Positions 1 through 64,000 of a stretch of DNA of 64,000 nt are shown in pieces. The first letter of the stretch is position 1. Each line of letters starts with the position of its first letter. Below the pieces are notes generated by a model, which did no database searches, was not told the DNA's origin, and saw only the letters and a list, made by a program, of their open reading frames with translations. This DNA comes from an uncultured Planctomycetaceae bacterium (lineage in GTDB: Bacteria; Planctomycetota; Planctomycetia; Pirellulales; Pirellulaceae): NCBI GenBank assembly GCA_937862885.1, contig CALMEE010000062.1:1-64000 (forward strand), written 5' to 3'. The position numbers and the translations under genes are program-made.

Positions 1-126
1 CGAAATCTGGAGTTTCTCATCACTGTCAACATGCACTTCCCCGGGCGCTTACTTTATATTCAAATGCGACTGACTCGATTTGCCATCGACCGACTGTCAC
101 TTATTGCTCTATTTGGACGGCCGTAA
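1..126 (+). CDS. Possible 3' tail of an upstream gene (partial)
   Basis: The first reading frame is open from the window edge to a TAA and would encode about 41 residues, ending in LIALFGRP. The peptide is rich in Arg, Leu and Phe and looks more protein-like than the competing frame over the same bases. It could be the C-terminus of the gene before the VWA-like gene. No domain can be recognised from so short a tail. The alternative is that the overlapping third frame, also open from the edge, is the real coding frame here. Both cannot be fully coding unless the genes overlap by more than 100 bases. Confidence 0.3.
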   Translation, partial: RNLEFLITVNMHFPGRLLYIQMRLTRFAIDRLSLIALFGRP

Positions 127-878
127 TTGTTGCAGTTATTTCAATCGTATTCTTGCTTGTATTGGTTATTGCGATTTTCTTCTTCGTAAAAAATTCGAGT
201 GCAACAAGAAGTTCCGACCAAGATGACTTCGACAAAACTGAGGGGCAATCCTCTCAGGTGGCGAGAAATGCAGGAATGAATGGAAACGATAATCTTCGCG
301 CGGAAGATTCTTGGGGCGGTAGTCGAGACTCAAGTCCTAACGACGCATTGAGCGAACAAGATATAATGAACCTTCCCGCCTCAACATTTTTTGGATTGGA
401 CGCAAAGGGAAAAAGAATCTGTTATTTGCTAGATCGTTCCACGGCAACAAGTCAAAAGGACTTTGTGAGAGCAAAAATTGAACTACTACGCTCTATTGAG
501 TCATTTGACGAAAGATATTTGTTTTATATAGGATTTTTCTCCGATCAAGGAACGATTTCGTTTCGGAATAATGAGCAACAGTACACATGGCTGACTCGCC
601 AAAATGTGCAAGAAGTTTTTGATTGGATTCGATCGATTGACCAAGCAGGAGGGCCCTCAGGAATTCCGCCAGTGGAAATAGCCTTTAAGCTTAAAGCTGA
701 TGTGTTGTACTTGTTGAGCAACATCGATCTTGATGCTAAATTTATTGCTACCCACTCCGCAATAAATTCAATTGCGATCATAAATGCCGCAAGTTTTGGA
801 AATGCCGAAAACAGAAAACGACTCCGCGATTTTGCTAGAAATAATCGAGGCTATTTTGTTTCCTTGGTTCAGGAGTAA
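3..878 (+). CDS. VWA-like membrane protein with degenerate MIDAS, 5' end uncertain
   Basis: The frame is open from the window edge. The first permissible start inside it is a TTG at 153, but that start would cut a hydrophobic segment (about 111-185) in half, so the true start is probably upstream of 153, possibly outside the window. After the membrane segment comes a polar linker, then a domain resembling von Willebrand factor A domains: a hydrophobic strand ending in LLDRST, a helix, a second strand (YLFYIGFFSD) and a third strand (LYLLSN). The metal-site motif DxSxS reads DRSTA and the later Asp-Gly motif is lost, so metal binding is unlikely. The next gene starts 6 bp downstream, so this is the first visible member of a five-gene operon. 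The VWA assignment rests on pattern only. Confidence 0.65.
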   Translation, partial: KSGVSHHCQHALPRALTLYSNATDSICHRPTVTYCSIWTAVIVAVISIVFLLVLVIAIFFFVKNSSATRSSDQDDFDKTEGQSSQVARNAGMNGNDNLRAEDSWGGSRDSSPNDALSEQDIMNLPASTFFGLDAKGKRICYLLDRSTATSQKDFVRAKIELLRSIESFDERYLFYIGFFSDQGTISFRNNEQQYTWLTRQNVQEVFDWIRSIDQAGGPSGIPPVEIAFKLKADVLYLLSNIDLDAKFIATHSAINSIAIINAASFGNAENRKRLRDFARNNRGYFVSLVQE

Positions 879-884
879 ATTAGA

Positions 885-1691
885 ATGGCAAGGCGTCGAA
901 ATCCAGCCACTGCTATTTCGTTGTTTGCATTTCAAGATATTATTACGGCAGTAACCGGAATTGTTGTCCTGATTACTCTTCTTTTGTCCATTGAATTGCT
1001 AGATCGAACGAAATCGACTACTGCCGAGGATGAAACTCAATCGTTAAACAGACAAACTCAAGAGACCATTGTTGAGCTTGAAACTGAGATTGCTTGCTTG
1101 ACTTCCGTATTTGAGCGAGAAAGTAAAATTGTCGTTGATTTACCGACGGATGATCTTGTCGCAATTCGAGAAATGGTTGGCGAAAGCGATGATCAAATCG
1201 AAAAGCTAAGTCAGAGTATTGCACGTAAGGAAGTTGAACTTAGTGAGAAGCTTGAGTCTTTTGGTCTTCTAGAACATGAGATTGCAAGTAACCGAGACGC
1301 CAAAATACAGGAATTGGAACAAAATCGTCAAGAAACTATAGCACTCGAAAAAACGGTTGAGGAGTTAAAGAAGGGAGGGCGGCGTTTTTTCAAAACCGGA
1401 GATAGCAAGAAGACGACTTGGCTCGTTGAAATCGCGGACGGCGGCTTTAGAATTGCACCGATTGGCAGGACGCAGAGGCCTAAATCCATAAAAACTCCAC
1501 GTGACTTTGTCGCCTGGACCAAGACACTTGACTCGAAGATAGAGAATTTATTTATCCTGGTGAAGCCCAATGGCGAAACCTTCTTTAAAGAGGTGCTGGA
1601 AGATCTTTTTAGTAACCAAATCGAATTTGGGTTCTCGTGCGTAGGCGTTAGTGATTTTATTTTAGATGATGAACGAGGAGCGGGAATTTAG
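885..1691 (+). CDS. Single-pass coiled-coil membrane protein, ExbD/MotB-like architecture (A)
   Basis: The 268-residue protein has a basic N-terminus, one membrane helix at about residues 12-38 that starts with FAFQDII, a long coiled coil (about 45-165) and a small C-terminal domain (about 175-262) containing LFILVKPNGE. A short cytoplasmic tail, an Asp at the start of the helix and a periplasmic alpha/beta domain is the plan of ExbD, TolR and MotB stator proteins; that relationship is inferred. AGGAG lies 9 bases before the ATG, overlapping the upstream stop region. The downstream gene starts inside this gene's stop codon, so translation is probably coupled. Its neighbour looks like a diverged partner with the same plan. 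Confidence 0.75.
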   Translation: MARRRNPATAISLFAFQDIITAVTGIVVLITLLLSIELLDRTKSTTAEDETQSLNRQTQETIVELETEIACLTSVFERESKIVVDLPTDDLVAIREMVGESDDQIEKLSQSIARKEVELSEKLESFGLLEHEIASNRDAKIQELEQNRQETIALEKTVEELKKGGRRFFKTGDSKKTTWLVEIADGGFRIAPIGRTQRPKSIKTPRDFVAWTKTLDSKIENLFILVKPNGETFFKEVLEDLFSNQIEFGFSCVGVSDFILDDERGAGI

Positions 1692-2584
1692 TGGGAAGAA
1701 GAAAAATTAGTTCCTTCGCTAGCCTGGATTTGTTTTTGGATACCATTTGTAACACGTTTGGTGGAATCCTGTTGGTGGCCCTGCTGGTTGTTGTCATGCT
1801 TTTGGAAACGTCGAGAACAAAGAATTTAATGCCACCGACGCTCATGACATTGCTTGAGATGGCTAAAATTGACAATTATCGTGAGGAATTAACTAGGGAA
1901 CTGGTAACGTTGAGGGAGGCCACCAAACAAATCGAGTCCAATCTTGAGCAGATACCTGATGAAGTAAAGGAACTCTTTGAAAAATTAAGCCGAAATCAAG
2001 CTGTTGTTACTGAATTGAAAATTCAAGAAAGCGACGTCCTCGGAATGCTGAATCAGACTCAGATCTCGATCAACAACATGCTTTTGGACGAGGAAGCGCG
2101 AAAACGAGAGTACGATGAAACCAGAATGTACCTCACTGAGCTTCGGTCTAGGGTTGACGCCAGTTTGAATGAAGCAGCAACGGACTTAACAATACGTTCG
2201 GTGACTTCAGGAAGCAAAGATCAACTGAGCTATATTTTGAAGGATGGTAAGTTATATGGTCCCATTAGGTATGTAAACGGAAAATTAAATACGCTCGACT
2301 TTCAATTTGTTGAACGTGATAACCAAACTTATATCGAACCGAAACTCAATGCCGGTGAAGTCATTCCAGATCAGTTATTTTCGTCAGCCTCAATCACGGC
2401 AAAATTTGCCGAAATTAAATCGTCGGTTTATGATATCAGAATTTTTGTTTACTCCAATTCGTTTGGGCGTTACGCCCAAGTGGAGGATGTGATCCGGAAA
2501 CTGGGCTTCAAAATTGATTTATATCTCATGAGTCCTGACGAAGCTGTGATCTTCAAATCGGACACTCGCAAACGAGTAGGATAG
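1691..2584 (+). CDS. Single-pass coiled-coil membrane protein, ExbD/MotB-like architecture (B)
   Basis: This 297-residue protein starts with GTG in a TAGTG overlap with the upstream stop; AGGAG sits 10 bases before the GTG. It has one membrane helix at about residues 11-39, beginning LDLFLDTICN, with an Asp at the membrane entry. A coiled coil follows (about 60-165), then a C-terminal domain with RIFVYSNSFG and a final beta strand. The layout repeats that of the preceding protein with little sequence identity, suggesting a hetero-oligomer of two ExbD/MotB-like subunits. No ExbB/MotA-like channel partner is visible; it may lie left of the window. Function is unknown. Confidence 0.75.
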   Translation: MGRRKISSFASLDLFLDTICNTFGGILLVALLVVVMLLETSRTKNLMPPTLMTLLEMAKIDNYREELTRELVTLREATKQIESNLEQIPDEVKELFEKLSRNQAVVTELKIQESDVLGMLNQTQISINNMLLDEEARKREYDETRMYLTELRSRVDASLNEAATDLTIRSVTSGSKDQLSYILKDGKLYGPIRYVNGKLNTLDFQFVERDNQTYIEPKLNAGEVIPDQLFSSASITAKFAEIKSSVYDIRIFVYSNSFGRYAQVEDVIRKLGFKIDLYLMSPDEAVIFKSDTRKRVG

Positions 2585-2587
2585 TCA

Positions 2588-3865
2588 ATGAAGATCGTGC
2601 TACAAGTTACCGATAGTAATTCAACGCAACTGATCGAACTTTCAAATCGCACATCGACGATAGGTAGACGTCCCAAGTGTGATATTAAGTTTAGCGATGA
2701 AACCGTTTCCGGGCGCCATGCGCGTTTAAAGGTCGATGGTGATCGACTTACCGTTGAAGATCTGGAATCGGCCAATGGACTTATCGTCGATGGTAAGCTT
2801 GTAGCGACAAGAAGAGAAATAGTCATCGGCCAAGGCAGTCGAATTCAATTGGGAAAACGCGGACCGATGATTATGGTTGTTCACGGACCAATGCTCGGCT
2901 CAGATCGTCGTGAATATTCCCTCAAGCCAAGAAATTGGTTGGCGATTATTGCTATCTCGGTATTTTGCGTCTGCATGTGCGGGGGCGGGATAACTGTCTC
3001 AAGTAGTTTGTTTTTCTTTCGAGACTCAATATTCACTGGGGCTAGTATCAATCGAGTTTCAAACAATGAGGCGCAGCTATCTCGCGCCGTTGGATTGGTA
3101 GTCGTTGGTTTTAACGGCCTAGGAACCGACGGACGAAATCGTGTTTTCGTGCTAGGAACTGGAACTTGCTTTGCTGTCACATCAGATGGCTATCTGTTTA
3201 CAAACCAACATGTCGTCGAAGATGCAGTTACCTTTCAGAAACTCGGATACGTGCAACTGAATTTCGATGGCGTAATATATCGATTGGATCGTGAAATTCT
3301 CGAAAAGCTCTACGGTGCTAAGATCGAAAACGAAAAAATTTGGGTGTTGATAAATCAACAGGAATTTGAAGCTCAAGTTGTCCATGTTAGCGACAAGTAC
3401 GATTTCAGTATTCTCAAAATCAATGCTGCAAAAATGCCCCATTTTCGATTGTCCAATGTTGACGAGGTTAAGCCAATCCAAGAGGTTTTCGCTATTGGTT
3501 ACCCGGGAATTGCTTCCGAAGCATTCACTAGGGAACAAGTTCAAAGCGAATACGTGAGGAGCCGTGTGCCACATCACACCGTGAAAGACGCGTTCAGTCG
3601 AGATGCATTAGTCCATTCGGTAACGCGAGGAATCGTAAGCCGTGTTCGCTCTGAAGAGAATCCCAAAAGGCATTGGATACAGCATGATGCAGTACTCAAT
3701 CAAGGTAATTCAGGAGGACCTTTGTGTACGCCGCAAGGTGTCGTTGTCGGCCTCAACACAGTAGGAAGTCATGAGTACAATACGTACTTTACATTAACTG
3801 TAAAGCAACTTGAAAATGAAATTGCTCCGTACATAAAGAATATTAAATGGGCCCGACCTAGATGA
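2588..3865 (+). CDS. Membrane-anchored FHA domain-trypsin-like (HtrA-type) serine protease
   Basis: Residues 1-95 form a forkhead-associated phosphothreonine-binding domain with GRR near 26-28, SGRH at 41-44 and NG at 63-64. A membrane helix follows at about 118-143. The rest is a chymotrypsin/HtrA-like protease with a complete triad: His208 (TNQH), Asp272 (KYDF) and Ser375 in QGNSGGP. There is no PDZ domain, which HtrA/DegP proteins normally carry. The FHA domain would be cytoplasmic and the protease on the far side of the membrane, so a phospho-signal inside could gate proteolysis outside. The gene starts 3 bp after the coiled-coil gene and overlaps the kinase gene by 4 bp, so the kinase is the obvious source of the FHA ligand. 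Confidence 0.88.
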   Translation: MKIVLQVTDSNSTQLIELSNRTSTIGRRPKCDIKFSDETVSGRHARLKVDGDRLTVEDLESANGLIVDGKLVATRREIVIGQGSRIQLGKRGPMIMVVHGPMLGSDRREYSLKPRNWLAIIAISVFCVCMCGGGITVSSSLFFFRDSIFTGASINRVSNNEAQLSRAVGLVVVGFNGLGTDGRNRVFVLGTGTCFAVTSDGYLFTNQHVVEDAVTFQKLGYVQLNFDGVIYRLDREILEKLYGAKIENEKIWVLINQQEFEAQVVHVSDKYDFSILKINAAKMPHFRLSNVDEVKPIQEVFAIGYPGIASEAFTREQVQSEYVRSRVPHHTVKDAFSRDALVHSVTRGIVSRVRSEENPKRHWIQHDAVLNQGNSGGPLCTPQGVVVGLNTVGSHEYNTYFTLTVKQLENEIAPYIKNIKWARPR

Positions 3866-4989
3866 AAAAACCTCCTCCGATTTCAACGAATGTGATCTCA
3901 AACGGTATGCGCGTTGGGAAAGGAAAATACAAGTTAATTAAACGATTAGCAGTCGGTGGCAATGGTGAAGTGTGGCTGGCTGATCATTTATCGATCGGAC
4001 AACCAGTTGTTGTTAAATTTCCGCGGGGAAAGGAGGGCATACAACTATCACAATTGGTAGCGGAAATTCAACACCTCTCTTTTTTCTCCAATCGCCACCC
4101 AAACATAGTCAACGTGTTGGATGCGGGATTGTTCGGAACAGGTGTTTTTGTGGTCGTTCAATACTTAGCCAACGGCAGCTTGCGCAAGTATCTTTGGGGA
4201 AAACCAATTGATGAACACTTTGGTGGCAGGTCGATTCACCGGCGGGGTGATTGGCTTCGCTCGATTGCATCTGCCTTGGATTTCTTGCATGCAAACGGTC
4301 TTTTTCATTGTGACGTAAAACCGGACAATATCTTGTTCGATTCTTCATGTGCGGCATATCTTGGTGACTTCGGTATCGCCGTTTCAACGTCCACACCAAG
4401 CACAGATTTGAGAGATCGTAAATTGCATGGATCACTGCCATATATGGCCCCCGAATTGTTTCAGTCGGGGATTCCGAACGCCCGAACGGATTTGTTCTCG
4501 CTCGCGGCGACAACATGGGAATTTTTGACCGGACAAAGGTGTGTTGCTATCGAGTCGCAACGCGACAACTCGATTGAAAATTCGGTTCGAGGTCTGCATT
4601 TTTCGGAATTGCGTCCCGATACCGATTCAAACCTTGATCCAGTTTTCCAGCAGGCTCTTTCTGCTATCCCATGTGAAAGATTTGAGAGTTGTTCTGCATT
4701 TGCTGAGGCAGTGATCCGCCATTGGCCGTTTGATGAGCAAGCATGGCGTCGCGCAAGCGAAAGGTCAGGCACGCCCAAGCACGGAGAGTCGGGAGTCAGT
4801 GAGTCAACAAACTCGAATGCAGAATATCAACTGGCAACGCCAACATTATCGTCGAGCGACGGGAATTCAACGGTAGACAACGTATTGGCGCAGAATTGCA
4901 ATCGGTCAGTAAAATACGAAAAGAAAAAGATAAGTCTGCGACGACTACTACCTTCTGAGGATTCAAATCAGGAAGGCCAAAAGGATTAG
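3862..4989 (+). CDS. Hanks-type Ser/Thr protein kinase, non-RD, last gene of the operon
   Basis: The kinase domain covers about residues 22-290. Visible catalytic elements are the glycine-rich loop (AVGGNGEV), Lys52 (VVVKFP), Glu68 of helix C, the catalytic loop HCDVKPDN with Asp151, DFG at 169-171 and APE at 196-198. The residue before the catalytic Asp is Cys rather than Arg, making this a non-RD kinase, a class usually not controlled by activation-loop phosphorylation. No membrane helix is seen. The C-terminal 90 residues are low in complexity and end in a basic then acidic tail. The ATG overlaps the protease stop (ATGA). The 3' end overlaps that of convergent flhB by 4 bp. Confidence 0.9.
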   Translation: MKKPPPISTNVISNGMRVGKGKYKLIKRLAVGGNGEVWLADHLSIGQPVVVKFPRGKEGIQLSQLVAEIQHLSFFSNRHPNIVNVLDAGLFGTGVFVVVQYLANGSLRKYLWGKPIDEHFGGRSIHRRGDWLRSIASALDFLHANGLFHCDVKPDNILFDSSCAAYLGDFGIAVSTSTPSTDLRDRKLHGSLPYMAPELFQSGIPNARTDLFSLAATTWEFLTGQRCVAIESQRDNSIENSVRGLHFSELRPDTDSNLDPVFQQALSAIPCERFESCSAFAEAVIRHWPFDEQAWRRASERSGTPKHGESGVSESTNSNAEYQLATPTLSSSDGNSTVDNVLAQNCNRSVKYEKKKISLRRLLPSEDSNQEGQKD

Positions 4990-6050
4990 CGCGATTCGAA
5001 ACGGCGGATGAAGTTTAGGATTTCTGCTACGGCAGGGAACAGTTCATAAGGGATTTCTTGTCCCAATTTTACGTTTGCATACAAATATCGAGCGATAGAT
5101 TTGCGCTCCACGATGGCCACGCCATGCTCTTTGGCGATGCGAATAATTTGTTGTGCCAAGTGATCGGCGCCTTTGGCCACTACAATCGGTGCGGTGTTTT
5201 CTTCAGCCACATATTTTAAGGCTACGGCGTAGTGCGTCGGGTTGGTCACGACAACCGTCGATGTGGGCACCGCCTTCATCATCCGCTTTTTGCTCAATTC
5301 GCTGGCAACTCGGCGAATCCTCGCTCGTACCTGCGGATCTCCTTCAGTTTGTTTGTGCTCATCACGAACTTCTTGCAAAGTCATTCGCAAGTCCCTGCGG
5401 TGTTTCCACCATTGGAAGCCATAGTCGATTACGCCGACGAACAGCATCAGTCCAGCTGACAATAACCCGATGGACAGAAAGAACTGTGCGCCAACGTCAA
5501 ATCCGTGAGACAACGTAGATTGGCCCGATGAAGCGACATCTCCCAAGCGCGCGATGGTCAAGTAATAAACGGCGGCGACGATACAAGCGGCTTTGGCGAT
5601 GGCGACCGCACCACGCACGATGGCCCGTGATGAAAAGATTCTTTTCATACCATTTACCGGGTTCATTTTGCCCCATTTCAACTCCATCGGTTTCAATGAA
5701 ATATTGAATCGCGTTTGCAGAAAAGAGGCAACTAGAACCACAATCGTTATGGGAACGATAATAGCCAAGCAGGCTATTCCCAATTGCGTTACATCGCGTC
5801 TCAACGCCAGCAATAGTGTTTCAGGGTGATGGATCATCGGTTCGACAAAGATGATCCGCTCGCGCATCACTGATTTGATCATGTCGAAAAACCATTTTCC
5901 GACCAACAAGAAAAACAGCATCGCCGTCAGTAACGTAAGCCCGCTCAACAGTTCCGAACTAAAGGCTATCTGGCCTTCTTCCAGCGCCCGTTCCAATCGG
6001 CGCGGTGTTGCTTCTTCGGTTCTTTGGTCGGACGTTCTTTCGTCACTCAT
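4986..6050 (-). CDS. flhB: Flagellar biosynthesis protein FlhB
   Basis: This is the export-gate protein of the flagellar type III secretion system that controls the substrate-specificity switch. The 354-residue length is normal. It has the cytoplasmic N-terminus ending TPRRLE, four hydrophobic segments (about 33-56, 88-112, 145-168, 188-212) and a cytoplasmic domain with the self-cleavage motif NPTH (Asn270-Pro271). It is the last gene of the flagellar operon, 76 bp after fliR. Its stop overlaps the stop of the kinase gene on the other strand, with no terminator hairpin visible between them. Confidence 0.97.
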   Translation of the reverse strand: MSDERTSDQRTEEATPRRLERALEEGQIAFSSELLSGLTLLTAMLFFLLVGKWFFDMIKSVMRERIIFVEPMIHHPETLLLALRRDVTQLGIACLAIIVPITIVVLVASFLQTRFNISLKPMELKWGKMNPVNGMKRIFSSRAIVRGAVAIAKAACIVAAVYYLTIARLGDVASSGQSTLSHGFDVGAQFFLSIGLLSAGLMLFVGVIDYGFQWWKHRRDLRMTLQEVRDEHKQTEGDPQVRARIRRVASELSKKRMMKAVPTSTVVVTNPTHYAVALKYVAEENTAPIVVAKGADHLAQQIIRIAKEHGVAIVERKSIARYLYANVKLGQEIPYELFPAVAEILNFIRRFESR

Positions 6051-6126
6051 GGTTTAACGCTAGATCCAAATCGAAGTCCAAAGCATGTTAGAGACATGGG
6101 CGACATTCTATGATCGCCGTATACGG

Positions 6127-6885
6127 TTAAACGAAAAATGCCATAAATTCTTCCAACTCAATCATCATGCGGGAAAAGTATCCCTCGATCGATTTCCACA
6201 ATACAGGGAGGAAGATCAACATTGCCAGTAAGCCCAGACCAACCCTTAGCGGCATGCCGACCGAAAAGAGGTTGAGTGTTGGAGCGGCCTTCGTAAGGAA
6301 AAATAGACTCACTACAATAGCGAAACTGATCACTCCGAGCGGAGCCATGATTAACAACCCGTACTTTGAAAGATTGTCGACCATGCCAACGAGTCCATCC
6401 GTTGGCAAGTTCAATAAATCGATCTTCCCAGCGAATTCATTCAATGAATAGTGCAACATGAGAATCATGAAATGGTGCAAATTGAGGCCAAAGAAAATCA
6501 AGATTGCGAACGTTTCGAATAACGAGGTAACAACGGTTGCGTTTTCCGAACCTGAGTTCGTGATCGGTTCCATTGAGACTCCAATCTCTTGACCGATGTA
6601 AGAACCAGCGATTCGGGCAGGGATCAAAATGAAGCCAACAAGCATGGACAGCAACGCGCCGATCAATACTTCTTTCCCTATTAGAATAATCGCCCAGATT
6701 ATTTCGACTCGAAGCGGAATTGCTGAGTCTGGGATTGATCCAAACCAGAATATGGAGAGCGCGACGGCAAGGCCAATCTTAATTTTTACGGGCAATTGCC
6801 GGCGACTAAACAGGGGAAAAAAGGCGATGAACGCCGATACTCGCGCCAACACAAGTACGAACGAGAAGATGATCTGTTCAGACAT
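6127..6885 (-). CDS. fliR: Flagellar biosynthetic protein FliR
   Basis: The 252-residue, very hydrophobic protein has about six membrane segments, matching FliR of the flagellar export gate. In the known gate structure FliR packs with FliP and FliQ. The segment IPARIAGSYIGQEIG and the following region with loss of charge are typical of the family. The gene sits between fliQ (71 bp upstream) and flhB, the usual fliQ-fliR-flhB order. The C-terminus (LEEFMAFFV) is hydrophobic and short, as in homologues. Confidence 0.95.
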   Translation of the reverse strand: MSEQIIFSFVLVLARVSAFIAFFPLFSRRQLPVKIKIGLAVALSIFWFGSIPDSAIPLRVEIIWAIILIGKEVLIGALLSMLVGFILIPARIAGSYIGQEIGVSMEPITNSGSENATVVTSLFETFAILIFFGLNLHHFMILMLHYSLNEFAGKIDLLNLPTDGLVGMVDNLSKYGLLIMAPLGVISFAIVVSLFFLTKAAPTLNLFSVGMPLRVGLGLLAMLIFLPVLWKSIEGYFSRMMIELEEFMAFFV

Positions 6886-6956
6886 GGTCTAATCTTTCTG
6901 CGCACGCCTGATTGTAGGATTACGTTGGGATCCTGCGAAAAAACAAATCGGCCCTA

Positions 6957-7226
6957 TCACATTCCGGTCTCCGCCACTTTTTCGAACATCCGCATTGTGA
7001 AGTTTTTGAGCGTCGAGAGGTACCAAGGAGTCAAGAAGATAACAATCGCAACTACCGCGACAATTCGCGGGGCGAAGGTAAGCGTTTGTTCCTGAATGCT
7101 TGTGACGGTTTGCATAATACTGATAGTCACGCCGACAAGCAAAGAGACAATCACGACCGGAGCCGAGAGTAACAAGGCAACCATCATCAAGTCGCGGCCA
7201 ATAATAATTGCATCTGCAGTTTCCAT
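6957..7226 (-). CDS. fliQ: Flagellar biosynthetic protein FliQ
   Basis: The 89-residue protein has two membrane helices (about 14-38 and 50-75), the normal size and topology of FliQ. The stretch between the helices contains SIQEQTL and the second helix starts FAPRIV, both characteristic of the family. It encodes a gate subunit that surrounds the FliP-FliR core. In most bacteria fliP lies immediately upstream of fliQ; here the upstream gene, 33 bp away, encodes a MotE-like protein instead. Confidence 0.96.
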   Translation of the reverse strand: METADAIIIGRDLMMVALLLSAPVVIVSLLVGVTISIMQTVTSIQEQTLTFAPRIVAVVAIVIFLTPWYLSTLKNFTMRMFEKVAETGM

Positions 7227-7259
7227 AACGCTCTCTAAACTGTTTAAGTTCGCATTTGT

Positions 7260-8036
7260 CTAGTACAACGGGCGCCGTGTATTTTCTCCAAGGTCTTCTC
7301 TGGTTTCTTCGGCTAGCGCGTTTAGCAACTGCTGCACGAATTCGGGGTCATTAAATTCTGCCAAGATTTTGCTCGCTTTTCGTTGCTGTAAACTTTTGAG
7401 CAATCTAACGGCAAATCTCAGGTCTCCGTTATTAGCGAATTCTTTGAGGTAGTTGGCGGCCTGTGCGTCATCCAGACCTTCGAACCATGGTTTTGCGGTT
7501 TTGACTCGTTGGCCAATTTCATCCAATTCTTCCGTGCCTGTTGCCTTTCGTTTTGCGAGTTGCTGTTCGAACTTGCTGATTTCGTCTGTTTTGGCCGCCA
7601 GTGTGAGATTCTCTTGTTTCAACTCTGCAACTGCGTTTTTTGTCAGCTGAAGTCTCGCTTCGATTTTCTCAAGCAGCGCCGTCAATTCAGCGCGTTCGAC
7701 TTTCAAGTCTTCGAACAGCAGGTGGATATTCTGTTCGGTTTTTTCGACTGCATTTTCCCGTGCGATCAAATCGCGTTCTTTTCTACGAATCGAATCGCTT
7801 AGCTCAAGCACAGCCTCGACGCTCAACGGTACTTCTGGACGCAGGGCAACCGGTAGCTGCTCGGCCTTTTCTGTGCCTTGGCCGATTGGTGGCACACCTG
7901 CTTCCAATTCGGGATCGATCTCATCAGCCGTCTGTTTGGCAAGTGAATTTTGTTGGTTTAGAAGGTACCAGGAGGCGGTCGCTGATATTGCGAATAAAAC
8001 GGCGCCAACGATTCCTGCTTTCAAAATCGTTTTCAT
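7260..8036 (-). CDS. MotE-like flagellar protein (TM, coiled coil, MgtE/FliG-like C-terminus)
   Basis: The 258-residue protein has an N-terminal membrane helix (about 7-27), an extended periplasmic coiled coil (about 75-175) and a C-terminal helical domain (about 185-250) whose pattern (FEGLDDAQAANYL, then LLKSLQQRKASKIL) resembles the MgtE N-terminal/FliG-like domain found in MotE chaperones. In alpha-proteobacteria MotE stabilises the stator partner MotC; a similar stator or assembly role is possible here but inferred. The start codon overlaps the fliJ stop by 4 bp, indicating translational coupling. Confidence 0.75.
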   Translation of the reverse strand: MKTILKAGIVGAVLFAISATASWYLLNQQNSLAKQTADEIDPELEAGVPPIGQGTEKAEQLPVALRPEVPLSVEAVLELSDSIRRKERDLIARENAVEKTEQNIHLLFEDLKVERAELTALLEKIEARLQLTKNAVAELKQENLTLAAKTDEISKFEQQLAKRKATGTEELDEIGQRVKTAKPWFEGLDDAQAANYLKEFANNGDLRFAVRLLKSLQQRKASKILAEFNDPEFVQQLLNALAEETREDLGENTRRPLY

Positions 8037-8476
8037 GTACTTTCTCCCAAAAACTTCGTAAGCAGATAGGTTTCGTCAGCTAGGCGCATCTCACGCCGTG
8101 AATTTTCGGCCCTGAATCGACTTACTTCACGATCTAACAAATTTTCCCAGGATGTGCAGCGCACTCGCTGTGCACGATAACGACGAATTATTTCCAGTTG
8201 TTTTTCCCGTGCCGTTACCAGCTCATTTTGCGTGTTTGCAAGTCGGCGATTGATGACTGACATTGAGCATACGCCTTGTTGAAAGGACTCTAGCAATTGT
8301 GAACCTTCCACAATTTGCTGATTGATGATTTGAATTTCATGGTTTAAATTTGCTTGCTCCGCGATCAATTCTTGTATTGCCCGCGATTGCAGCTTCAATT
8401 CATTTTTCAACAACTCAAGTTGGTTTAATTGAAAATTTAATATTTTGCGAAGTCGATTTATGCGCCGGTTGCCCAC
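8033..8476 (-). CDS. fliJ: Flagellar FliJ-like export chaperone
   Basis: The 147-residue protein is almost entirely coiled coil and rich in Gln, Glu, Arg and Leu, as expected for FliJ, which fits as a stalk in the hexameric FliI ATPase and docks to FlhA. The start is GTG. Sequence conservation in FliJ is poor, so the call rests on size, coiled-coil content and position right after fliI (50 bp gap) and before the overlapping motE-like gene. Confidence 0.8.
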   Translation of the reverse strand: MGNRRINRLRKILNFQLNQLELLKNELKLQSRAIQELIAEQANLNHEIQIINQQIVEGSQLLESFQQGVCSMSVINRRLANTQNELVTAREKQLEIIRRYRAQRVRCTSWENLLDREVSRFRAENSRREMRLADETYLLTKFLGEST

Positions 8477-8526
8477 TTCGATGTCGCCTCACATTGCCGG
8501 AAAATGTTGAAGTGTTTGCATCGTTT

Positions 8527-9840
8527 TCAATTCCACCGACCTGCCAATTCGCGCAGTTTTTCCTTGGTTAGCGCAAATGGCTGAGGCACACCCAGTTCCT
8601 GCTGCAAGAATTTACACACCGCAGGATATAGATCGACGGCTTTGTCCGTTCGTTCCGCAACTCCGCGCTGGTAGGCGCCGATTTGAAGTAAGTCGACAAC
8701 CTCGTCGTACTGAGTCAAAATCTGCCGAACCGCGACTGCATCCCTTTGATGCACTGCATCCGCGAGTTCTATAAATAGCCGACTATTGCTGGCAAGAATA
8801 TCGATGGACGGAAAATGTCCAGCGTTAGCGAGCTTGCGCGACAACACGATGTGGCCGTCCAAAATCGATCGGGCGCTGTCTGCGATTGGATCATTTAGAT
8901 CATCCCCCTCAACCAAAATCGTGAGAATTCCCGTGACGGATCCGCGATCGGCGTTCCCCATCCGTTCCAACAACACCGCCATCTTCTGGAAAACTGACGG
9001 AGTGTAACCTCGCGCTGTAGGCGGTTCCCCCAACATCAAGCCAAGATCGCGTTGCGCCATTGCGAATCGGGTTAAGCTATCTAGCATTAACAATACGTTT
9101 TTTCCTTGACGTCGGAACCAACCTGCGATTGCCATGCCCGTTTCCGCAGAACGAACTCGCGCAAGAGGGCTTTCATTTGCGGTGGCCACGATCACAACTG
9201 AGCGCGAAAGCCCCTGTGGTCCGAGAGCTTGCTGCACGAATGGCGTGACTTCTCTTCCTCGCTCGCCGACCAACACCACGACGTTCAAATCAGCTGACGC
9301 ATGCCGAGCAATTTGGCCCAGCAATGTACTCTTCCCCACGCCACTTCCGGCAAACAAACCAACGCGTTGCCCAAGCCCAAGCGTCAACAGACCATCAATG
9401 GCGGCTTGACCAGTGATAAATGGAACGGTGATGTCTTGGCGTCCCAGAGTTGGCGGCGGGTCTCCATTAAATGGTTCGCGCAGCGGAGTTGCAAGTGGAC
9501 CCAGATCGTCTATTGGCTCACCCAAAGCGTTGATAACTCGGCCCAACACGCCATCACCGACGGGCACGCGCATCGAAGTGCCTAATCCGATTACCTCGTC
9601 GTCACGCTGCAAAGTTTCATTCGTGGCAAAGGGCATGATCTGAGATAGATTGCCGTCAAAACCAATGACTTCTGCTAGACTTAAGCGTCCAGTGCGACTC
9701 TTGATTTGACACAATTCTCCGATAGCGCCGTTCAACGTTGCGGTGATGGCTCCATTGACACTTTGAATGCGTCCTGTTTGCTGAAATGGGCTGGCACTCT
9801 GAATCACTTGGCGGAATGTCTTTTCATCAAGTCCCAGCAT
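8527..9840 (-). CDS. fliI: Flagellum-specific ATP synthase FliI
   Basis: This is the ATPase that energises and orders flagellar protein export, homologous to the F1 beta subunit. The 437-residue length is typical. It shows Walker A GSGVGKST at 165-172, VGERGREV at about 191-198, Walker B (LLMLD, ending at Asp254) and the family stretch GEPPTARGYTPSVF. The start lies 14 bp inside the end of fliH, consistent with coupled synthesis of the FliH-FliI complex. Confidence 0.98.
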   Translation of the reverse strand: MLGLDEKTFRQVIQSASPFQQTGRIQSVNGAITATLNGAIGELCQIKSRTGRLSLAEVIGFDGNLSQIMPFATNETLQRDDEVIGLGTSMRVPVGDGVLGRVINALGEPIDDLGPLATPLREPFNGDPPPTLGRQDITVPFITGQAAIDGLLTLGLGQRVGLFAGSGVGKSTLLGQIARHASADLNVVVLVGERGREVTPFVQQALGPQGLSRSVVIVATANESPLARVRSAETGMAIAGWFRRQGKNVLLMLDSLTRFAMAQRDLGLMLGEPPTARGYTPSVFQKMAVLLERMGNADRGSVTGILTILVEGDDLNDPIADSARSILDGHIVLSRKLANAGHFPSIDILASNSRLFIELADAVHQRDAVAVRQILTQYDEVVDLLQIGAYQRGVAERTDKAVDLYPAVCKFLQQELGVPQPFALTKEKLRELAGRWN

Positions 9841-10444
9841 CTTGCAAATACTCCAGTAATTTCGCCTGAATCCGGCTCATCTGCTCTTCATGGTCTGCGA
9901 TGAGAGCGCAGCTCGCAGCTTCAATGCGGCAGTCACCGATGGCCAGACTATCATCCGCACGAACATCACCAATGAATGCCGATACATTGGCTTCGGCGAT
10001 TGTTCGCTTGATGCGATCGATAATTTTTCCGTTGACATACAATGTCGCTGTGCCAAAATCTTTCTGACCAGCAACGGCTTCTTCAAGCAATTCCATGATT
10101 CTTTTGTCGCTGACACCTACTTCGTGACGAACAACTGCCCTGGCTATTTCCATTCCTAGCTTGACCGCAAGTTCACGGCATTCATGCAACGTGTTGGCCT
10201 GCACTTGCCACATTGCGCGAAATTGTCTGTCCAGTTGTGTCAGCAATTCCCTCAATTTGATTTCAAAATCAGCGACGTAAGTAGCATTATTTTCGGTTTG
10301 TGTCTCCGGCATTAACGAACCGCTAGCACAATTGCCGCCGTGTGGAGCTTTGTTCAGGTGCGACGGCCCAGTCGCCAAACTGCTATCTTGAGTTAAAGCG
10401 AGATTTCTTAATGAATGTTTAAATGTGAGAGTGACTTGCCGCAT
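9827..10444 (-). CDS. fliH: Flagellar assembly protein FliH
   Basis: FliH is the stator-like regulator of FliI. The 205-residue protein has a variable N-terminus (about 1-50), a helical middle (about 58-110) and a C-terminal domain with GDCRIEAASCALIAD, a variant of the conserved FliH/V-ATPase E-subunit-like segment. A downstream Met (residue 45) is an alternative start, because the first 44 residues are low in conservation signals and no good ribosome site precedes either Met. A 127 bp gap separates it from fliG, the largest gap in the upper half of the operon. Confidence 0.88.
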   Translation of the reverse strand: MRQVTLTFKHSLRNLALTQDSSLATGPSHLNKAPHGGNCASGSLMPETQTENNATYVADFEIKLRELLTQLDRQFRAMWQVQANTLHECRELAVKLGMEIARAVVRHEVGVSDKRIMELLEEAVAGQKDFGTATLYVNGKIIDRIKRTIAEANVSAFIGDVRADDSLAIGDCRIEAASCALIADHEEQMSRIQAKLLEYLQDAGT

Positions 10445-10571
10445 TGCTTAAATGATGCCAGCGTTGTTAGGCATCCCATAGTTTGTTGTTTTAATTCACG
10501 TCGACGACCATGGTTCAAGTTCTCGTCAAGTTGGTTTTGGCCGTTCTGCGTTGTAATAAGGTTTGTGAAGA

Positions 10572-11555
10572 CTAGAGTTTGATTTCTCCACTTTCATCGA
10601 GATTGGACAAAGTTTTCACAATATTTGCGCGCGCTTCTTCGACTTCTTCATCAGAGACTCCCACTTTGAATTCCATTTCTTCGGTGATCGAATCTCTTGC
10701 ACGTTTCGACAGGTTGTTGAGCAATTTGTCAGCAAGCTCTTGTTCGCAGCGCTGTAATCCGACAATTAGCACATCCGAATCGACTTGACTCAAGAGTTTC
10801 TGAACATCACGGTCTTCGAGACGTAAGATATCTTCAAAGATGTAGAGTTTGGCCTTAACTTTTTCCGCTAGGTCGACGTTGGTCTTTAGTAAATGAGCCA
10901 ACAATTCTGCACGAACCTTTTTGTTGACTGAACGCAAGAGATCAGCGATTGCCTTCGATTGGTCGACTTCCGGAATGCGGAACTCAATTGAACAAGCCTT
11001 TTGAACGGCGGAGTTGAGAACTCTTGATACAAGCGGTTGCGGCACTGAGCACTCTTGTGCAATGTATGACAAGGTTTGCGAACGTGTCGATGCCGGGAAA
11101 AGTTCTAACACGTTCGCAGCCTGTTTGGTGTCTATGTTTCTCAGAACCAGGGCGATCGTTTTCGGGTGATCTGATTCAATCGCCGCAAAAATTTGGAATG
11201 GATCCAGACGATTTAAGTCGTCGATCGGATTGTCACCAGGAATCAACTTTGGAAAATAGATGATTTCGGGTTTCTTCTCAGCTGGTTTGTACGCACCCTT
11301 TTGGTTGTTTTTCGTTTTTTCGGCGAGGAGTTCTGGGCCCATTGCTTCCAGCGCGAAGTGAAAGAACTTGAAAAAGTCGCCGACAATGTAGTCTACCTCC
11401 TCTTCGGAGGGCGGATCGTCTTTGAATTCCTCATAGATTCTCTTAACATCGATGGCCAACGTAGGATTCATCTTTTGAAAGGCGGCAGACGCCACCTCAT
11501 CGCCGAGAATGCTGAGCAGTAGAGCTAGTCTTTCATGTGACGAAAACGTAATCAT
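10572..11555 (-). CDS. fliG: Flagellar motor switch protein FliG
   Basis: FliG forms the rotor part that touches the stator and generates torque. The 327-residue length fits. The middle domain carries SDHPKTIALVL, a variant of the conserved EHPQ motif, and the C-terminal domain has the torque-helix region (FEDILRLEDRDVQKLL) with charged residues. It begins 9 bp after the fliF stop, the standard fliF-fliG order. No fliM or fliN gene accompanies it in this window. Confidence 0.96.
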   Translation of the reverse strand: MITFSSHERLALLLSILGDEVASAAFQKMNPTLAIDVKRIYEEFKDDPPSEEEVDYIVGDFFKFFHFALEAMGPELLAEKTKNNQKGAYKPAEKKPEIIYFPKLIPGDNPIDDLNRLDPFQIFAAIESDHPKTIALVLRNIDTKQAANVLELFPASTRSQTLSYIAQECSVPQPLVSRVLNSAVQKACSIEFRIPEVDQSKAIADLLRSVNKKVRAELLAHLLKTNVDLAEKVKAKLYIFEDILRLEDRDVQKLLSQVDSDVLIVGLQRCEQELADKLLNNLSKRARDSITEEMEFKVGVSDEEVEEARANIVKTLSNLDESGEIKL

Positions 11556-11564
11556 ATACAGTCG

Positions 11565-13079
11565 CTAAGCCGCCTTCGATTCCGGTTGATCGGTTTTCGT
11601 TGTTGGCGCTTCCTGCGCCCACGAGGCTAGTATTTTGGAGAAGACTTCCGGGTTGTTCTTTACCAATTCGCTTAGCTGGTTGACCTGGGAGCCGCGTTCC
11701 ACACCCGCCTGCGAATTGTTTGGCGAGGAAGAGGGACGCATCGATTTGAGTGTCCGGCTGCCGAGGAAAAAGGCGACGATCGCAGCAATTCCCAAAGAGA
11801 TATTCCTCAAGGCCAATTGTATTTGGTCCCAGGTAATCCAAGGTGTACCTTGAGTATCGATGGGAACAAGATCGACGAATTCGAAAAACTCCAAGTTGAA
11901 CTGGTCAACCCCATCGCGGAAGCCGACGGCTTGCTTGACCATGGCTTCAATGCTCGCCTTAACCGATGCCGGAATTTCTTGAGCATCATTGCGCACCTTG
12001 GCGGAGTTAACAAGAACGGAGACTGTCAGCAAGTTCATTACGGGCGTGCGTACAATATCTTCACGCAGCGTGGATGAGACTTCGTACCTTGAATCAATGA
12101 CCTCGGTCTTATTGGAGAGAGGTTGGCCCACGTCTTGACTTCGAGAGTTGTTTACGTTCGAGCTTATGCCTGCGACACCAACTGGGGGTTTGAAATTTCC
12201 GCCCGTGGTTGAACTAGTATCGATAGTTTCGCTAATGGCTACGCGTTTCTCAGGATCAAACTCTTTGGTTGTTGTGCGCGCCTCGGGGAAAGAAAAGTCG
12301 GCGGTGATCTCGACACGCGCGTTTCCGACCCCCAAGAAGTTTAGCAACAGCATTTGTGCCTTGTGCGTCAGTTCCCGCTCGCGGTTGATCCGGTATTCTT
12401 CTTGTTTAGTTAATCGGCCAAGGCTCTCGTCGTTGCTGTACAGATTGCCGGCGGTATCTGATATTGCCACCTGTTCGGGGCGCATGCCTGGAACTGCGTT
12501 GGCCACGGTTTGTGCGACAGCCAATGCGGTCGCTTCATTGAATCGTTGGCCCGAAGCAAGTGTGAGAATCACCGATGCCGTAGGAGGGCTAGAATGGCGT
12601 AAGAAGGGTTGCCGTTCCGGAATACTCAAGTGAACAGTCGCTGATTCGATGCTTGCGAATTGCTGGATGGAACGGGAAAGTTGTTTTTCCAGATTTCTGC
12701 GCAACACGTTTTGCTGGTTGACCGGGTCCATCCAGGGTGACGTTGATTCCAGATCAACCTCATGCGGGCTAATGCCGCGACTGCCGGCCAGAATAGAAGC
12801 TTGATCAAAATAGCGTTTGTCGACCAGGATTAACGAGCCAGCTCCTTTGATTTGGTAGCTGATGTTGGCTTGGTCCAGCGCTGCCATCAGCATTGCGGAC
12901 TTGTTGGGCTCCAAATTGCTGGCTAACGTCACATAGTTTGGTTGAGCTGACCAAATACCTACACCAACAATCGCGCCGAGACAAATTAGCAGCAGAAGGA
13001 TGATGCCAAATCGTGCCGCGCTAGTGGATTCCTTCCAGACAGCTAACGTTTGATCCAAAAACGCTCGTATGGTGCGCAT
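11565..13079 (-). CDS. fliF: Flagellar MS-ring protein FliF
   Basis: FliF builds the membrane-supramembrane ring on which the flagellum assembles. The 504-residue protein has an N-terminal membrane helix (about 24-44), ring-building motifs in the periplasmic region including LDQANISYQ and RNLEKQLSRSIQQF, and a C-terminal helix at about 428-450 followed by a FliG-binding tail. GAGGGT precedes the ATG by about 9 bases. It is 25 bp downstream of fliE. Confidence 0.97.
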   Translation of the reverse strand: MRTIRAFLDQTLAVWKESTSAARFGIILLLLICLGAIVGVGIWSAQPNYVTLASNLEPNKSAMLMAALDQANISYQIKGAGSLILVDKRYFDQASILAGSRGISPHEVDLESTSPWMDPVNQQNVLRRNLEKQLSRSIQQFASIESATVHLSIPERQPFLRHSSPPTASVILTLASGQRFNEATALAVAQTVANAVPGMRPEQVAISDTAGNLYSNDESLGRLTKQEEYRINRERELTHKAQMLLLNFLGVGNARVEITADFSFPEARTTTKEFDPEKRVAISETIDTSSTTGGNFKPPVGVAGISSNVNNSRSQDVGQPLSNKTEVIDSRYEVSSTLREDIVRTPVMNLLTVSVLVNSAKVRNDAQEIPASVKASIEAMVKQAVGFRDGVDQFNLEFFEFVDLVPIDTQGTPWITWDQIQLALRNISLGIAAIVAFFLGSRTLKSMRPSSSPNNSQAGVERGSQVNQLSELVKNNPEVFSKILASWAQEAPTTKTDQPESKAA

Positions 13080-13104
13080 GATTCATACCCTCAATTGAAT
13101 ACCT

Positions 13105-13434
13105 TTAGAATTGCATTCGCATCAGTTCATTGTACGAATCGATAATTTTGTTCCTCACTTCCATGAAGAATTGAAAAGAAAGATCAGCTCTGGCCATTGC
13201 CATCACGACTTGTTGTATGTTGTCTGTTTTGCCAGTTACAAAACTCTCGATCGTCGCATCCGCACTTGCCTGTTCGGCATTCGTCTGCTTGACAAAATGT
13301 TGCAACAGTTCTCCAAAACCTTGCGGATCCTGGGGCTTGGCGGTTTGATCCAGCTGTTTCGTTGACATGGCGTCAAACGCGTTTTGGATCTTTGCGACTT
13401 GGGCGACGGAGGAGATGCCGCTGAGTGGCGTCAC
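13105..13434 (-). CDS. fliE: Flagellar hook-basal body protein FliE
   Basis: FliE links the MS ring to the rod. The 109-residue protein has the typical C-terminal helix pair ending in VRNKIIDSYNELMRMQF, with the central FGELLQHFV segment. The GTG start overlaps the flgC stop by 4 bp (GTGA), consistent with coupling in the conserved flgB-flgC-fliE order. Confidence 0.95.
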   Translation of the reverse strand: MTPLSGISSVAQVAKIQNAFDAMSTKQLDQTAKPQDPQGFGELLQHFVKQTNAEQASADATIESFVTGKTDNIQQVVMAMARADLSFQFFMEVRNKIIDSYNELMRMQF

Positions 13435-13874
13435 TGAGCACCTCCACGCAGCAGTCGCAATGTGAGTTCGACCATCTGCTTGAAACTCGTTAACGCCTTT
13501 AAGTTTGCTTCATAGGTGCGTGATGCCGTAATTAAGTCCACCATTTCATTGGGCAACTTGACATTTGGCATTGCCAATAAGCCAGTTTCCGGATCGGCAT
13601 CCGGGTGCCCGGGATTGTAAATCATGGGAAACTCAGTGGGGTCGTTGATTTGCGCGACGACGTCGACACCGCCGAGTCCCTTGATAAAGTCGTTTCCATG
13701 GGCGCCATCGAGGGAAGCAGCAAACACGAGCTGTTGACGGCGATATGGACCACCATCATGCGACCGCGTCGAGTGTGCATTGGCAATGTTGTTGGCGACA
13801 ACTTCCATGCGTTGTCGCTCAGCCGACATTCCTTTGGCACTAATCGAAGCTCCTGAAAATGCAGCCGTGTGCAT
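13431..13874 (-). CDS. flgC: Flagellar basal-body rod protein FlgC
   Basis: FlgC is a proximal rod subunit. The N-terminal rod signature (SISAKGMSAERQRMEVVANN) and the C-terminal helix (VDLITASRTYEANLKAL) are diagnostic. I chose the ATG preceded by AAAGGA at good spacing, giving 147 residues; an in-frame TTG six codons upstream would add a non-conserved MCERIR extension. It follows flgB with a gap of about 60 bp. Confidence 0.96.
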   Translation of the reverse strand: MHTAAFSGASISAKGMSAERQRMEVVANNIANAHSTRSHDGGPYRRQQLVFAASLDGAHGNDFIKGLGGVDVVAQINDPTEFPMIYNPGHPDADPETGLLAMPNVKLPNEMVDLITASRTYEANLKALTSFKQMVELTLRLLRGGAQ

Positions 13875-13937
13875 ACGAATCCTTTCGCACAAATCTTAAC
13901 CCTGCGGCGTCGACGAATTTTCTCGTTCTTTCCAATA

Positions 13938-14294
13938 CTATCCCTTGATGGCTTGCTTCATCGTCGCCAATTTCGAACCAATCAATTGTGTCAACGTTTG
14001 GTACATTAGATCGTTGCGTTTGATATTTGCCATTTCGCGATCCAGGTCGACGTTGTTGCCGTCATGCCGTGTTTTCAAACCTTGAACCTCCAACGCCTCA
14101 AGTTTTAACTCTTTATCTTTGGAGAGGTTGCCCGGCTGTTCCACATGCTGTAGGAACTGTGCGAAGGGAATCTCTTGTGTCTGGTAATTCGGCGTATTTA
14201 CGTTCGCCAAGTTTTGGCTAATCACACGATGATTTTGGCTTGCGAATTCAATCGCCCGACTTAACAACGGAATTTGGTACGAATTTAGGTTCAT
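13938..14294 (-). CDS. flgB: Flagellar basal-body rod protein FlgB
   Basis: FlgB is a proximal rod subunit and the first gene of the flagellar operon. The 118-residue protein has the rod signature VISQNLANVNTPNYQ near the N-terminus and an amphipathic C-terminal helix (YQTLTQLIGSKLATMKQAI). No ribosome-binding site is visible before the ATG; instead a sigma-28-like -10 element ends 8 bases upstream, so the transcript could be nearly leaderless. Confidence 0.96.
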   Translation of the reverse strand: MNLNSYQIPLLSRAIEFASQNHRVISQNLANVNTPNYQTQEIPFAQFLQHVEQPGNLSKDKELKLEALEVQGLKTRHDGNNVDLDREMANIKRNDLMYQTLTQLIGSKLATMKQAIKG

Positions 14295-14302
14295 GTAAAA
14301 CT

Positions 14303-14330
14303 TTATCGGTTATAACGATTGAAAGCTTTA
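14303..14330 (-). promoter_or_regulatory. Sigma-28 (FliA)-like promoter upstream of flgB
   Basis: Read on the minus strand, TAAAG is followed by CCGATAA. The enteric FliA consensus is TAAAGTTT, 11 bases, then GCCGATAA. Here the -10 matches at seven contiguous positions and the TAAA-to-CCGATAA distance is one base longer than ideal. It sits directly before the flgB start with no room for a normal leader. The assignment is by pattern only. Confidence 0.45.
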
Positions 14331-15171
14331 CAATCGTGAGAATTTAATGACAAATTGCGAGTCCAGTCGCTTGTCAGGACCAAAATGAAGGCAGAGTCGA
14401 AGCGGATCTTGTAAACGTTCGTGGAGTTTGGGGAGTTTCGACAGCCTCCACTTACGTGAATTAAGGGCGTGATAGAGCCGTTGGCTTCTAACGGACGAAG
14501 GATGTACCGAAATGTGGAGGCTGACGAAAATGAAACATGCTTGCATGAACGTAACCCCGTTTGCAATGCAATGCTTGCAAGTTGCACGCAAAACGAATTC
14601 GGACAGATGCGCAACGAGTTGGGCATCGATCGGATTCATGGGCGTTCTACCATAAAACAGCTGTCGTTCCCAACAACATGTGGCGTGTCAATGGTTAACA
14701 CTCAAGTCCAGCAAGATAAATCGTTCACTCGACGTGTAAATCGAAAAGAGGAATGTGTATGGATGCGGCGCAGCGGCCTATGATTGTTAGAGTGTTGTTA
14801 AAGACGGTGAGGATCGTTGTCATTTTGGAACAGTGACGCGAAATAATGGGTTAGCCATTCCCTGTTAGAGCGAGAAATCTTCTTGAAACATGTTTTGCAC
14901 GGACCTAACTCTAAGATTGCGGTACACCTGGCCAGCTTCCTTGCGACGCCAATACATTCCCCGCAAGCGTTGGTGAAAACTTGGGGGCGAATCATAAATT
15001 TTCATCGGCGCGGGTAGGTTTTGGTCCCTTCTCACTCTTCCGGAATCGAATCTATGAAGATTGATAGATCCGATCCACAGAAATTACTTGTAACTGCGTT
15101 TTGTGAATGATACCATGAGCCATTAAAGGGAGTTTGTTGTCCTTGGGTTTCCTCAATCGCCTATTGCGACC
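14331..15171. other. Gene-free stretch between flgB and the giant kinase gene
   Basis: Divergent intergenic region of about 840 bp. Open frames on both strands give peptides without recognisable features and I reject them. It must hold the promoter of the + strand kinase gene, but no convincing -35/-10 pair was identified. Confidence 0.5.
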
Positions 15172-18100
15172 ATGCAAATCAACGAAGTTCAGGCAGATTC
15201 AATGCATTCCGACTCCGGATCTGATCGATTTGACAATTGCATTGCGGAATTGGGTGGGCTAGCGATACCAACGTTTCGATTAGAATTCGAAACAGATCCC
15301 CAATTTCGTATCGAAAACTTCCTGCCCACATTGGAAACTTGGTTAAACAATTTTCCATCCGATGTAAGACAAGACGTGAAGAATCTTGTTGTCGCTGATT
15401 TGCTGTTTAATGAAATGGAGTTGAGATTTAAGGCAGGTCAACGTTTTGGCACAGCGGAATATGAACTACGTTTTCCCGCATTTGCGTCGCGAATTCGGTT
15501 GGCGATTTCAAACCTGACGAGAAAGTACCCCGATTTCATTGAATCACATTCGATCGTTGCATTGACACGCGCGCAAATCGACGAGGATGACGGAACTGGA
15601 AGTGAAAATACGTTTCGGCATGCGGGCATTGGAGAGCATGACAGACAAATACCCCAATCACTCGGGCCTTATGTTTCGATAGTTCCGATCAAAACCGGTG
15701 GCTTCGGTGCCGTGTGTAAAGCCGTCGACCAGCGTGATCAACGTGTTGTTGCACTGAAGTTTCCCCGTGGTGGTAGGCTGCGTAGGAAGTCAGATCTCAA
15801 AACTTTTGTCGCCGAAGCGGACAAAGCCATGTCATTGGACCATCCTGGCATCGTCCGTACGATTGCTGTGGAAAAAGCTGATGGACTTCTAGCAATTGTT
15901 CAAGAATTTATCGAGGGGGGTGACCTCAAGTCAACCGACAATCGGCCTCGCTCACATCGTGAAATCGTCGAATTGATTGCGATGGTAGCAGATGCACTGG
16001 ACTATGCGCATCGCAAAGGCATTTACCACCGCGACTTGAAACCTGGAAATATACTTGTGGATGTTAACGGACGACCGTATATTGCCGACTTTGGTCTCGC
16101 CCTCGATGAACGCGACCAGCTATTCTCGCCATCCCAGCGATGTGGTACGACGCATTACATGGCGCCAGAGCTTGTTGCCGGCTTGACGCGTCGAGTGGAT
16201 GGCCGGAGCGACATTTGGAGCTTGGGAGTAATTTTTTACGAATTATTGACCAATCGTAAACCATTTGACGGCGTGACTGAAGAGGACGTTTATGATCAGA
16301 TCGAGCATAAAGATCCGCGGCCACCACGGCAGATCGATGCATCCATTGATCGGGAACTTCAGAGGATATGCCTGAAGTGTCTCGAACGGCAACAGCGGGA
16401 CCGTTATTCATCGGCAGACGAGTTAGCTGATGATTTGAGACACTGGATGCACCGTTCTTTGCATGTACGACAGCCGAGCGATCAACCGAAGTTTGTGCCC
16501 AAAGGTCTGAAATCCTATACGGCAGAAGACGCTGCATTTTTTTTGGATTTGCTTCCGGGTCCTCGAGATCGTTATGGCCTGCCAGATAGTATTCGGTTTT
16601 GGAAGAAGCGAATTAGTAATGCCAATGATTCTGAGAGTTGTGTACCTATCGGCGTGATTTTCGGACCGAGTGGAAGTGGCAAATCTTCTTATGTAAAAGC
16701 AGGTCTGATGCCCCAACTTCCAGATGATATTCTTTCAATTTATCTTGAAGCCAATCAGGTCGACACAGAAACGCGTTTGCTGAGGGAATTGCGGAAGCGA
16801 ATTCCAGATATTCCAGCGAATCTTTCGTTGCCAGCAACGATGCAGGGACTGGCGCTGGGCCAATGGCTTCCTGCCGAAAAGCGAAAAGTGCTAATTGTCA
16901 TTGACCAGTTTGAACAACGCTTGGCCATGGCCGATGACATTGCGGTGTCCCGGCTTGTAAAGGCTTTGCGTTATTGTGATGGCGAGGTATTGCAATGTCT
17001 AGTTTTGGCTCGCGATGATTTTCTCATGGCACTATCCAGGTTTATGGACGCCTTGGAAATGGATCTTAAAGAAGGAGAGAATGCACAGGCAATCGATTTG
17101 TTTGACCGCAGACATGCATGCAAAGTTCTTGAGAAGCTTGGGCGCGCCTACGATAAGCTTCCAACCGACCCAAGCGGAATTTCCGAAGAGCAACAACGGT
17201 TCCTCGATGTCGCCATCGACCAATTGATTCAGGACGAGCATGTAATATGCGTACACCTGACTATGTTTGCTGAAATGTTTAGGCATCGACCATGGACGTT
17301 GTTAGAACTGGATCAAGTTGGTGGGGTATCCGGAACCGGCGAAAAATTCTTAGAGGCCACATTCGGTGCCAATGCTCGCGACAAACGCTGGAAAGCGCAG
17401 CGTGAAAACGTGCAACGCGTGTTGGAAACGCTGCTTCCAGCCGTGGGTTCGGATATACGTGGAGCGATGAAATCAGAGCACGAGTTATTGGCCGCGTCGG
17501 GCATGGAAGCCGATCCACCGCGGTTTAGGGAGATGATGCACGGCCTGGACACGCAACTGAAACTAATCACACGGACGGATCCAGATCTCTCTCGCTCGGC
17601 ACAGTCTAATGAAGCTCATAATGGGCAACGGCCAACCTCCACATCAAGCACATCCTGGTTTCAGTTAACGCATGATTATCTTGTACCTTCAATTCGTAAG
17701 TGGTTGGAGAATACGTTGGGAATGACGCGCGCGGGAAGGGCTAGGTTGCGGTTGCGCGACATTGGAAATCAGGTCATGGCAGGACAACCTGTACGTGTGC
17801 TGCCCACCCTTCTTGAATGGCTAAGCTGGTATTGGCAAGTACCTCATGACTGCTTAACGGCCAACGAACGCTTAGTGATGGCCACTGCCAAAAAAAGGTT
17901 TTTCTGGCAGTTCACGGCGGTATTCGCCGTGTTGCTGCTGATAATGGGCGCGGTCATGTTTGTTGTAAACTACAATCATCGCCAGCAGACGGTCGAACGA
18001 GTCGACAATTTAATCGAGAATTTGCTCCATCAAGATATCCAGCAGGTCCCACAAATCGTTCGGCAACTTCAGTCGCTCCCGGCAGAATCGGAGCCTCGGT

Positions 18101-19842
18101 TGAGAAGTCGAATGAACATGCCCGATTGTACCCCGCGTGATGAAATGAGACTAGCAATGGGGTTGCTTCCATTCGACCCGTCCATGCGATCAATTTTGGT
18201 AGATGCGATTGTCAGTCCAGAGTGCGACGCTGATCGACTTCGAATTATTGTCGACATGATTCATGACTGCCACTTGGCGGACAACATTGATTTGGTCGAT
18301 ACGTATCTTAGTTCATCCGTCGATCCGAGACTATATTTGAGAGTGGTTGGGGCCGATGTCTTATTGCGGCGGGGAAATGGAGATTGGTCTAAAGCAATCG
18401 ACTATGTGATTTCTGGTTTATCGAGTGAGCCGTTATCGACTGTCAATTCATGGGTTGAAATCCTAGAACCAGCTGGCGAGCAATTTGTGGCAAAGCTCGA
18501 GCAACGATTCGACGATATCGAAGATGTTAGTAAGGCATTGGCATTTGTCAAAGGCCTGTATCGATTTTTGCCTTTGGACCAGCGACTGAAGTTCTTCGCC
18601 AACAAACTTAAACATTCCGATCACATTCAGTTTAATGCGATCCTGTCGATTTTCGAGGAAAGCGAAATTCGACGTGAGTTTTTGGAACAGCTTTCAGCCG
18701 AGCACGAGGCATTGACGCCTAACACGCAGGAATTGAAGGCAATGAGCCAAGTCAATCTTGCGTTGGCCCAGTTGAGATTAGGCCTCGATAAGCCAATCTT
18801 GCAGCTCTATGCTGGTGATCTAAACCAACCACTGACATTACTAGCCATTAATGCATCGACACCCGAGCGAATCAATTGGTACGATTTAGTAAAAGTGTAC
18901 AGGGACAATGAGATTCAAACCGTTCCCTCAGTAAATCTGCGAAGATCCGTCTTGCAAGCCCTTACCTTCCATGTCGCAGAACATTTTGATACGTCATTGA
19001 CGGAATCATTAACAGGAATCGCTCGGTACCACGTGGAGTCCGATCCGGATGCGTGTTGCTTTTCAACTAGTGAATTATTGCTGCGGCGACTCGGAGAACG
19101 CAACATTACCGGCTGGCGTGAAGTGAGACGTCAGAAGACCATGGATGGCATCTTGGGCAACGTGTTGATTGATGCGGTTGGCGGTGCGTACGTGATCATA
19201 GAACATCGAGATCCCGAAAACGTGATCAAGCGATTTGCCATGGCTACAACTGAAGTGTCGGATGAAGAGATTGCCCGATTTCTTGCCGCAAATGGCATTC
19301 CCGCAGAATTCGATGCTTCAGATCTTCCCTTTCAGATTGTTGGATTTTCGGACTATGAGTTTATTTTTCAATACTGTAATTGGTTAACCAGAGAAAATGG
19401 AATGGCGACACACGAATACTGCTATCCCGAACTGGTAGAGCCTGAGCATTTGGCGTCCACGTATGCAGATTTGACACAGCCCGGTTACCGCCTCCCAACA
19501 TCTGAGGAATGGATTTTGGCGAATCGGTTGGATGGCCGGATCATTGATCTCTTCATCGATTCTCAAGCTTTGTACCTGAACTATGCTTGGCTTTTTGAAA
19601 GCGCTTTTGGCAATATTCGTCCGGTAGGCCAAAAACTACCCAATTCGCTGGGTATTTTCGATGGATATGGTAACGTTCAGGAAATGTGCGAAGTTGTATC
19701 GAGCGATAACCGTGGCTACCAAGATTTCGGTAGAACCGCGCGAGGATCATTAACTAGCTTAAGAGTTCCACGGGTACTCCACGACGTCGAAAGCGCTACG
19801 AAGAATTTGCAAGGAATCCGTATTATTCGCGGGCTGTTTTGA
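15172..19842 (+). CDS. Giant Ser/Thr kinase fused to nSTAND-type ATPase and FGE/sulfatase-modifying-factor-like domain
   Basis: The 1556-residue protein has a helical N-terminal region (about 20-165), a Hanks-type kinase domain (about 168-430; Lys196, HRDLKPGN with Asp288, DFG at 306-308, APEL), then a P-loop ATPase with GPSGSGKSS at 498-506 and a Walker B-like LIVIDQFEQ, the signature of nSTAND1-type signalling ATPases. A membrane helix follows at about 908-930, then an extracytoplasmic helical region, and a C-terminal domain (about 1340-1556) resembling formylglycine-generating-enzyme folds (GYRLPTSEEW, DGYGNVQEMCEV, final RIIRG). It probably senses an outside signal and phosphorylates inside, but substrate and signal are unknown. 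It stands alone, with long gaps on both sides. Confidence 0.9.
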   Translation: MQINEVQADSMHSDSGSDRFDNCIAELGGLAIPTFRLEFETDPQFRIENFLPTLETWLNNFPSDVRQDVKNLVVADLLFNEMELRFKAGQRFGTAEYELRFPAFASRIRLAISNLTRKYPDFIESHSIVALTRAQIDEDDGTGSENTFRHAGIGEHDRQIPQSLGPYVSIVPIKTGGFGAVCKAVDQRDQRVVALKFPRGGRLRRKSDLKTFVAEADKAMSLDHPGIVRTIAVEKADGLLAIVQEFIEGGDLKSTDNRPRSHREIVELIAMVADALDYAHRKGIYHRDLKPGNILVDVNGRPYIADFGLALDERDQLFSPSQRCGTTHYMAPELVAGLTRRVDGRSDIWSLGVIFYELLTNRKPFDGVTEEDVYDQIEHKDPRPPRQIDASIDRELQRICLKCLERQQRDRYSSADELADDLRHWMHRSLHVRQPSDQPKFVPKGLKSYTAEDAAFFLDLLPGPRDRYGLPDSIRFWKKRISNANDSESCVPIGVIFGPSGSGKSSYVKAGLMPQLPDDILSIYLEANQVDTETRLLRELRKRIPDIPANLSLPATMQGLALGQWLPAEKRKVLIVIDQFEQRLAMADDIAVSRLVKALRYCDGEVLQCLVLARDDFLMALSRFMDALEMDLKEGENAQAIDLFDRRHACKVLEKLGRAYDKLPTDPSGISEEQQRFLDVAIDQLIQDEHVICVHLTMFAEMFRHRPWTLLELDQVGGVSGTGEKFLEATFGANARDKRWKAQRENVQRVLETLLPAVGSDIRGAMKSEHELLAASGMEADPPRFREMMHGLDTQLKLITRTDPDLSRSAQSNEAHNGQRPTSTSSTSWFQLTHDYLVPSIRKWLENTLGMTRAGRARLRLRDIGNQVMAGQPVRVLPTLLEWLSWYWQVPHDCLTANERLVMATAKKRFFWQFTAVFAVLLLIMGAVMFVVNYNHRQQTVERVDNLIENLLHQDIQQVPQIVRQLQSLPAESEPRLRSRMNMPDCTPRDEMRLAMGLLPFDPSMRSILVDAIVSPECDADRLRIIVDMIHDCHLADNIDLVDTYLSSSVDPRLYLRVVGADVLLRRGNGDWSKAIDYVISGLSSEPLSTVNSWVEILEPAGEQFVAKLEQRFDDIEDVSKALAFVKGLYRFLPLDQRLKFFANKLKHSDHIQFNAILSIFEESEIRREFLEQLSAEHEALTPNTQELKAMSQVNLALAQLRLGLDKPILQLYAGDLNQPLTLLAINASTPERINWYDLVKVYRDNEIQTVPSVNLRRSVLQALTFHVAEHFDTSLTESLTGIARYHVESDPDACCFSTSELLLRRLGERNITGWREVRRQKTMDGILGNVLIDAVGGAYVIIEHRDPENVIKRFAMATTEVSDEEIARFLAANGIPAEFDASDLPFQIVGFSDYEFIFQYCNWLTRENGMATHEYCYPELVEPEHLASTYADLTQPGYRLPTSEEWILANRLDGRIIDLFIDSQALYLNYAWLFESAFGNIRPVGQKLPNSLGIFDGYGNVQEMCEVVSSDNRGYQDFGRTARGSLTSLRVPRVLHDVESATKNLQGIRIIRGLF

Positions 19843-20060
19843 GCGTACTTCAGTTGACAGGCGTAGGATATTTCTATTCGATGCTAACTCAACCAATGTG
19901 CACTGCTCGCCACCTCGAACTTAACGTCCAGCGGATTCCTCGACAAAAAGTCTGCCGAGCAAATCAGCGCTCGCGTGTTCAATACTCACGGACAAGCTTG
20001 AGTGTGTAGCTGCCCCTTCATCATGCCGAGCCCTCCAAAGACGATGGAAAAAATCAGCGG

Positions 20061-20945
20061 CTAATAAACTCGAATCACTTTTACAACGTAATGCTCAAAC
20101 GTATAGGTTGCCTCATTGCCATCGAGCACATGGTAGTGTAAAGCTGTAAGAGTCCCCCATGATCCATCGTCATAGTATTCGATTTCAGATTTCGAAACTT
20201 CACTTCCTGTCGCGCTACCAGTTTGAACTGTCGCGACCGGGGCGGCTTGTGACTTGTACTCAATAGTAAACTCCCATTCGCCATGACCTGCTGAACTTTT
20301 TAACCTGTACTTCCCAAAGTCATGGTTTGAATTTGGATCACGACCTGGAGGGAATTCAAACAAGAGTACGCCTCCATTCAGGATCAGAATAAATGTCCTT
20401 CGAACGAGCGCGGGGTTTTGTTTGCAAATTTCTGTCCCGCGTGTTCGATGAGTCCCAATATCTGGTATCGGACAATAACATCCTGGAATGCCACAGAGTT
20501 TCGTAATATCGTATAAATTAGCAGCGGGGTTATATACGAATTCACAACTTGTAGCGCTGCAGTCAGGCGGCAAACCAAATCGATGCATTTGTGACGGCTG
20601 GTGCCAAGGATACGATTCCTGTTGATAAGACCAGGGGGAGAATCGGTGATGATAAGCATGCTCCGGCGAATAATTGTTGTGCCCCCAAAAGCATGGATCA
20701 GAATATTTTCCGCAAGGAGCCGGCGTCCAATAAACACAACCTGGGTTTGGGGTACAGTGATAATAAGTTGGCGGGCAGTAATTTCTATGAACCTGATGCA
20801 CAGGCGGAAGGACGCGGTAGCAAGGTCCAATTCGTGGACCACAAAAACGGCCTCCAAACAATTGCGCTTGTGCCATCGCCGGGCTCATGGCGGCCGTCAA
20901 AAAAAATAGACAAAACAGGAGTATTGCGTACAGATTGTGTTTCAT
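20061..20945 (-). CDS. Cys-rich secreted protein of unknown function
   Basis: The 294-residue protein has a clear signal peptide (residues 1-25, cleavage after AMAQA). The first half of the mature part is rich in Cys, Pro, His and Tyr, with spaced Cys in patterns such as GPCYR, CPPTYYHC and CGKYSDPC, suggesting disulfides or metal binding. The second half, from about residue 165, looks like a beta-rich domain. No family was recognised. It is isolated, with about 215 bp to the preceding gene and more than 1 kb of gene-free DNA upstream. Confidence 0.8.
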   Translation of the reverse strand: MKHNLYAILLFCLFFLTAAMSPAMAQAQLFGGRFCGPRIGPCYRVLPPVHQVHRNYCPPTYYHCTPNPGCVYWTPAPCGKYSDPCFWGHNNYSPEHAYHHRFSPWSYQQESYPWHQPSQMHRFGLPPDCSATSCEFVYNPAANLYDITKLCGIPGCYCPIPDIGTHRTRGTEICKQNPALVRRTFILILNGGVLLFEFPPGRDPNSNHDFGKYRLKSSAGHGEWEFTIEYKSQAAPVATVQTGSATGSEVSKSEIEYYDDGSWGTLTALHYHVLDGNEATYTFEHYVVKVIRVY

Positions 20946-22032
20946 GAGTGGGCTCCCTAAATATAGTTTGCGTTGGTAAGTCAGGTTGATGTTGGCGTTG
21001 AGTTCAATCTACCCAAAGTGAATGTATCGACGCTTCCAAGGTTTCAACACATCGGCAGCGAAACGAAATTTGTGGCTAAGTCAACTCCTAGAAAGCGTGT
21101 TGCTATCTTGTTCGTCGTCTTTTTATCCTGCGTGAATGCCGAATCAAATTGACCAGCACGCGATCGCACGATATTTAGATCGAACTTGACTTAGCAGTAC
21201 GTACATTTCATTCTCTTCGATCCAAAACCGAAGGTCTTGAATCCCATTGTGTCAACCAGGGAGGATTCAGGAACCGCACTTATGGAAACAGTTCATTCCC
21301 GTAAGCCGTAAGCAAAATGTTTTTTTAAAATGCAAACGCAAAACTGTTCGCCTGGAGGAATCTGGCGACTCTTCGAATGGTTGGAAATGCCGAAGCGTAT
21401 GATTTTCGCACTATGCTAATTGCAAATCGCTGCGATGTAAATCAGGGAATACGGAAATATTTCTGATTGGACAGTCGGTCAAAATTGCTTGGTCGAAACC
21501 GAAGTTTTCAATCTCAGCGAATCGGGCACAGAAACACGAGATTTGTGGCGGAATGTAAGCACTCACAAATTCGCGCCATACCGGTTCTCGTGAACAAAAT
21601 GTCGGGAATTTAGCCAAGTGCGGGTCATCTATGCCCTGCTAGACCTCAAGCCTCGTGATGCTCTGGCCAAAATCGGGAGGCAGCGAACCCGATTTCGGAC
21701 AACTGTCAAGTTGAAAACGGACCGGCCATTTACCGAGCTTAACCGCGAGTTCGAGATAATATGACTGGGAACTCAAATCTTGGTCAGGCATGTAACCGAT
21801 AACTACCCCGAAAGAAAATTGGAGTCAGCAATCGGTTAGCTCACATTGTAGGCACGCGGATTTGCGTTTTGTATCACTACAGTCCACTCAACAACACGAA
21901 ACTGGCTGAAAACAATCATCGTAAATCAATGAAGAACCAGCCGAGGACTCAAGATTGTGGTTCAGATCGTGAGACCAAGTGAAGAACTCTACATTTATTT
22001 GAATTCAACCGGTCGGTCGTCAAGCCGTGAAA
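20946..22032. other. Gene-free stretch, about 1.1 kb
   Basis: Open frames in this stretch are short and give peptides without signal sequence, domain or ribosome site. No repeats, tRNA or convincing hairpin was seen. It should contain the promoter for the Cys-rich secreted protein and any terminator for the repeat-rich protein gene. Confidence 0.5.
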
Positions 22033-24303
22033 TTACTTCACTCGTTCGAATTTGAGCCCGGGATCAGATTTAGGTGATCCAGCAATCTTAAAGATCCAAG
22101 CATTGGCGCCTTCGGAGACGACGAGCCCTGCCAGAGTTCCCTGGTTCAGCGTAATCAACTCGATTCCACCGCTGTCTGCCGACAGGGTTCCACTTAATTC
22201 CAACGGCTCTTGAATAGGGTCGTTGGCTTTCCAAATGAATTGAGCCTGTTCGTTAATCGACAATGTTATCGTAGCATTTTCCGATTTCGCTTGCCATTCA
22301 CCAACTAGATCCGTTTGCAAGGAAACATCGTCATCACCGACCGGCAATTGAAGTTCCTCGTAATCGTCTGTCGACGCTGCTGGAGGATCCAACGCATCGA
22401 GCATACGTCGCGCAGTCAAATCTTTTGGCTCACTTTGCACAACGACGCGGAGTGCATCAATGGCCTGTTGTTTTGAGTCATGGACTAAGTAGTGATAGGC
22501 CAATACAAAATGCGCTGCCGCATTATCTGGATTGGCTCTGACATAAGTTTCGAGTTTACGTAGTTGAGCGGTATAATCGGAGAGTCGACCGTACAAACTA
22601 CTCATTGTCGTCCAGTCCATCCCGGGCGCAGACAATAGCAAAGAATTGAGCGAAGCCGCCGCCGCCTCGTAGTTCCCTACGGCAAAAAGTGTGAGAGCAA
22701 GTAACTCATGCACCACAGGATCTTGGGGGAGCGCTGACAATGCAACATTGAAGACGGACAACGCTTGAACATACTCGCCTCGCTTAAACTTGGCCAAACC
22801 ATCATCGAATGCATTTAATGCTAGTTGTTGAGCGGATTCGGCGGGCGACTGGTGCGGGTTGCCTTGACTATCAACGCTTACATGATTGTTTATCACGACC
22901 GGTTGCGAATAGTCATAGGAGATCGTTCGAGTGACAAGGGGCGAAGCGTAATAAGGGTTGTAATAGGTGTAGCCCCATGTCCGCGTCCAGCTGTTCAATC
23001 CCCAGCCGACAGTGTACCATGTCACCGGTGTGTACCAGCTGCTGTTCCAATAGCCATGCCAACATCCATTGTACCAATGGTAATGGCGGTGGATGCAATT
23101 GTAGTGCCAATGTTGTGTCCACGTACTTCCTCCCAATCCCCAGGATGGTCGCGAAAAACCTGGGTCAAAATCCCAACTCGGGCGATTAACGTATTGGTTA
23201 AAAATCGTGTTATTAATATTGAGTTGTCCAATATTTATATTGCTCTGATTATTGCCGATCTGACCAATATTGATGTTTGGCCGAGAGCCACCAATAATCG
23301 GTCGACCGTGATCGATATGTCCACCGCCATGTCCAGGACGTGATGGAAACCCAGGGCTTGGACGTTGAATTATTTCAGGAAGCGGTTGAGGGCGATTCAC
23401 GTTAGGACGATTCGGCGGTATTGGACGCGTTACATCGCCGGGACGAGTTGATGGCCGTTCAGGAATTGGACGAATCGGAGTGTTCGGTCTCGTTGTATCT
23501 CCCGGCAGCGGAGAGGGACGGGTCAAGTCTCCTGGACGTGTGATCGGGCGAGTCAGATCGCCAGGAAGCGTTGTCGGTCGCTCGATGCCTTCAGGCAATC
23601 GGTTGGGCGGAATCTTTCCAATCGACGGTAGATTTGGAGATCCCGGGCGCGTCAAACTTCCCGGAGGCAGACTCGGTCGTTCCACTGGGAGCGTTGGCTT
23701 TGTGCCAACCCCGCCTAATCCTGGACGACTGCCTCCCAGATGCGGCAAATTTGTTCCCGGTGCTGGACGTTGTAAAGATGGCGTTTGCAAATCCGGTCTT
23801 TGGCCACCAGGCCGTTGCACATCGGGGCGCTGCACATTCGGCAACTGCACGTTTGGCATTTGAATGTTTGGAACCTGCACATTTGGTCTTTGCACGTTGG
23901 GTCTTTGCACGTTCGGCCTTTGCACGTTTGGTTGTTGTACATTAGGGCGTTGCAGATTAGGAGTCTGTGTATTTGGCTGTTGCAAATTCGGACGTTGCGT
24001 AGTTGGTCGCGTAACCGAATTGCCCAATGTCGGTCGAGTAGTACGATTGGCGTTTGTTGTAGGCAAATTGGGGCGAGTCAAATTACTGGAGAGATTGGCT
24101 GAATTTGGCCGGTTTGCACTTTGATTCACGCCGTTACCGCCAACGCGTGCAATTGATGGCCGCGGACCACCAGTGTTACGCCGATCGGTTTGCTGCCCGT
24201 AAGCCGACGAGACGATCGCTAAGCAGGCCACCGCGATTAGTAGTTGCAACGAGCAAATTCTTCCTTTGGCCAGGAACATTGTTAAGAAGATAAACGGATT
24301 CAC
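22033..24303 (-). CDS. Secreted Pro/Asn-rich repeat protein with C-terminal TPRs
   Basis: The 756-residue protein starts with GTG preceded by AAAGGA at 7 bases; a signal peptide ends near SSAYGQQ (about residue 36). A disordered Pro/Asn/Arg-rich region follows (about 40-340), with two repeat families: about thirteen copies of a pentapeptide like PNVQR, then copies of RPGDLTRP. A block rich in Trp, Tyr and His (about 365-470) comes next. The C-terminal half has tetratricopeptide-like repeats (about 500-640) and a beta-rich end domain. The repeats may span or bind the cell wall or surface; that is inference. Similar repeat-plus-TPR secreted proteins are common in planctomycetes. Confidence 0.85.
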   Translation of the reverse strand: MNPFIFLTMFLAKGRICSLQLLIAVACLAIVSSAYGQQTDRRNTGGPRPSIARVGGNGVNQSANRPNSANLSSNLTRPNLPTTNANRTTRPTLGNSVTRPTTQRPNLQQPNTQTPNLQRPNVQQPNVQRPNVQRPNVQRPNVQVPNIQMPNVQLPNVQRPDVQRPGGQRPDLQTPSLQRPAPGTNLPHLGGSRPGLGGVGTKPTLPVERPSLPPGSLTRPGSPNLPSIGKIPPNRLPEGIERPTTLPGDLTRPITRPGDLTRPSPLPGDTTRPNTPIRPIPERPSTRPGDVTRPIPPNRPNVNRPQPLPEIIQRPSPGFPSRPGHGGGHIDHGRPIIGGSRPNINIGQIGNNQSNINIGQLNINNTIFNQYVNRPSWDFDPGFSRPSWGLGGSTWTQHWHYNCIHRHYHWYNGCWHGYWNSSWYTPVTWYTVGWGLNSWTRTWGYTYYNPYYASPLVTRTISYDYSQPVVINNHVSVDSQGNPHQSPAESAQQLALNAFDDGLAKFKRGEYVQALSVFNVALSALPQDPVVHELLALTLFAVGNYEAAAASLNSLLLSAPGMDWTTMSSLYGRLSDYTAQLRKLETYVRANPDNAAAHFVLAYHYLVHDSKQQAIDALRVVVQSEPKDLTARRMLDALDPPAASTDDYEELQLPVGDDDVSLQTDLVGEWQAKSENATITLSINEQAQFIWKANDPIQEPLELSGTLSADSGGIELITLNQGTLAGLVVSEGANAWIFKIAGSPKSDPGLKFERVK
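23430..23590. repeat. PGDxTRP-coding imperfect repeats
   Basis: On the coding strand, several degenerate copies encode PGD[LTV]TRP units separated by short Pro/Arg linkers. They lie inside the repeat-rich secreted protein gene. Confidence 0.7.
23763..24010. repeat. 15-bp tandem repeat coding for PNVQR-like pentapeptides
   Basis: The unit on the plus strand resembles TTGCACGTTNGGNCT. About thirteen near-identical 15-bp copies give a run of pentapeptides varying mainly at the third and fifth residue. High DNA similarity among copies suggests recent expansion by slippage or recombination. Confidence 0.8.
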
Positions 24304-24478
24304 TGTCGATTCCTTTGTTTTGATCTTACGAACGGCATGGTCATCATCGTGTAACTTCGCGATACGACGCTCAAACGTCTCTGGACAACGTGGAAGTAGT
24401 TAGCCGGAAAGTTGGCAATATAAAGCTGATGAATGTAAAACTTCTAGTAAACGCTCGGTTAAGGGTCGGTGTATTCAA

Positions 24479-25393
24479 CTAGCGATTATAGTTCGGTGGG
24501 CGTCTGACAACGGCAATCTCATAATCGTCTTCAAGATCGTGCCCTACTAAGCGACTTGTTCCGGAAAGAGTGAAGCGATCGTTTTCAACGGCAGAGATTG
24601 TCAATACTGCCGAACCCGTTTGCCCGTCCGGCAAAACCGCTGAGGAGCGCAACACCCAGCGCCCGTCAACTTCTGCCCAGGTCGCTTCAGAAACCCCGCC
24701 GTCAGAATCGAATAGCCACGAACGAGGTCTCAACAAAATTGGGTCCCAGCCGATGCGATGTGAACTCGTGCCAACTTTGACTCCCTCCTGAGTGACAACG
24801 AATTCCCCTAAGATAAAATTCTGGTCCTCTGACCATTGATAGCTAATGGATACGCGCGCGTCGCTTCCTTCATTCACCCATTCACCGACCAACCAACCAA
24901 GCAACGGCTGCAACAACTCACCGGGAGTCGCGTGGTGCTGCTCGATAACATCACGGAGCGACGCAATCTTCCAAGATTCGCCCGAACGTACAAGGATCGC
25001 AGTGTAACGCACATTAGCGGATTCGCCTTCCGCATTTGTCATAGTGCGAATACCATCGGCAATCATTATGCCACTCACTACCCGCGATGCAGTTGGCTCT
25101 ATTGAGGCCTTCGTTCCAGGAAATGCTTCAAAGAATTCTGACAGCAATTGTTTTATCTCTGTCCGGCCCTGATAAATCGTGCCGTCCTCGATGATGAGTT
25201 CTCCATCTTCGACGAACAGTTCGGCAACCGCATCGGCCTGCCCGTCATTGAACGCGGAGATAAACGCTTTCGTGATTCCTTCAAATGCTGAGTCGATCGA
25301 TTCATCGCCGGGCGTTTGAGCTGCACAAAAAACGATGAATGCACTTTGAAAAGTGAGGGCGACGGTAAAGATAAAGAGCTTATAGCGAATCAT
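24479..25393 (-). CDS. Secreted SnoaL-like (SgcJ/EcaC-type) protein
   Basis: I start at the ATG giving MIRYKLFIFTVAL, because it yields a standard signal peptide ending near CAAQ; an in-frame upstream ATG would add 36 residues without obvious function. The mature protein (about 280 residues) has an N-terminal SnoaL/NTF2-like cone fold (about 25-155: FISAFNDGQADAVAELF, then a VRSGESWKIASLRD strand) and a C-terminal beta-rich domain of about 130 residues. SgcJ/EcaC-type proteins are usually named oxidoreductases but lack a proven general function. No operon partner is seen. Confidence 0.78.
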   Translation of the reverse strand: MIRYKLFIFTVALTFQSAFIVFCAAQTPGDESIDSAFEGITKAFISAFNDGQADAVAELFVEDGELIIEDGTIYQGRTEIKQLLSEFFEAFPGTKASIEPTASRVVSGIMIADGIRTMTNAEGESANVRYTAILVRSGESWKIASLRDVIEQHHATPGELLQPLLGWLVGEWVNEGSDARVSISYQWSEDQNFILGEFVVTQEGVKVGTSSHRIGWDPILLRPRSWLFDSDGGVSEATWAEVDGRWVLRSSAVLPDGQTGSAVLTISAVENDRFTLSGTSRLVGHDLEDDYEIAVVRRPPNYNR

Positions 25394-26238
25394 CGGCAAA
25401 TTCCAAAATTCCCCAAGTTGTAACATAACAAACCAATTGTTAGACGACAGTATCAACAACACAGCTTTCGACCATGGACGAGTTTGTTCCAACTCAAACA
25501 ACCGTGCCGTTTCACCAAAATAGAATCACTTGCTAACAAAATTCAATGCTTCGCGTGTCCGCTTAGCCAAAATAAATTCGATGACAATGGTTGAGCGACG
25601 AGACACAATCCTCCAATTTGTAATACTGAGTTCGAGCTGAAAGAAAGACGGACATCCAATCAAACGCACTTCAACGTCAAACCAAAAGCGTTATTCGCCA
25701 GTTTTCGGGTATTCAACGCATTCAATTGTCAAACGACGGACTGAGAACCAGTGGCGATAATTGTAAGTTGCTTTCGTTTCGGAATCCAAAGTCAAATGAA
25801 AATGGTATTTTTGAGGCAAGGCATGCAATTTGGCGGATTGTCAGTCGAACAACGTCCATGACCTGAGGCTTACCTAATACGGCAACCTACCAGCCATCAT
25901 GAGGACGACAAACAGAAATGCTACAAATCGATTCGCACACGCGAATCCTGTAATGCATTTCGCGCCGTTTGCGCTCTTAATTGTCTCAATTCGGACCTCG
26001 TCTGCAAGCAGATAGTTGTGCCGATTCCCAAAATTCACAATTTTTGCGCTGCGAAAACGTTCATTCCGCAATGTGCTGAGATTTCAATTCGTTTGTCTGA
26101 CGCAAGATTGTAGCTGGATCAGACGACTCGATGGTTGTGCCGGCGCGGCAGCGATCGCTAAGTGGGGCAGAACAAGATTCACGGTAGGATTTGTATCGGC
26201 AAGCACCTGGTCGACCCGCAAGAATTGCCAGCGCTGCG
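25394..26238. other. Gene-free stretch, about 840 bp
   Basis: Only short open frames without signal sequences, domains or ribosome sites occur. No RNA gene or repeat was recognised. Confidence 0.45.
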
Positions 26239-27297
26239 TTATTCGGATTTCAGTGATGCCATGTCGACTGAAAATCGGTACTTAACATCGGATTTCAGCA
26301 TTCGGTCGTACGCTTCATTGATTTTTTGAATCGGAATCACTTCGACATCCGCCGTGATGCCATGCTCGCCGCAGAAGTTCAGCATCTCCTGTGTCTCAGC
26401 AATTCCGCCGATGGCCGAACCCGAAAGGCTGCGCCGTCCGAAAATCAAGCCGAAAGCTGCCACGGGGAGTGGCTTTTCGGGTGCTCCGACCAAAGTCAGG
26501 TTGCCGTCTCTGCCTAATAATTGAACATACGTGTTGATATCATGGTTGGCGGAAACTGTGTCCAAGATAAAGTCAAAGCTGGCTATATGGGCTGCCATTT
26601 CATGGCTGTTTTGCGAATTGACAACCTCATTCGCCCCCAATCGCAAGGCATCGTCGATTTTATGCTTGGAAGTTGTGAAAACAACAACATGCGCTTCCAT
26701 CGCAGCAGCAAACTTTACTCCCATGTGCCCTAATCCACCCAACCCAACAATACCGACCTTTTTGCCGCGAGAGACACCCCAATGCCGCAGCGGTGAATAA
26801 GTTGTGATGCCTGCACATAGCAATGGTGCTGCTCCAGCATGATCGAGATTGCTCGGTACCGTCAGCACAAAATCTTGATCCACGACGATGCTGTCCGAAT
26901 AGCCGCCGTACGTCATGCCACCTAAGTGCTTGTCAGGGGAATTGTACGTAAGAATCATGCCAGGGCAGAATTGTTCCAATCCAACTTGACACTGTGGACA
27001 TAAACGATCGGAGTCAACCATGCATCCCACACCGACTGTGTCGCCCTCCTTGAATCGTGAAACAGCGGAACCAACTTTCGTCACCCGGCCGATTATTTCA
27101 TGCCCTGGAACAATGGGGTAGACGGTCGGCATAACAGAATGCCATTCATCTCGGGCCATGTGCAAATCTGAATGACACACTCCGCAAAACAGGATCTCAA
27201 TTTGCACATCATTTTCAGTCGGAATGCGCCTGGAAATTACGTCTGCGGCCAAGGGTGATGATGCACTTTTTGCAGAAAACGCTTTACAATTGAACAT
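26239..27297 (-). CDS. Zinc-dependent alcohol dehydrogenase (YahK/cinnamyl-alcohol type)
   Basis: The 352-residue medium-chain dehydrogenase has a catalytic zinc site (Cys41 in GVCHSD, His66-Glu67 in GHE and a later Cys) and a structural zinc site with four Cys at about 92, 100, 103 and 111. The Rossmann motif is GLGGLGHMG. The MFNCKAFSAKSA start and the sequence around the Cys residues resemble NADPH-dependent aldehyde reductases of the YahK type, which reduce many aldehydes. No pathway neighbour is visible, so the physiological substrate is open. Confidence 0.93.
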   Translation of the reverse strand: MFNCKAFSAKSASSPLAADVISRRIPTENDVQIEILFCGVCHSDLHMARDEWHSVMPTVYPIVPGHEIIGRVTKVGSAVSRFKEGDTVGVGCMVDSDRLCPQCQVGLEQFCPGMILTYNSPDKHLGGMTYGGYSDSIVVDQDFVLTVPSNLDHAGAAPLLCAGITTYSPLRHWGVSRGKKVGIVGLGGLGHMGVKFAAAMEAHVVVFTTSKHKIDDALRLGANEVVNSQNSHEMAAHIASFDFILDTVSANHDINTYVQLLGRDGNLTLVGAPEKPLPVAAFGLIFGRRSLSGSAIGGIAETQEMLNFCGEHGITADVEVIPIQKINEAYDRMLKSDVKYRFSVDMASLKSE

Positions 27298-27627
27298 CGA
27301 TCAATCTCCCTTCATCGAAATGCCATGAAATTCGTCGCCGCCGGCCAAGTCTTGTAGAACGCGATTCATTTTAACTTATCAGTTTTCATTGAATAGCTCA
27401 CCACTTATTTCGCGCCAAATGAACCAAACGGAGGATATTGGCCGATTGCCGTTCTCAGTGTCGACACCGTTGGACAACGAGAATTAATCTCTGAGATTTT
27501 CGACCTGAGGAAATCCTTAAATGAGTTCGAGACGTGGCCTGGAACGTGACCAGGAATGGGCAAAATGAAATCGCTTGAATCGGCACCAAAAACTAATGCT
27601 CGATGCAATGAAGTTCAGCAACTGCGC
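27298..27627. other. Short gene-free stretch
   Basis: Holds no supported gene. It lies between two minus-strand genes, so it probably contains the promoter of the dehydrogenase gene; no clear motif was found. Confidence 0.4.
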
Positions 27628-28716
27628 TTAGCCTTGGGAGATTGGCAGGTATCGATAGGGACTGGTTAGCACCAACACTGCTGCTGCGGTGCAAAATGTA
27701 CGGCTCGTGATACAGTGATGGCCAGTCCAACTTCCGTCAGAATTTTGAACGTTCACGATCTTGTCTCGCACGACGGAGAACCATTTGTTCCAATCGTCGC
27801 CCCCCTTTTGCAGCATTGTTTCGGTAATCAGGTGGAAGGCTAAATACTCTTCTCCACCCGCTTGCGAAAATGGCGTATTGTCTTTCGTTACCAAGTTCAG
27901 GACATCCGCAAATGCTTTGCGTGCAATATCTTCACTGTCGCGACCCATCTCGTATAGCACTCGGATCCCAGTCGCCTTCTTGTACAAGTCGTGCATCCAC
28001 CCTTGACTCGTGCCCAGGTTTTGTCGCATCTCTCGAATCAAATGTTCCGCAGTTTTTTCCGGTGCCGCACCGACGGTCAAACCTGCAAATCCCGCCGCTC
28101 GCAAACTCACCCAACCCATTACGGTACCCAAGGTTGGTGCCCAGGATTGATTGCCCCAGTGGCCATTCTGTTGGGACCGCACTATGGCTGTGACCACTTT
28201 TCGTAAAGCGGTCAACGTGGATTCGGTGTTGGCTTCTTCACCAACCAGTTGGCTAAGAAATAGCGCCGCAAAAAAGCTATGAGCATGCCGTCCAATCTTG
28301 TTTTGCAACTGCGTGCCCGTCTGATTTGTAATGTCATTTTGAGGCATGCTGTCCGTTTGGCGAATAATGTACTTTCGCAGTTCACGCAGCTGATTTTTGT
28401 TTGGACCTTCATATGGTGTGCTGCCATGCGCCATGAATGCCAATCCGGTCATCGCAGTGCATCCAATGTCGGACGACGTTCCTTTATCGACTCCGCAGCC
28501 ACCGTCACTGTTTTGTACGCGTCGCAACCATTCCAGCGCTTTGCGGACCGCCGCTTCTGATTCTGGTGTTACGGTTTCCGTAGAATGATTCAAGAGACCA
28601 GTGAATGGCTGTGCGTTCAGGCTTGGAAGACGCAAACCACCGAGACCGCCAAAAGCAAGCGTGGCCGGTACCCATTTGAGCAATGTTCTGCGTTGCAAAA
28701 ACGATTTGTGAATCAT
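27628..28716 (-). CDS. Prenyltransferase/squalene-oxidase repeat protein with Tat-like signal
   Basis: The 362-residue protein begins with QRRTLLKW and a hydrophobic stretch, a twin-arginine-like export signal. The rest contains alpha/alpha-barrel repeats of the prenyltransferase/squalene-oxidase type, seen in ALEWLRRVQNSDGGCGVD and VQNSDGSWTGHHC, the QW-like motifs of terpene cyclase folds. In planctomycetes such exported repeat proteins are common and usually not proven cyclases. The key acidic motif of squalene-hopene cyclases is not evident, so enzymatic activity is doubtful. Confidence 0.85.
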   Translation of the reverse strand: MIHKSFLQRRTLLKWVPATLAFGGLGGLRLPSLNAQPFTGLLNHSTETVTPESEAAVRKALEWLRRVQNSDGGCGVDKGTSSDIGCTAMTGLAFMAHGSTPYEGPNKNQLRELRKYIIRQTDSMPQNDITNQTGTQLQNKIGRHAHSFFAALFLSQLVGEEANTESTLTALRKVVTAIVRSQQNGHWGNQSWAPTLGTVMGWVSLRAAGFAGLTVGAAPEKTAEHLIREMRQNLGTSQGWMHDLYKKATGIRVLYEMGRDSEDIARKAFADVLNLVTKDNTPFSQAGGEEYLAFHLITETMLQKGGDDWNKWFSVVRDKIVNVQNSDGSWTGHHCITSRTFCTAAAVLVLTSPYRYLPISQG

Positions 28717-29447
28717 TCTTTCCTCAGCTGGATTGGGTCGTTAATTGCCTACCGAAATAGAACTGGAACAACAGCGTTGTAATAAATTGGACAACTCGAA
28801 AACTCTTACCGCATATGGGAGCAACTAACAGTTCACCTATTCAAAAACGGTGACTGGATCATCATCGATCATGTCAATTGTTGAAGCCATCTGTCAATTG
28901 TCTAATCTGCGTACTGAACTTGTCGTGACTTGTCCTGTTGACGCACTTGCCATCCGCCATCAACGCCAAGTCGGTTAAAGCAGTTGAGTCCTGCGACTTG
29001 ACCTAGCGAAATAGATGGCGGGGCTCGCACGCTCTATTTTAGCCGTGTTCTGCAGATATGGCCAGCATGAAATATTCTTTTCGATTGATTGATTTCCAGT
29101 GAACCGGCGAATTTTCGGGTGCCATTCCGACACGCAATGTAGCCGCTAACTCAAAAATTCCTGCGTATGTGCAGGCTGTTCTGAAACTTGAGACGATTGT
29201 GGCAAATGTTCGTATCGCGCAACGTCGGATGCCTATCGTAAACACATTGTAAGCGCACGCAATGTATCGTCGGCTCACCGCTAGCCATGGAGGAGCGCCG
29301 TTGCCACACAGCATCGTTCGCGTGCTACCTGCGCTTACGCTAACGGTCAAACAATCAACAGCGAAACAAACCGGTTGTTCGAACACTGCAATGGGAACGG
29401 CAGCAAACAACGGGTGTTATGTCTACTTCGAAAGACGAGTCTTAAAA
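28717..29447. other. Gene-free stretch, about 730 bp
   Basis: A 123-residue minus-strand open frame occurs in it, but its sequence (runs of Cys, Ala and Thr, no start signal) does not look like a protein. No RNA or repeat was found. Confidence 0.45.
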
Positions 29448-30674
29448 CTAGGCCAAGACTCTATTTGATTTTATGGAATTGTACTGCTTGATACCGGCTG
29501 CCAAACAATTCATGGCAGACCGCAAATCCGCTTGGTTGAGAACGTAGGCGATGCGTACCTCATCGTAGCCCAAACTGGGCGTGGCATAGAATCCCGGGCC
29601 GGGGGCCAGCATTACTGTCTCCCCGTTATACTGGAATTCAGCAAGCAACCAATGACAGAACTCTTCAGAATTATCGATGGGTAATCTGACCATGGCGTAA
29701 AAGGCGCCATTGATGTCCGGGCAAACAACCCCTTCGATTTCGCGCAAAGCACTTACCAAAACATCACGCCGCGCAGCGTACTCCCGGACAACCCCCTCGT
29801 AGTAAGACTGCGGCAAATCATACACGGCTTCAGCACCGATCTGTCCGAACGTGGGCGGAGAAAGCCGAGCCTGGGCCATTTTCAACACGGCTTGCATCAA
29901 TTCGTCATTCTTCGACACCACACAACCAATTCGGCTGCCGCATGCAGAAAACCTTTTGGAAATCGAATCGACGACAATGGCATGTTGATCCATGCCTTCC
30001 AATTCTAAAATACTGTGGTGAGGCTGTGTTCCGTAAGTGAATTCGCGGTAGACTTCGTCGGCGATCAAAAACAAATTGTGTCGTAGGCAAATCTCGCGAA
30101 GCTTTTCCAACGATTCGCGAGGGTACAATATTCCGGTTGGGTTGCCCGGATGGAAAAAAAGATTTGCCGGCGGGCGCGTTGTGACCCGCTCTCCGAGCGG
30201 GGCGTTTTCGGGAAAAGCGAAATCGTCGTAAAGGGGAGTTTTTATGGGGACCGCCACTCCATCGAAGGAAATTGAGAAGGAGTTGTAATTCGCATAGTAT
30301 GGCTCAGGTACAATAATTTCTTCGCCGGGGTTCAAGAGTGCCGAGAATATAAAATTCAGTGCTTCCGAAGCTCCGACAGTGACGATCACATCGCTTGCTC
30401 CGATAGCATACCCCAAGCGTGAATAATAGCGGGCGATTGACCGTCGCAAGGATTCAAATCCAGCGGAAGGACTGTACGCCAGAACCGAAATGCCCGCATT
30501 CCGAATGGCCTCAAAGAACTGCGGGGGTGTTTCAATATCTGGTTGCCCTATGTTCAAGTGGTGAACTTTAATGCCTCTGCTCTTTGCAGCATCCGCGATG
30601 CTCGCCAATTTACGAATTGGCGATGCGGGCAGCAAACTGGCTCGGTGAGAAAGCTTGGGCATATTGACTCTCAT
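29448..30674 (-). CDS. Class I/II PLP-dependent aminotransferase
   Basis: This is a fold-type I aminotransferase of 408 residues. The PLP-binding Lys240 lies in SISKRFS, with HPGNPTG (Asn178), the Asp206 contact in IADEVYRE and the phosphate-binding Arg248 in SRIG. The N-terminus with NIGQPDIETPP is typical of the aspartate-aminotransferase-like group. The amino acid substrate cannot be read from the sequence. The nearest genes are unrelated, and no operon is apparent. Confidence 0.93.
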   Translation of the reverse strand: MRVNMPKLSHRASLLPASPIRKLASIADAAKSRGIKVHHLNIGQPDIETPPQFFEAIRNAGISVLAYSPSAGFESLRRSIARYYSRLGYAIGASDVIVTVGASEALNFIFSALLNPGEEIIVPEPYYANYNSFSISFDGVAVPIKTPLYDDFAFPENAPLGERVTTRPPANLFFHPGNPTGILYPRESLEKLREICLRHNLFLIADEVYREFTYGTQPHHSILELEGMDQHAIVVDSISKRFSACGSRIGCVVSKNDELMQAVLKMAQARLSPPTFGQIGAEAVYDLPQSYYEGVVREYAARRDVLVSALREIEGVVCPDINGAFYAMVRLPIDNSEEFCHWLLAEFQYNGETVMLAPGPGFYATPSLGYDEVRIAYVLNQADLRSAMNCLAAGIKQYNSIKSNRVLA

Positions 30675-30832
30675 GCCTTAATTTACCACGGGGAATAACT
30701 TTCGCCTATTTTAGCCAGAATTCCGTCGCAGGTTAAGAGCCCAGCGCATCACGATGATTCAACGCACGGGCAACGATGATCGGAACCAGATGCAACGTGG
30801 CAGAACATTGATGTAACTTGTGTCGGCGGAGA

Positions 30833-32188
30833 CTAACCGCTTCCTACACGACTGATTAAACAGATTAGAAAACCTAAGACAGTGCCAGCGAGCAGGCTAG
30901 AACCAGCGACGATCAACAATTGAGATAACGAAAATGTAACATCATTGCTAACGAGTCTAGAGACACTTGAAAACTTCAGAATGTTCGAGGTCGGTGGTGG
31001 CGGCGGTTTTGGCTGAAATCCTGACTGCGAACTCTGGCTTAATGATGCTTCACTGTTGCCAATTTCGGTCAACGCCATTTCAGCTAATTCGTCTGCCGGA
31101 TCGGTATCTTGATCGCTGACAGGCGGCGGTGTCGTCCAGCGAGAACGAGCCAATTCATCGTCGAGCAAAGGGCTCTCATCGCATGCCCAAGGGGCAAGCC
31201 GCTCAGCGACTTCCAGCATCGATTGGATCCGCATTGCCGGATCCTTTTCCATCATATCACCGATCAAGTCCACGAATTCGTCGCTGACCTCATCATTAAA
31301 GCGTCGTGGATGCCAAGGGGTCTCCTCCAAATGCCGCCGGGCCTTGCTTTTCGGAGTTCCTCCAGGAAATGGAACTTTGCCGGTCACTGCGTAATACAAG
31401 GTGCAGCCAAGTGAATAAACGTCGCTGGGAGCATTCACCTCAAGCGGGGAACGAATCTGTTCGGGTGACAAGTAATCGGCTGTGCCAACTGTCTTGCCCG
31501 CGCGTGGATCTTCAAAGTCGTTGACGAAGCCAGCTAAACCAAGATCGGATACTTTGGCGATTCCCTCTGGAGTAACCAGTATGTTTCCTGGTTTGACGTC
31601 GCGGTGGATCAAGCCGTTCTTGTGTGCGTGAGCAAGCCCTTCCGCCGCTTGTTTTATGATGCTAGAAGCTTGTTGGACCGAGAGTTTGCCTTTGGTCCGA
31701 ACCAAACGGCGCAAGTCCGTGCCAGGGACATATTCGACAACCAAAAAATGGACGCTGCCATCTTCGCCGGCATCGTAGGCACGCACCAAATTTGGATGGT
31801 CCAAGATCGCTTGCGTCCGGATTTCACGTCTGAAATTTGCGATGGCTTCTGGAGTGGATTTGCTGATCGGCAAAACCTTGATTGCACAATCTCTTCCCAA
31901 CATGTTGTGCACGGCCTTAAAGACTTGACCCATCCCACCCTGGCCAATCCAATCTGTAATGATGTATGGCCCCAACGTCAACTTGGTACGTCCGGCCAAC
32001 AGTTGATCAGCTTGATACGGGGACAGCCATTTCTTCAGTACAAGTTTTGCAGCGATCTCTTTGTCGATTATTTCGCCAGATCCCCCTTTTTCTTGCAATA
32101 ACTCCGACATCACAGCGTTGATTTTTCGCTGATCTACCAGTTTGCTCGTAATGGCGGCTGCTCGAAAGCCTGAAACCTGTGTATCCAC
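30833..32188 (-). CDS. Membrane-anchored Ser/Thr protein kinase
   Basis: The 451-residue protein starts with GTG. An N-terminal helical domain (about 10-70, including LSPYQADQLLAGR) typical of planctomycete kinases precedes the kinase domain (about 73-345), with GQGGMG, Lys104, HRDVKPGN (Asp197) and DLG at 215-217 instead of DFG. A Pro-rich linker leads to a C-terminal membrane helix (about 422-446) and only a few residues beyond, so no extracytoplasmic sensor domain is present. Localisation near the inner face of the membrane is inferred. Confidence 0.92.
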   Translation of the reverse strand: MDTQVSGFRAAAITSKLVDQRKINAVMSELLQEKGGSGEIIDKEIAAKLVLKKWLSPYQADQLLAGRTKLTLGPYIITDWIGQGGMGQVFKAVHNMLGRDCAIKVLPISKSTPEAIANFRREIRTQAILDHPNLVRAYDAGEDGSVHFLVVEYVPGTDLRRLVRTKGKLSVQQASSIIKQAAEGLAHAHKNGLIHRDVKPGNILVTPEGIAKVSDLGLAGFVNDFEDPRAGKTVGTADYLSPEQIRSPLEVNAPSDVYSLGCTLYYAVTGKVPFPGGTPKSKARRHLEETPWHPRRFNDEVSDEFVDLIGDMMEKDPAMRIQSMLEVAERLAPWACDESPLLDDELARSRWTTPPPVSDQDTDPADELAEMALTEIGNSEASLSQSSQSGFQPKPPPPPTSNILKFSSVSRLVSNDVTFSLSQLLIVAGSSLLAGTVLGFLICLISRVGSG

Positions 32189-32304
32189 GATGCTCCGTTA
32201 CAACTACGAATCTTATGGTTCTAAATCGAATGGCCGGTACAATTGAGGGGTGCGTACTCGTCTGGCGCACAGTCGAATCATTCTAATCCTAAGCTATTTT
32301 AGCT

Positions 32305-33045
32305 CTAAGCCGAAAATTGACTACTGATGTGTTGGCGAATTACATCAATAAATGGCCAGTTTTCAGGAGTAGAGGCGGAAAAATACATCCTTTCGGCACG
32401 TGTTGGATGGTCGAACTCCAAGCGGTAGGCCAATAGCGCGATTCCTCGTTCACGCTGCCACGCGATTTCGCCTTCGTCGCGCCATCCGTACTTGATGTCC
32501 CCAATCAAGGGCGCGCCACGCGATGCAAATTGGACGCGAATTTGGTGTTTGCGTCCTGTTTCCAAGCGAATGTCAACTAATCGCACGTTGTGGCGAGCTG
32601 CAAGCGACGTGAACTCAAGGCGCGCCAACTTGGCCTGGGCGTGGTGGGGGTGTCCCTGTGACGCGATGACAACACGTTGCAGTTTTTCATCCTTGACCAA
32701 GAAGTCCTGCCACGAACCATGGTCAGCTACTTCGGCACTTACGATTGCCAAATAGCGTTTAGCCACAGTTCCTGCCTTGAATTGCTCTGTAAGCCGCGCT
32801 GCTGCTTTCGAAGTGCGGGCGAACACCACCAAGCCGCGGCTGTGTGAATCGAGGCGGCTCACGACACCCAAGTAGACGTTGCCGGGCTTGGCATACTTCT
32901 GCCGAATGTAATCCTTCGCAAGCGTTAACAGGCTTTTCTCATTGCCGCTAACGCCCATCGTGGCCAACATTGGTGGCTTATCAAGTACAATTAGGTGATT
33001 GTCTTCATAAACGACACTGAGTTGATCGCGGGCTGGTTTAGGCAT
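32305..33045 (-). CDS. RluA-family pseudouridine synthase
   Basis: The 246-residue enzyme isomerises uridine to pseudouridine in RNA. The catalytic Asp66 lies in the SRLDSHSRGLVV motif, and LETGRKHQIRVQFA further on is typical of the family. No N-terminal S4 domain is present, so it resembles the small RluA/RluC-core group; the exact site (rRNA or tRNA) cannot be assigned. It is divergent from the Maf gene, with about 105 bp between them. Confidence 0.92.
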   Translation of the reverse strand: MPKPARDQLSVVYEDNHLIVLDKPPMLATMGVSGNEKSLLTLAKDYIRQKYAKPGNVYLGVVSRLDSHSRGLVVFARTSKAAARLTEQFKAGTVAKRYLAIVSAEVADHGSWQDFLVKDEKLQRVVIASQGHPHHAQAKLARLEFTSLAARHNVRLVDIRLETGRKHQIRVQFASRGAPLIGDIKYGWRDEGEIAWQRERGIALLAYRLEFDHPTRAERMYFSASTPENWPFIDVIRQHISSQFSA

Positions 33046-33149
33046 TATTTTGTGGTTCGCGAACAGATATAATCGTTGCCGTCACTTGGAAATATGCTTG
33101 TTTCTACGAGCTTGCTCCAACGCTATTGATTTCGCATTGCCGCTCCACC

Positions 33150-33770
33150 ATGCTCATGGCCGAAAATTTACCCGACGACGTTCGCCTTATTCTAGCCAGC
33201 CAATCCCCGAGACGTCGAGCCTTGCTGCAAGAAGCAGGTTATGTATTTGAAGTATTGGCACCCGACGATTGGGTAGAGTCATCATTTGTTACCAAGGGGC
33301 TTTCGCCAACGGAACTTGCGTTGCAGCTAGCCCATGCTAAGGCAAAAAATGTAGTTGAGAAAATGACGCGCGATGTACGGCCTTGGGTCATCGTGAGTGC
33401 GGACACAGTCGTCGAGGTCGCGAATGAGATTTTAGGCAAGCCCCACGACAGGAATGATGCACTGAGGATGCTGCGGTTACTCAACGGCAAGCACCAATTT
33501 GTGCATACCGGCGTTTGTTTGATCAGTCATGCCGGTATCGAGTTGAAGCGTGTGGGCTCGACGAAACTGAAAATGGATTTACTCTTGGAAGACCAGATCG
33601 AGGAATATCTGGCTACTGATCAATGGAGGGGTAAAGCGGGTGCATTCGGGTATCAAGATGGCTGGGATTGGCTGCATGTCATCGAGGGGGAAGAATCCAA
33701 TATCGTCGGTTTGCCGATGAAGATGTTCGCTGAAATGTTGTGCGATTTGTTCAATTTCCAGCGCCATTAG
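33150..33770 (+). CDS. Maf family nucleotide pyrophosphatase
   Basis: Maf proteins hydrolyse dTTP, UTP or modified nucleotides to monophosphates. I begin at the first in-frame ATG; a TTG eight codons earlier would add non-conserved residues. The 206-residue protein shows the ASQSPRRR motif near the N-terminus, VSADTVVEV (catalytic Asp region) and a late segment GKAGAFGYQD, the last being typical of the dTTP/UTP group. Ribosome site is weak. Confidence 0.92.
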   Translation: MLMAENLPDDVRLILASQSPRRRALLQEAGYVFEVLAPDDWVESSFVTKGLSPTELALQLAHAKAKNVVEKMTRDVRPWVIVSADTVVEVANEILGKPHDRNDALRMLRLLNGKHQFVHTGVCLISHAGIELKRVGSTKLKMDLLLEDQIEEYLATDQWRGKAGAFGYQDGWDWLHVIEGEESNIVGLPMKMFAEMLCDLFNFQRH

Positions 33771-34416
33771 AGGCATGGTATTCGCGGTATCATTTGAGCG
33801 GACGCGTATGGTGATCGGTGTGTATTGAGAAACGCAAAGTCCGCGCCTTTAATGACATTGGAAATGATATTGGATAGAGATCCTGGCGCGTATTGACCAG
33901 AGCCGTTGGACCATTGCGGGCCGAGCAATGAACAGCAGCAAGAGCAGGGCCCAAGCATCGAAAACAACGACGTTTTTTTGGTGCGTTGCGTGAATAAGGA
34001 TTTTCTCGCATCGTCAGACCGCCAATAATAGGATAGAATTTGGGAGATCTCTCAGGGCTTACGGCCCTGTTGTTGTTTTAGAGCCGAATTGACGGTAGGA
34101 TTCTACGCAAAACGTCAAGGTACCCGCTATTTGTTCGTATCGCTGTCTCGTGGTCGACGATGAAAGGTCCGGTATCGATGATCCATCCGCGATACTTTCA
34201 CGCGCAGGCAAAATAATCAGAGCGTCTGGCGGTGAGCAATTATCAGTGGGATTCGTTGATTTGGCATTGTAGGCTCGCTTCATTTGGAATGTCTGCAGGA
34301 TGTCGTTTAATCGAATGACGCCGAAAGATTCCGACTTGGATCCGGAAGTCGTCAACAAGAATAATTAAGCACAGATTGTAAATTATGGGCCGCAAGGTGG
34401 CCGCAAAGGAATTGTA
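33771..34416. other. Gene-free stretch upstream of ftsH
   Basis: About 645 bp without a supported gene. It should contain the ftsH promoter. Open frames on the minus strand produce no recognisable protein. Confidence 0.45.
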
Positions 34417-36501
34417 ATGTCTCAAGGTCCTCGTGATGCAAACCCGAACGATCAAAACAATCGTCCATTTTTGCGCGGGATTAATTTCTGGATTTTCGTT
34501 CTTTTGGTAGCGATTTTGGCCACCTGGCTTTGGACGTCGATCTTTGGTTCTCCAAGTTCTGTGATTTCGATTTCTTATTTGGAAAAGTTAATCGAGGGCA
34601 AGGACTTTAATGGCCTACCGCTCCGCGACGAGAATGGTGATCCGATCAAAGGTTCAAACATTCAGTTGATTCGTTTGGGAGAACGGCATGCGGAAGGTCT
34701 GTTTGTTGTGCGCCCGCCCAAAGAACCTTACTACGACAGTCGCGGCGAGTTGCAAACCCCTAAAGAAAGCGAGCGGCTTTACAAGAATTTTACTGTTTAC
34801 ATCGAACCACCCGAATCAAACCAACGTGATCGGTTGATCGAGGCGTTAGACAGAAATAGCGTGAACCGATCGGTGTTGCCGGAATCGAATTTAGCCGCCG
34901 TCTATACATTCTTGTTTATCGCATTGATGGTTGGCATTTTGGCATTAATGTTCTTTTCAATGCGACGGGCGCAGAATCAGATGCTTGGCGGCGGCGGTTT
35001 TCTATCCAATTTTTCCAAAAGCCCCGCTAAGCGTTACGAGGCTGCGGAAATGCCGATCACCTTTAAAGATGTTGCGGGTCTGGAAGGTGTCAAAGCCGAT
35101 TTAAACGAGATCGTGGAATTCCTTCGCGAGCCGGAAAAATTCCGCAAGTTAGGTGGGCGAGTCCCCAAAGGCGTGTTGCTTATCGGGCCACCAGGAACGG
35201 GAAAGACCCTCCTGGCGCGTGCCGTGGCTGGCGAGGCGAATGTCCCGTACTTCAGCGTAAATGGCAGCGAATTTATCCAAATGTTCGTCGGCGTGGGAGC
35301 TTCACGTGTGCGAGATTTGTTCAATACAGCGAAATCTCAAGCTCCGGCGATCATTTTTATTGACGAGATTGATGCCGTCGGTCGACAACGCGGTGCCGGC
35401 TTGGGTGGTGGACATGACGAGCGCGAGCAGACTCTCAATCAAATCCTGGGGGAGATGGATGGCTTTACAAAAACGGATTCAGTGATCATTTTGGCTGCAA
35501 CCAACCGCCCTGATGTGCTCGACCCCGCGTTGTTGCGTCCTGGACGATTTGATCGACACGTTACCGTTAGTCGCCCTACCCAAAAAGGACGATTCGAGAT
35601 CTTCAAAGTCCATGTGCGCGACGTCCCGTTAGGAGATGACGTCGATTTGAAAGTTTTGGCGGCCGCAACCACTGGAATGACTGGTGCCGATATCCAAAAC
35701 ATGGTCAATGAAGCCGCATTGTGGGCTGCCCGGCATAACAAAACGCGCGTTGAGATGGCTGATTTCTATTACGCACACGACAAAGTGCTGATGGGTGCCA
35801 AACGCGAAGAGGTGATGAACCCAACTGAAAAAACGCGAACAGCTTATCATGAAGCTGGCCATACGATCGCTGCATGGTTCTTGAAAGGGGCCTATCCAGT
35901 GCATAAGGTCACCATCATCCCGCGTGGACAAGCGTTGGGCGTGACTCAAATGGTCCCGGATGAAGATCGTTTGAACATGTCGGAAAATGAAATCAAAGAC
36001 CAGTTGGTGGTCTTGTTATCTGGGCGTGCCGCGGAAAAGTTGATTTATCGGGAAATGACGGTCGGGGCCGAGAACGATTTGGAACGTGCCACCTCGCTGG
36101 CCAGAAAAATGGTTACGCATTGGGGAATGAGTGAAAAATTAGGGCCGGTTAGCTATAAGACTACCGAGGATGATCCGTTCTTGGGGCGTGAAATGGCCAA
36201 ACATCGACTGTTTAGCGAACACACGATGGAAGTAATTGATGAAGAAGTCAACAAGATTCTTGTCGATGCATCGCAAAAGGCCCTCAATCTGCTGAACGAT
36301 CGCCGTCATGAATTGGAGTTAGTAACCAAGAAGCTGTTGGATGAAGAGGAGATCGATCGCAAGCTTCTGACCGAACTCATTGGTCCCTCGGTGCACGACG
36401 ATAAACCTCACTCGACCATCGACCAACTTGACGTCGACAGCCCCAACGGTCAACCGAATGATCAAGTTCGCGGGACTCCCAAGTTGAGCGACGTCGATTA
36501 G
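34417..36501 (+). CDS. ftsH: ATP-dependent zinc metalloprotease FtsH
   Basis: FtsH degrades membrane and short-lived cytoplasmic proteins. The 694-residue protein has two membrane helices (about 22-44 and 160-182) around a periplasmic domain, an AAA+ domain with Walker A GPPGTGKT at 257-264, Walker B IFIDEID, the SRH region, and the zinc protease motif HEAGH at 478-482. AAAGGA precedes the ATG by 6 bases. The C-terminus has a hydrophilic tail. No operon partner. Confidence 0.98.
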
Positions 36502-36542
36502 CTGTTGAATCACGTCGATTTGAATTAGAATTCTCAGCGGGC

Positions 36543-36587
36543 AAAAAAACTGACGGTGCCACTCCCGTTGGGGGCGTGGACCGTCAG
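36543..36587 (-). terminator. Intrinsic terminator downstream of the carbonic anhydrase gene
   Basis: An inverted repeat CTGACGGT/ACCGTCAG with further pairing of CCAC/GTGG and CCC/GGG inside gives a hairpin of about 15 bp. On the minus strand it is followed by seven T, the hallmark of a Rho-independent terminator. It lies about 60 bases past the stop of the carbonic anhydrase gene and just beyond ftsH on the other strand, where the opposite orientation has no T run. Confidence 0.88.
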
Positions 36588-36648
36588 CAGATCATTCGTA
36601 TCTGATGCGTGATGCGTGAATTTTCCGGAACCAACGAAGTTCGATTCG

Positions 36649-37314
36649 TCAAATTGATGGAATCGGTTTTCTTCCAGATTGCACGATACCATGCGACTCT
36701 TCTAACAACGAGAATTCGTTATTTTCTGGGACATAACTGAATACCTGTCCCGTCTCAAATTTATACACCCACGCGTGCAGTTTTAGTTCGTCTCGGGCAA
36801 GTGCGGCTGCAACGCTCGGGTGAGTGCGCAGGTTTTCAAGTTGAATCAACACGTTTTCTTCTACGGTCGCCATCAAGCGTGCCGTTTCATCCGTAAGATG
36901 ACTGTAGTTTTCCTTAATGACGCGTGCCGTGGCGTCAGCATAACTCAACCAGTTCTTAACGGCATTCAATCCGTCGAGTTGTTCTGGGTGCAACACTCCA
37001 GCCATCGCTCCACACATCGAATGACCGCAGACAATCACGTCCTTGATCTTCAGTACGGAAATCGCATACTCGATGGTGCCTGCTTCACCTCCCGTCACGA
37101 CGCCATGCGGCGGAATCAAGTTGCCGGCGTTACGAATGATGAAAAGTTCCCCTGGTTTTGTTTGGGTCAGCATGTTTGGATCAATACGCGAATCCGAACA
37201 CGTAATAAACAAAGCCAATGGCTGTTGCCCCTTGGCCAGTCGGGCGAATAAGACTTTCTGGTCATCGAAAATGTTTTGCTGGAATTTGTGAATTCCCTGA
37301 ATTAGTTTTTGCAT
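36649..37314 (-). CDS. Beta-class carbonic anhydrase
   Basis: This enzyme interconverts CO2 and bicarbonate. The 221-residue protein has the beta-class zinc ligands Cys39 (in TCSDSR, with Asp41 and Arg43 forming the gate), His98 and Cys101 (HSMC). [14 protein letters not shown] is also typical. The type carrying the Asp-Arg dyad is active. The gene is monocistronic, with a strong terminator after it. Confidence 0.96.
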
Positions 37315-37675
37315 CGCTGTCTCCTATGAATAATTGCATGAAATAATTGAAATGTAGCTGCTCGTCGCCTGTTCGCCGTAATCACGGCATTGAAGGTCAC
37401 AAAATACAACACATAATTTAGTCGCCATGTGGTCGCAAGATTACCGACCTGATCCAAGTTTCTACTCCTCCCGTTTGTTCGTAGAGCGAAAATATTTTCT
37501 CGGCAGACTTCTTCTCGTACTAGATCCATTATCCAGCGATTCAGGGTCAAGTCCGGTCGCTGGCATGTCCTGCGGACAATATAGGTTGATCTGTGATCAA
37601 AGATTGAGCGATTCGAGTCAGCAGTAAGAACGAACGGGATTGCGAACAGGTTCACCCGTCTGAGAAGTTGGCCAT
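37315..37675. other. Gene-free stretch
   Basis: Open frames on both strands overlap without protein-like features. No RNA or repeat recognised. Confidence 0.4.
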
Positions 37676-38053
37676 TTAGCAGAGCAACGGAGCGAGTAGT
37701 CCATTCCGCAACCGATGTCCCAAAGGCTGTAACAAGTTTTCGAATCGTTGAGTCGCGCCCTTCAGCAACGAGGCGACGCCACCATGCGGCTTGCGAAGTG
37801 CCCGATACTCTTTACGGGCCAATGTCCGCTGGCATTGCGAGATTGAAAGTTGGATCTGAGTCTGAGCTTCTTCATGCTGTTCGGACTGACGTAGTGACGT
37901 GCTGTTGCTGACCGTCCCCAAAATCGCGAATCCGGCCACGGCGAATCCCATCAGCAAGACAAACGCAATCGCCGAGCTTGAAGCTAATTTGCTTGCAACT
38001 TCCAAAAGTCGTGTCGTGCTTTTCTGGTCGTTCGCTCGCGTCATTGTAAACAT
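37676..38053 (-). CDS. Small single-pass membrane protein, unknown
   Basis: About 125 residues from an ATG at which a plausible cytoplasmic N-terminus begins; two other starts are possible. A membrane helix lies at about residues 25-47 (IAFVLLMGFAVAGFAILG), followed by an extracytoplasmic or cytoplasmic segment rich in Gln, Ser and Arg. No family recognised and no ribosome site. The reading-frame case is moderate. Confidence 0.45.
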   Translation of the reverse strand: MFTMTRANDQKSTTRLLEVASKLASSSAIAFVLLMGFAVAGFAILGTVSNSTSLRQSEQHEEAQTQIQLSISQCQRTLARKEYRALRKPHGGVASLLKGATQRFENLLQPLGHRLRNGLLAPLLC

Positions 38054-38137
38054 CAAAAAATGGGATTCCGATTCGCGCCTAATTTGTATTCCACCATATT
38101 CTGCAGTCCTAATGTCGCACGGAACGGGAACTGCCAA

Positions 38138-38505
38138 ACGTATTCAAGTCTCGAAAACATCCCGGCGACCCGCACTAATTCCGGTTAAATCACAAACTCA
38201 CTCGAACTGCCAACAAAAGTCAGCGAGGTGAGTTATTTTGCTCGCTTGTCCAACCTAGGATAAGTTAGGCACAACCAATTGCCGTGTCAACCTAGTTCGC
38301 CTAGGACAAAGCCGTAAACCAAACTCATCCTTGAGGATGGAACCCAATTTTAGCTTGGATGCTGAGGACCTTTTCCCTTGGTTGGTGGATGAACGATTCG
38401 CGCTTTTCGTTACGGGACATTCAATCGATGACGTTTTAGCCACCCAATCCAGGAACGTTTTGAAGCGAATTGTTTCAAGAGTTTTCCGCTGAGCTAACTT
38501 GCCCT
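38138..38505. other. Gene-free stretch with clustered CCTAG motifs
   Basis: No supported gene. Between about 38247 and 38310 a TTGTCC arm, three CCTAG motifs (two of them full CCTAGG palindromes) and a facing GGACAA arm occur within 64 bases. Their role is unknown. Confidence 0.45.
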
Positions 38506-39099
38506 TTATTTTATTGGTTTCGTGAGGTCGAATTCCGCGCGAAACCTAGGCGCCGAATCGCGCGCGAGATCGTATATCAAGACGGCGCCATCGGGCCGAA
38601 CCTCGATAGTCCACACGTTGGTCGCGGCATCCGGCAGCATGTCGATGGTCTCCTTGTCTGCGGGGAAATGCTGACGGTGAGTGGTTCCGTAATGGGTACC
38701 CCAGCCTCCATAATTTGTCAGTGACTCAGGTGTCCCATCCTCATGGCGATGGTCGTGTTTAAATTGCAACCCGCGTTCATTAAGCTGAATAACCCAGGTG
38801 CGCGAACTGTCATCACCAACCCGAAACGGAATTCTCAATTCTGTGTCGGAAACTTTAAGCACTTCGATCACAAGTTCAGCCCCGTCAAATGCCTCAATGG
38901 GGCGAGCCATGTAGATCACTTTGCCGCTGAAACGTTTTCCCTCCAGCTTTTGCAATTCTCGAAAGAAGTGTTGCTGTGTCCTCGACATGTCGGCCTCTCG
39001 CACTTGTTCATCTTGGCAAAACGCTTCCGTCAATGGAGCAAAACCGAGGACTAAGATCGACAAAAATAATAGGCAAATCTTCCGATCGTTCGACATCAA
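38506..39099 (-). CDS. Secreted protein of unknown function
   Basis: The 197-residue protein has a signal peptide (about 1-27, hydrophobic core LLFLSILVLGF). The mature part is beta-rich (about 50-190) with a long His-rich loop (KHDHRHEDG) and Trp-containing strands. No catalytic motif is visible. An ATG start follows the second of two Met codons. It is separate from its neighbours. Confidence 0.75.
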   Translation of the reverse strand: MMSNDRKICLLFLSILVLGFAPLTEAFCQDEQVREADMSRTQQHFFRELQKLEGKRFSGKVIYMARPIEAFDGAELVIEVLKVSDTELRIPFRVGDDSSRTWVIQLNERGLQFKHDHRHEDGTPESLTNYGGWGTHYGTTHRQHFPADKETIDMLPDAATNVWTIEVRPDGAVLIYDLARDSAPRFRAEFDLTKPIK

Positions 39100-39296
39100 T
39101 CAACACCCCGAAAATTAGTGAATCGTTTCAGGACATGGTTACGCACGGACATTCGGAATGCGCAGTTACTCATGTACCCAGCAGAATTAGTCTAACATCA
39201 TTTCGAACAAATGGGGGAAGCGTTAAGCCTAAATGATGGCAAACGTCAGAAATGTAATCAATTCAATTGTCAGAATGAATTTGCTGGTTGTTGGTC

Positions 39297-40160
39297 TCAA
39301 AAGGACACTGTCGACAAATCGATTGCAGGAACGTCTCTTGGTTGGGGCATTTTCCATGTTTGTTCCGGGTCGACATAGAGTTCATTGATTTTGAGGCGCT
39401 TGATTTGAATCGTTAACTCCATCTTTTCACCGCTGGTGGGGAATGCATAGAGTTGTATGAATTGTGGCACCACTGTGTTGAGTTTCTCGTCGTAACGATG
39501 TTCTAATGCGTTGGCGTATGCCATGCGATTTCCGTTCTTGTCATAATATGCAACTTGCTCAATCCAGCCATACTGAGGGTGAATTAACACGTGTCGCATC
39601 ATCGGCTCGCCATTCGCATCGATCAAACTGTGGATTTTAATGCGATTATTGGGCCCCGCAAAAGGTCCTTCATGCACTTCCGTGGCCTTGAAATCCAACA
39701 ATCCAAGCGCATCAATTATCCATTTTGGTTGAAACCGCATCTGTTGCCCGGCAGCACTCTGGGCAAACTGATCATGGCGTGCATAAAGGATGTTACTTGG
39801 TTGACCAGGCAAGCTCGCCTTGGTCCAAATCCAAAACAACTCGCGATTACTGCCAATATCGACGCCCAAATCGGATATCCCCATCACACCTGCTTTGAGC
39901 CGTAAGTGATCAGGAGTCTCAAGCAACATTGTTCCAGTGATCGCTGAAGGAAGTCCGTTCATGGAGATACGCACGTCTGCTTCAACCTGACGCACGTTAT
40001 CGGTATTACGATTGATGTTGCCGGTAACACTGGCTAACGTCAAATCGTCCTTAGCGAATACCGGTGGAAGCGGTTGCTTCGTCCGCTGGCTGAATACGGA
40101 GCGGCAACCCGTTTGCAACAGGCACAATATTAGTAGACATGCGATTGTTGTCCTTAACAC
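39297..40160 (-). CDS. LolA-like/DUF4292-type lipoprotein
   Basis: The 287-residue protein carries a lipobox (LQTGC, Cys19) after a hydrophobic signal segment, so it is probably a lipoprotein. The mature domain (about 35-270) has the alternating strand pattern of LolA/LolB/LppX folds (VRQVEADVRISM, LKAGVMGISDLGVDIG), consistent with lipid or amphiphile binding at the envelope. The partner is not evident, and classic LolABCDE genes are not here. Confidence 0.8.
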   Translation of the reverse strand: MLRTTIACLLILCLLQTGCRSVFSQRTKQPLPPVFAKDDLTLASVTGNINRNTDNVRQVEADVRISMNGLPSAITGTMLLETPDHLRLKAGVMGISDLGVDIGSNRELFWIWTKASLPGQPSNILYARHDQFAQSAAGQQMRFQPKWIIDALGLLDFKATEVHEGPFAGPNNRIKIHSLIDANGEPMMRHVLIHPQYGWIEQVAYYDKNGNRMAYANALEHRYDEKLNTVVPQFIQLYAFPTSGEKMELTIQIKRLKINELYVDPEQTWKMPQPRDVPAIDLSTVSF

Positions 40161-40359
40161 CGCTACAAATCCGTTTTTGTCTTAATCTATCCGTTTATGT
40201 TCAGGCGATCCATTCGCCGCGGAACAACGCAAAGTTCAATTCCTGTTTGTCGTTCCTAAACTCGGTTCTCTGGCCCAATAGGGAATTCAGGTAATCGATG
40301 GAATCAAGTTGGGGACCGATGCTCGCTTAAGCGGATACTTCCAGATAACAGTATTACTC

Positions 40360-40878
40360 TCAGTTGTCTTCGTCCGGCTCTTCTTCGTCAATTTTGCTGT
40401 CGGTGAACAAATGTTCATTCAGTTCCGCTTGAATTTCTTGGATTTGCTCGTTTGACAGAACCCTTTGCTGAATCCGGAACTGTTGTTGCGAGTTTGTCGA
40501 TTCCAGAACCATCCATTCTATTCCAGCTTCATCCACCTCATTCGCCGTCATCCGGAGAACCTTCCTTCGAACCAAGGCAATCCCCAACACGAACAATATT
40601 GCTGCGTCTGGCCACCGTTCGTAAATCGATGTAAAGTATCTCATCAAAACGCCTCTTGGTGCCCAGTAGACTTTGCCAGAAACTTTTTCAGGTACTTGGC
40701 ATTTCCACCAACCTACGCTCTCGATCGGGTTCTTCTTCCATTCGTCGAGTGAAAAGTCACGGCGTTCAAATCCCTCTCCCACTTCAATTAGCGCAGACAC
40801 GTAGTACTCGCCGGGTTCGAAAATGCGATCGGTCAGCGAACAGCGGCGTTTGCTCCGTTGAAAGTCGTATTCAGTCAT
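40360..40878 (-). CDS. Hypothetical protein with acidic C-terminus
   Basis: Starting at the ATG gives 172 residues; a TTG six codons upstream is less likely. The N-terminus CSLTDRIFEPGEYYVSALIE followed by DFSLDEWK and a Trp-Trp segment is a soluble domain. Residues about 90-105 (AILFVLGIALVRRKVL) form a short hydrophobic segment flanked by Arg/Lys. The C-terminus ends in many acidic residues. No family recognised; it is not clearly a membrane protein. Confidence 0.72.
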   Translation of the reverse strand: MTEYDFQRSKRRCSLTDRIFEPGEYYVSALIEVGEGFERRDFSLDEWKKNPIESVGWWKCQVPEKVSGKVYWAPRGVLMRYFTSIYERWPDAAILFVLGIALVRRKVLRMTANEVDEAGIEWMVLESTNSQQQFRIQQRVLSNEQIQEIQAELNEHLFTDSKIDEEEPDEDN

Positions 40879-41448
40879 CCCAGTCTGACGAGTCAAGCGT
40901 ACTACCTTAAACGAAGCAATAGGAAAATAAACAGTGATTGTCTAGACCGAATTCCCGATTTCGGCCCGTGATCGATCGTGATCGCTTGGTCACACTTGCC
41001 ACTAGTGAAATCTACCCAACTCGAATTTCCCAAGGTTCGGGGACCAGAGTACCGCACCGACTCCCCGAGATAGGACAGGCAAAGGCTCGCAGGCAAAGGC
41101 TCAAAGTGGATATCCCAGTTTCAAACCACGCAATTTGGGAAATGCAGGTTGGCTGGTCACAAGGTTTCCAGGAACGTCGAAGAGAAGCTTAACGGATTCG
41201 CGACGCTTGCGGGTCTTCTGAAAACAGGAAAGTTATAGACTTTGTTGCCGAATTCAAAAGTGTTCGCGGTTGAATGGACTCAAGGACGTAATCCGTTTCC
41301 CGCACGTTTGCTGCTACCTGAATGGTAGCTTAACCAATTCAAAAAACATCATTTGAAAGGCGACAATGTGATTTCGAGTGCTAGCGGATCAAATCGAGTC
41401 GATAATCGTTGCGACATCTCAGAACACAAGCGATGCATAACTCGAATA
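40879..41448. other. Gene-free stretch
   Basis: About 570 bp between two minus-strand genes. Open frames are short. No RNA, repeat or hairpin was recognised. Confidence 0.4.
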
Positions 41449-42231
41449 CTAAAAAGGAAAAGTCTCGTCGATTGCGCTGTCCGAAAGTTCAGCGATGAAT
41501 TGCGAAAGCCTCTCGACTAATACGGCCATCAGTTTTCGTCCTTTTTCGGCCGACGCTGCATGAGGACTACTTGCTCCACTATTCGTGGTTAACAAGTGCC
41601 AAGGGCGACTGATATTCACCCATCCTTTGCGCAGCGCCTCAAAACGAAGTTGACGGCATGTCCCATCGTCGGCTGCCAGCCGTCCATCATGATCGAAGGC
41701 CACCAACTCAGGAAAGTAAGCCAGCGCCAATGACGTTTCCATTTCACCGGCGTGATCATCACGCTCGCGGAATATCTGGGAATACTGATCGCCAATCATC
41801 TGGTACCAATTGCACAAAAACAAATGTGCATCTACCGAACCATAAAGCTCGCGCAATACCGGTTTGAAGTCGTTACCGCCATGGCTGTTCAGCAATACGA
41901 TTTTTCGAATGTTGCTTTGCGCGATCGACTGCACCAAATCCTTGATCACGAGAGTGAGCGTTGATGGATTTAGATTGATGGCCAATGGAAACTCGCGTAA
42001 GTTTGTTTCGGTTCCGTAAGGAATCGTCGGGAGGAGTATTACCTTCGCACCAAGTTGAGTGGCGGCGGCACAGATCTGTTCCCCGATGATGGTTGCTTCG
42101 AGAGTATCCGTGCCGTAAGGCAAGTGCAGATTGTGTGGTTCAGTTGCACCGAACGGCAAAACGGCAACTTCAAATCGTTGCGTGCGAATTTGACCGTAGT
42201 TTGCTGTGGCAAGATTCCAACTAGTTCCCAT
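41449..42231 (-). CDS. Creatininase-family amidohydrolase
   Basis: About 260 residues from the ATG (a TTG four codons upstream is also possible). Family motifs of the binuclear metal site are present: GATEPHN (Glu), HLPYGTD (His and Asp), NSHGGN and a late HAGEMETS (Glu). Creatininase-family enzymes hydrolyse cyclic amides such as creatinine or formamide-like substrates; which applies is unknown. A creatininase-type gene without the creatine-pathway neighbours is common in planctomycetes. Confidence 0.9.
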   Translation of the reverse strand: MGTSWNLATANYGQIRTQRFEVAVLPFGATEPHNLHLPYGTDTLEATIIGEQICAAATQLGAKVILLPTIPYGTETNLREFPLAINLNPSTLTLVIKDLVQSIAQSNIRKIVLLNSHGGNDFKPVLRELYGSVDAHLFLCNWYQMIGDQYSQIFRERDDHAGEMETSLALAYFPELVAFDHDGRLAADDGTCRQLRFEALRKGWVNISRPWHLLTTNSGASSPHAASAEKGRKLMAVLVERLSQFIAELSDSAIDETFPF

Positions 42232-42689
42232 ATGTGTTACCAAAATTTCTCGAAAAGTTTGCGGTGCGAATCATCAACAAGCGGCGTACTCGTACGTCTC
42301 TGCAAATTAGTTATTGGGTGCGGTTTTCTTCAGAAAACCAGAATTATTACTTTGCCCAGCCTGCCAATTTTGCCACGTCAAACTCATTAAAAATCGGCAA
42401 ATGTTGGCACAGAAATTGACAATCGTGGCATAGGCAACACTTCGACTACGAAACTCCGTTTTATTGGCATTAATTCATTTAATTGTCAGTCTAGCTCGTT
42501 TTTCTCGACTGGGAATCCCTTTATAATTGCCCACTTATCAACGGTTAGTCCGACCTCAGATCAGGTTATCTGTTCGTCGACATCAATTGAACGCGCCGCG
42601 GGTTAGGCTTGCCAGTTTTTCGATTGCCCGAACCCATCGTTCAAGCTTTAAATGCCGCGATAACTGAGCTATACACCCGTGAGGGAATT
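42232..42689. other. Gene-free stretch upstream of the TPR metalloprotease
   Basis: Divergent region. It would hold the promoters of both flanking genes, but no clear motif was found. Confidence 0.4.
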
Positions 42690-45251
42690 TTGAAGACCCG
42701 TTTCTGTTTCATTGTGTTGACGTTGGTTGTTGCCAATCAGCCGTTGCTGGTTCGCGCCGATGACTTTAGCGATGCGCAAAGCAAATATTTTTCTGGCAAC
42801 TATGAGCGGTGCATTGAACTTTGCGAGGACGCAATATTTCAATTGCCTCACAGCCAAGAATGGCCGCTGCTAAAGATCAGATCAGAACTTACGATCGGTC
42901 GGTATTCGGATGCGCTGAATACTCTTGAAGAGGGGCTCTACACCCACCCTAACAGCATTCGCCTGAGGATCCTGGGGATTGAAGTGCTGCGTTATTTTGG
43001 TGAGGCCGAGCGCGCGGATGAAATGGTCATTGAGGTCGAACGATTGTATGATCGAAATGGTTGGCGATACCGCGATGCCTTGAACCAAGTTGCGATCGGT
43101 GAATTTTTGCTGGGGCGTGACGCGGATGCCAAGCTAATCTTGGATCGGTTTTTTAATCCGGCAAAGTCTAGTCAACCTCAAATGGTTGAGCCGTATCTGG
43201 CGATTGCCGAATTGGCGCTTGCGAAAAACGACTTCGCTTTGGCCGCAGAAAACTTGCAAAGGGCGAATGAGTTGCAGCCAGGTAACCCGGACATTTTGCA
43301 TGGGCTATCGCGAGCGTTTGCGCCAACCGACCTGCAGCTTGCCGCAACTTGGGTCGAGAAAGCGCTTGCCGCGAATCCCAACCACATTCCTAGTCTCTTG
43401 GCGTTGACGGGTTATCAAATAAATGCAGAACTTTACGATGCCGCCGAGACCCTAATCAAGCAAGTCCTGGCAATAAATCCCCAGCAAGTCGAAGCGTGGG
43501 CCTACCGTGCAGCAATTGCTCACCTGCACAATTTGCCCGAGAAAGAACGAGAATATCGAGAACAGGCACTGGCGAAATGGAGCACAAATCCGCGTGTCGA
43601 TTATTTGATCGGCACAGTCCTTTCGAGCAAATATCGTTTCAGAGAAGCCGCCTTCTATCTTCATCGTTCGTTAGCGATGGATGAAGAGTTCCTTCCGGCA
43701 AAGCTGCAATTGGCTCAGGATTTGTTGCGAATCGGCGAAGACCGCAAGGGCTGGGAACTGGTCCATGAAGTGCAACGGAAAGATGCCTATAACGTTGTTG
43801 CCTTCAATTTGGCTACGTTAAATGATCGCATGAAGGTTTACACCACGCTTGAAACGCCTCAATTCATCGTGCGTATGGACCCGCTGGAAGCGACTTTGTA
43901 TGGCAACATGGTCCTCCAACTTTTAAAGGATGCGGCGACGAAATTAGCGGACAAGTACGAGATCGAGATCGAAAGTCCAGTAACGGTGGAGATTTTTTCT
44001 CGCCAACAAGACTTTGCCATTCGAACATTTGGCACACCGGGGGGCGATGGATTCTTAGGTGTGTGCTTTGGCAATCTGATCACCATGAATAGTCCCGCCG
44101 CGCAACGCGCTAGCCTTACCAGTTGGCAATCCGTCTTGTGGCACGAGTTTTGCCATGTCGTTACTTTGCAAAAGACCGAAAACAAGATGCCGCGTTGGTT
44201 AAGCGAAGGAATTTCAGTTTATGAAGAACGACTGGCGAACTCGGCTTGGGGTCAAGCATTGAATCCCAGGTATCGTGCAATGATCTTGAACGCGGAAGAC
44301 CTGACTCCCGTGAGTCAACTCAGCAGCGCTTTTCTTCGTCCGAAGTCTCAAATGCATTTGCAGTTCGCATATTTTCAATCGAGCCTCGTGGTGGAATATC
44401 TGATCGAGGAGTACGGTCTCGACGTTGTTCGCAAAGTTCTTAACGATTTAAGGATGGGGATGCCTATCAACGAGTCTTTGGCGCGGTACAGCGGTTCAAT
44501 GGACCTGCTGGATCGCGAGTTTGCCATATACGCCAAAAAATTGGCCGAAACGTTGCTGGCTGACACGGACTTGGATCCTGCGACGTTACCCGAAGATCTA
44601 GATCTCGATGGACTGCAAAGGTTTCTCGACGAAAATCCAAGGAATTTGCCGGCTCTTCTGCAAATGGTGTGGTTGCGGCTTGGCAATCATGAGTGGCAGG
44701 AGGCATTGCAGTTGTGCGGTAACCTAATCGAATTGGGCTTTAATTTTCCAGGGGAAGATAATCCCTACTTGATCGCTGCTTCAATTCATTATGTGAATGG
44801 AGAAATGCAGGAAGAACAGCGAGCGTTGGAAAATTACATGACCATCGATGTTGATGCGCCTGAACAAATCCAGCGGTTAATGGAAATTGCATTTGAATTT
44901 GAAGACTGGGATCGATTGGCCCTTTATACAGATTTGTATTTGGGACTTAATCCCTTGATCTCGTTTGGCCATGAGTATTCGTCGAAACTGGCATTGGCCA
45001 CTTCGGATGACCAACGTGCGATTGCGAGTCTGCAAGCGATCCTTGCATTGGATCCGCTCGACGCGGCAGACGCCAAATTGAAACTGGCCGCTGCCTTTTT
45101 CCGTCAGGGCGACTTGGTAAAAGCGAGGCGTGCGGTATTGGAATCGATTGAAGAGGCGCCTCGAAATCGGGACGCTTATAAACTGTTCGATAGCATAATG
45201 AATCAATCCATCTCGACAAAACGCGGCGAAGCGGGACCACCTGCTCGTTGA
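42690..45251 (+). CDS. Exported TPR-containing gluzincin-type metalloprotease (peptidase MA-like)
   Basis: I choose a TTG at which a signal peptide begins (MKTRFCFIVLTLVV, cleavage near VRA), preceded by GAGGGA; an upstream TTG would add a long tail ahead of the signal. The 853-residue protein has N-terminal tetratricopeptide repeats (about 30-370), a gluzincin-type domain with HEFCH (about 485-489) followed by WLSEGISVYEE carrying the third Glu ligand, and C-terminal TPRs. TPR plus peptidase MA-type domains suggest a secreted or periplasmic peptidase docked to partners. It is 57 bp upstream of the DUF4159 gene. Confidence 0.85.
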   Translation: MKTRFCFIVLTLVVANQPLLVRADDFSDAQSKYFSGNYERCIELCEDAIFQLPHSQEWPLLKIRSELTIGRYSDALNTLEEGLYTHPNSIRLRILGIEVLRYFGEAERADEMVIEVERLYDRNGWRYRDALNQVAIGEFLLGRDADAKLILDRFFNPAKSSQPQMVEPYLAIAELALAKNDFALAAENLQRANELQPGNPDILHGLSRAFAPTDLQLAATWVEKALAANPNHIPSLLALTGYQINAELYDAAETLIKQVLAINPQQVEAWAYRAAIAHLHNLPEKEREYREQALAKWSTNPRVDYLIGTVLSSKYRFREAAFYLHRSLAMDEEFLPAKLQLAQDLLRIGEDRKGWELVHEVQRKDAYNVVAFNLATLNDRMKVYTTLETPQFIVRMDPLEATLYGNMVLQLLKDAATKLADKYEIEIESPVTVEIFSRQQDFAIRTFGTPGGDGFLGVCFGNLITMNSPAAQRASLTSWQSVLWHEFCHVVTLQKTENKMPRWLSEGISVYEERLANSAWGQALNPRYRAMILNAEDLTPVSQLSSAFLRPKSQMHLQFAYFQSSLVVEYLIEEYGLDVVRKVLNDLRMGMPINESLARYSGSMDLLDREFAIYAKKLAETLLADTDLDPATLPEDLDLDGLQRFLDENPRNLPALLQMVWLRLGNHEWQEALQLCGNLIELGFNFPGEDNPYLIAASIHYVNGEMQEEQRALENYMTIDVDAPEQIQRLMEIAFEFEDWDRLALYTDLYLGLNPLISFGHEYSSKLALATSDDQRAIASLQAILALDPLDAADAKLKLAAAFFRQGDLVKARRAVLESIEEAPRNRDAYKLFDSIMNQSISTKRGEAGPPAR

Positions 45252-45308
45252 TGTTGGATGGTTGTGATCAGATTTTAATGTAAACTTAATTGAAAGGAAT
45301 ATAAGGCA

Positions 45309-46385
45309 ATGGATATGTCAGAACCCAACCAGCGATACAAGATACTCAGGGGAGCAGGCGCCGGCATGATGTTTGCGCTGGCGATATCCGCTGCGTTACT
45401 CAGTTTGGTTGCGGAATGCGATCCTCACCAGGATTCAAGCTTAGTTAGCCGCTGGCTTGCCTGCTCAGCAAGCAGTACGCCGAGCGCGACGGCGGCTGAA
45501 GCGAAATTGCAGACCACCGATGCCAAGTCACACGACGTCGCGCCAAGAGAGGCGTTATTGAACGCGTCCGCGTTAGCCAGTCGAATCCAAGTAGGTTTTG
45601 CTCTGCAAGATTTCGAGGGATTCTATCGGCGTGGTCGGCGCGGCTATTACTTCGACGAGGTGGCCGAGGGGAAAAATCGCGGTGGCGTGCCGATGTGGGA
45701 AATCGATCAGCGATTCAAGCACGACGTCTTTACGTTTGCCCGTGTTAAATACACGTCGTCCCAAAATGTGTGGGGGAGACCCCAATGGGCCGTCGATTAT
45801 CCAGAAGCGGATCTCAACTTTTCGTACCGCTTGCAAGAAGTGACCTCGCTGAAGGTCGCACCCGAGGGCGTCGTCGTCCAGTTCACGGATCCAAATATTT
45901 TTGACTATCCCTTCGTGTACTTGGTGGAACCAGGACAAATCTATCTCACAGATGCTGAGGTAGAAGGCATGAGAAAGTATTTCGAACGCGGTGGATTCAT
46001 GATGGTAGACGATTTTTGGGGAGAGCAAGAGTGGTCAGCCTTTGAACGCCAAATGAAGATCGTCTTCCCCCAACGTAAAATCGAAGATGTGCCCCTGAGC
46101 CACGAGATTTTCCAATTGGTCTACCAACTTAAAGAGAAGCCACAAATCCCGAGCATCGGCTTTCACATGCGAGGATACACGAGCGATCGCTGGGATGCAC
46201 CGTTCGCCAATTACCGCTGTATCAAAGACGATCAAGGCCGCATCATGATCATGATTTGTCACAATACCGACACAGGTGATGGGTGGGAGCGCGAAGGCGT
46301 TGAAGAATCATATTTTAAGATGTATTCAGAAAAGTACGCCTATCCTTTAGGAATTAATATCGTCATGTACGCGTTGACACGTTAG
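45309..46385 (+). CDS. DUF4159 domain protein
   Basis: The 358-residue protein begins with a hydrophobic segment (about 17-35), probably a signal anchor. From about residue 75 it carries the DUF4159 domain (MWEIDQRFKHDVFTFARVKY, RKYFERGGFMMVDDF). DUF4159 proteins cluster with MoxR ATPases and DUF58/VWA genes in planctomycetes and relatives; the function is unknown, though a flavodoxin/glutamine amidotransferase-like fold is often proposed. AAGG lies just upstream. It precedes moxR by 87 bp. Confidence 0.9.
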   Translation: MDMSEPNQRYKILRGAGAGMMFALAISAALLSLVAECDPHQDSSLVSRWLACSASSTPSATAAEAKLQTTDAKSHDVAPREALLNASALASRIQVGFALQDFEGFYRRGRRGYYFDEVAEGKNRGGVPMWEIDQRFKHDVFTFARVKYTSSQNVWGRPQWAVDYPEADLNFSYRLQEVTSLKVAPEGVVVQFTDPNIFDYPFVYLVEPGQIYLTDAEVEGMRKYFERGGFMMVDDFWGEQEWSAFERQMKIVFPQRKIEDVPLSHEIFQLVYQLKEKPQIPSIGFHMRGYTSDRWDAPFANYRCIKDDQGRIMIMICHNTDTGDGWEREGVEESYFKMYSEKYAYPLGINIVMYALTR

Positions 46386-46472
46386 ACAACTTGTTGGCCA
46401 TGGCATGACTGCAAGTCCCTTCAGCAATCTTGTGAAACCATCTCCCTCTTCAATTATTGATCAGACCATCTC

Positions 46473-47468
46473 ATGGTGACTTCGATTGAACAACAGCAAC
46501 AAACCCTACAACAATTTCGTAATGCGCGCGCGGACGTGCTCAGAGAATTGAGCAAAGCAATTGTTGGCCAAGCTGAAGTCGTCGAACAATTGCTGATTAG
46601 TCTGTTTTCTGGTGGCCATTGTTTAATCACTGGCGCCCCCGGCTTAGCCAAGACTTTGTTGGTTAGTTCAATCGCACAGATCTTTGATTTGAAGTTCCAA
46701 CGGATTCAGTTTACGCCCGATTTGATGCCAGCGGACATCACGGGAACGGAAATCTTGGAAGAGGACGCCACTGGAAAGCGAACGATGCAGTTTGTTCGAG
46801 GGCCGATTTTCGCCAACGTAATCCTGGCAGATGAGATTAATCGAACGCCACCCAAGACCCAGTCGGCCTTACTCGAAGCCATGCAAGAATACCAAGTGAC
46901 TGCGGCCGGCGTTAAGTACAAATTGGATGAACCCTTTTTTGTTTTAGCCACGCAAAATCCGATCGAGATGGAAGGAACATATCCTTTGCCAGAGGCGCAA
47001 CTCGATCGCTTCATGTTTAACGTGCTGATTGACTACCTTCCAGAAGACGACGAAGTTGCGGTCGTAAAGAAGACAACTTCTTGTTTCAAAGAAGAATTAA
47101 ACAAGTTGTTTGACGGTGAAAGCGTGATCAAATTTCACCGGCTTGTACGCGATGTTCCCGTAGCGGAAGACTTGATTCGCTATGCGGTTCGACTGGCAGA
47201 CGCCAGCCGACCTGGACGTAACGGCACGCCTGCGTTTGTCAATGATTGGGTTAGTTGGGGAGCCGGACTCAGAGCCCCACAAAACTTGATCTTGGGAGCT
47301 AAAGCACGCGCCCTTTTTGAGGGACGCACGCACGTGACCGTCAATGACATCAGGGCACTTGTCCATCCCGTTTTTCGCCACCGCATCTTGGTAAGTTATC
47401 GCGCTGAAGCGGAAGGTATCTCCGTCGAGAAAATCATCGACCAACTATTGGATACGGTCACTAGTTGA
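46473..47468 (+). CDS. MoxR-family AAA+ ATPase
   Basis: The 331-residue protein has Walker A GAPGLAKT (54-61), Walker B VILADEINR and the sensor region FVLATQNPIEMEGTYPLPEAQ, all typical MoxR. MoxR proteins act as chaperone-like ATPases that activate metallo- or VWA-containing partners. In related clusters a DUF58 gene follows; here 509 bp without a gene separate it from the next reading frame, which is an LRR metalloprotease. Confidence 0.96.
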   Translation: MVTSIEQQQQTLQQFRNARADVLRELSKAIVGQAEVVEQLLISLFSGGHCLITGAPGLAKTLLVSSIAQIFDLKFQRIQFTPDLMPADITGTEILEEDATGKRTMQFVRGPIFANVILADEINRTPPKTQSALLEAMQEYQVTAAGVKYKLDEPFFVLATQNPIEMEGTYPLPEAQLDRFMFNVLIDYLPEDDEVAVVKKTTSCFKEELNKLFDGESVIKFHRLVRDVPVAEDLIRYAVRLADASRPGRNGTPAFVNDWVSWGAGLRAPQNLILGAKARALFEGRTHVTVNDIRALVHPVFRHRILVSYRAEAEGISVEKIIDQLLDTVTS

Positions 47469-47977
47469 CGTTGTGAAGGTAATGCCTAACCCTACCTGCG
47501 GATCGGCTGACTTCCAGAACTCGCGTAGTTAGCGGAACATGACTAACGCATCGAGTTATGAAACTTTTTCACGTCGCGTGTTGCTATTTCGAAGTGAGTA
47601 TTGAACCATCGTGTGCACACCTGCGCTGGGTCCTGGCAATCTTGCTTTGACAACATGAATCGGTTGCCGAGACGTTCGCGGGTAGCGTTAATTCGATTGC
47701 GCGACATGCTTTCTGCCTAACGTGTTTGTTCCGATCTGAATTTCGAGGGTTTGCTCGCTTCACCAGCAAAACCGTGATACAATTAACCAATTCCTCCCGT
47801 TTTTGGTCGAGCGATATTGTCACAATTGATGTTACTGAGTGACACTATCTATATCAAAGCTATTCTTATGGAATCCGACGTTGGTACGTTCTTCGCGCGG
47901 GCAAGTTGTCAATCTTCGAGGTGAAGTTGCTTATCGTGACTGGATGAACCAAATTCACACTTCGTTAAGAGGCTGTA
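47469..47977. other. Gene-free stretch after moxR
   Basis: About 510 bp in which a DUF58 gene would be expected by analogy but none is found. Only short open frames occur. Confidence 0.45.
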
Positions 47978-49906
47978 TTGAACCGAATTAGTCCAATTGG
48001 CTCAATTGTGAAACGAAACCGCACTTTAATTCACTATTTCTTCGGGTTTCTGAGTGCAAGTCTTTTGACATTTGCCTCGGAGAACTCCGTGCCAACCAAG
48101 ATTGCAATTGCACAGACCTCAACTGTTAACGTCGACGTCGAGCGGAGCGTGCTCGACTCAGCGTATAACGAGCGACTGAGTGCATTGGCGGCCAAATGCG
48201 ATGAGCTGGGGCTAGTTGACCAGGCTGAAACGACCCGAACATGGTTTGTTCGCCGACTTCCTGACCGTATGTACTTTTTTGTTCCGCCGGAATCAGATCC
48301 TCTATTGCCGCCGGATGACGCTGATCGAAATGTCAAGTTTTGGTACCAACATATGCTCAAAATCCGTGAAGAACATGCCGCTTCGTTGTTCGCGTTGGCC
48401 GCCGAAATTGCTGAAGATGATTCCGCACAGGCGTTTCAATTGCTGCATGAAGTATTGAGGGAAAATCCGGGGCATGAACCAGCACGCAAAGCCCTGGGGT
48501 ATCGGCGTAGCGGCGAAGGCTTGTGGCTCCGCGACCAGAGGCGAGTGAGAGCAAATCCAGCTCCGCGCGATCACGATTTGTTTGGTTGGAAGCGGCGAGA
48601 GTATTGGAAGGTCTCGTCTCGCCACTTTTCGATCGACTGTTCAGGGAACGATGCTGCTAGTCGTGAAGCGGGATTGAAATTGGCTGAAATGGCCGACCGC
48701 TGGTACATCGTGTGGAGGCAGTTGTTTTTCGATTATTGGAACCGCGGCCAATCCGTCAAGAAGTGGATCGAGGGCCAATCGTCCGATTCGGGATCGCACC
48801 ACAATTTCGAGGTAGTGCTCTTTAAAGATCGGGCTCATTATTTGACAAGTCTCAGTTCAGTAACAGGCATCGAAATCTCCAGTGGATACTACGATGATCG
48901 ACTAAAACGGTCGTTTTTCTATGTTGATGAAGTCGACTCGCACGACACCTGGATACACGAATTAACCCACCAATGGTTCCAGGAAACGATCCCCACAAGA
49001 CCGAAGCCCGCTGAAAACTCAGCTACTTGGGTCATGGAAGGCGTTGCGATGTTCATGGAATCACTGAAAGATCATGGTACATACATCACGATTGGTGGCA
49101 GCGACGCCACACGCCTGCAATATGCGCGATTGCGGTTCAATCGGGACCAATTCTTCTTGCCCATGGAAACCGTTGATCAAATGGGCCGGGAACAATTTCA
49201 AAATCATGCGGAGGTTCGCTCGCTGTACAGTCAAGTTGCCGGCGTTTGCCACCATATCATGTTAAGCGATGCCCGCTTCGCGTTTATTGAATTATTAAAG
49301 TCGATTTACGGGCGGCGCGACACGCGTCAAACCACCCCTGATTTCTTAGGATCGCTCAAAATCTTGGATGACAACTATCAAGCGTGGCTGTTGCCAGTTG
49401 ACTCGAAGATCCTCGGCCAACTGACTCCCAATAACAACATCGCATTCTCTTTGCCAAGTTCCGAGTTAAACGATGCTGATCTTAAAAATTTGAGTCGATT
49501 CGTGTCGCTAGAATGGTTAGAACTGTCCAAGAATCCAATTTCCGACAGTGCGATTGTCCACTTGAAAGACATGACGCAATTGAGGCAGTTGTTTTTGGAT
49601 TCAACCTTGATAACGGACGCCGGAGCGGCTCAACTAGCCGAGTTGTTGTCGTTAGAGCAAATTGATCTTGCCGCGACTGCGATCACTGATGCAGGCATTG
49701 CTGCGTTGTGCAGGCTTCCCAATTTGCGCGTACTGATGGTGGCAAAAACCAAAATCAGCGACGAGGGTCTGAAGCTACTTTCGGACCATCCGAACTTGAG
49801 TGTCCTCGACGTTCGTGCGACCAATGTTACGCCAACTGGTATCGAGTTACTCAGGCAAAAGAAGCCAGCCATTGATCTCCACCATACGACTCAAAACTCG
49901 CCCTAG
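47978..49906 (+). CDS. Exported zincin-type metalloprotease with C-terminal leucine-rich repeats
   Basis: Start is TTG with AGAGG 5 bases upstream. The 642-residue protein has a signal-like N-terminus (hydrophobic 18-35), a helical region, then a zincin domain with HELTHQW at 327-333 and a downstream MEGVAMFME segment providing the third ligand. The C-terminus (about 490-635) has five to six leucine-rich repeats of the LEWLELSKNPISDSAI type. Planctomycete DUF1570-like proteins have this order. LRRs probably mediate target recognition; cleavage targets are unknown. Confidence 0.85.
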   Translation: MNRISPIGSIVKRNRTLIHYFFGFLSASLLTFASENSVPTKIAIAQTSTVNVDVERSVLDSAYNERLSALAAKCDELGLVDQAETTRTWFVRRLPDRMYFFVPPESDPLLPPDDADRNVKFWYQHMLKIREEHAASLFALAAEIAEDDSAQAFQLLHEVLRENPGHEPARKALGYRRSGEGLWLRDQRRVRANPAPRDHDLFGWKRREYWKVSSRHFSIDCSGNDAASREAGLKLAEMADRWYIVWRQLFFDYWNRGQSVKKWIEGQSSDSGSHHNFEVVLFKDRAHYLTSLSSVTGIEISSGYYDDRLKRSFFYVDEVDSHDTWIHELTHQWFQETIPTRPKPAENSATWVMEGVAMFMESLKDHGTYITIGGSDATRLQYARLRFNRDQFFLPMETVDQMGREQFQNHAEVRSLYSQVAGVCHHIMLSDARFAFIELLKSIYGRRDTRQTTPDFLGSLKILDDNYQAWLLPVDSKILGQLTPNNNIAFSLPSSELNDADLKNLSRFVSLEWLELSKNPISDSAIVHLKDMTQLRQLFLDSTLITDAGAAQLAELLSLEQIDLAATAITDAGIAALCRLPNLRVLMVAKTKISDEGLKLLSDHPNLSVLDVRATNVTPTGIELLRQKKPAIDLHHTTQNSP

Positions 49907-50363
49907 AAAATGTCCCGCAATCGCAGCCATCGATGAGCCCGGGTTTTAAGCGTACCAATTTGCTTTCGTGGATCTCGATCACGCCCCAAGAATCAGCCAA
50001 TGCTCAGAAAATGACTAAAAGATTAGCCATTCACCAGGATTTTTTTGTCAATTCGCTGAATTGGACCTTTACAACGCGACTGATTTTCGTGTAATGCACC
50101 TCACGTTCGGGCAGTTTTCCAGACAATTGCCTGCTTTTCGCCCGATAATCCAATGAGCGAGGTCAATTAAAGATTGGCAGGTCGATGTTTGAATGACTGA
50201 AAAAGTGGGTGTTTGTCCAGGGACTGTGCAAGTGACCGCCGACAAGAGCGGCAATAAGCCCAACTTCGACCCTTGGTTGTGAAGTAAATTCCACACTGTT
50301 CGCCGTTGTTTCTATAATTGATTTTTCAGGTTCTCCGCTCCAAATATTTGATGTTGATAGGCC
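49907..50363. other. Gene-free stretch
   Basis: About 460 bp. No hairpin with T run or RNA gene was recognised. Confidence 0.4.
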
Positions 50364-50369
50364 TTGATA

Positions 50370-51008
50370 ATGAAACCAAATCCAAAACGCAGTAATACTC
50401 CTCGTAAAGATCGTACTCGCATTGGCGCGGTAGCTGGTGCGGTGGTCGGCCTGATGATTGTTGTGTCGGTCGAAGCGAATAGTCAGCAAATCGCGGGTCG
50501 GGAGCTTGACCAGCAAACGCTTCAATTGATTGAGCACTATTGCTTGACGAGTTGGCGAAATTCTCGCTTACCGGAGGCGGAATGGGATGACAGCACGCAA
50601 CAAGTTCTGTTAGAGTTACTCGAAACTTTGACGCCGGAGGAAATCGTTGAAGCGATTCGTTCTCCTGACTCTGCGGCGAGACGGGACCTGAATCGTGCCA
50701 TCTGGCGGATTTGCAAACGTGTGAAACGCCAGCAGCCGTTGAGTTCTTTGAGCGAAGTTGACATTCCTGCACGTGCAGAATCCGATCGGTTCGAACAACT
50801 TGATCAACACGTGCATCTGCTGCGTGAAGTTGCCAATCACGAGCTAACTGCACCCCAAGGAGACGTAGTTGAAATGTTGCTCAATGGCAGAACGGTCGCA
50901 CAGATCGCCAAGAAGCTGCAGACCTCGCCGGCACGTATCAGCGACGTGAAATATCGTGCGATTAAGAAGCTGCGCGAGTTATTAGAATCCAACGAGTCGG
51001 CTGCCTGA
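50370..51008 (+). CDS. Sigma-70-like protein with N-terminal hydrophobic segment
   Basis: I start at the ATG; a TTG two codons earlier is also possible. Residues about 20-37 (IGAVAGAVVGLMIVVSVEA) are a hydrophobic stretch long enough to cross a membrane. The middle (about 50-120) resembles sigma region 2 weakly (LPEAEWDDSTQQVLLELLE). The C-terminus (about 160-205) is a clear helix-turn-helix of sigma region 4 (GRTVAQIAKKLQTSPARISDVKYRAIKKL). If the N-terminus is real, this is a membrane-tethered sigma factor; if translation starts at an inner Met or GTG, it is an ordinary ECF-like sigma. A following PntB gene is convergent. Confidence 0.75.
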   Translation: MKPNPKRSNTPRKDRTRIGAVAGAVVGLMIVVSVEANSQQIAGRELDQQTLQLIEHYCLTSWRNSRLPEAEWDDSTQQVLLELLETLTPEEIVEAIRSPDSAARRDLNRAIWRICKRVKRQQPLSSLSEVDIPARAESDRFEQLDQHVHLLREVANHELTAPQGDVVEMLLNGRTVAQIAKKLQTSPARISDVKYRAIKKLRELLESNESAA

Positions 51009-51128
51009 TACTAAGCTGGATTCTGGTAGTTAGCGGCAATGGCCTACGCGTGATTCTGAGTTAGCATACTTCCAAAACCGGAATCTTGGTGCTGCATGCG
51101 CGAGTGGAAATTTTCAGGCGTCGGGATA

Positions 51129-52583
51129 CTACATCGATCCGTTTCGCAAATGGGCTAAGATGTTGTCGACACTGGATTTGGCATCGCCGAACAGCATGTA
51201 CGTGTTGTCCTTGTAAAAAAGCGGATTATCGATACCGGAATATCCGGTCGCCATGCTACGTTTCAAGACGACAACCTGGGCGGCCTTCCATGCCTGCAAA
51301 ACGGGCATCCCGTAAATTGGGCTGCTGGGATCATCCATGGCGGATGGATTGACAATATCATTGGCACCAATGATCAACACGACATCGGTCTCCGGAAAGT
51401 CGTCGTTGATCTCTTCCATTTCCAGGACATAGTCATAGGGTACTTTGGCCTCGGCAAGTAACACGTTCATGTGTCCCGGAAGACGACCAGCAACCGGATG
51501 TATGGCGAACCGCGTTTCGACTCCGCGATCCTTAAGGGCTTTGGTAATTTCGTACACCGGATGTTGCGCTTGGGCGACCGCCATGCCGTAGCCGGGCACA
51601 ATGATCACTCGTCTTGCATTGACCAGACTTTGGGCCGTCTCATCCGCCAAGATCTCGTTCCAGGTCAAGTTCTCGCGAGATTGCTGCCCATCTGCAGCAG
51701 GTTTACCACTATCCGTTCCAAATCCGCCTAATATCACACTGATAAACGATCGATTCATGGCTGAGCACATGATGTAACTCAGAATCGCTCCACTACTTCC
51801 GACGAGGGCACCGGTCACGATGAGCAAATCGCTGGGGATCAAGAATCCAATTGCGGCAGCCGCCCATCCGCTGTAGCTATTGAGCATCGAAACGACAACT
51901 GGCATATCCGCCCCGCCAATGGCCATCACCAAATGAAAGCCAATCACGAACGAGATCGCCGTCATGATGAGCAGCGGAATCAAGCTCAGAGAGCCCGCGA
52001 ACAAAAACCACACGCCCAACAACACACAAGTGACAACCATTCCGAGGTTGAGCAAATGGCGGCCAGGTAGCATGTAGGGGCTAGATCCAATTACCTCTTG
52101 CAGTTTTCCCCAGGCGACTACGGAGCCGGTGAATGTGATCCCACCGATGAAAACCCCGAGAAACACCTCAATTTCGTGAATAAGCTGGTCCATTTGCGTC
52201 GTAAATTCATGCTTTTCGACATGACTAGCAATGCCGACAATCACGGCTGCGATACCGACGAAACTGTGAAGTATCGCGACCAATTGCGGCATTGCTTTCA
52301 TATCGACTTTGCGAGCGACAACCGCTCCAATGGCACTTCCCACGCCGATTGCCGCCAGAGTAAGCACGAGGAACGTCAACATGATTGATTTTTCATTCGC
52401 GTCCTGTACTTCTTGCCAACGATAAAATAGAGCAACTAGAGTCGCGGATACTGCAATTGTGATCCCGACGATGCCGAACAAGTTGCCGCGACGGGCTGAC
52501 TCGTGTTTGCTTAGTCCGCCTAGACTGAAAATAAAGCAGATGGCTGCAACAAGACAGATGATAAGAAAAAGACTTTCGTTCAC
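51129..52583 (-). CDS. pntB: NAD(P) transhydrogenase subunit beta
   Basis: PntB binds NADP(H) and, with PntA, couples hydride transfer between NADH and NADP+ to proton flow. The 484-residue protein starts with GTG and has about eight membrane segments in its first half, then the cytoplasmic domain III with [18 protein letters not shown] and [13 protein letters not shown]. It follows pntA with a 200 bp gap. Confidence 0.97.
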
Positions 52584-52783
52584 GATTCGTTCAAAATCCA
52601 GTGTTAAGTTCGTCTTCGTAACGAAGGAAAAATAAATTTGGCACTCGTTGACGTTGTTTCACCACTTACGTTAGAACGCCTCACACAACCTCGCACGAAA
52701 TAGTTGGCACGAAACCACAACTTCGGTGCCGAGAAGTATTGATTTCCGGCGGATAAGCGCGGAGGTCATTCATCGTCCCATCC

Positions 52784-54343
52784 TCAATCTTTGCGAAACA
52801 TCCCCAACATCCTTTGGGTTACCAAAAAGCCACCACTTACATTGATACTGGCCAGCAAAATGGCGACCAAAGCAAGAACGGAAGGCAAGATGCTCGTGCC
52901 GATCTTGAATAAAGCGCCAATGATAATAATACCGCTGATTGCGTTGGTCACACTCATCAACGGCGTATGTAATGCCGGCGTGACATTCCAAACCACTTGC
53001 CAACCGACGAAGCACGCCAAAACAAAAACCGTAAAATGGGCGACAAACGTCGGTGGAAAAAACAATCCGATCACCAACATGGTCGCCACGCCAAACAGCA
53101 ATCCAGCGATCATCCAATAGCGACGCCGTCGCGCGTTACGCATTGCAACTTCGGCCAGCGCCGCCTCTCGATCAACGGCAACGGGTTTACTTTCCGGAAC
53201 TACCTTCGCTTCCGCTTGTTCAAACGGTTTGGGGGGCCACCTCACCTCCCCTTCATGAACCACTAAGCTGCCATGCACGATTTCATCGTGTAAGTTCAAG
53301 TGGAACTGGCCGTCTTTGTTTGGTGTCAAGTCACTCAAAAAGTTCACGAGGTTGTTGGCGCATAGCGTTGAGGATTGCGTGGGAAGTCTGCTTGGAAGAT
53401 CCGTAAATCCAATCAGCGTAACGTCGTGTTCTCTGACAACTTCCCCCGGTTTAGTCAACTCGCAGTTTCCCCCTTGTTCCGCAGCCAAGTCGACGATGAC
53501 ACTCCCCGGTTTCATTGACCGCACCATCTCGGCAGTGATTAGCGTGGGTGCTGTTTTTCCGGGAATCAAAGCGGTTGTAACAATGATATCGACTTCTTTT
53601 GCTTGGCGAGCAAAAAGTTCCATTTCCGCTTTGATGAACTCAGGGCTCATGGTTTTCGCATAACCACCGGCGCCTTCGCCCGACTCCTCAAATTCTAATT
53701 CGAGGAATTCGCCTCCCATGCTCTTGACTTGGTCTTTTACGGCAGGCCTGGTATCGAAAGCTCGAACGACGGCGCCCAAGCTGGATGCGGTACCAATCGC
53801 GGCAAGTCCGGCCACACCCGCACCAATCACCAACACTTTGGCGGGGGGAACTTTCCCCGCAGCCGTGATCTGGCCGGTGAAAAAACTCCCAAAATGATTG
53901 GCGGCTTCAATTACAGCACGATATCCTGCGATATTCGCCATAGAACTCAGAGCATCAAGTTTTTGCGCACGGCTAATTCTGGGAACGCAGTCCATGGCGA
54001 GCGTATGGACGTTTTGCCGACTCAATGCCTGAAGCAATTCCGGGTCCTTGGCGGGCCAGATAAAGCTAATTAGCAAGGTACTTCGTCGCATCGAGGCCAC
54101 TTCAGCGAGCGTAGGCGGCAAAACTTTCAACACGACGGACGCGCGAGATAATAGTTGCAGGGGGTCTGTTTCAATCGACGCTCCCGCGTTTCGAAAGCTA
54201 TCGTCAGTAAAGGACGCGAGTTCGCCGCTGCCTGATTGCACAATCACTTCGTAACCGAGTTTGATCAGCTTTCTGACGGAGTCGGGAGTCGCCGCAACTC
54301 GGCGTTCGTTGAGGGCAATTTCCTTTGGTATGCCGATAATCAT
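52784..54343 (-). CDS. pntA: NAD(P) transhydrogenase subunit alpha
   Basis: PntA binds NAD(H). The 519-residue length matches the E. coli single-chain alpha subunit. It contains the alanine-dehydrogenase-like domain I with the dinucleotide motif GAGVAG at 174-179, then membrane helices in the last third (about 405-500). The gene is upstream of pntB in the normal order. Confidence 0.97.
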
Positions 54344-54988
54344 TTACTTTGATACGATGTAGTTAGACTGTACAAACAAAGAACCAAAAGACTAAAATCA
54401 GGTGTAGTCGCTTCGACCAAGATTTATCGCCAGTCCCCAGTCGTCGCGTCTTGTTTCCGCGACGGAGTTGCAACGGTCCTCATCCGATGATCAAGGGGGC
54501 TGTCAATAAGTTTTGCGCAGCATGCTTGATGACATAAAATCGAGCAAGTGGTTTATCAACGTACAATTTTCGGTTGTACGCGAACATGACGTAAGCTCGA
54601 TCTTTGAGTATGCCGTGTACAAACAAATGTAACTGGACGATGTCCCACCCCCTAGCATGAATGACGCACTAGGGCTCGGAAAAAGTCATAAAAGTCGCAT
54701 TAGCGAACATTAAGATGTTACTCGTTTCGCCGTGAGTTTCAACCGGTCTGAGTTCAAGGACTCTGTTAAAGCGTCGCGTACAATACGGTGAGTATTGGAG
54801 CGAACGTGTATTGACGTTTCGAACTAGGGTTAACCAAGGCCTTTGTTATTTGTAGAGTGAGTAAGCGCAGAAACGTCAATTTTGCCTCAACCGCAGTGAC
54901 CTAAACGTTCATTGCAATCGCAGACGGTAACCAGCTTTGGTGCCATAAGTAGCCAGTCTAAAAAGTTAATTTTTTTGGTGACCGAAAG
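54344..54988. other. Gene-free stretch upstream of pntA
   Basis: About 645 bp between divergent genes. No operator or RNA element was recognised. Confidence 0.4.
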
Positions 54989-55459
54989 ATGAAGCAAGCA
55001 GCAATTTTAAGTGGCGTTATTTTGATGGCGATTGGCTTTGTTGGCTACTTTGGTCAATGGGTTGATTCGCCGAGTCCGTCAAGCGATACCGATGTCGCCA
55101 ACAGTGTCGGGGACGACCGAGCGACCGACGTAGAAGATTCAGCACCCAAAAAGCCGAGTCCGACGGCGTTACTTCCAGCCATGTTCGGCCTTGTCATGCT
55201 TATTTGCGGAGTCGTGGCAACCAATGAAAAGGCTAAGAAGCATGCCATGCACCTTGCCGCAGGCATTGCCTTAATTGGAGGCCTCGCAGGCTTGGGCCGA
55301 GGAATTCCGGGTTTGATTAAGGTCATCAACGCGGAACCTGGTTTTAATTCCAGACCCGTTTTATTTATTTGGTTAATGGTGATCGTGTGCGTGGCATTCT
55401 TGATCTTGGCTGTTCGCTCGTTTTTGCACGCCAGGCGCCCCAACAACCCTGCATCGTAG
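54989..55459 (+). CDS. Small polytopic membrane protein, unknown
   Basis: 156 residues with four hydrophobic segments (about 5-22, 61-80, 86-106, 125-148) and a polar linker rich in Asp and Ser after the first. GGTGA precedes the ATG. Not related to a recognised family. Its orientation opposes the coiled-coil membrane pair downstream. Confidence 0.75.
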   Translation: MKQAAILSGVILMAIGFVGYFGQWVDSPSPSSDTDVANSVGDDRATDVEDSAPKKPSPTALLPAMFGLVMLICGVVATNEKAKKHAMHLAAGIALIGGLAGLGRGIPGLIKVINAEPGFNSRPVLFIWLMVIVCVAFLILAVRSFLHARRPNNPAS

Positions 55460-55650
55460 CCATTTACAAGAAAATTTCGCCAGAGAGCCGCAAAGAGAAT
55501 TGTACGGCTTTGACAGCCGTCCTGTTGGGTGATAGCCAGACAGAATAGAACGCAAATCTCGAAGGACGAGTCCTTGCTCCCTCGAAGTTGCCAGATTTCT
55601 TTGCAGGGCCACTAGGCCATTCGAATGCAATTGCGGTCAGCAACTGCCAA

Positions 55651-55872
55651 TCATTCTCGGGCTGGTATCGCTGAACTAGTGTCCCAGCCACCAAATTGAT
55701 TAAATTCGGTGAACAAAATGATCGTTCCAATTACCAGCGACAAAAACGAGATCACTAGCATGACAGTATAGATATTGAGACCTTGCTTCCGTGTTGGAGT
55801 CACTGCAGTCGCAACCGATGGTTCGACAAGCGACTCGCTAGGTGCTGAGGCTTCAAAGTATTGTTCAGCCAT
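55651..55872 (-). CDS. Small single-pass membrane protein of a conserved-looking pair
   Basis: 73 residues, with an acidic N-terminal region and one membrane helix at about 34-54 (YTVMLVISFLSLVIGTIILF). It lies 77 bp downstream of the 280-residue coiled-coil protein on the same strand, so they may be co-transcribed. No function is known. Confidence 0.7.
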   Translation of the reverse strand: MAEQYFEASAPSESLVEPSVATAVTPTRKQGLNIYTVMLVISFLSLVIGTIILFTEFNQFGGWDTSSAIPARE

Positions 55873-55949
55873 ATACGCTACTTCCGAATTAAACTCATTT
55901 TGAAACTTTGGCTAACATGCAAACGTACCGAGGCAAGTGTTTCGCCACA

Positions 55950-56792
55950 CTATTTGCTCATGGCCACTGGTCGAGACCATTCTGTAGTTACGTTGTCGCC
56001 AATCTCGATTGCTGATTTCGTCATTTCCGGAATCAAGCGTGCGACCGCTCGATTATTGAACGTACGAATAACGGTCGCGGATCCGCGGAACCTATTGTCA
56101 CGATAAACATCGACCGTATGTCCGTTTTTAATGCCGTCGTCTTCGCCTAAACTAAATTCGACCAACTCACCGGTTACGCCCGTCACGATGCCGGTTAGAA
56201 CTGGCGCGATATGCTCGGTCAACGAATTTTCGTTCTTGCCTAAGCTATTTAATACCTTCGTCGACTTTGCCAAGGAGTTTGCTAAGACAGCGCGTTGTTG
56301 TTCGAGAGCGTCGACTTTGCCTCGATTTTCAAACACCTGCGTTTGCAGTTCGATCACACGCTGATTCTCGTGAGCGATATTTTCGACCAGCCCCCGAATT
56401 TGAGTCGTCAAGCTAACCACTTGTTGATCTTGTTCCTTAATGCGCTCTTCAGCTTGTTGTAACGTATTCGACAACACCAAGAGGTTTGCCTGAGCAGTCA
56501 ATAGTTCCTTTTCTTTCGACTCGTACTTGCGTTTTTCGGCCTGCCATTGCGATTCGAGTTGCGCCAACATCAACTGCCGCGCGACCTTCTCTTTTTGAAT
56601 GACGATTTCTTTCTTGGCAATTTCAGCAGCCAGGGCCTTTTGATTCGCGAGCCGCTGATTGGCGATCCGCTGGTTCTCCTCAGCTCTTTGCTTCCAGTTT
56701 TGATGGGATGCAGCAACCATGAATGCCACGAACAAGAAGAGAATGCTCATGACCATAATCAGCAAAGTTAAGATCTTGCCCAGTAAATTCAT
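55950..56792 (-). CDS. Membrane-anchored coiled-coil protein with C-terminal beta domain
   Basis: The 280-residue protein has a membrane helix (about 8-30), an extended coiled coil (about 35-185) and a compact C-terminal domain (about 205-278) containing VEFSLGEDDGIKNGHTVDVYR and a final GDNVTTEW, a pattern seen in envelope beta-barrel-like binding domains but not assigned. AAGGG is 9 bases upstream. It probably works at the envelope with the small downstream protein. Confidence 0.8.
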   Translation of the reverse strand: MNLLGKILTLLIMVMSILFLFVAFMVAASHQNWKQRAEENQRIANQRLANQKALAAEIAKKEIVIQKEKVARQLMLAQLESQWQAEKRKYESKEKELLTAQANLLVLSNTLQQAEERIKEQDQQVVSLTTQIRGLVENIAHENQRVIELQTQVFENRGKVDALEQQRAVLANSLAKSTKVLNSLGKNENSLTEHIAPVLTGIVTGVTGELVEFSLGEDDGIKNGHTVDVYRDNRFRGSATVIRTFNNRAVARLIPEMTKSAIEIGDNVTTEWSRPVAMSK

Positions 56793-57346
56793 TGTCGGAC
56801 GTCCCTTGTATGTAATCTAAATCAAGATAACCCAGATTGATCTGATAAAGTCGACCAGAACTAATCAGTTTAACTAGCCGAACTAGATTTTCTACGCGAA
56901 AAATTCGCCAGAAAACAAAATTTGAGTATCTCCATATTATAGTTGCCGCAAAAACGGCATGTCAACGATTTCGTCGGCATTCTAGATGGACAGACATCGA
57001 GAAACTCTACGATATCGTTACAGATGGTTTAACTCGCGTGATGCGAATCCCAACGAGAAACCTCCTCAAGCTTCATCTTCTTAGAATAATTGCACTAGTT
57101 CAGATTTCGACTGTCCAAATCGGCCGAATGCTGGGTTTTCCAATTTTTATGCCATTTTCTCGGAAATCCTCAAGAAATTCAATCAGTTTCCAGGAATGGC
57201 CAACCCGTCAAAGTTACTTGTTCATCCCGAAAGCTCGGCACAGTCGCTCCAGACAGCCGACCAGCGTAGAGATGGCGGACCATGTTCCCAAGCAGACATA
57301 TTTGCCAAATCACGCGCGGATCCGGCACATGAGGCAACACGCGGAC
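56793..57346. other. Gene-free stretch
   Basis: Contains a shadow open frame that overlaps the alanine dehydrogenase end. No supported gene or RNA. Confidence 0.4.
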
Positions 57347-58447
57347 CTAAAGACTCTCAAACTTCATGTTAAACGTCTCTGCGACAGGTCGATTCGAAAC
57401 GCGACCTTGGTGGATATTTACGGCATCACGAATGGGTTGGCTAGATTGTATGGCATCGGCGATGCCCTGATTTGCCAACATGACTACCCAAGGAAGCGTC
57501 ACGTTACACAAAGCAAACGTACTTGTACGCCCGACCGCACCGGGCATATTGGCAACGCAGTAATGTACGACCTCCTCTTCGATGTAAACTGGGTCACTAT
57601 GTGAGGTGGGGCGTGTGGTCTCCACACAACCACCTTGGTCGACGGCAACATCCACAATCACACTCCCCGGCTTCATCAATTTCAAGTCTTCGCGCGTTAT
57701 CAACTTTGGGGCTCTGGCAGCGGGAATCAGAACAGCTCCAATCACCAAGTCCGATAGTTGCAGTTGCTCGCGAATCGTCATTCTGTCACTGAACAAGACG
57801 TTGACGTTTGCCGGCATAATATCGTCCAGGTAACGCAATCGTTCCATGTTGACATCCAAAATGGTGACGTCAGCCTGGAAGCCGGCTGCAATTTTCGCCG
57901 CATTGGTACCGACCACGCCGCCGCCAATAATGGTTATGTGTGCCGGTGCAACGCCGGGTACCCCACCTAACAAGATTCCACGCCCCATTTGTGGACGTTC
58001 CAAGAATCGTGCTCCTTCCTGGATGCTCATTCTGCCCGCAACTTCGCTCATCGGAGTTAGGAGCGGCAACGATCCATTTGGGCCGCTGAGGGTTTCGTAT
58101 GCCACGCAGGTTGTCCCCGATTTGATCATGGCTTCGGTCAATTCGCGGTCCGCAGCAAAATGGAAGAAAGTGAAAATGATTTGATTCGGTCTCAACCACT
58201 TATATTCGATCGGCTGCGGCTCTTTTACCTTGACCAGCATATCCGCGCGCTCAAAAAGTTCTTTTGAGTTTGGAACGATTTCGGCTCCCTGATCGACATA
58301 TTCAGCGTCTGAAACGCCGCTGCCGATACCCGCGTTCTGTTCCACCAATACCTGATGACCATGCTTCACCAGCTCGTACACTCCGACAGGCAGCAGCGCA
58401 ACTCGGTACTCGTCTTTTTTGACCTCTTTAGGTACACCGACAATCAT
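57347..58447 (-). CDS. ald: Alanine dehydrogenase
   Basis: Ald reversibly deaminates L-alanine to pyruvate with NAD. I start at the Met in MIVGVPKEVKKDEYRVAL because GGAG lies 7 bases before it; an upstream Met two codons earlier has a spacing of only one base. The 366-residue protein has the dinucleotide motif GGGVVG and the substrate segment RMSIQEGARFLE. It shares its fold with PntA. No operon partner. Confidence 0.95.
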   Translation of the reverse strand: MIVGVPKEVKKDEYRVALLPVGVYELVKHGHQVLVEQNAGIGSGVSDAEYVDQGAEIVPNSKELFERADMLVKVKEPQPIEYKWLRPNQIIFTFFHFAADRELTEAMIKSGTTCVAYETLSGPNGSLPLLTPMSEVAGRMSIQEGARFLERPQMGRGILLGGVPGVAPAHITIIGGGVVGTNAAKIAAGFQADVTILDVNMERLRYLDDIMPANVNVLFSDRMTIREQLQLSDLVIGAVLIPAARAPKLITREDLKLMKPGSVIVDVAVDQGGCVETTRPTSHSDPVYIEEEVVHYCVANMPGAVGRTSTFALCNVTLPWVVMLANQGIADAIQSSQPIRDAVNIHQGRVSNRPVAETFNMKFESL

Positions 58448-58993
58448 CTTCATTCTCCATATTTCATCGCGAACAATAACCTCTGCCAAGCCTCATCGCC
58501 GCATGATTGCGGGGCTCGGAGAATCGGGATTTTGCACCGTCGGGTATTCTTTGAACTTAGCCAAAACAACTTGAAGCTTTTGCATGCCGGTGCGAAGTGA
58601 CGTTTGAGAACGTAATAAAATCGTGGTGCCCAGTGACAACCGTCACGCCTCGCCATTGCAAAAAATAACGGCTTCGGCAACCGAAAGTTTCACGCCCCAA
58701 GTCAAAAGCTCCGCCAAGCATTTCAACAGACCGGCTGCGAAAATTCAAGGACCCCAGCGACCTAGTTGCGAAACGAACCGATTCACAACTTGGCAAACCG
58801 ATAATTTTGGATATTCCACATCGATATCTACGTGGAACAATCGGAAAACTTGATGGTCTTGCTCTCAACCAGAGCGTTGCCTCCGCGTCAAAGTAAGAAC
58901 ATCTGTCAGTGCGCAAAGAAAACTGCCTTGCAACACATGGGCGCAATTGTGCGCAAGTGATTCGGCGCAACAGTTCGTTCGTAGCATTTCTAC
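58448..58993. other. Gene-free stretch
   Basis: About 545 bp between ald and der. Open frames do not resemble proteins. Confidence 0.4.
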
Positions 58994-60454
58994 TTAAGAT
59001 GGATCGTCGAGTTGCTCGGACAAGTCGTTTTCGTTCTCCGGTGCCTCAGCTGCATCGGTCTCCTCAGGCCAATTGTCCTGATCGGGTAGAGTGTCCGGTA
59101 GTTTTCTAGCTTTCTGCCGTGAATCCGAGATGGAACGCTCTTGAAAAATCAACTTGATAGGGACTTCGCCAAACGGCAACAATTCACCGAGAATTCCTAG
59201 CAAATACCGTTGATACGAACCGTCGATATCTTTGGCATGGCTGAATTTCAAGACAATTGTTGGCGGCCTGACATCAATTTGCGTGGCAAAAAAGAACTTT
59301 GGTCGCCGATGGTGGGACGTCATAGGGGGCGGATGGCGTTGTACGGCGGCCTTTACAATCCGATTCAATTGGGGCGTCGACACGCGTTGCCCAGCCTGTT
59401 TAAACAAGAGTTGGGCATGATTAATTAACTTCTTGATGTTCTGGCCAGTTTTGGCAGTAATAAACGCAATTGGAGCATGACTCATGCCTGAAAATTGCTC
59501 GCGCAAATAATCGGCCCAATCCTGAGTTGGCATGTGCTCTTTCATCAGGTCCCATTTATTGACCACTAGAATGCATGGCTTGTGGTGGTCCGAAATGTAA
59601 TGACACAACTTCTTGTCGACGCTACTCACACGCTGGCCAGCATCAAAGAACATGAGAATGACATCAGCAAAGCGAATGCTGCGATGCGCTCGATGGGCGC
59701 CGTACCAATCAATGTCGGTCCTGACAGACTTTCCTTTCCGTAGGCCTGGCGTGTCAATAGCAATGAAAGTCTGACCATCCATTTCAAAGTGCACATCCAC
59801 GCTATCTCGCGTCGTCCCGGCAACCTCGCTGACGATCATGCGTGGCGCATTAACCAGGGCGTTTACAAACGTGCTCTTCCCAACGTTACGACGCCCCACG
59901 ATGGCCAGTTTCATCACAGGTTCAACCAGACTCTTGCGAGGCGGCTCCGTCGGCAAAGACTCCAACAGATCGAAAATGGCTTGCAACAAATCCGATTTGT
60001 TTCGACGATTTTGGGCGCTCACGCAGATCGGAGGCCCGAAGCCCATCGAGAAGAATTCGCTGGCCAATCGCTCAAGCCCCTCATGGTCCACTTTATTAGC
60101 CACTAGAATTACTGGCTTTCCAATTGCGCGGACACGTTGGGCGATCTGTTTATCTAGTTCAGTGACTCCGTCCCGAACGTCTACCAAAAAGAGCAGGACA
60201 TCGGCCAACTCCATTCCAATTCGAATTTGGTATTCGATCTCCTCGTCGAGCGAATCCACATCGTTGATTCCGATGCCGCCTGTGTCGACAATTTCAAAAA
60301 AGTGATGATCGTCCTGAATCAAGCGACTCATCCGGTCGCGTGTTACTCCAGCTACATCGTCGACAATCGCCAATCGACGACCCGCAAGCCAATTAAACAA
60401 GCTTGATTTCCCGACGTTTGGTCGACCTATGATTGCGACTTGTGGAACTGACAT
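58994..60454 (-). CDS. der: GTPase Der (EngA)
   Basis: Der is a double GTPase needed for 50S ribosome assembly. The 486-residue protein has two G domains with GRPNVGKS (10-17) and GRRNVGKS (187-194), each with a DTxG switch (DTGG and DTPG), followed by a KH-like C-terminal domain. A C-terminal acidic extension (about 50 residues) is longer than in E. coli. Confidence 0.97.
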   Translation of the reverse strand: MSVPQVAIIGRPNVGKSSLFNWLAGRRLAIVDDVAGVTRDRMSRLIQDDHHFFEIVDTGGIGINDVDSLDEEIEYQIRIGMELADVLLFLVDVRDGVTELDKQIAQRVRAIGKPVILVANKVDHEGLERLASEFFSMGFGPPICVSAQNRRNKSDLLQAIFDLLESLPTEPPRKSLVEPVMKLAIVGRRNVGKSTFVNALVNAPRMIVSEVAGTTRDSVDVHFEMDGQTFIAIDTPGLRKGKSVRTDIDWYGAHRAHRSIRFADVILMFFDAGQRVSSVDKKLCHYISDHHKPCILVVNKWDLMKEHMPTQDWADYLREQFSGMSHAPIAFITAKTGQNIKKLINHAQLLFKQAGQRVSTPQLNRIVKAAVQRHPPPMTSHHRRPKFFFATQIDVRPPTIVLKFSHAKDIDGSYQRYLLGILGELLPFGEVPIKLIFQERSISDSRQKARKLPDTLPDQDNWPEETDAAEAPENENDLSEQLDDPS

Positions 60455-60763
60455 GAACGGAACTACTCAGGCAAAAGATCAATAAAAACGAAGCGATTTA
60501 GCGACGATGTTGTGGAATTCGCTGATGAATAAAGGCGATTGTTCCAAACCAGACTCGAAAAAGCAAATGCAATTGATGTTTGGCTCAAAAGATCGTTGAA
60601 GAAATCGAATGGCACCTGGAGGGTTTATTTTGCCAGGTCTCCCCGCTATTCAATCTTGGCAGGAATCGCTATTATAATTCGGTAAATCGCCAAAACGCGG
60701 GGCAGCATCGGTACCCCTTTATTCACAATCTTAACAGAAGCTTAAACCAACGGCACACGTTCT
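60455..60763. other. Short gene-free stretch
   Basis: Divergent region between der and the lysine-rich gene. It should hold both promoters; none was identified with confidence. Confidence 0.4.
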
Positions 60764-61111
60764 ATGGCCAAGAAAGTCCCGAAAACCGCATCCAAAAAAG
60801 AAACATCTGCCGAAGTATCTCCAAAAAAGAAGAAAAAGGCCGCCGCCAAGAAAAGTGAGGGAGATCAGGCCACAGTCAAAGTTAAGAAAAAACGTGTTAG
60901 TCGTAAGAAAAAAGAAGTCATCGTTCGCAAGAAGTTGTTTTGGGGTGTGTACAACTATGCGATGAAACGCGTGGCCATGTACGAACACAACCAGAAACGC
61001 GCTGCGGAAAAACGCGCTCGGGAATTAGAGGAATCCAGCGGCAAACCTCACTTTGTGGCCAAAATCAAGGACGAGATAGCTGCTGAATCGGTCGAAGTTG
61101 CCAAAGAGTGA
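60764..61111 (+). CDS. Lysine-rich small basic protein
   Basis: 115 residues. The first 55 are a lysine/alanine/serine-rich tail (KKKKKAAAKK and KKKRVSRKKK) resembling histone H1 C-terminal or bacterial Hc1-like tails. The second half (about 57-100) is a helical, moderately charged domain (LFWGVYNYAMKRVAMYEHNQ) with no recognised family. A nucleic-acid-binding role is inferred from charge only. Start is ATG, without a strong ribosome site. Confidence 0.72.
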   Translation: MAKKVPKTASKKETSAEVSPKKKKKAAAKKSEGDQATVKVKKKRVSRKKKEVIVRKKLFWGVYNYAMKRVAMYEHNQKRAAEKRARELEESSGKPHFVAKIKDEIAAESVEVAKE

Positions 61112-61242
61112 CTTGGCTCGCTCCACGTGGTGCCGTTCTAGATCGCTCGAGCCATGATCTGTGAAGTTATCCAGTTGCCGCTTGTATCCAAGGCAGGCTC
61201 AAGAATGTCTGTGCTCGTTACAGGTTTGCACTATGCTCGCGT

Positions 61243-62787
61243 TCATTTGCGCATAGCCAATGGATTAGCTGACTGGGCTGCGGAAATTGCTCGCAAAAGT
61301 GCTTTGGCTTTGTTCAATGTCTCTTCGTACTCGGATATTGGGTTGCTATCGGCGACGATTCCAGCGCCGGCCTGTAAGTAAGCGGTACTACCCTGAACGA
61401 CAACCGTTCGCAGAGCGATGCAAGTGTCCATGTTGCCGCTGTAGTCAAAATAACCAACTGCGCCGGCATACGGGCCGCGGCGATGTTTTTCCATTTCATC
61501 AATGATTTCCATAGCCCGCACTTTTGGGGCACCAGAAACGGTTCCGGCCGGATGACTTGCCATGAATGCGTCGAGTGCATCCACACCATCGCGTAGCTGG
61601 CCATTTACGTTCGACGAAATGTGCATTACGTGGCTGTATCGTTCCACATGAAAGGCGTGGCTCAACTTCACCGAGCCAAATCGAGCGACTTTGCCTACGT
61701 CATTGCGGCCCAAATCCACCAACATCGTATGCTCTGCCAGTTCCTTTTCGTCAGCCAGCAATTCCTGTTCTAAAGCCATATCTTCGATTTCGTCTCGGCC
61801 TCGACGTCGCGTTCCGGCCAAAGGACGCACTGTCATCTCTCGCCCCACGACACGGCACATGATTTCGGGTGACGCGCCGACCAGCGTAATGCCACCAGTT
61901 CGCAAATAAAACATAAAAGGGCTTGGATTTAGAACCCGTAGGTGGCGGTAGATTTGGAAAGGGTCGACCGAAACCGAGACGTTGAATCGTTGGCTAATCA
62001 CGACCTGAAAAATATCACCTGCGCGAATGTATTCAACGCATCGACTGACGATTTCACAGAATTCTTCGAGTGTATAATTCGCAGCATTCTGCAGACTTTC
62101 CACGTCAATTTGATTTTGATTCAACTGAGCATCCGTAATTGTGCTCTCCTCGTGAATCCCTTCTGAGATGCTGGGGGTACTCAGTTGTTGAATCGTTCGC
62201 TCGATTTGCGCCAAGGCATCGGCATAGGCTTCTTCAGCCGCTGAGAAATTTTCCTTGCGAGCCAGTACGATGATATTAAGTGTCTTGTTAATATGATCAA
62301 AAACCAGAATTCGATCATAGAATGCAAATACTATATCAGGAATTCCACGGTCATCCTCAGGCGGGTGCTCAAGTCGTTCCACGTAGCGAACAACATCGTA
62401 GCCAGCAAACCCAATGGCGCCGCCGCAAAATGGAGGTAGGTTCGGAGATGGAGCAACCCTGATTCGATTCAGCTGTTCGCGTAAAATTTCTAATGGGTTT
62501 GCATGGTCGATCGAAAACGACTGGTCGGCCTCTTGGAAATCCACGAGATCCACGCGAGTTCGAGTTGCCTTTAACAAGCGATGTGCACCTGCGGCCAGAA
62601 AACTGTAGCGACCGACTTTTTCACCACCAATGACGCTTTCGAACAAACAAGCGTCGTCAGAATCGTCAATGCGCAAAAACGCCGAGACAGGCGTAAATTG
62701 ATCGTCAAGAATACAGCGACTGACGGCGATTGCATCGTATTTCGACCATTGCTCTTGAAATTCAGTAAAACTTGGTGTGACTGGCAT
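61243..62787 (-). CDS. trpE: Anthranilate synthase component I
   Basis: TrpE converts chorismate to anthranilate using ammonia from TrpG. The 514-residue protein shows the feedback region near the N-terminus and chorismate-binding motifs including FQVVISQRF, LAGTRRRG and the final GAGIVADSNP. No trpG or other trp gene is adjacent, and no tandem-Trp leader peptide was seen upstream. Confidence 0.96.
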   Translation of the reverse strand: MPVTPSFTEFQEQWSKYDAIAVSRCILDDQFTPVSAFLRIDDSDDACLFESVIGGEKVGRYSFLAAGAHRLLKATRTRVDLVDFQEADQSFSIDHANPLEILREQLNRIRVAPSPNLPPFCGGAIGFAGYDVVRYVERLEHPPEDDRGIPDIVFAFYDRILVFDHINKTLNIIVLARKENFSAAEEAYADALAQIERTIQQLSTPSISEGIHEESTITDAQLNQNQIDVESLQNAANYTLEEFCEIVSRCVEYIRAGDIFQVVISQRFNVSVSVDPFQIYRHLRVLNPSPFMFYLRTGGITLVGASPEIMCRVVGREMTVRPLAGTRRRGRDEIEDMALEQELLADEKELAEHTMLVDLGRNDVGKVARFGSVKLSHAFHVERYSHVMHISSNVNGQLRDGVDALDAFMASHPAGTVSGAPKVRAMEIIDEMEKHRRGPYAGAVGYFDYSGNMDTCIALRTVVVQGSTAYLQAGAGIVADSNPISEYEETLNKAKALLRAISAAQSANPLAMRK

Positions 62788-63184
62788 TATTCGATACGGA
62801 TATTAAGTCGGGCTTGAAATGTTATTTAGTGGAAGCCTATGATTCGACAGTCGGAGGTTGCAATCCATTGAATGTCATCATATCCGAATCAGTCTTCAAA
62901 AAAAGTCCGGTTAATAATTGGCTGCCTACTTGGAAACGACACAATTGATCGGATGAGCAAGGTCATTCGCGAGCCATCAGTGTCATGAACGGAACGGCCC
63001 GCTTTGAATAGGGCTTTTGGCCTAGCGACAAAAGCCAAAAATCAAGATGATATAGGAGTAACAATTATGTTGAGAATTTTAAATTACGTCTGATGCATTC
63101 GTTCAAGCGTCAGATGAACCCGGAGAAGATCGACGGTCTTCTAAGGAAAGCGTATCGTATTTCGAACATAAAGCCGACCCAGCT
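62788..63184. other. Divergent region between trpE and mcsA, with a hairpin
   Basis: Contains an 8-bp stem GGCTTTTG/CAAAAGCC with a 9-base loop at about 63012-63036, about 225 bases upstream of trpE. Neither side has a T run, so it is not a classic terminator. No trp leader peptide was recognised. Confidence 0.45.
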
Positions 63185-63700
63185 ATGAAATGCCAAAAGT
63201 GTGAAAAACCAGCTACATTTCACATCACCGATTTGACCGGTGACGAGGGAATTTTGGCGCTGCATCTGTGCCCAGAATGTGCCAAACAGTTCTTGGAGCA
63301 ACCGGAGAAAAAATCACCTAGCGCGACGCCGACGCTTTCTGGACTTCTTTCCCAGCAACTCAAGCTTGGTCAAACAGCTGAGGAACTGGCGAAGCTAGAT
63401 AAGCGCGAATGCCCAATCTGTGGCACATCGTTTTTTGAGTTTCGCCAATCCGGACGGTTAGGTTGTCCGCACGATTATCTTTTTTTTGCAAATGAACTTG
63501 AACCGTTAATTGCCAGTATTCACGGGAAGATCGAGCATATCGGAAAAAGGCCCAAACGCGGTACCCAAGATTCTGAGTTGCAAACGGAACTCATCCGTCT
63601 GCGTCGAGAGATGAAAGATGCAATCAACAGCGAAGATTACGAGCTTGCGTCGTCGTTGCGGGACAAGATCCGCAGAATAGAACAGGGTGAACTCCAGTGA
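63185..63700 (+). CDS. mcsA: McsA-like zinc-binding activator of protein arginine kinase
   Basis: The 171-residue protein has two Cys pairs at 3/6 and 29/32, then a second zinc site with Cys76 and Cys79 and Cys94 (GCPHDY); the fourth Cys usual in Bacillus McsA is replaced by Asp97 or His96. The C-terminal helix pair (KDAINSEDYELASSLRDKI) is the UvrB/UvrC motif. McsA activates McsB in Bacillus. The stop overlaps the next gene's GTG (GTGA), indicating coupling. Confidence 0.92.
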   Translation: MKCQKCEKPATFHITDLTGDEGILALHLCPECAKQFLEQPEKKSPSATPTLSGLLSQQLKLGQTAEELAKLDKRECPICGTSFFEFRQSGRLGCPHDYLFFANELEPLIASIHGKIEHIGKRPKRGTQDSELQTELIRLRREMKDAINSEDYELASSLRDKIRRIEQGELQ

Positions 63701-64000
63701 GCATCGAACATCTAACCAACACGTGTGGAGAATGGCTTAAGGGAAGTGGGCCTGATTCGGATATCGTGATGAGCAGTCGCATTCGATTGGCTCGAAATCT
63801 GGCCGATTTTCCTTTTGTTCGTAGGTGCACTGACATCGATCGCGCGAACATCGAGTCGACGGTGCGCGAGCGGTTGAAGAATAGTGAACATCTCAAGAGT
63901 CTAAATTATATCAACGTCGCTACTCTCGACACGCTCGACCAGCAATTCCTTGTGGAGCGTCAATTAATCAGCCGCGAACTTGCCCAAGGAAATGGAGCTA
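63697..64000 (+). CDS. mcsB: Protein arginine kinase McsB, 5' portion, cut by window edge
   Basis: GTG start overlapping the mcsA stop by 4 bases. The 101 visible residues include SSRIRLARNLADFPF, the conserved N-terminal segment of ATP:guanido phosphotransferases. McsB phosphorylates arginines to mark proteins for ClpCP in Firmicutes. The C-terminal catalytic part lies right of the window. Confidence 0.9.
   Translation, partial: MSIEHLTNTCGEWLKGSGPDSDIVMSSRIRLARNLADFPFVRRCTDIDRANIESTVRERLKNSEHLKSLNYINVATLDTLDQQFLVERQLISRELAQGNGA

What the first reader, a model, noticed from the sequence alone, without database searches (positions are those of the whole stretch)
3..4989. Five-gene operon pairing two ExbD/MotB-like proteins with a VWA-like protein, an FHA-protease and a kinase
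All junctions are 6 bp or less or overlap (gap 6, overlap 1, gap 3, overlap 4), so the genes are very probably co-expressed. Seen: two different single-pass coiled-coil proteins with an Asp at the membrane helix start, a degenerate VWA-like protein, an FHA-TM-trypsin-like protease with an intact triad, and a non-RD kinase. Known: ExbD/MotB-like proteins work with ExbB/MotA-like channels, and FHA domains bind pThr. Inferred: the kinase marks a substrate that the FHA domain reads, controlling the protease on the other side of the membrane, with the coiled-coil pair as an ion-driven or scaffolding complex. This combination is not a system I can name. It loosely recalls Zorya ZorAB and TerY-P-type kinase modules, but neither matches.
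Basis: partly seen in the sequence, partly recalled or inferred. Interest (0 to 1): 0.8.

Follow-up and report, generated by a model that had tools for sequence, protein, structure and literature searches.

The report
Ion-channel module in a GTPase system
The five genes are the second half of a ten-gene bacterial GTPase operon of the "GAP1-N2" kind, split by a jumping gene; across planctomycetes, Lentisphaerota and Desulfobacterota such operons carry an ExbB-like ion channel and two ExbD-like partner proteins that the published description does not mention, so they may be powered by the membrane ion gradient, much like the Zorya phage-defence machine.

Summary
Window base 1 is a contig end, and bases 1-52 are the terminal repeat of a multi-copy insertion sequence. 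A 10-bp target-site duplication, an unbroken reading frame and a complete relative (L091) place the missing half on contig C55 of the same genome. The whole operon has ten genes: zinc-ribbon DO-GTPase, GAP1-N2, a ~987-aa membrane scaffold, GYF-TM, ExbB/MotA channel, VWA (g1), coiled-coil ExbD-like A (g2), ExbD-like B (g3), FHA-TM-trypsin (g4) and kinase (g5). The core (DO-GTPase, GAP1, scaffold, ExbB, ExbD-A, ExbD-B) recurs in Planctomycetota, Lentisphaerota and Desulfobacterota. All 14 phylum-sample genomes with a strong g3 hit also encode GAP1-N2, 12 of them 5-10 kb away on the same contig. One membrane Asp is invariant in 59/59 g2-type and one in 55/55 g3-type proteins. It is therefore a GAP1-N2 predicted conflict system (Kaur et al. 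2020) with an ion-channel module that paper's text does not mention. Protease, kinase and VWA are variable add-ons. The mechanism (ion-driven envelope sensor coupled to a GTPase switch, as in Zorya) and the defence role are inferred, untested. Novelty: new variant of a known kind.

The parts
1..52 (.). End of a multi-copy insertion sequence (terminal repeat GTAAGCGCCC... read on the - strand); not part of gene 1
   Evidence: Identical at five other contig ends, six copies in the genome; the partner end sits at the end of contig C55, the two 54-nt ends sharing their first 11 bases
53..62 (.). 10-bp target-site duplication TTTATATTCA; the same 10 bp directly abut the other IS end on contig C55
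53..878 (+). g1: 3' part of a TM + VWA gene (degenerate metal site DRSTA), interrupted after codon 33; start and first 33 codons are on C55
   Evidence: frame continues across the site: ATG AAG CCT ... TTA TAT TCA | AAT GCG; relatives match VWA_3; L091 homologue E 2e-18
885..1691 (+). g2: ExbD-like A: TM, long coiled coil, C-terminal ExbD/TolR-like domain; invariant Asp18 (nt 936-938)
1691..2584 (+). g3: ExbD-like B, homologous to g2; invariant Asp17 (nt 1739-1741)
2588..3865 (+). g4: FHA - TM - trypsin-like protease, catalytic triad intact (variable output gene)
3862..4989 (+). g5: Ser/Thr protein kinase, non-RD (HCD) (variable output gene)
   Evidence: 35% identical orthologue at the same place in L091

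Best explanation
The five genes are the distal half of a GAP1-N2/DO-GTPase (GTPase-centric) conflict-type operon of a sub-type that has an ion-channel module in its conserved core. SHOWN by sequence: a ten-gene order DO-GTPase, GAP1-N2, ~987-aa one-TM scaffold, GYF-TM, ExbB/MotA channel, VWA (g1), ExbD-like A (g2), ExbD-like B (g3), FHA-TM-trypsin (g4), kinase (g5); in this genome an insertion sequence splits it inside g1. INFERRED: ExbB subunits form the channel and g2+g3 sit in it as a (hetero)dimer, each supplying its invariant Asp, as in 5:2 ExbBD/MotAB/ZorAB motors. Their coiled coils, ExbD-like domains, the scaffold's outer solenoid and the VWA domain reach into the envelope and sense disturbance, for example phage entry. 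Ion-driven movement is passed to the cytoplasmic GTPase/GAP1 switch, which releases the variable output, here an FHA-controlled periplasmic protease and a kinase.
For: Own genome: GAP1-N2 (56.9 bits) + GAP1-M (37), GYF_2 (58), MotA_ExbB (39.4) and a zinc-ribbon GTPase with GAPASGKS/DNAGE/NKFD on C55, joined to the window by a 10-bp TSD and continuous reading frame. L091 carries the same ten genes in order on one contig. 80 ExbB-anchored loci: ExbD-A in 65, ExbD-B in 65, scaffold in 56, DO-GTPase in 39 and GAP1 in 39, many loci cut by contig ends; in three loci (L142, L167, L169) the ExbB-ExbD block comes before the GTPase block, so linkage survives rearrangement. Phylum sample: all 14 genomes with a strong full-length g3 hit also have GAP1-N2, against 36 of 392 overall; the 12 whose hits share a contig lie 5.3-9.7 kb apart. 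Invariant Asp in both ExbD-like families. GxxGTVxG channel motif in 79/79 ExbB proteins. AF2 model of g2 (pLDDT 89) with C-terminal domain like TolR (Z 7.2) and ExbD (Z 6.1-6.3). GAP1-N2 systems are predicted conflict systems with variable outputs (PMC7159879). Zorya precedent: ZorB Asp24, peptidoglycan binding and ion flow needed for defence (PMC11890865).
Against: No sequence-level match of g2/g3 to ExbD, and the fold match is shared with other alpha/beta folds. No oligomer was modelled. No FNIII-repeat protein, which the paper lists for GAP1-N2 systems, was found. Pfam DO-GTPase score (16.6) is below its cut-off of 27. No experiment shows defence for this class. Defence-island context was not tested for the window-type loci. 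g1 is broken in this genome, so the system may be inactive here.
Confidence: 0.6

Rival explanations
1. Same anatomy, but an envelope-stress or envelope-maintenance machine rather than anti-phage defence: the ExbB/ExbD-like motor drives or senses cell-wall or membrane state, and the GTPase, protease and kinase regulate a housekeeping response.
For: ExbBD/TolQR relatives mostly do envelope work (established knowledge). One PSP paper predicts a role of DO-GTPases in membrane-related stress (PMC11237479). Both FHA-protease and VWA look membrane-tethered.
Against: Patchy distribution (13 of 118 relatives), variable output genes and interruption by an IS without evident loss of the rest fit an accessory conflict system better than a housekeeping one.
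Confidence: 0.25
2. g2/g3 are purely structural coiled-coil scaffolds that anchor the GTPase complex to the membrane; the ExbB homologue has lost ion conduction.
For: No sequence-level match to ExbD; very long coiled coils.
Against: A membrane-embedded Asp is invariant in 59/59 and 55/55 sequences that share only ~20% identity, and the ExbB channel motif is invariant in 79/79.
Confidence: 0.1
3. The first reader's self-contained five-gene kinase-FHA-protease relay, with coiled-coil proteins as its scaffold.
For: The protease-kinase pair downstream of ExbD-B recurs in L091.
Against: Most homologous loci lack both genes; the constant part is GTPase-GAP1-scaffold-ExbB-ExbD-ExbD. g1 is truncated and its operon continues upstream on C55.
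Confidence: 0.05

Closest known systems
GAP1-N2-type GTPase-centric conflict systems (Kaur, Burroughs, Iyer, Aravind 2020, eLife e52696, PMC7159879)
   Same: GAP1-N2 + GAP1-M protein, zinc-ribbon GTPase directly upstream, GYF-TM and GYF-trypsin proteins in planctomycetes, variable outputs (kinase, vWA and HSP70 also appear there)
   Different: Core also holds an ExbB channel, two coiled-coil ExbD-like proteins and a ~970-aa membrane scaffold; the paper's main text has no mention of MotA or ExbB (figures and supplements could not be read). No FNIII protein found here.
Zorya (ZorA/ZorB 5:2 motor; PMC11890865)
   Same: ExbB/MotA-type channel plus single-TM partner with an essential membrane Asp, long extension, associated with predicted defence outputs
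   Different: No ZorC, ZorD or ZorE; long extension is on the B-type (ExbD-like) side, not on ZorA; two different B subunits; GTPase/GAP1 switch
ExbB-ExbD / TolQ-TolR
   Same: PF01618 channel, Asp at the start of the partner's TM, TolR/ExbD-like predicted periplasmic fold
   Different: ExbD-like proteins are about twice as long with a coiled coil, occur as a conserved pair, fall outside PF02472, and no TonB/TolA was seen
TerY-P-type kinase/vWA modules
   Same: vWA protein and protein kinase in one operon
   Different: No TerD-type or PP2C gene seen; kinase and vWA are optional here

Membership tests
GAP1-N2 GTPase-centric system | GAP1-N2 and GAP1-M domains in one protein | tested here: met
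   C55: 56.9 and 37.0 bits against cut-offs of 24;
GAP1-N2 GTPase-centric system | TRAFAC GTPase with Walker-B Glu and N-terminal zinc ribbons, encoded next to GAP1 | tested here: met
   GAPASGKS, DNAGE, NKFD and two CxxC directly upstream of GAP1; Walker A and DxxGE in 38/38 homologues, CxxC pair in 32/38
GAP1-N2 GTPase-centric system | Pfam DO-GTPase1/2 score over cut-off | tested here: inconclusive
   16.6 bits against 27; relatives up to 19.1 bits, E 9e-4
GAP1-N2 GTPase-centric system | FNIII-repeat protein | tested here: inconclusive
   No fn3 match in the operon; the paper calls these repeats rapidly evolving, so Pfam may miss them
GAP1-N2 GTPase-centric system | Planctomycete theme: GYF fused to TM-rich region or trypsin | tested here: met
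   GYF_2 58.3 bits + TMs on C55; GYF-trypsin in L025, L097, L120
MotA/TolQ/ExbB channel | PF01618 over cut-off | tested here: met
   39.4 bits against 22.9
ExbD/TolR | Single N-terminal TM with essential Asp near its start | tested here: met
   59/59 and 55/55 Asp
ExbD/TolR | Sequence-profile similarity to ExbD (PF02472) | tested here: not met
   No Pfam hit; hhalign against own-genome ExbD proteins E 0.1 and 0.3. Hence called ExbD-like, not a member
ExbD/TolR | ExbD/TolR periplasmic fold | tested here: inconclusive
   Predicted b-b-b-a-b-a-b; TolR 5by4 Z 7.2 over 84 of 105 residues, ExbD Z 6.1-6.3, but unrelated alpha/beta folds score alike
ExbD/TolR | Gene linked to an ExbB-type gene | tested here: met
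   65 of 80 ExbB loci hold each ExbD-like gene; order also seen
Zorya | ZorA and ZorB | tested here: not met
   Only superfamily-level ZorA hits to ExbB (E 1.5e-4); no ZorB hit for g2/g3
Zorya | ZorC/ZorD or ZorE effector | tested here: not met
   No PADLOC hit to these in the operon proteins scanned
TerY-P module | TerY-type vWA + kinase + PP2C | tested here: not met
   No PP2C gene in the ten-gene operon

The most novel reading that the evidence does not exclude
An ion-driven rotary motor built from ExbB and two different coiled-coil ExbD-like subunits is wired to a GTPase/GAP1 switch as an envelope-damage (phage-entry) sensor. It would be a Zorya-like strategy with a switch and outputs unrelated to Zorya's, spread over at least three phyla.
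Probability: 0.35. Interest if true: 0.82.

Novelty: new variant of a known kind. Interest (0 to 1): 0.63.

Why it matters
If right, ion-powered motor complexes have been wired to immune-type switches more than once, and a sizeable set of "hypothetical" coiled-coil, TM and GYF proteins in planctomycetes, Lentisphaerota and Desulfobacterota gets one testable role. It also gives the predicted GAP1/DO-GTPase systems, for which no experimental test was found in the library searched, a concrete handle: two single aspartates whose mutation should abolish function.

Tried and rejected
Direct Pfam/NCBIfam/PADLOC hits for g1-g3: only weak coiled-coil or TM noise. PDB sequence-profile searches of g2/g3: coiled-coil hits only; ExbB family: TolQ at E ~0.65. 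Fold search of the ~986-aa scaffold (pLDDT 86.5): TPR/helical-repeat look-alikes, nothing specific. Zorya and TerY-P membership: tested, not met. Phage carriage: no ExbB relative in 50,697 phage records. Link to the neighbouring flagellar genes rejected: flhB is in 51 of 60 relatives while the system is in 13 of 118, and in G035 the two lie 126 kb apart. Second copy in own genome: none for g2. Literature: no paper found in the open library that links GAP1/DO-GTPase to ExbB/ExbD; figures, supplements and subscription papers were not readable.

Full report
OBSERVATION. The five ORFs, junctions and motifs are as described. The window, however, starts at a contig end (G000:C62:1). Its first 52 bases recur exactly at five other contig ends and end in ...GGGCGCTTAC, an insertion-sequence terminal repeat (the IS66-like look is from memory, a lead only). 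So g1 is not a complete gene and the operon's start is not in the window.

THE MISSING HALF. A family search of the same genome found its only GAP1-N2 gene on contig C55, minus strand, running toward that contig's end; the ~970-aa scaffold lies there too. C55 ends ...CCTCTTTATATTCA|GTAAGCGCCC; the window reads ...GGGCGCTTAC|TTTATATTCAAATG. The 10 bp TTTATATTCA are thus duplicated on both sides of an inserted element, and the VWA reading frame runs in frame from an ATG on C55 through the site into g1. On C55 (minus strand) the order is DO-GTPase 7488-8762, GAP1-N2 4791-7295, scaffold 1828-4791, GYF-TM 1041-1826, ExbB 154-~1044. The complete operon therefore has ten genes. An independent genome, L091 (JAJDED010000037.1), whose ExbB is the nearest to ours in the tree (98/92 support), holds all ten in the same order on one contig. 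Its vWA has an intact metal site (DCSGSMS), and its kinase is 35% identical to g5 but has the usual HRD. That confirms the join without relying on the assembly.

CONSERVATION. g3 was found in 13 of 118 relatives. Their neighbourhoods showed a constant block and variable ends. A scan of 84,980 genomes with the ExbB profile gave 80 best loci in Planctomycetota, Lentisphaerota and Desulfobacterota: ExbD-A in 65, ExbD-B in 65, scaffold in 56, DO-GTPase in 39, GAP1 in 39, many loci being cut by contig ends. In L142, L167 and L169 the ExbB-ExbD block comes first and the GTPase block second, so linkage survives rearrangement. In an even sample of 392 genomes of the phylum, 14 (own included) have a strong full-length g3 hit, and all 14 also encode GAP1-N2, against 36 of 392 overall. 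In the 12 cases where both are on one contig they are 5.3-9.7 kb apart; the other two are our IS-split contigs and a 3.7-kb contig. The variable positions hold GYF proteins (33 of 125 scanned), vWA, trypsin, kinase, HSP70 (L022), PD40 (L029) and PrsW (L110). The FHA-trypsin and kinase of the window are part of this variable set.

ExbD-LIKE PROTEINS. g2 and g3 are homologous to each other (hhalign probability 99.6, E 3e-24, partly coiled coil). D18 is the only invariant column in 59 g2-type sequences. D17 is invariant in 55 g3-type sequences. The ExbB channel motif GxxGTVxG is in 79/79. AlphaFold2 of g2 gave pLDDT 89, with a coiled coil and a C-terminal b-b-b-a-b-a-b domain. Among solved structures that domain matches TolR (Z 7.2, 84 of 105 residues) and ExbD (Z 6.1-6.3), but unrelated alpha/beta folds score similarly, and sequence profiles do not reach ExbD. 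I therefore call them ExbD-like by position, Asp and fold tendency, not members of PF02472.

MECHANISM. Shown: composition, order, linkage, invariant residues. Inferred: an ExbB pentamer with a g2/g3 pair as an ion-driven unit; the periplasmic coiled coils, ExbD-like domains, scaffold and vWA as envelope sensors; the DO-GTPase/GAP1 pair as switch, as Kaur et al. propose for this class; FHA-protease and kinase as this operon's output. In Zorya the ZorB membrane Asp, peptidoglycan binding and ion flow are needed for defence (PMC11890865), which is the precedent. A defence role was not tested; the patchy distribution and variable outputs favour it over housekeeping.

NOVELTY. The class is published. 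Its planctomycete members with GYF-TM or GYF-trypsin are mentioned in the paper's text, but MotA and ExbB are not, and no other open paper found links these families. The figures and supplementary tables of that paper could not be read, so a co-occurrence shown there without text cannot be excluded. The verdict is a new variant of a known kind.

Noticed in passing
L079 (G000:C61:52001-72000), locus 9770-14235, - strand: A second, paralogous ExbB + two ExbD-like triad in the same genome (560, 562 and 354 aa); no GAP1 on this contig, since the genome's only GAP1-N2 hit is on C55. Weak A2 hits in many other planctomycetes look like the same broader family.
   Followed up: partly
L192 (Anabaena cylindrica pANACY.03) and L193 (Microcystis NIES-2481 p1): The nearest plasmid-borne ExbB relatives are ~467-aa proteins followed by two small hypothetical genes, sitting next to type III-B CRISPR and viperin, or methylase/helicase/SLATT genes: another ExbB module in defence islands.
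   Followed up: partly
G463:C20, G296:C1, G495:C1 near the operon: Two GAP1-N2 genes about 4 kb apart upstream of the same ExbB/ExbD block.
   Followed up: no
window 4986-9840: Flagellar export genes (FlhB-, FliR-, FliQ-, FliI-like) on the opposite strand directly abut the operon's end; judged to be a chance neighbour.
   Followed up: yes
L035 (G000:C55) 9338-11704: A 789-aa secreted repeat protein (YTVYVPExRTR-type repeats) upstream of the DO-GTPase gene; it may mark the left border of the operon.
   Followed up: no
contig ends of C22, C62, C63, C78, C81, C139: One insertion sequence, six copies of one end counted, breaks this assembly at many points; 10-bp target-site duplication at the one site checked.
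   Followed up: partly
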